DNA of 64,000 bases. Source: Cristatella mucedo (lineage: Eukaryota > Bryozoa > Phylactolaemata > Cristatellidae). A program made the position numbers and the translations under genes. This document shows positions 1 through 64,000 of this stretch, in pieces. The stretch lies in the NCBI GenBank assembly GCA_009760855.2, contig WPIO01000014.1:3588501-3652500 (forward strand), given 5' to 3'. Position 1 is the first letter of the stretch; each line of letters opens with the position of its first letter. The notes beneath the pieces are model-generated. The model was not told where the DNA came from and searched no databases. It worked only from the letters and a program-made list of their open reading frames with translations.

Positions 1-953
1 GCAAGAGTTTATTGCAAGAGTCTAACAATCCAAAACTTAGCTCGTTAAGTCAAAGCGAAAACTGCACGCTGCTCGCGACTGCCGTGCTGCTGCCTTTTCC
101 CGACTTCTTTTCGGCAAGTACCGGCAAACACCTTATGAGGTCTCGAACCGCTGTGGCCGTGGGTTGGGGGAGAGACTAGGAAATGTCATTAACTCAGCAG
201 CTCAGCACGAGGTGCAAATAAGCAGCTGGCATACTTGACAGAATTTGCAGCCAAACAGCTTACAACTTCCTGCAAGCGATTATGCTTAAGGCGTGAGGAA
301 AGGCACACACACAAAGCAGGCAGTTCGAGCTTCTCTCCCTCATTCAAGGTGGGCGCCTCCTGACAAAAAAGAGACAGCTGTATAAGCCCATGGCCACGAA
401 GCCCACTTACAAGAATCCCTTGCCGCCAGCCAAGTGCAGGCAGGAGTCTTTACTATCAAAAATTGACTCGTCCTACTAACCTGGCTCCGTCTAACGAAGA
501 AAAATCCAATGAGGGCTGTAGGGGCTGCAAGAGTACTCGATGGTGCTAAGTGCTAACGATGTGCCTTACACCTTGAGGGTCGGTATGGCATAAGCCTCCG
601 CAACGAGGGAAGATAACGTTAAACGTTGATGTTTTTTTTCTCATTTTTGATACAGGCACACTTTTTCACTTTTTCCGAGAGCGCAGGAACCTCAGCCAAC
701 CAGTAAAGACTGTCGGCTTGCTCATGCTTTTCCGTTTCTTCAGCGGTTGGTATTAATAGCAAACACTGTGGGGCTTATCGAGCGACTTCGTATTCTGTTC
801 AGTTAAGGAGAGCATAGATAAAGTCAGAAGCAAGGGCTACACGCACGTGCACGGGGATAAAGTCCGCACGCGCGCCGAACTCCACAGTAACGACTGGACC
901 CGGTTAGCCGAAACCAATAACAGAAATAAACTAAGTGGGGTCGCACGGGCAGC
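1..953. other. upstream region of IGBP1, no gene recognised
   Basis: No coding exon or repeat is recognised here. The stretch lies directly upstream of the IGBP1 start codon and should contain its promoter and 5' UTR, but I see no convincing TATA box or initiator. The ORF that overlaps the start codon in another frame (from 847) shows no protein-like features and is treated as noise. Confidence 0.4.
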
Positions 954-44876
<43,923 letters not shown>

Positions 44877-45110
44877 AGTCTGACTACGTCGAGGTAAGAA
44901 AACAGAAGTTTCTGTACACCTGTGTGTGTTTGCAGTTTTTAGTTTCTCTTCTTTTTTACATCGTTCAGGAAGGAGTGCCTGGAGATATTTTGCTCGGTAT
45001 ATTGCCCTTGAAACCACGTATTGTATTGTTAACTTGGCGAGCCCGGCTGCATAACGGGAAACGATATGCTCTTCTTAGGAATCAGGAGACCTATAAAAGA
45101 AAAGAATACT

Positions 45111-45116
45111 ATTAAA
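45111..45116 (+). terminator. possible IGBP1 polyadenylation signal (ATTAAA)
   Basis: ATTAAA lies 235 bp after the IGBP1 stop codon and before the first repeat of the 3' flank. It is the common AATAAA variant. No transcript data are available, so this is a suggestion only. Confidence 0.3.
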
Positions 45117-45219
45117 TCCCAATGTAAAACCCTAAGCAGAATGGGCAGAGTGACACGTTTGGATGAATTCGAGGAGACGAGGTTGCGGATAGCTGGCAGT
45201 GCAGTAATAATTTATTAAT

Positions 45220-45267
45220 AATACATTGGTATATAAATACATTGGTATAGCCCCCTAAGAACTAAAT
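45220..45267 (-). repeat. LINE-A/SINE-2 tail fragment
   Basis: The minus strand reads GAGATTTAGTTCTTAGGGGG then CTATACCAATGTATT. It directly precedes a plus-strand LINE-B end. Confidence 0.5.
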
Positions 45268-45547
45268 CTCTCTGCAACGACAACTACTTTCCTACTGCCG
45301 ACTATGGCACATCCTTTTCAGCGGTCCTGAGCTGCTACTTCTATTCTACTCACTACCTCAACTGCTCTCCTGACTCTGCTATGCTTCCCACTTTCTCTTT
45401 GTTTTGTGAGACGAAGTCTGTTGGCTACCGAATGCGTACCGAAATCCGCTTAGGCTGTGAGTGCGCTATACGAAACTCTCCTGCGTAACACCCACATGGG
45501 CTTTATGACTTTGTGGAGTTACAGACGGAGATACATTACATTACATG
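45268..45547 (+). mobile_element. LINE-B 3' fragment, well preserved
   Basis: GACTATGGCACATCCTTTTC, GCTATGCTTCCCACTTTCTC, GACGAAGTCTGTTGGCTACC, ATCCGCTTAGGCTGTGAGTG and ACAGACGGAGATACATTACA with an ATTAC tail. It lies just downstream of IGBP1. Confidence 0.87.
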
Positions 45548-47996
45548 GGCACTTTACAGATGCTGCATAAGCATTACCAAATGTTTGGTGGTAATATCTG
45601 CAAGCAGCAGGCAGAGTGTAAGCAGGTACATGCACACGAAGGAAAACTACAAAGACCTGCCAAATGCTGTGATAAACTAGGTCTAGTTGCTATTTTGTTC
45701 GAGCACCTCTAGCTTATTTATCATATTTGGCCCTGCTTTTATGGCATCGTTTTCATAGTTAAGACCTTGCTCAGGGCAAAAAAGGATGTACAATACAGAT
45801 ACAGTCTAGTGCTGCTTGCCATATAGAACACTATAAGAATTTCAGATTACATGTCCTAGTGGTTAAATGTAGGATGGTGATCAGTGTGTCTTCTTTCATT
45901 GTTTATCTGTTTCTAACTTTTGCCCAAGAATGATATCTCATATAAATGGAGGTTGTGCATAAAGATTGCCATAAAAGTGGGATCGACAAACATTTTATCT
46001 CAAGGCGACACCTCGTGCAAGAATTGTGTTCACTGTGCTCACTGATTTGTATGGCTCCTACAGGAAGACCCAAACTGTTGGGCTGGGCACTTGCTGGATG
46101 CTAGTCATTCTGCCCTTTCTTGCATCATGATTCAAGAAAGCCCTATAATTCAGAAAAGCTTCACAACTCTAACGGATGGTGAAGATCATCACGGTCGGCT
46201 AGAATTGTTGCATAGTGAAAACTAACGTTTAGGTCAAATTATCTTACCTAAATGCAGGATGCTACCTGACCCGTTAGTCACGTGATGGCAGACTAGATCT
46301 GGCCCGTCTGTGCTTTTATGCTAGGGTGTTATTTTTCTGCTGATATCTTGGGATGCTTCATTTGCTGTTAATCGCCCACATTTTAGACGATTTTGGTTTA
46401 TTTCTTTGATTTTTGGTAATATTATTAGTATGAGCATTGTGGTGATTGATAAATTGTATCGGACCTGATTGATGCTTCTTTTTGTTTCAGACCATGACAG
46501 CAAATTGTTGAATGTGGCTAACCAAACCACATCGTTGTGTTGCTCTTCTGGTTGATTAGCAACAATTACAAGGCTTATTCGAAAACGGGCTGTGCCTGTC
46601 TCACTCGTCCCATAATCTATGTCTTGACAGTCCACACATAGCTACTTTGCTTTGCCGGCTTGTTTGCTTGATCGGCTGTGTAGGACTACATTAATGCACG
46701 GCCAAGTGTATACCAAGAAGTAGCAACGTGCCTCTGTTTTGTTGGCTTTGTTTTGTCTTATCAGACAACCACAGCATTGGTTTTTGTTTGGCTTCCTCTC
46801 TTGCCTCAAGTCCAATATCTCTCAATTAAAGAAACATCTTATATGCTCGTTTTCTTATGCTTAAGCTGTCGAGATAGCTTGTGCTGTCTTATTTGCTGAA
46901 GATGCAACTTCACAATCTAGTTTAAACTTCGACAGTGTGCATTTTTTGGACCTTGTGCTATATTTAAGCTGAATATTGTAAAAGGGAGAGAGATGCATTC
47001 GAGACTGCAGAAACCACATCGGCATCAAGTCTCGACCCTTGTTTGCCAGCTACCGTGCGATTTTCTTTCGTTTTGACAATGGTTTCGGGAAATGCTCTCA
47101 AGACATTTCTGGGCGTATCTGAAAGCTGAGCCAGTAGTAAACCTAAAAAGACAGTAGGAACTCTATCGTTTACTGCTTTATCTGATGTCATCCTGGCCTG
47201 GAAAGATGGCAGAAGCAATGATCTTGGAAAAGTCTGGGGCTGTTGTTTAGCCAAAATCATCAGTTTAATGTGCTTCGGTGGAATAGATGGTTCTCTTCTC
47301 TCGATATGCAGAATTGGACTGTATAGACATCGTAGACTTTCCGAGAAGAAGCGACCCTTCTAAAAAATAATATGACAATAGGTTGCTGCACTAATGCTTC
47401 ATTGCCAGCACTTGGCTCGAGCTGGCAGCCTGATGTTTTGTTGGATGGAAATCTATAAATAATTATAGCTCTCATAAAACATGAGTTTTTTATATTCCAA
47501 ATGATACTTGCAGCTTCGTTGTGTCCATTAGGATGTTTGCTTTGCTATTTGCTATTTGCAAGGTAACAAATGTATAAGGTGTAGGAAAAAGTTTGTGCGT
47601 CGTGTTTTCCATTGAATCATTATTAATTTCATTAAATTAATCTTTAAATTATTAAAATCACCGCGGACGAACTTTCCCCCCAACCTAATATTTATAATAT
47701 TTTTATCGTGGGTTTGTTGTGTTCATAAGATCAAAATGTTGACGTAATTTTCAACTCAGGTTTAAAGCTATCCTAATTTACTGAGGCGAGAACGTGCCCA
47801 TCGTCATGGGACTTTCTTAAAGATAAGTCTGGCAGCTCTGCGTTTATGCACAGCAGTCTCGCTCGATCGCTCGACGACTGAGCTGCTGCTGGCCACCGCA
47901 GGCTACTGGGTCGGTCTTCGTTGGAAATTATTACAAGGCCACCCGGAGCAAAGAATGTTTGTTCAACGAGAGTGGTGCACTTATAAATCGCCCCCT
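45548..47996. other. intergenic stretch, nothing recognised
   Basis: Short ORFs on both strands (for example 46321-46635 and 46964-47260, minus) lack family features. It separates IGBP1 from the Polinton-like element. Confidence 0.4.
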
Positions 47997-48002
47997 TCGG
48001 AG
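47997..48002. repeat. left target site duplication of Polinton-like element (TCGGAG)
   Basis: TCGGAG here and at 56336-56341 bracket the element. Six-base duplications are the known length for Polintons/Mavericks. If the terminal T is counted as part of the element, the duplication is 5 bp (CGGAG). Confidence 0.75.
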
Positions 48003-48133
48003 AGTAGTATGTAAATGAATGGTATGGAGCCTGGGGTACATGTCGATACTCTTCATCTACCTGTCACTGCGTTCGGTAGATTCATCGATCTCCATGTGTC
48101 CCTAGTCTCCATGCCATTCATTTACATACTACT
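48003..48133. repeat. left terminal hairpin (palindromic TIR)
   Basis: AGTAGTATGTAAATGAATGG at 48003 pairs with CCATTCATTTACATACTACT ending at 48133. The stem continues with few mismatches for about 35 bp, and the loop region holds a small CTACC/GGTAG inverted repeat. The whole 131-bp block is also the inverted copy of the block at 56207-56336. Confidence 0.93.
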
Positions 48134-48180
48134 TGTGGCAGGGGGCTGTATATTATAGTAAGAACAAATTTGCAAAGCAA
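48134..48180. repeat. inner part of left TIR
   Basis: TGTGGCAGGGGGCTGTATATTATAGTAAGAAC...ATTTGCAAAG matches the complement of 56160-56206 (TGTAGCAGAGGGTTGTATATTATAGTAA...ATTTGCAAAG). The TIR therefore extends beyond the hairpin. Confidence 0.88.
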
Positions 48181-48289
48181 CGATGGCAAAGTAAGTAAAA
48201 TCGTTTTAAACAAATGTTCTTACTTAATGTAGAACCAATTGTTAAGTCACGAAATAGTTTAGAAATAACTAGAAGCCGTTTTTGATGTT

Positions 48290-50252
48290 GAGTAAAAGAG
48301 AATTTGGCCTATTATCAGAGAAAGGAATCTTTCCCTTATGAATATGTAGACTCTTTTAACAAGTTAAAGGAAAATCTCTTCCCGATAAAAAACAGTTCTT
48401 TATTTCCTTGGAAGATTATGGAATATCTGACGATGATTACTTGCGAGTGGAGAAAGTTTGGGAGTTCATGAAAAAGATAAATCCTTCAAAAGAAGATGCC
48501 TTGTTGAAATAGAGTGAAATTTATCTAACCATGAATGTTTTACTTTTAGCAGATGTTTTCCAACATTTTAGACGCTTATCAAAGAGGATTGGTGGTCTTG
48601 ATCCAGCAAATTCTTTACAGCACCTGGCCTAACATGGAGCGCCGGCTTATAGTTTTCCGGGGTACAATTAGATCTATTGACAAGTTTTGAGCATTACGAG
48701 TTTTTTTAAAGTGCTATTAGAGGTGGTATTACTTAAACATCTTGCAGACATATACAAGCAAACAATGATCGTTCTTCTAATTTTGATGAAAGTAAAGCAA
48801 AGATTTAGCTACTCTATCAAGACGCCAATTCTCTACGCTACGGCCATTTGTGAACCTTTGCCAACAGGAGACTTTCATTTCTTTAATCAAAGGCAAGTTT
48901 CGTCTTTTAGTAGGAAAAAGATCTCTTTCTTCAACAGTAGATACTGGTTTTGCTTTTGAAGTAGATATTACTTGTCCTCCTGATCTACACAAGAAGTTTT
49001 CTTATTACCCAGTTCTTCCAATAAAAAGAGCAGTTTCTACAGAGGAGTATTCCGCCTTTCAAGCAAAAACAGTTGTGCGAGAAAGAAAGGAATTGTCTGA
49101 TTATGAAAGTAAAATAGAGAAATTAGTAATAGATCTAAAACTGAGGGAACGGCGTGTCCTCCGTTACTGAAATTTGCAATTTGCCTTAGAGAAATGTTAC
49201 AATCTTTCAAAAAAGTTTTTCTCAAACGGCATGGTTGAAAGATTATATACAGAATAACAAAGGAAGAAGGCGAAGGGTAAATTTTAGAAAGAGCATTATA
49301 AGTTAAAGGTTAACGCTTTTTTTGGGAATACCATGGAGAATGTGTGTGAAAGAGTTGATATAATTCTTTGATCTGAAGTACGAAAAGTATTTCGCTATAT
49401 CTTCTAAGAGAGTACTTAGTTCTAGGTTTAAGGACAGACGGATATTCAACCAAGACCTAATTGCCATTGAAACGAACAAATCAGAAGTGAGATTAAACAA
49501 ACCTATTTACCTCGGATTCATTATTCAAGAGATATCAAAACTGATTATGCAAGATTATTATTATGGCACCTTGAAGGATTATTATGGCGACAAATTAGCA
49601 CTTGCATATACGGATACCGATTCTCTTTTAATGAAGATTGAAACAAATTATGTTTACAAGGATTTCTTAGACTATTTGTCTTACTTGGATTTATCTGGCT
49701 ATCCTCCCAATCTAGAAATATGTAAGGCAGAGGGTTTTGCACAGGCAATGGCAAAAACAGGGGCAGTATTGGCAAGTTTAAGGACGAAATAGCAGAGAAA
49801 TTTACGGTTGATTCTTCTACGAAAGATTTTATAGGAGACGATCAGGGAGATTTGGAAAAGAAATCTGTTGTATTACATGAGGGGGGTATTCTTAAGGCCA
49901 AAGCTTTATTCTGCGCAAATAGCGATAACCACGAAAGAAGGAATTAATGTTAAGTCCTGCTAAAAAGGCAAAATGAACGAAAAAGCAAATTGTAAAGAAA
50001 TATTTTACTCATGAGCATTATCTAGAATGTTTAAAAATGGGAGAGAATAGTTACTTCGACCAAACTAGATTGCAATCGTTAAATCGTGCCATTTTTACTA
50101 TTACGCAGAGAAAGAGAGCGTTATCTGCATTTGACTCTAAACACTATTGGCTTAATTGTGCTACTCATTCCTTAGCTTATGGCCATTACAGAATTGACGA
50201 AGCAATTAGAGAAGGTAACGATCCTGGTTTCTGCAGCACATGTCAAGTTTAA
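48290..50252 (+). pseudogene. protein-primed DNA polymerase B (pPolB) of Polinton type, broken and 5'-truncated
   Basis: This enzyme copies linear virus-like genomes using a protein primer. Pieces in different frames, in order: FPYEYVDSFNKLKENLFP (about 48325), LLLADVFQHFR (about 48540), LYATAICEPLPTGDFHFF (motif A region, about 48830, with a frameshift exactly there), NAFFGNTMENV (motif B-like, about 49310), YTDTDSL (catalytic motif C, 49607-49627, inside an intact frame 49487-49792), and the C-terminal SAFDSKHYWL...HSLAYGHYR (50037-50252). At least six stops or frameshifts are visible. The N-terminal exonuclease half is absent, because only about 110 bp separate the TIR from the first recognisable block. 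Confidence 0.9.
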
Positions 50253-50285
50253 TTTGAAAAAGAAACTACCCTAGTATAGGACGTA

Positions 50286-52140
50286 ATGGGCGAAATTCTT
50301 CGTGATGAGCCCGAAGGATTTTCCTCAACAGTAGTAAAAAAAGAACTCGAGACTCAACTTCCAACTGAGCAAGTACTGTCAGAAGAACTAGCAATGGAAA
50401 CTGATTCCTGCTCACATGATCCAGATTACGACCCCAACAACGAATCAGATTATGAATCAAAACAGACACGGTTTCTTCTAAGCTAATTACATTAACTGTA
50501 CCTGGAGAGCAAAACTTATCTGATGTGCTGTCAGATTCCTATCTGCTACTAGAAGGGCAGAATCGAGTTGCGGATGCGGCTGCAAACACCTATAAATCCC
50601 CCAATAGAAACCAAGCAGTAGGTCTTGTCAATAATGCTGCCGCCTGGTTGTTTAGCTCAGCAAGGGTTAGGCTTGAAGCAGAAGAGATTGAAGCTTTGAC
50701 TTTGGCAGAAGGCCCGGGTAAAGTTTCTACTCTGATAGGCCTGCTAAACTACCCAAATGACTGCGATGGGACAGAGGGTCCAGCAGCTTGGTGGAAAAAG
50801 GATGAGGTTGCTGGTACAACAGAGGATATGTACACGGGGCTCGGGAACTTTACTGGTCCTGCTGCCTCTGCTGGTGTGACGGCTTCGAATTATGGCTTAA
50901 TCTGTTGCAGAAGCCTTACTAGCACTCTTGCTGATACAGTTGGGACATTTAGTATTTCGCTGCCTCTTTCTAGGTTGTCGGTTTTCTGTGCAGATATGAA
51001 CCGAATATTATATAATATTCCATTTAGTCCAGAACTTACGCGCGTTAGTGGCACTGACTATAACGCTTTAACGACTGGACCACACACCTATTTAGGACAG
51101 CATTTAGTGGGTCCCTGTGATTCGTCCTTCATGTGCTCATGCGTGCTGACACTGTGCATGCTGCCACTAACCACATTTGCATGCTGACCCTGTTCATGTC
51201 ACCCCTAACCATGTTATTCATTTTGTTTGTTTGTTTATCAAGCATGATATTACTCACCATTCAATTGCATTCCCTTAGCAGCAAATGTAAAGCGCCTAGA
51301 GAGAAATTGAGTTCTCTGAGGGGGCTTTACCAAGTGCATTATTATTATCCTTATTATTATTATTATTAATGACTGGACCAACAGTGCTTGCTGCCAATTC
51401 TGTTAATGCGATGACAACTAGAGGAACTGTGGCTGCTAACGGAGATGGCGTTTGGACTGGTTTCAGGATTGCTATGATGAAAATGAGGCTAATTGTTCCT
51501 TGTGCTACTCCTGCTCTTAGCATTGATAGGGATCTAGCAGAAATCTCAAGTGAGCGCGGAAGAAGCTTAAGCTAAATTACAGAGTGAGACGATATGAAAA
51601 CATAACAGTAACTAGTCTTAACCAAGGCTTAAAATTCACTTAGTCACTATCCGTACAAAACACGGTTGACAAAGTTAGATGGTTCATTGTTGAGGCACAA
51701 AATGCAAACAAATACAATAACTACACACAAAATCCTGGTACTTACAATCATGGAAACATTAGGAATGCTGTTGTGTTGGCTAATCGTTCTACTCAGTACC
51801 CTGCTTTAGCTAGAAGCAGTTATCCCAAGGACGGAAGATGCTCAACCGAATGCCTTGATTTCACTCATTCCAGAAAACAATTCCTAGGTCTTAATGAAGT
51901 TACTGAGCCTTTCGGAGTTATTTATCCAGAATGGCTAACAATGTATCCAATTTATCTAGTTAACTTGCAATACAATCATTAGCCCCTCAGGAATACTACT
52001 AGACTTTTAAGTTACTATTGAGCTCAATGAGTTAATTCCTGCAGACACAAATGTTAGGTTTCATTACTTGACGATCTGTGATAACACTGCAGAGTTTACT
52101 TCTAACGGCAATGGAAGTCAGTTTACTTGCATGAAGTAAG
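50286..52140 (+). pseudogene. candidate major capsid protein region, broken, with a LINE tail inserted
   Basis: Open pieces lie at 50286-50486, 50525-51082, 51369-51575 and 51773-51982, with shifts between them. The first is acidic (PDYDPNNESDYES). Later pieces are Ala/Ser/Thr-rich and beta-prone, with LPLSRLSVFCADMNRILYNI, WTGFRIAMMKMRLIVPCATP and VNLQYN. Position after pPolB, length (about 550-600 codons) and the 'hydrophobic strand plus Pro' pattern resemble the double jelly-roll capsids of Polintons, but I cannot confirm homology. The LINE-A tail at 51083-51367 splits it. Confidence 0.5.
51083..51367 (+). mobile_element. LINE-A 3' end inserted in the element
   Basis: CCTATTTAGGACAGCATTTAG, GGTCCCTGTGATTCGTCCTT, GCTGACACTGTGCATGCTGCC, GCAAATGTAAAGCGCCTAGAG and GAGTTCTCTGAGGGGGCTTTACC with an ATT tail. 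ACGACTGGACC before and ATGACTGGACC after look like an 11-bp target duplication with one change. Confidence 0.88.
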
Positions 52141-52189
52141 CATGGATTTATGACAATATAGATACCAAATAAAATTCTTACCTGGTATA

Positions 52190-53585
52190 AGATGGAAAAG
52201 TTTGATTTTGTTTAGGGTTCGGAAGAATGGAAGAAAACAATGACTTTGAACATTGGGAGATCAGAGGCTTATTCTATTCTTGGGGCAGGAATGGTATTTT
52301 GGGATCAATGTGGTTATCACATAGATCTGATAGCTAATCAAAAGATAAAAAGATATATTGCAAACAGCTCAACAAAAATATTTCCACCAATGCTATTTCG
52401 CAAGGTGTTTGAACCAATTGCTGCTAAAAATAGTTGAACCAATTGCTGCTAAGTTCTTGAAAATGAAATTTATTGCTAAACTTGAAAACGCAAATGATTG
52501 CTTTAGTCGTGGAGTTTACAGATATTCCCTAATGGAATAATTGAAGGGCACACTTTAATAGAGACTAAATTTTTGTGGAGCAGGCAAATACAAGATGGAG
52601 TAATACCTAAACCGTATCACGCACAGTGTGTACTCGGTTTACATGCGTTAGGATGGAATGAATGCATTTATGTAATGTAATGTATCTCCGTCTGTAACTC
52701 CACAAAGTCATAAAGACCATGTGGGTGTTACGCAGGAGAGTTTTGTATAGCACACTCACAGCCTAAGCGGCTTTCGGTACGCATTCGGTAGCCAACAGAC
52801 TTCGTCTCACGTAACAAAGAGAAAGTGGGAAGCATAGCAGAGTCAGGAGAGCAGTTGAGGTAGTGAGTAGCATGGAAGTAGCAGCTCAGGATCGCTGAAA
52901 AGGATGAGCCATAGTCGGCAGCAGGAGAGTAGTTGTCGTTACGTAAGAATTGTGGAAGAGAGTTCCACATTCTAGGACCTGCAGAGCTAAAGCTTCTGTC
53001 GCCAACGGTCTTTAAGCGGAGGAATGGAATAGCTAATTTATTGTCCACACAGAACCTGAGCGCGCGAAGAGGCTGAAACTGGTGCAGCAGCTCAGCTAGG
53101 TACGACAGAGCCAAGCCGTGGTGGGCCTTGTGGGTCATCGTAAGAACTTTTATGTGTATCCGTTGCTCAACCGGCATCATCTAAGCTCTTTTAGCAAAGG
53201 AGACACGTGCTCAAACCTCTGGGAATTGAAGACTTTAATCCGAATTTGAAATAATGGTGCCAGGATTGAACGGTGAAGATGCTCCTATTGATTTTATTGT
53301 TGCAGGACATGTAAGGATTCCTACAAAAACAGAAATAAACATGCCATTAAGGTGTCCATTGCTTATGTATCTGCTTGAGAATGAAAGGTATTATGATTTT
53401 GAGTTTGACTTGATTTGCAAGTATGGTAGATTTATTAACAAGTTAATCCGGGATTTGAAATAAAGTATTGCATTAGGCGATCACTACAACAAGTTGTGGA
53501 AGAAGACGATCCTGGTAGGTTTACAAGAATTGTTCCAATAGTTAGAGAAGTGCTTGATAAATCTAAAGTTGTAATAGCAAAGTAT
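52190..53585 (+). pseudogene. possible YqaJ-type viral nuclease/recombinase plus unassigned frame, broken
   Basis: Pieces include GSEEWKKTMTLNIGRSEAYSILGAG (about 52220-52290) and EGHTLIETKFLWS then IPKPYHAQCVLGLHALGWNE (about 52545-52665). The spacing fits the YqaJ pattern (W...R/IGxS...ILG, then ExK and a Gln-containing helix). After the LINE-B insertion, 53254-53463 continues open (GLNGEDAPIDFIVAGHVRIP) and a third piece runs to 53585 (VVEEDDPGRFTRIVPIVREV). I do not recognise the last two. Stops separate the pieces. Confidence 0.4.
52671..53240 (-). mobile_element. LINE-B 3' end inserted in the element, best copy
   Basis: A 150-codon open frame on the minus strand (52728-53180) spans the RT C-terminus: PVEQRIHIKVLTMTHKAHHG, FSSAGPRMWNSLPQFLRND, CYFHATHYLNCSPDSAMLPT. 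It is followed by the LINE-B 3' UTR ending at the CATTACATTACAT tail near 52671. Its intact frame suggests a younger insertion than most copies here. Confidence 0.92.
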
Positions 53586-53589
53586 ATAC

Positions 53590-54441
53590 ATGAATCGCAA
53601 AGTAGATCTTGGTGCTTACGTTACGAAGTTCAATGGTTATTTGTTGTCTGATCTTTGTGAAAATGGGAACAGAGTTGCGAATCTTGCTGACCCAGTTAAT
53701 TCAAGTGATGCTGTTACAAAATCTTCTGCTGATGCCAATTTTTTAGTTACTGGAAACGGAGCAAATGATTTCAAAGGCGTGGCTGCTGCTTATGTGGGGC
53801 CTGGAGTAAATCCAAGAGATGCTGTTAATGTTTTCCAAATTAGTAATTATGTTACTAAATCAGGAGATACGATGAAAGGAGATTTAAAGATGAACAGCTT
53901 TGCTATTCCTTCGGCTTATTGGAAATCAGCGACTACTACTCCTCCTGTTCTGCCTGATGATTTTTGCGTTACTTATGGAGGAATGAAAAGAGATGTAGTA
54001 TTGTATGGCAGCCCTGCAACAACGACGCAAAATTTGGGAAATAATTCGATAATTAATTCTGCTAATCCTGGTGATGCGGTGACGAAAAGCTTTGCTAAAA
54101 AAATAGTAACAAAAATAACAGAAGTGATTCACGTTTCGTTTAATCCGAGGTCTATGAATTCAATTATCAAGACCTCAGTTAATTATTCGTGGACTAATAA
54201 AAGTGCTCCACCACCAATAATGCTTAGCGTGATGGTTTTTGGGAATTCTAATTGTGTTTCCCTGCGGCCCAGCTCCGATACTGCTGTAGTTTCGGGAGAA
54301 GTGAGCGCAATAAACAGTGTAAGCACAGGTACAAACTTTAAGTGTTACGCATTTTTCAATAGGCTGACTACTGACTATTACTTTGTTGATAGTATATGTA
54401 ATTTAAGAGTCAATCTCTTGGTCAGCTATGTATTCACGTGA
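53590..54441 (+). CDS. fibre-like structural protein of the Polinton-like element, intact
   Basis: A 283-aa uninterrupted frame. Residues 31-44 (NLADPVNSSDAVTK), 74-99 (NPRDAVNVFQ...YVTKSGDTMKGDL) and 155-168 (INSANPGDAVTKSF) are copies of a short motif known from trimeric phage and virus fibre shafts (xLxDPxxxxDAVxKxYV, GDTMxGDLxM). Residues about 175-283 are beta-rich, with no shaft motif, and may be a C-terminal head. By analogy it would form the attachment spike of a virion. It is odd that it stays open while the neighbouring polymerase and integrase are riddled with stops. There is no signal peptide. Start chosen at the first Met, which precedes the first repeat. Confidence 0.75.
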   Translation: MNRKVDLGAYVTKFNGYLLSDLCENGNRVANLADPVNSSDAVTKSSADANFLVTGNGANDFKGVAAAYVGPGVNPRDAVNVFQISNYVTKSGDTMKGDLKMNSFAIPSAYWKSATTTPPVLPDDFCVTYGGMKRDVVLYGSPATTTQNLGNNSIINSANPGDAVTKSFAKKIVTKITEVIHVSFNPRSMNSIIKTSVNYSWTNKSAPPPIMLSVMVFGNSNCVSLRPSSDTAVVSGEVSAINSVSTGTNFKCYAFFNRLTTDYYFVDSICNLRVNLLVSYVFT

Positions 54442-54541
54442 ATAATGGAGATTAATCAGTAATACTACTAGTTCCGTTAGCTTGTTTGCTTTTCGCTTGC
54501 CTTTGATAAGTGGAAATAGTTTTGCAATGAGTGCTATTGTT

Positions 54542-54862
54542 TCATGCTCGGCTCACCGACGATTGCGATAGACTTAGGAGCACCTTTCTACAGTGCTTCT
54601 TGGCAAGAGCATAAATCTTTGTTGGTTTTGATTTGGTCAACTTACTCCAAGCATAGTGGCAATCCGCGCAGATAAGGATCGTATTTTTTCGCAGGATGCC
54701 GGAGTCAAATTTGGTTTCTGTTAAATTGAAATCGCTCAAATCACATCGTAATTCATCCTTTAGCTTTGGCCTTTGCTTTATTTGTTTACACTTCGGATCA
54801 TTGCTTTCGAGGTATTCTTTTTCTGAAAAAGTCTGGGAACAAATTTTGCAAAATATTTCCAT
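54542..54862 (-). CDS. small Cys-rich (zinc-ribbon-like) protein of the element, function unknown
   Basis: A 106-aa intact frame on the opposite strand, between the fibre and integrase. It begins MEIFCKICSQTF (CxxC) and has a second pair, ICADCHYAW (CxxC), at about residues 69-77, with a single Cys between them, so a two-CxxC zinc-binding fold is plausible. The C-terminus is basic (KSKPTKIYALAKKHCRK). I do not recognise the family. Codon use is AT-rich like the rest of the element. Confidence 0.45.
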   Translation of the reverse strand: MEIFCKICSQTFSEKEYLESNDPKCKQIKQRPKLKDELRCDLSDFNLTETKFDSGILRKNTILICADCHYAWSKLTKSKPTKIYALAKKHCRKVLLSLSQSSVSRA

Positions 54863-54879
54863 TCTCTATAGAATTTCCT

Positions 54880-55735
54880 TCTTAACTTTAAGAGAGAGGA
54901 GAAAGGAAGATAAGTATGAGCCGGATTCAGATGTCAGAGCCAGGTATTCAAACCAAGACCAAAAGTAATTCCATATGGTTTCTTTGTCACAGAAGTGCCT
55001 AATGAACGTCATCAAGCAGATATACTGTATATGCCAACTGATTCGGGTTATAAATACGCATTAAGCGTGATTGATGTTGCTTGTAAGTATACTCAGGAGC
55101 ACTTAAAATAAAAACATCGAAACAAGTAAAACAAGCAATAATTGATATTTACTCAAAGGGGCCTTTAGAATTGCCGAAAAGGTTTACAGTAGATCCTGGT
55201 TCAGAGTTCAAAAGAGAATTCAAGAAAGAAATGAATTAACATGGAAAGCGCGTGATAGAAGCGACTAGCAAGAAAAGTGTTGCGTTAGTTGAGAGAATGA
55301 ATAGAACGATAGCAGAAAGAGCTTTTATTGCTCAGTGTGAAAAAAAATTAGAAAGTGAATTCCGGCGATCCTACTCGAAACAAGGAGTGGATTGAGAATC
55401 TACCTAAGGTTTTAGATTACCTTAATAATAACATTACAAGAACAACAGGAGAAGAACCGGTAAAAGCCATAAAAAAGAAATAGTCAAACAAAAGAAACCA
55501 GAGTACCATAGAAAAGTATGAAAACAGGAAGAGTCATTTGAACTAGGAACAACTGTTAGATATTTACTAGAACCGGGCGAAGGAGAAGATAAAAAATGAA
55601 GAAGATCTACAGATTCGATATGGAACTTGACAAAACATACGACTGTTAGAATAATGGTAATGAAAGATCAACCAGTTAGATATTTCCTATAAGATATAAA
55701 GAGAAGTTTTATCAACGAAAAATTTCAAATAATCA
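54880..55735 (+). pseudogene. retroviral-type (rve, DDE) integrase of the element, broken
   Basis: It would join the element's ends to host DNA. Core motifs are visible in pieces: HQADILYMPTDSGYKYALSV (first Asp, about 55010-55070), FTVDPGSEFK (second Asp, about 55180-55210), and VERMNRTIAERAF (Glu, about 55288-55325), with spacing near D-D-35-E. Downstream are VLDYLNNN (about 55410) and a basic C-terminal part. At least five stops or shifts disrupt it. The N-terminal zinc domain is not evident. Confidence 0.85.
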
Positions 55736-55743
55736 AACAGTAA

Positions 55744-56100
55744 TCAAACTTCTTGAACGGTGTCTATTTCACTCATGGCTCTAACAATATCATCGAATTC
55801 TTCTTCTCTGGTCATTCCATCATCAGACAAAGCATCGGTTACCTTTGAGATAAACTTTACATTTGCTTCTAGATTTGCTCTTTTGCATTTGTCTATTTCA
55901 GCTAGGACACCATCAATTAATAACAACATTATAGTTACTGCGGCGAATGCAGGAACAACGTTTGATAAGTCTGGGACTGATGGGATGTAAGTGCTGGTAA
56001 TCGTTACTCCTAGCGATATGACGATGTTTACAAATTTCAGTGCATATCTTACCTTCGTTAAACTCATTAGGCACTGCCTTCCTTTGCTATTGTATTGCAT
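55744..56100 (-). CDS. 118-aa membrane protein of the element, function unknown
   Basis: An intact minus-strand frame next to the right TIR. Residues about 18-34 (LKFVNIVISLGVTITST) and about 45-66 (SNVVPAFAAVTIMLLLIDGVLA) are two predicted membrane helices. They are followed by a charged cytosolic-type tail with ALSDDGMTREEEFDDIVRAM. The family is not recognised. Its open frame beside a ruined integrase is notable. Confidence 0.45.
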   Translation of the reverse strand: MQYNSKGRQCLMSLTKVRYALKFVNIVISLGVTITSTYIPSVPDLSNVVPAFAAVTIMLLLIDGVLAEIDKCKRANLEANVKFISKVTDALSDDGMTREEEFDDIVRAMSEIDTVQEV

Positions 56101-56159
56101 AACTTATTCAGACCTTTGGTTGACACACTTTTTGCGCAGGTCGGACATCATTGCTATAT

Positions 56160-56206
56160 TAACTTTGCAAATGTTTTGTTACTATAATATACAACCCTCT
56201 GCTACA
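56160..56206. repeat. inner part of right TIR
   Basis: Complement of the block at 48134-48180 (CTTTGCAAAT...TTACTATAATATACAACCCTCTGCTACA). Confidence 0.88.
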
Positions 56207-56336
56207 AGTAGGATGTAAATGAATGGTATGGAGACTAGGGACATGTGGAGATCGATGAATCTACCGACCGCAGTGACAGTTAGATGACGAGATAGACATG
56301 TGCTCTAGGGTCCACACCGTTCATTTACAAACTACT
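56207..56336. repeat. right terminal hairpin (palindromic TIR)
   Basis: AGTAGGATGTAAATGAATGG at 56207 pairs with CGTTCATTTACAAACTACT ending at 56336. The block matches the complement of 48003-48133 along its whole length with scattered changes, including the loop (GATGAATCTACCGA.CGCAGTGACAG). Confidence 0.92.
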
Positions 56337-56341
56337 CGGAG
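56336..56341. repeat. right target site duplication (TCGGAG)
   Basis: Direct repeat of 47997-48002, next to the right hairpin. Confidence 0.75.
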
Positions 56342-57074
56342 ATGCCAGTTGAGTATCAAAGTCTAAAGCCATTGGCCGTCGGCGGGGTGAGGGGCTAGTG
56401 GTTTTAGCTGCGCGTAAGGCAATCCGGGAGCGAAGCCTCGATAGTGCCACCCTGCTCGCCCTCTCTCTTTTTCTACCAGGCCGAGAGCTGGCTGCTTTAA
56501 GGTGCAGCCAAAAAGTAAATGGGACTACGGCCCATTGTAAATTGCTCCAACCGGCATCAAAAAAGGGTGGACTCGTACTTACTTGCTTTTTTTTATAGAT
56601 GTGTCTGAAAATCCTTCAGAGGTGATTGACCCTGGGTGAGCAGAGCAACGCTTGGCGTCGGAAGGAGTCGCCTTTCTTCGTCGAGGGCCTAAAGAGATCT
56701 TTCTATGTAGACAGATCCTTTGGAGATCCTTTTGTGCGGGATTGCAAGGCTGCTTTGCTTTTAAAAACCCGTACTATCAATACATTGTGGTAAATAGGCG
56801 TGTCGCGTACTAACCACGGTAAGTCGCCTAGTGCTGTTAGCATTCAGCCATTTTGGATGAATCGGTATGACCTAAAATAGTCCACGTTTGATGCCTTTTG
56901 AAGGTCAGTCTGTCCTGATCCTATGTGAAGCTTGCACTCACTAGTGTTAGCTACCCTAATGTCGTAGTCAGTAAGTTGCCAAACAAATGGGCTACGGCGA
57001 ACCTTGAGTTGAGTCAGAGGAACAAACTCGTCAGTTGGCTACAGCTGCAGCATTTCACCAGTACGAGAAGGTCG
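56342..57074. other. intergenic, nothing recognised
   Basis: Only short frames without features. Confidence 0.4.
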
Positions 57075-57076
57075 GT

Positions 57077-57184
57077 TGGGGGATTGAGCGGACGGGGATT
57101 GAGCAGAAGGGGATTGAGCAGACGGGATTGAGCAGAAGGGGATTGAGCAACGGGGATTGAGCAGAAGGGGATTGAGCAGAAGGG
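57077..57184. repeat. minisatellite, 7 units of GGGGATTGAGCAGAA type
   Basis: GGATTGAGC occurs seven times with 13-16-bp spacing (GGATTGAGCGGACG, GGATTGAGCAGAAG, GGATTGAGCAGAC and so on). Confidence 0.93.
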
Positions 57185-58200
57185 TCAATGGAAGCTAATT
57201 TTATGAGGACAGCACCTACGAGATTTCGCGATTTGCGCTGGAAGTTTAGTACACAAAGGAACACTCAGCAGAGAGAATGAGATCCGCATTTGGTAAGACG
57301 TTTGGAATTTAAAAACGTTGCTGCCTTAATGGCGCTCTAGCCATGGCGGTCGTTGCACCCGGACTCAGTAGGCAGCTCCAGAGGCCTATTCAGTATTTAG
57401 CCAAGGAGGAGGCCAACGTTGAGCAAGCCTCGGAGTACGCAAGGGAGTTACCGGGTCTTCGCCGCTCGGGGCACTCTTCACGTTGTTTCAAGGTCAGGGC
57501 CCGCTAGCTTCCTTTTGTTAAGCCTAGGGACAGCTGTTATCCTATTGGGCTTTGACAGTAAGTTATAACCTTTCAAGCCTACAGGTTGTCTCGATGAGCC
57601 GGTCTCCTTTCGCTACGTCTGCGGACGCCTCTCACCCTATCGGGCTTCGACGGCAAGTAATGAATTGTCGCCCGCGAAGATGGCGGACGACCTCCAGAAA
57701 GCGAATAATAAACATGCAACAGGACAACGATCAACCTCGAAGGGGCCGCTCACTGTGCCTTTACTCCAGCGCGGCGAAAGGAGCCAGTTGCAAGAGCTCA
57801 ACGAAGCTAGGGCAGAAACATGCCCGGAGCAAGCCCGTTCAGATACCCCCCGCGGAGGGCGAAGACCAAACGACGAAGCCGCGGTAAACTTTGCATCGGA
57901 GGTTTGATGAACCAAGTGGCCTCGGTAGAAGCTATCGCTAAGGCACATCGCTATCATTCGCACAAACGCAGCGCAAGTATCCGAGGCTCACAGCCGCGAG
58001 ACCGTTGCTGACAGCACTAGAAACTTGGAGCTATTGGCTATTAAGTCGAATACAGCTGGGTATGCAGACAATAGCGAGAACCACAGAGACCCGTGCCAAT
58101 CAAGACTCAGAATTCAGCTTGCCCACTATTGTTCGTAGCGTCTTGCATCATTTAATTGCAGCCGTTTACTGTTTGACAAGTCAGCGTCGGATAAGCACCG
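57185..58200. other. CpG-rich stretch with short overlapping ORFs, unassigned
   Basis: Frames at 57343-57507 (starts MAVVAPGLSRQLQ), 57552-57887 and 57665-57907 (contains MADDLQKANNKHATG) are open but show no domain. The minus frame 57637-57963 overlaps them. This could be an old retroelement gag or a 5' exon of an unseen gene. I cannot decide. Confidence 0.3.
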
Positions 58201-58202
58201 AC

Positions 58203-58342
58203 ATGCCGGATTGGCCCAGTGTTTAACATGCCGGCTCCGACTAAGGTCAGGCAGAGGTCGTGGGCTCGAGCCCCGCGGCGTGTGTGAAGCGCCTGAATAG
58301 AGATTGGGTTCTCTTGGGGCGCTATGCAAATGAATTATATAT
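58203..58342 (+). repeat. SINE family 2 copy
   Basis: GCCGGATTGGCCCAGTGTTTAA, B box GTGGGCTCGAGCCCCGC, GAAGCGCCTGAATAGAGATTG and GTTCTCTTGGGGCGCTATGC tail followed by an AT-rich run. Confidence 0.85.
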
Positions 58343-59522
58343 ATGTATTTATTTATTTTTTTATTTATGCTGAAGCAGCTCCTTCCGACGAAGGACTGCT
58401 GTCCCCACCAGTGTATTAGCATCTCTCATAGGATTTAGGACGCCGAAGATTCCGACGCGTGCAATCTGATAATCCTAATAAAGGAGCCGCAAATAAACGC
58501 TGCTGGCAACCATGAACAAGCGCCCGATCCATGAACAACCATGAACAAGGGCTGCCTACATTTAAACACTCACCCTCTCTGTACTAGCAAAAGAGCATAC
58601 TGTGGAAGTGGCTGAAGGAGGCATGCTACGAGACAAACTTGCTGTCCTGTGGGATTTCATGTGGCTACGGCCGTGGCTCATAGGGAACATGGTAGAGCTT
58701 ATGTATTGTAACATAGGGAATGAGCAGGATAACCGACCACTGCCCACTGCCCACTCAGCAGCGCTGCCAGTTAACAAGACCTCTCATTTTTAGCTTGCAC
58801 TTGCATTCGACTGTCGGCAGTTATTGATGGAACTTCAATCCAGTGTGGTGAAAGTGCCATCATTAGTTAGGAAGCGTAGGGGCGTACCAAGGTGTACGTC
58901 AGCAGAGGAAGTTGTCAGGTGCTGGACTGCGGAGTGCCTGTGGCTAGCAAAGCCTCCCTCAGCTGTCGCGAACTGTACAATAATGCGCCAGCTCCCGGCT
59001 TTTGCCTTATCGGCTCACCAGGTTCGGATCACGACTGCAAATATACCTAGCGACCGGATGTCTGCCAGTTGCGACTTATGGCAGAGATAAGCATGACAAC
59101 TTGTGCACTGAGGTGGTAGTTATGCCAATTAAGAGATAGCGATAGCTGTGGGACTGGCTTCGTGCTGGCTATTGACAGTGTACATTGAATGCAATACGAC
59201 TGACTGTACGTGAAGCATCGGTGCTTCGCGATGCCGCACTATCTTCCGCTGCTGCTGCTACTGCTGCTACCAAAGTAGCTTAGGTGAGAGATGCTACTTC
59301 GCATGCACCGTAGGTGAGCCACGTGGAAGTTCATTCCTATTCGTCCGTCCAACGTCAGTCCTTGAGAGTTTGCATTGCAGAGATGTGCGAGACAGTCGTC
59401 AAATCGTTCATCTTTCATGAAACAATAGCCGAACACTTTCATCAAGCTATAGGTGCAATGCTCGGCAAGACATCCAATCAACAGCACGTTAGTGTAGCGC
59501 CATGAGGTCGCTGCAATTGTCA
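58343..59522. other. region 3' of the TspO-like gene, nothing recognised
   Basis: Short frames without features. It should contain the 3' UTR of the minus-strand gene. No AATAAA in the right orientation is close to the stop codon. A CTG/TGC repeat (CTGCTGCTGCTACTGCTGCTA) lies at about 59250-59272. Confidence 0.4.
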
Positions 59523-60382
59523 TCACATCGATATGTCGCCTTTGTACATTGAACCACTGGCTTTGAAGTGGATTGGGTTCCTGGTGTGCCGTCGGACCAT
59601 GACGACAACCTTTACGACGCCAAGAAGCGCACACAGTCCAAGAAGTACGGCCGTATATATAGAGTAACTTTGGGGCTCTTCCAAGTCGTAGTTCTTGGTC
59701 AGGCTTCCAGACAGGGCCAGTAGCAGGACGATGTAAGGGGCGAACGTGTAGCGCAAGTACTTGTCGAAGACAAACGTCTCCGCGACGAACCACGCAGCTA
59801 CTGTGCCTGTGAGCAGTCCCAGGGCCGTCCAGCAGGCCGTGGGCATGTTGGTCGGGGCGTCTACGCTTGCGTTTTTTCCGTTTGCGTAGAGAATAGCTAT
59901 GCTGATGTTGAGGTACGAGGCGATCGTCGTCCAGGTGGCGTAGAAGGCGATTCCGTTGTGCACGAGAATCCTGACAATCCAGATGTGCTTGGTGAGGCCC
60001 TCGCGCGTCAGCTGAGCACCGACCTGGTCGAGGGCCCGATAAGAGATGATGTTGCAGAGATACAGCGTGATGGGAATGAACGGGAGCAGCACCGTCGACG
60101 CCACGATCTTCTCTTGGTCGAACACGAACACCCACGCCGTGTTGAAAGCCATGTTGGCGGTGTACACGATGAAGAAGTAGAACGGAATGATTGCGGGCCT
60201 GTCGTACAAATAGCTTCGCGTTTTCGGCCACTGGGTGCAAATTGTTGAAAAGCCGTAGAGAAGAATAAGAGCTTGCAGTATGTAAATAATGCTCCAAATG
60301 ACGCCGAAGACCCATCCGTCAGGAGTGATGGCCGTAGAATATGTGTCTGCTACGTAGCGAGTCTGGTTGTTCATGATCCCAA
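59523..60382 (-). CDS. TspO-like gene exon 2
   Basis: An uninterrupted 285-codon frame with seven predicted membrane helices and a stop at 59525-59523. The 358-aa frame on the same strand (59239-60315) is out-of-frame and Arg/His-rich, a shadow. Confidence 0.88.
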
Positions 60383-61574
60383 CTACAGCGTCAGATGAGG
60401 AGTCGCATGCAAGCGGACGCGAGCTCCAAAGTACGAGAACGCACGCGAGCAAGCGCACGCATGCTAGACCCGGCTTGGAGCAAGTAACCATGACAGCAAA
60501 GGTGACCAGCCTTCGGATACGCTGTGAACCAACGCAGGGGCTAAAGCAATGGTCGAGTGAGAATAGCCTCAGGGGTGAATATTTCTTAGGGCTGATGAAT
60601 GTGTAAGTGATCAGGTGAACGAGATCGCTGAAGTTGCAAATAAAAGTGCGAATTGACTGTATATGAGCATACGCGGGAGCGTTTCGTGCGAATATTTCGG
60701 GGGTCGGGAAGGAGAGGCGGAGGGGGGTCCGACACTGGAAAATCGGCTGCCAAGCGAATGAGCTTGAGCGAAGGTAGCATATAAGCTGTGGAAATCTTGG
60801 AAGCCGACGGAAGGCACTCAGCTAGCAGCAATCGCGTCAACCAACTCGCGAGCGATCAAGCGAGCGTCTTTGCACGTCGATGCGTCCCTCTGAACTATCG
60901 CTGCCACACATCCTTGGGAAAGGATTATTTACGAATCCCTCTCGCGGCAGCTGAGACGGCCCCAAACACGCAACAACTTTGCAGGCAGAGACTTTGGCGG
61001 GTCAGCGTCTGCTGACAGGTGGAAGCGAACTAACGAATATCGGCAGAAAATCTTAGCATAGTACGGATGCAAAGACGTCATCGAAGAGCCACGGCAGCCT
61101 AACGATATGCGCCGTCAATGCCGCTCTACGGCTGTTAAGCTTGCCGGTGGCCAGGGCGCAGTGCTACGACTGGAGTTGGTGCGCACGCAAGTTCCGGTCG
61201 AGCCGCAAGGTAGGAAGGGCGTCGGTAGCGTGTGCAGCGAAGCACTACTCGGAATACAAGTTACCAGCAAAGAGTGCGAACGTTGTGCCTCTCGTATCGT
61301 CGAGGTAAGTATTGGTCGAGGTAAGTGTGAAATGTAGGACTCTGCGCGACTGTACGATCGCCGCTGGCAGGCGTCCAGAATCGCTCTCCCTGCTCGGTGG
61401 CCCGGTCGACCGCCGGCTAAGCTGGCGCCGCTCATCGATTCGCTCTGCTACTCGCGACTACTCACGTTCAATCCCGAGCGGCGTACTTGATAGGACATTG
61501 AAGAACACCGCGACCAGGTAGGCCACGAAGCCCAGCAGTATTGCCATAACTTTGATTGGCTTGTGTCCGGCCAT
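59523..61574 (-). CDS. polytopic membrane protein, TspO/MBR-like (two coding exons)
   Basis: Exon 1 is 61574-61466 and exon 2 is 60382-59523 (minus strand), joined GAAC|GTGAGT...CTGTAG|TTGGG, phase 1, 322 aa. Exon 1 encodes MAGHKPIKVMAILLGFVAYL..., a first membrane helix. Exon 2 has an NQT glycosylation site, then TPDGWVFGVIWSIIYILQAL, the Pro-x-Gly-Trp-x-Phe...Trp...Tyr pattern of TspO/MBR first helices, and about seven more helices (AIIPFYFFIVYTANMAFNTA, STVLLPFIPITLYLCNIISY, VHNGIAFYATWTTIASYLNI, ALGLLTGTVAAWFVAETFVF, APYIVLLLALSGSL, YTAVLLGLCALLGVVKVVVM). It is about twice as long as classic TspO (about 160 aa). Long TspO-related membrane proteins exist in invertebrates; the ligand is unknown. 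Exon 2 also stays open upstream to an ATG at 60491 with a signal-like N-terminus, a possible alternative start. Confidence 0.7.
61466..61574 (-). CDS. TspO-like gene exon 1
   Basis: ATG (complement of 61572-61574), 36 codons plus one base, ending at a strong donor (C|GTGAGT). It encodes a basic start followed by a hydrophobic helix and SSTPLGIE. The phase fits the acceptor at 60383/60382. The intron is 1,083 bp. Confidence 0.68.
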
Positions 61575-64000
61575 TTGGCTGCAAAAGAACGCGACTGTAG
61601 ATACATTTCTCGCTCAAAAATTCGCCATAGACTGCCTTAGCCGACGGGTCTTTCGCGCGTCGGTCCGTTAAAACTTACGCAGTTGGCGCTCGCGGAGCTA
61701 ATACAGAATCAGGCGGCACCAAGTTCGGCTGCAGTCGTCGATCGAGACTACGCGGTCCCGGCCACCGCCGGTTAGATAAGAGACAAGGCCACGCCCCTCC
61801 GATGCATTCAACCAATACCGCGAGAGCGCGCCGTTTATGTAACCAAATAGTTTATGGGGGGGGGGGAGAGCCGAGATAGCGATAGCGGGTTTAAAGTCGA
61901 CCCCGCGACGGTGCATACCTGGCAGCAGCACGAGCGTTCCTTGAGCTCGTTTTGCAGCGGCCACCGAGCGCTCCCCCTGATAACGAACAGTTGGGCTGTG
62001 TGTCAGCATTGAGACTCAGCCCGCGATGGCTGCCCGTTCGATTTCCCGTTCGAGCACGACCGCACATAAGATATATCTTATGGTAGAGAGACAATAGAGA
62101 GTTTGTTAAAAAGCAGTCGAGGTCCGACCTCCTATTAAATTATTTGCCCCGCAAATTTTATTTTCACGTTTGCAAGACATCAAGCATAACATAAGGTTGT
62201 AAATAGTGTGCAGAAATGTATGACGTATTCTTCTGTATGAAATTCATCAGGCGGCACCAGGTACAAGTCATTATACCAGGTCGAACGTGACTTTTGAGAA
62301 GGATTGTACGCTGTGTCTCCTCCCGTCACCGGCATAAGTGTATTGTTATCAGCTGAGTTTAATAGATATCCAGTTGCGAACGCATTGCGGGCCTTCTGCA
62401 GCGTGACTGTATGGCTTGAGGGTAGCGGGCTACCTGCAGACCCTTTGCAGCTGCCGACTTGGCCGCTGCTGAGCATGCCCGCAGTTTAAACCCAATCCAT
62501 GCGAGTCTTACCCATTACGTCTCAGCGCTTAATTAAGCCCCCTACTCTTTCGTCCGGAGAATGTACATCCTCGTATCATTCCCGTCGGGGCTCTGTCTGC
62601 GTCCCCGTACGCTGCCGTACGTCACCACCACACGAGCTTCGACTCCCAAAGAGGACCCTCCCACGCACATGCGTGCTCGGACACACGCACACACAGCCTC
62701 CATCCAAAACCTGCGGCCAAGGTCACCAGTATGCTAATCCCTGAAGCCACGACTAGCCTCGTAAGTTCGGCAAGAACTTCTGGCTGCGTTGAAACTTTGA
62801 TAGTGGTGGAGTTTTCGAGAGCAACAAAGGTTTGCGGAAGGCATCTTAAGACGTCGCATTGCCATCTTTAAGGATTCCGAGTATACCCGAGAGCCCTACC
62901 CAAGGCAGCATTTCTGCCCAACTTCTTACCTCTGTTACTTGCTTTATTTCAATGAAAAGGCTGCCCAGTGCTGCATTAGAATGACGAATGCCCGACTATT
63001 GTAGGGCATTGGAAAAGAGCTCCGGCCGATCTCCCGACATACATCTTAGACGTCAAGATCTGCGGCTGCTTGGCAAAAGCAAAATAGGCCAGGTCGCAGG
63101 CAGAATGAACAACCATAACCAAGTTTCCAAAATCCAGGCACATGTAATCGCAATAAATCAAGTACAGTGCGTTTCCTTTTTTGTTATTATTTATGCCCAG
63201 GATAAATATCGATTCATCGTCTGCATACGTCTGCCCAAGTTGGCTGTGCTAACCTGCAATCCCGACGTTCTTTATACAGCCTCCCTACACGTTGAAGTCA
63301 ACAAAAGGCCCGGGAGGCCTCGAGCAAATGGGCTGCGTGGTACAAGATGAACAAGCTGCTTGCAGATCTTTGGGAAACCGGCACACTTGCCGCATCCTTG
63401 TGCACCTCGGCTGATAAACCTCCCGAGCTACCGTATAACAATAAAGCCAATATACACGGTGGAGGTAACGCGCACTTCGCACTTTAGAGAATAGCATATT
63501 GTTAAGCTCTTGCATGCTTGTAAGGTTGGGGCACCAGGTTCACCCATACGTGAGACAAATCTGTAAGGATTAGCACCAGCTACGTAAATTGCGTCGGTGG
63601 CAGACGACTATAGTTCCGAAACCGCTACAGCTCGGCATATTGAAGCGAGAATTGCCAGTAGGGCGGTCCCATCTAACAAAGTTACCGGAAATGTTGATAC
63701 CCGGCTAGTAAGACTCAAAATAAAAGCCATTTAATTCAGCTACACCGCTATCTAATTTTGCTCCTGCAATTATGCTTGAAATTGTTCACGCGGTCACACG
63801 CTTCTATATTAAGCAGAGTTCCTAAGGAAAATGCAGAACCCTGCAGCTAACTCCTGTTCTTGTAAAAGTGGGATTTAGTTTGGTTTGATAGCTTTCTCTT
63901 CCGTGTCGTCTCGGTTTCGTAATGTTAGACTGGTGTGGACCTTTAAATGTATTAGCCCACTTGGAGATTTCAAAAGGAGCTTCATATTTGAATCATGCTG
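61575..64000. other. upstream of TspO-like gene, nothing recognised
   Basis: It contains a G homopolymer at about 61857-61867 and several short frames without features (longest 120 aa at 62988-63350). The promoter of the minus-strand gene should lie near 61.6-62.0 kb, but no motif is convincing. Confidence 0.4.

Follow-up and report, generated by a model that had tools for sequence, protein, structure and literature searches.

The element at positions 48,003 to 56,336 of the window, that is, of the whole stretch of 64,000 nucleotides of Cristatella mucedo DNA that was analysed, can be read as a Polinton/Maverick, a decayed and internally deleted copy with a palindrome of about 130 bp maintained at the outer extremity of each of its terminal inverted repeats (TIRs), and this palindrome would act as a structured protein-priming origin; to both statements taken together we assign a probability of roughly 0.5. 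The structure is well documented: the ends fold, the fold is conserved through two-sided changes, it is present at both ends and the same design appears in other families. The presence of hairpin ends in most of the sampled relatives hints at a structured signal for the copying of single strands. The features of the element are listed in Table 1.

Table 1. Features of the element and of its flanks in the window.
Feature	Positions	Strand	Basis
Left target duplication, CGGAG (TCGGAG with sixth base 47997)	47998..48002		sequence
Left terminal hairpin; AGTAGT opens the outer arm, ACTACT closes the inner arm	48003..48133	+	fold, covariation, other copies
Inner stem ATCTACC...GGTAGAT, conserved loop around TCACTGCGTTCG	48055..48081	+	helix 2 of the covariation analysis
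TIR, inner part; TATATTATAGTAA at 48149-48161	48134..48189	+	sequence comparison
Decayed polymerase region, frame pieces	48239..50449	+	collinear with L047:2243-4435, 77%
Double-jelly-roll major capsid gene, 5' part, broken	50456..51187	+	amino-acid identity to other places
Dispersed repeat, later insertion within the capsid gene	51096..51356		85-90% to L051 and L047, inverse orientation
Capsid gene, later part, broken	51367..52188	+	74% to L048:3401-4172
Stretch missing from the C310 copy; minus-strand ORF 52728-53180 inside	52671..53232		alignment
287-aa open frame, perhaps fibre-like (putative)	53578..54441	+	weak Phage_T7_tail match, E 0.057
Integrase (rve) gene, broken pieces	54920..55483	+	weak direct match, E 0.15; L049 alignment
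119-aa open frame adjoining the right end	55744..56103	-	in stretch common to C310; 54731-56169 85% to L048
Right TIR, inner part	56151..56206	-	sequence comparison
Right terminal hairpin, matching the left one in inverse orientation	56207..56336	-	fold, comparison, orientation test
Right target duplication, CGGAG	56337..56341		sequence

Both ends are imperfect palindromes, and the folding check agreed with the original prediction that they form hairpins. The left end (48005-48135) gave -33.4 kcal/mol, whereas 200 dinucleotide shuffles of it gave -9.7 ± 2.3 (z -10.4), and the right end (56206-56336) gave -24.7 kcal/mol (z -5.9), with -21.1 kcal/mol for its other strand (z -4.9), also against dinucleotide shuffles; no shuffle matched the folds of the window ends. 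The two ends are inverted copies of each other and, as was also predicted, their similarity extends inward past the hairpin, to about 48189 on the left and 56151 on the right, the hairpins being the outer portion of an inverted repeat that reaches about 48190. Read from the sequence, the tips of the TIRs are (AGT)2//(ACT)2. Of 22 pieces of 2.5 kb taken from the rest of the window, 4 also had a strong palindrome. Considering that palindromes are common in this DNA, weight was placed on the position at the tip of both ends, on covariation and on other copies. Unrelated foldback elements are also found in the window.

What was upheld is that the element is Polinton-like, ends in hairpins and is flanked by a short target duplication; its last base is 56336 and not 56335 as first given. 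It is not the compact element that had been proposed: in the alignment with the C310 copy, a relative of about 17 kb, deletions of about 2 kb and 7 kb account for the size of 8.3 kb, and a compact intact element was rejected. Regarding the TCGGAG flanks, CGGAG is duplicated on both sides, and the match of T as a sixth base requires that 56336 serve twice, as tip and as duplication. Among the six elements read at both tips, 5 bp were exactly duplicated in five (the window element, C653, C199, C47 and C687) and 4 of 5 bases matched in C310; the sixth base T matched in four of the five with the exact duplication.

The putative polymerase is recognised only by its motifs and by the endonuclease VII domain fused to it; no polymerase family model matched in the Pfam, PHROGs and PDB sequence searches. 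The ORF at 49364-49792 carries YTDTDSL, which we take to be polymerase motif C both here and in L078, and L078 presumably has an exonuclease-like motif as well. The 5' part of the capsid gene shows 50-66% amino-acid identity to at least 149 other places. It matches at 60% L028, a relative with an open frame which matches PF21738 (E 4.4e-14), and the ORF at 51644-51982 resembles by eye the C-terminal half of L028. Single-protein queries, able to reach close relatives only, found no capsid or polymerase relatives in viral contigs, and the scoring of 7,993 candidates from the protein database brought up no capsid relative. The window integrase itself matches rve weakly (Table 1); in L049, which has 72% DNA identity to the collinear region 54612-55916, an ORF matches rve with E 4.1e-9. 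A packaging ATPase was detected in the relative L050 only (Pox_A32, E 1.1e-5), and a family search over some of the ORFs of the window copy found no such gene. The minus-strand ORF at 52728-53180, presumably the tail of a LINE reverse transcriptase, had no Pfam match.

The analysis of covariation showed two-sided change in 17 pairs against 7.8 in shuffles, a value reached by 0 of 500 shuffles, while for further pair types, another of the five covariation measures, 6 of 500 shuffles attained the observed value. The covariation may also come from the copying of one arm onto the other. This touches on the reading in which the palindromes are by-products without function, the tip being duplicated by snap-back self-priming of the 3' end and the arms being later copied onto each other. 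The arms do nearly duplicate the tip motif, AGTAGT lying outside and ACTACT inside, they differ between families, and palindromes are frequent in this genome; however, the loop motif and the orientation hold constant in and between several families and from one end to the other, and the hairpins of one family keep their length, where random snap-back would yield many arm lengths. We regard this origin as rather unlikely.

The hairpin was found at 18 further places of the genome outside the window, in 13 of which, all fetched, it is joined to the same inner repeat. Fourteen further hairpins, chosen for their palindromic look and folded against 100 shuffles each, gave z values from -4.9 to -13.7. 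When right-end regions of other elements with a capsid gene were sampled, 15 of 19 had such a hairpin, compared with 0 of 19 capsid regions. The same design is carried, in the same genome, by families with unrelated arm sequences; five elements belonging to three families (window, C653, C47, C199 and C687) have the palindrome at both ends. The terminal palindromes measure about 120-195 bp across elements, loop motifs are alike in several families, and TATATTATAGTAA or a close variant lies just inside the hairpins of several other families. It is therefore not a general rule that other copies have non-palindromic ends, as the original prediction allowed for, although the right-end region of L066 has no hairpin and C550 has lost the left one. 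The hairpins of C310 are damaged, the left failing the palindrome criterion and the right being weak. Only a decayed family B hairpin is left in C133 (L051), whose initial repeat match was discarded as an AT repeat, and half of a family C hairpin in C188 (L060); L057 has a 450-bp palindrome of unassigned nature. For two elements of family C, the left end was not found where it was sought (L081 and L082), so that the terminal position of the hairpin is not proven for family C and L072.

It was also considered that the two hairpins are insertions of an unrelated palindromic MITE, one at either end of an ordinary Polinton. The hairpin does lack a recognisable inner flank at three places (C481:16627, C130:54051 and C130:79694), and the foldback elements of the window are of unrelated kind; such solitary hairpins are not the general rule either. 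The union with the same inner repeat in 13 of the 18 places, always in one orientation, and the different hairpins that other families have at the corresponding position led us to reject the MITE, which we consider extremely improbable.

Parvovirus hairpins occur in both flip and flop orientations. Here, the orientation of the hairpin relative to the interior was the same in all 26 usable comparisons, with none flipped; the supposed link to parvoviruses thereby failed the best test of it, and a parvovirus-like flip/flop was rejected. Rolling hairpin replication, in which the 3' end primes itself, a nuclease resolves the closed end and the hairpin is transferred, would suit the shape, a self-complementary end able to self-prime. 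Against it stand the constant orientation, the tip, which is a protein-priming motif, and the Pfam scan, where no replication-initiator family, such as the NS1 rolling-circle type, appeared among the part of the ORFs that it covered; we judge it very unlikely. The ends resemble parvovirus ITRs in being self-complementary and able to fold back, and differ from them in that no flip/flop was found and that both the tip motif and the genes are of Maverick kind. Descent from parvoviruses should not be read from hairpin ends alone. The bidnaviruses, credited with hairpin ends in the original prediction, are described in the available parts of PMC4061559 and PMC4938981 as viruses whose inverted terminal repeats pair into a panhandle and make no hairpins, and bidnavirus-like ends were rejected. 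What is shared, according to the same parts, is a protein-primed polymerase of polinton origin, theirs by description and ours by motifs only. Taking into account the absence of flipping, the bidnavirus ends and the Maverick tip, the proposal of an intermediate to bidnaviruses is supported by the shape and by nothing further.

In vertebrate Mavericks, (AGT)2//(ACT)2 is a jumping-back motif explained by protein priming, and integration with inverted repeats and a target duplication of 6 bp is reported, in the portions available of PMC8097293; this tip speaks, as does the constant orientation, against the parvovirus-like replication first suggested. By comparison with that account, the elements here share the double-jelly-roll capsid, the packaging ATPase and the rve integrase, all three seen in relatives, together with AGTAGT//ACTACT tips, a short target duplication and a size of about 17-22 kb when less deleted. 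They differ in the terminal palindrome of about 120-195 bp, a hairpin being unmentioned in those portions, and in the 5 bp clearly duplicated versus 6 bp there (PMC8097293). It is possible that the hairpins serve the integrase or packaging, as cruciforms or through protein-bound end recognition, and that replication uses ordinary panhandles between the ends. The hairpin and the inner TATATTATAGTAA sit at integrated tips beside the target duplication, and one relative has an integrase of the rve type; yet vertebrate Mavericks integrate with inverted repeats and without mention of a hairpin in the same portions (PMC8097293), and loop conservation with no known integrase need would stay unexplained, so we hold this role to be rather improbable.

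Among other systems, the telomeres of Streptomyces are, in the available text of PMC4513846, tip palindromes of linear DNA with a terminal protein; once the 3' end is single-stranded, these palindromes fold, and a replication protein binds them. The likeness, palindromes at the tip, is a functional analogy with no homology claimed, and the Streptomyces case differs in being bacterial, with several short palindromes and an internal origin (PMC4513846). Casposons are also self-synthesising and some of their TIRs contain internal palindromes, but they are prokaryotic and use a Cas1 integrase, and the accessible part of PMC4046053 does not report a fixed terminal hairpin. In the literature searched, mainly open papers and with Repbase and the founding Polinton papers outside it, none of the papers listed described Polintons whose ends are palindromic or form hairpins; in the passages seen, the word hairpin concerns a plasmid reference in PMC11071308, a transcript signal in PMC6723459 and a giant virus in PMC12747079.

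From this structure we infer a function, and we would give even odds to the view that these Mavericks replicate by protein priming and that each single-stranded end folds into a duplex origin of its own, in principle like the Streptomyces telomeres. The element would replicate by protein priming at the AGTAGT tip and one strand would be displaced. Folding back, the 3' end of this strand would bring ACTACT into pairing with the AGTAGT-like inner arm, and the loop would expose a recognition motif. A double-stranded origin would be rebuilt in this way at each end, without the ends meeting in a panhandle, and the hairpin would be a structured origin, neither transferred nor resolved as in parvoviruses.

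How the displaced single strand is copied again is established for adenoviruses and for a few phages; we know of no such work for Polintons. More tentatively, and with less confidence than in the reading above, a whole clade of Mavericks may have hairpin telomeres, in which the strand rebuilds its own origin and a terminal protein reading the loop primes again. If this is true, complementary-strand synthesis would not need both ends, and eukaryotic virus-like elements would have a protein-primed hairpin-end mode, between adenovirus-style panhandles and parvovirus-style hairpins. Since covariation preserves the structure of the end even as its sequence is exchanged, it becomes testable whether the polymerase or the terminal protein needs the fold. 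The order AGTAGT-arm-loop-arm-ACTACT, followed by TATATTATAGTAA, would also provide a signature for the ends of such elements in genomes.

An imperfect palindrome of 130-131 bp was found at either end of the window element, and each is an inverted copy of the other, the likeness extending about 55 bp inward of the hairpin. Folded as DNA, 48005-48135 gave -33.4 kcal/mol (z -10.4) and 56206-56336 gave -24.7 or -21.1 kcal/mol according to the strand (z -5.9 and -4.9); none of 200 shuffles folded as well, which bears out the original prediction that both ends are self-complementary hairpins. Of the TCGGAG flanks it had proposed, CGGAG is exact on both sides, while the sixth base, T, would be shared with the tip. 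A minisatellite with a unit of about 15 bp (GGGGATTGAGCAGAA) is located at 57077-57199, about 740 bp beyond the right end.

The palindrome is present at both ends in five elements: those of the window and C653 (window family), C47 (family A), and C199 and C687 (family B), the families being hairpin sets that differ in arm sequence and the C-numbers contigs of the same genome. A T precedes the left copy of the duplication in four of the five exact cases, and A in C687; the preceding T would make the duplication 6 bp long, with one T common with the tip. In C310 both ends match the hairpin at 86-90% with damaged outer arms, the right end being weakly palindromic and the left below our criterion (a self-inverse match 80 bp or longer, E <= 1e-6). 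The C550 Maverick has lost the left hairpin and retained the inner repeat, the part of the terminal repeat directly inside it; other sequence stands in the place of that hairpin (stretch L084, about 780-1030).

Elements, terminal repeats and flanking 5-bp sequences
Element	Coordinates	Terminal repeat identity	Flanking 5 bp
Window	48003-56336		CGGAG (47998-48002 and 56337-56341)
C653			AGGCA
C47		96.6% over 238 bp	AAGTG
C199		98.9% over 181 bp	CTCCT
C687		96.4% over 249 bp	GCCCC
C310	1405358-1422330		CACAT/CACCT (inexact)

A search of the genome with the 131-bp block gave 33 raw matches, because palindromes match both strands; they represent 20 distinct places, of which 2 are in the window and 18 outside it. 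The right end as query additionally detected the left partner in C653 (5803175+) and more short matches. All 18 outside places were retrieved with surrounding DNA; 13 carried the inner repeat by BLAST and five (L013, L014, L021, L024 and L026) did not. At C130:48360-84801 and C481:16627 (L008, L013, L014, L016, L020, L021) hairpin ends lie clustered; their outer (host-side) flanks are repeated and their inner (element-side) flanks odd. The C481 place and two C130 places have common flanks, resembling a duplicated region, and the cluster looks like duplicated host DNA with small derivatives. Two right ends 19 kb apart (C55:2392095 and C55:2411037; L009 and L010), identical in hairpin and both flanks, are a local duplication or an assembly duplicate.

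A second hairpin family was first noticed in L049, part of the C47 Maverick. The survey targeted, in 19 other elements, the 2.5 kb lying 4.7-7.2 kb downstream of the capsid match; 17 of these stretches were read and two lay past contig ends. With the 6-kb stretches L049 and L051 (C133) the survey comprised 19 regions, a nonrandom sample since most elements had been taken from high places in the capsid ranking. A palindrome by the same criterion occurred in 17 of the 19. After discounting L051 (AT repeat) and L057 (large palindrome), hairpins were accepted in 15 (L049, L058, L059, L061-L065, L067-L073); remnants were also seen in L051 and L060 (C188), and L066 had no hairpin. The L057 palindrome (1217-1659; 450 bp, imperfect, 68%) lies close to a capsid element. 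In the controls, no such palindrome occurred in the 68,727 bases of the 19 capsid regions; 22 pieces of the window taken from outside the element (55,000 bases) yielded 4. Of these, three are foldback elements and the fourth is a simple repeat; they do not resemble the Maverick hairpins. Foldback elements unrelated to the Maverick lie at 6382-6769, 16556-16746 and 28560-28909 of the window. The hairpin arms form several unrelated sets (AGTAGTTATGTTTTGAACG.., AGTAGTATGTGATTTTTCC.., ..CCTATACGACATTTTT.. and AGTAGTATGTGATTTTGACTC..) besides the window-like one. TATATTATAGTAA or a near variant is found just inside many hairpins of unrelated arm sets, and several loops are like CTCGCTATCGCTCG or CTCACTTCGTTCG. 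Fourteen selected hairpins were refolded, each against 100 shuffles, with z between -4.9 and -13.7.

Covariation was evaluated in 18 aligned hairpins, leaving out L010 (duplicate of L009), L026 (partial) and L053 and including L013, L014 and L021 despite their having no inner flank. Two-sided changes were present in 17 of 39 pairs of the named structure, against 7.8 ± 1.9 in shuffles, which leave relatedness in place, and no more than 11 with the partner slid. Paired cells amounted to 86.8%, G-T included, and further pair types to 28 versus 23.4 in shuffles, a value attained by 6 of 500. Arm-to-arm copying would yield an equal covariation result.

For orientation, hairpins written from outside to inside were set against their own family reference in 29 comparisons, all of which showed a single orientation. 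Excluding L024, L054 and L055, whose inside is not independently fixed, all 26 usable comparisons were unflipped; some of them involve host duplicates (L009/L010 with identical flanks; L016/L020 and L018/L019 with common flanks), and the family C ends are only presumed termini. If hairpins were transferred and resolved symmetrically, as in parvoviruses, about half of the copies would be expected to be flipped. The single orientation therefore removes the parvovirus-like replication initially suggested, unless resolution is always asymmetric. Nor is an end-swapping bidnavirus intermediate supported, since bidnavirus repeats form no hairpins according to the relevant portions of PMC4061559 and PMC4938981.

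The window element is a damaged Polinton/Maverick. The capsid family that includes its ORF piece 50456-51187 occupies at least 150 places of the 572-Mb genome, window included (150 of 54,843 first-look candidates scored). The other places are 50-66% identical to that piece, and some keep open frames as long as 586 aa. A 515-aa frame in one relative (L028) matched the double-jelly-roll model PF21738 (E 4.4e-14). In C47, an ORF within the stretch collinear with window 54612-55916 matched rve (E 4.1e-9) and a second the Pox_A32 ATPase model (E 1.1e-5). The polymerase was identified solely by motifs (YTDTDSL, which we take to be a polymerase motif) and by the endonuclease VII domain fused to it in relatives. 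One such polymerase-like ORF is L078:2-3538 (PF02945, E 2.4e-5; PHROG, E 6e-8). Within the C47 Maverick, L050:2886-3443 (-) is an ORF for an HNH endonuclease whose tail is weakly AP2-like. Relative to the C310 copy, the window element is missing about 2 kb following the left repeat and, at 50449, about 7 kb that may in part be a C310 insertion; it has 51096-51356 and 52671-53232 as extra stretches. The distance from polymerase motif to capsid match is about 13 kb in C47 and less than 1 kb in the window. Given these deletions and the shorter spacing, the element is a deletion derivative and not the compact form originally proposed.

Hairpin or palindromic Polinton ends had no mention in the literature searched or in the available parts of PMC8097293, PMC12220804, PMC7805220, PMC11071308, PMC6431247, PMC6723459 and PMC12747079; an earlier description may exist in Repbase notes or the founding papers. 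The window-type tip, AGTAGT//ACTACT, equals the commonest end motif of vertebrate Mavericks, attributed to jumping-back in protein-primed replication (PMC8097293, in part). In the usual scheme a single strand pairs its two ends, and the panhandle so formed acts as the origin (PMC4046053, in part); unlike this, each Maverick end here is able to self-pair. The nearest working example, by analogy and not homology, is the Streptomyces telomere, whose 3'-overhang palindromes fold, are bound by a protein starting terminal-protein priming, and have been compared to parvovirus ends (PMC4513846, in part). The conserved structure of the Maverick hairpins, their position and their single orientation are observed. 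The hairpins would presumably fold in single strands, with the loop recognized and priming started there: the 3' ACTACT would pair with the AGTAGT-like inner arm and so create a local duplex origin at each end.
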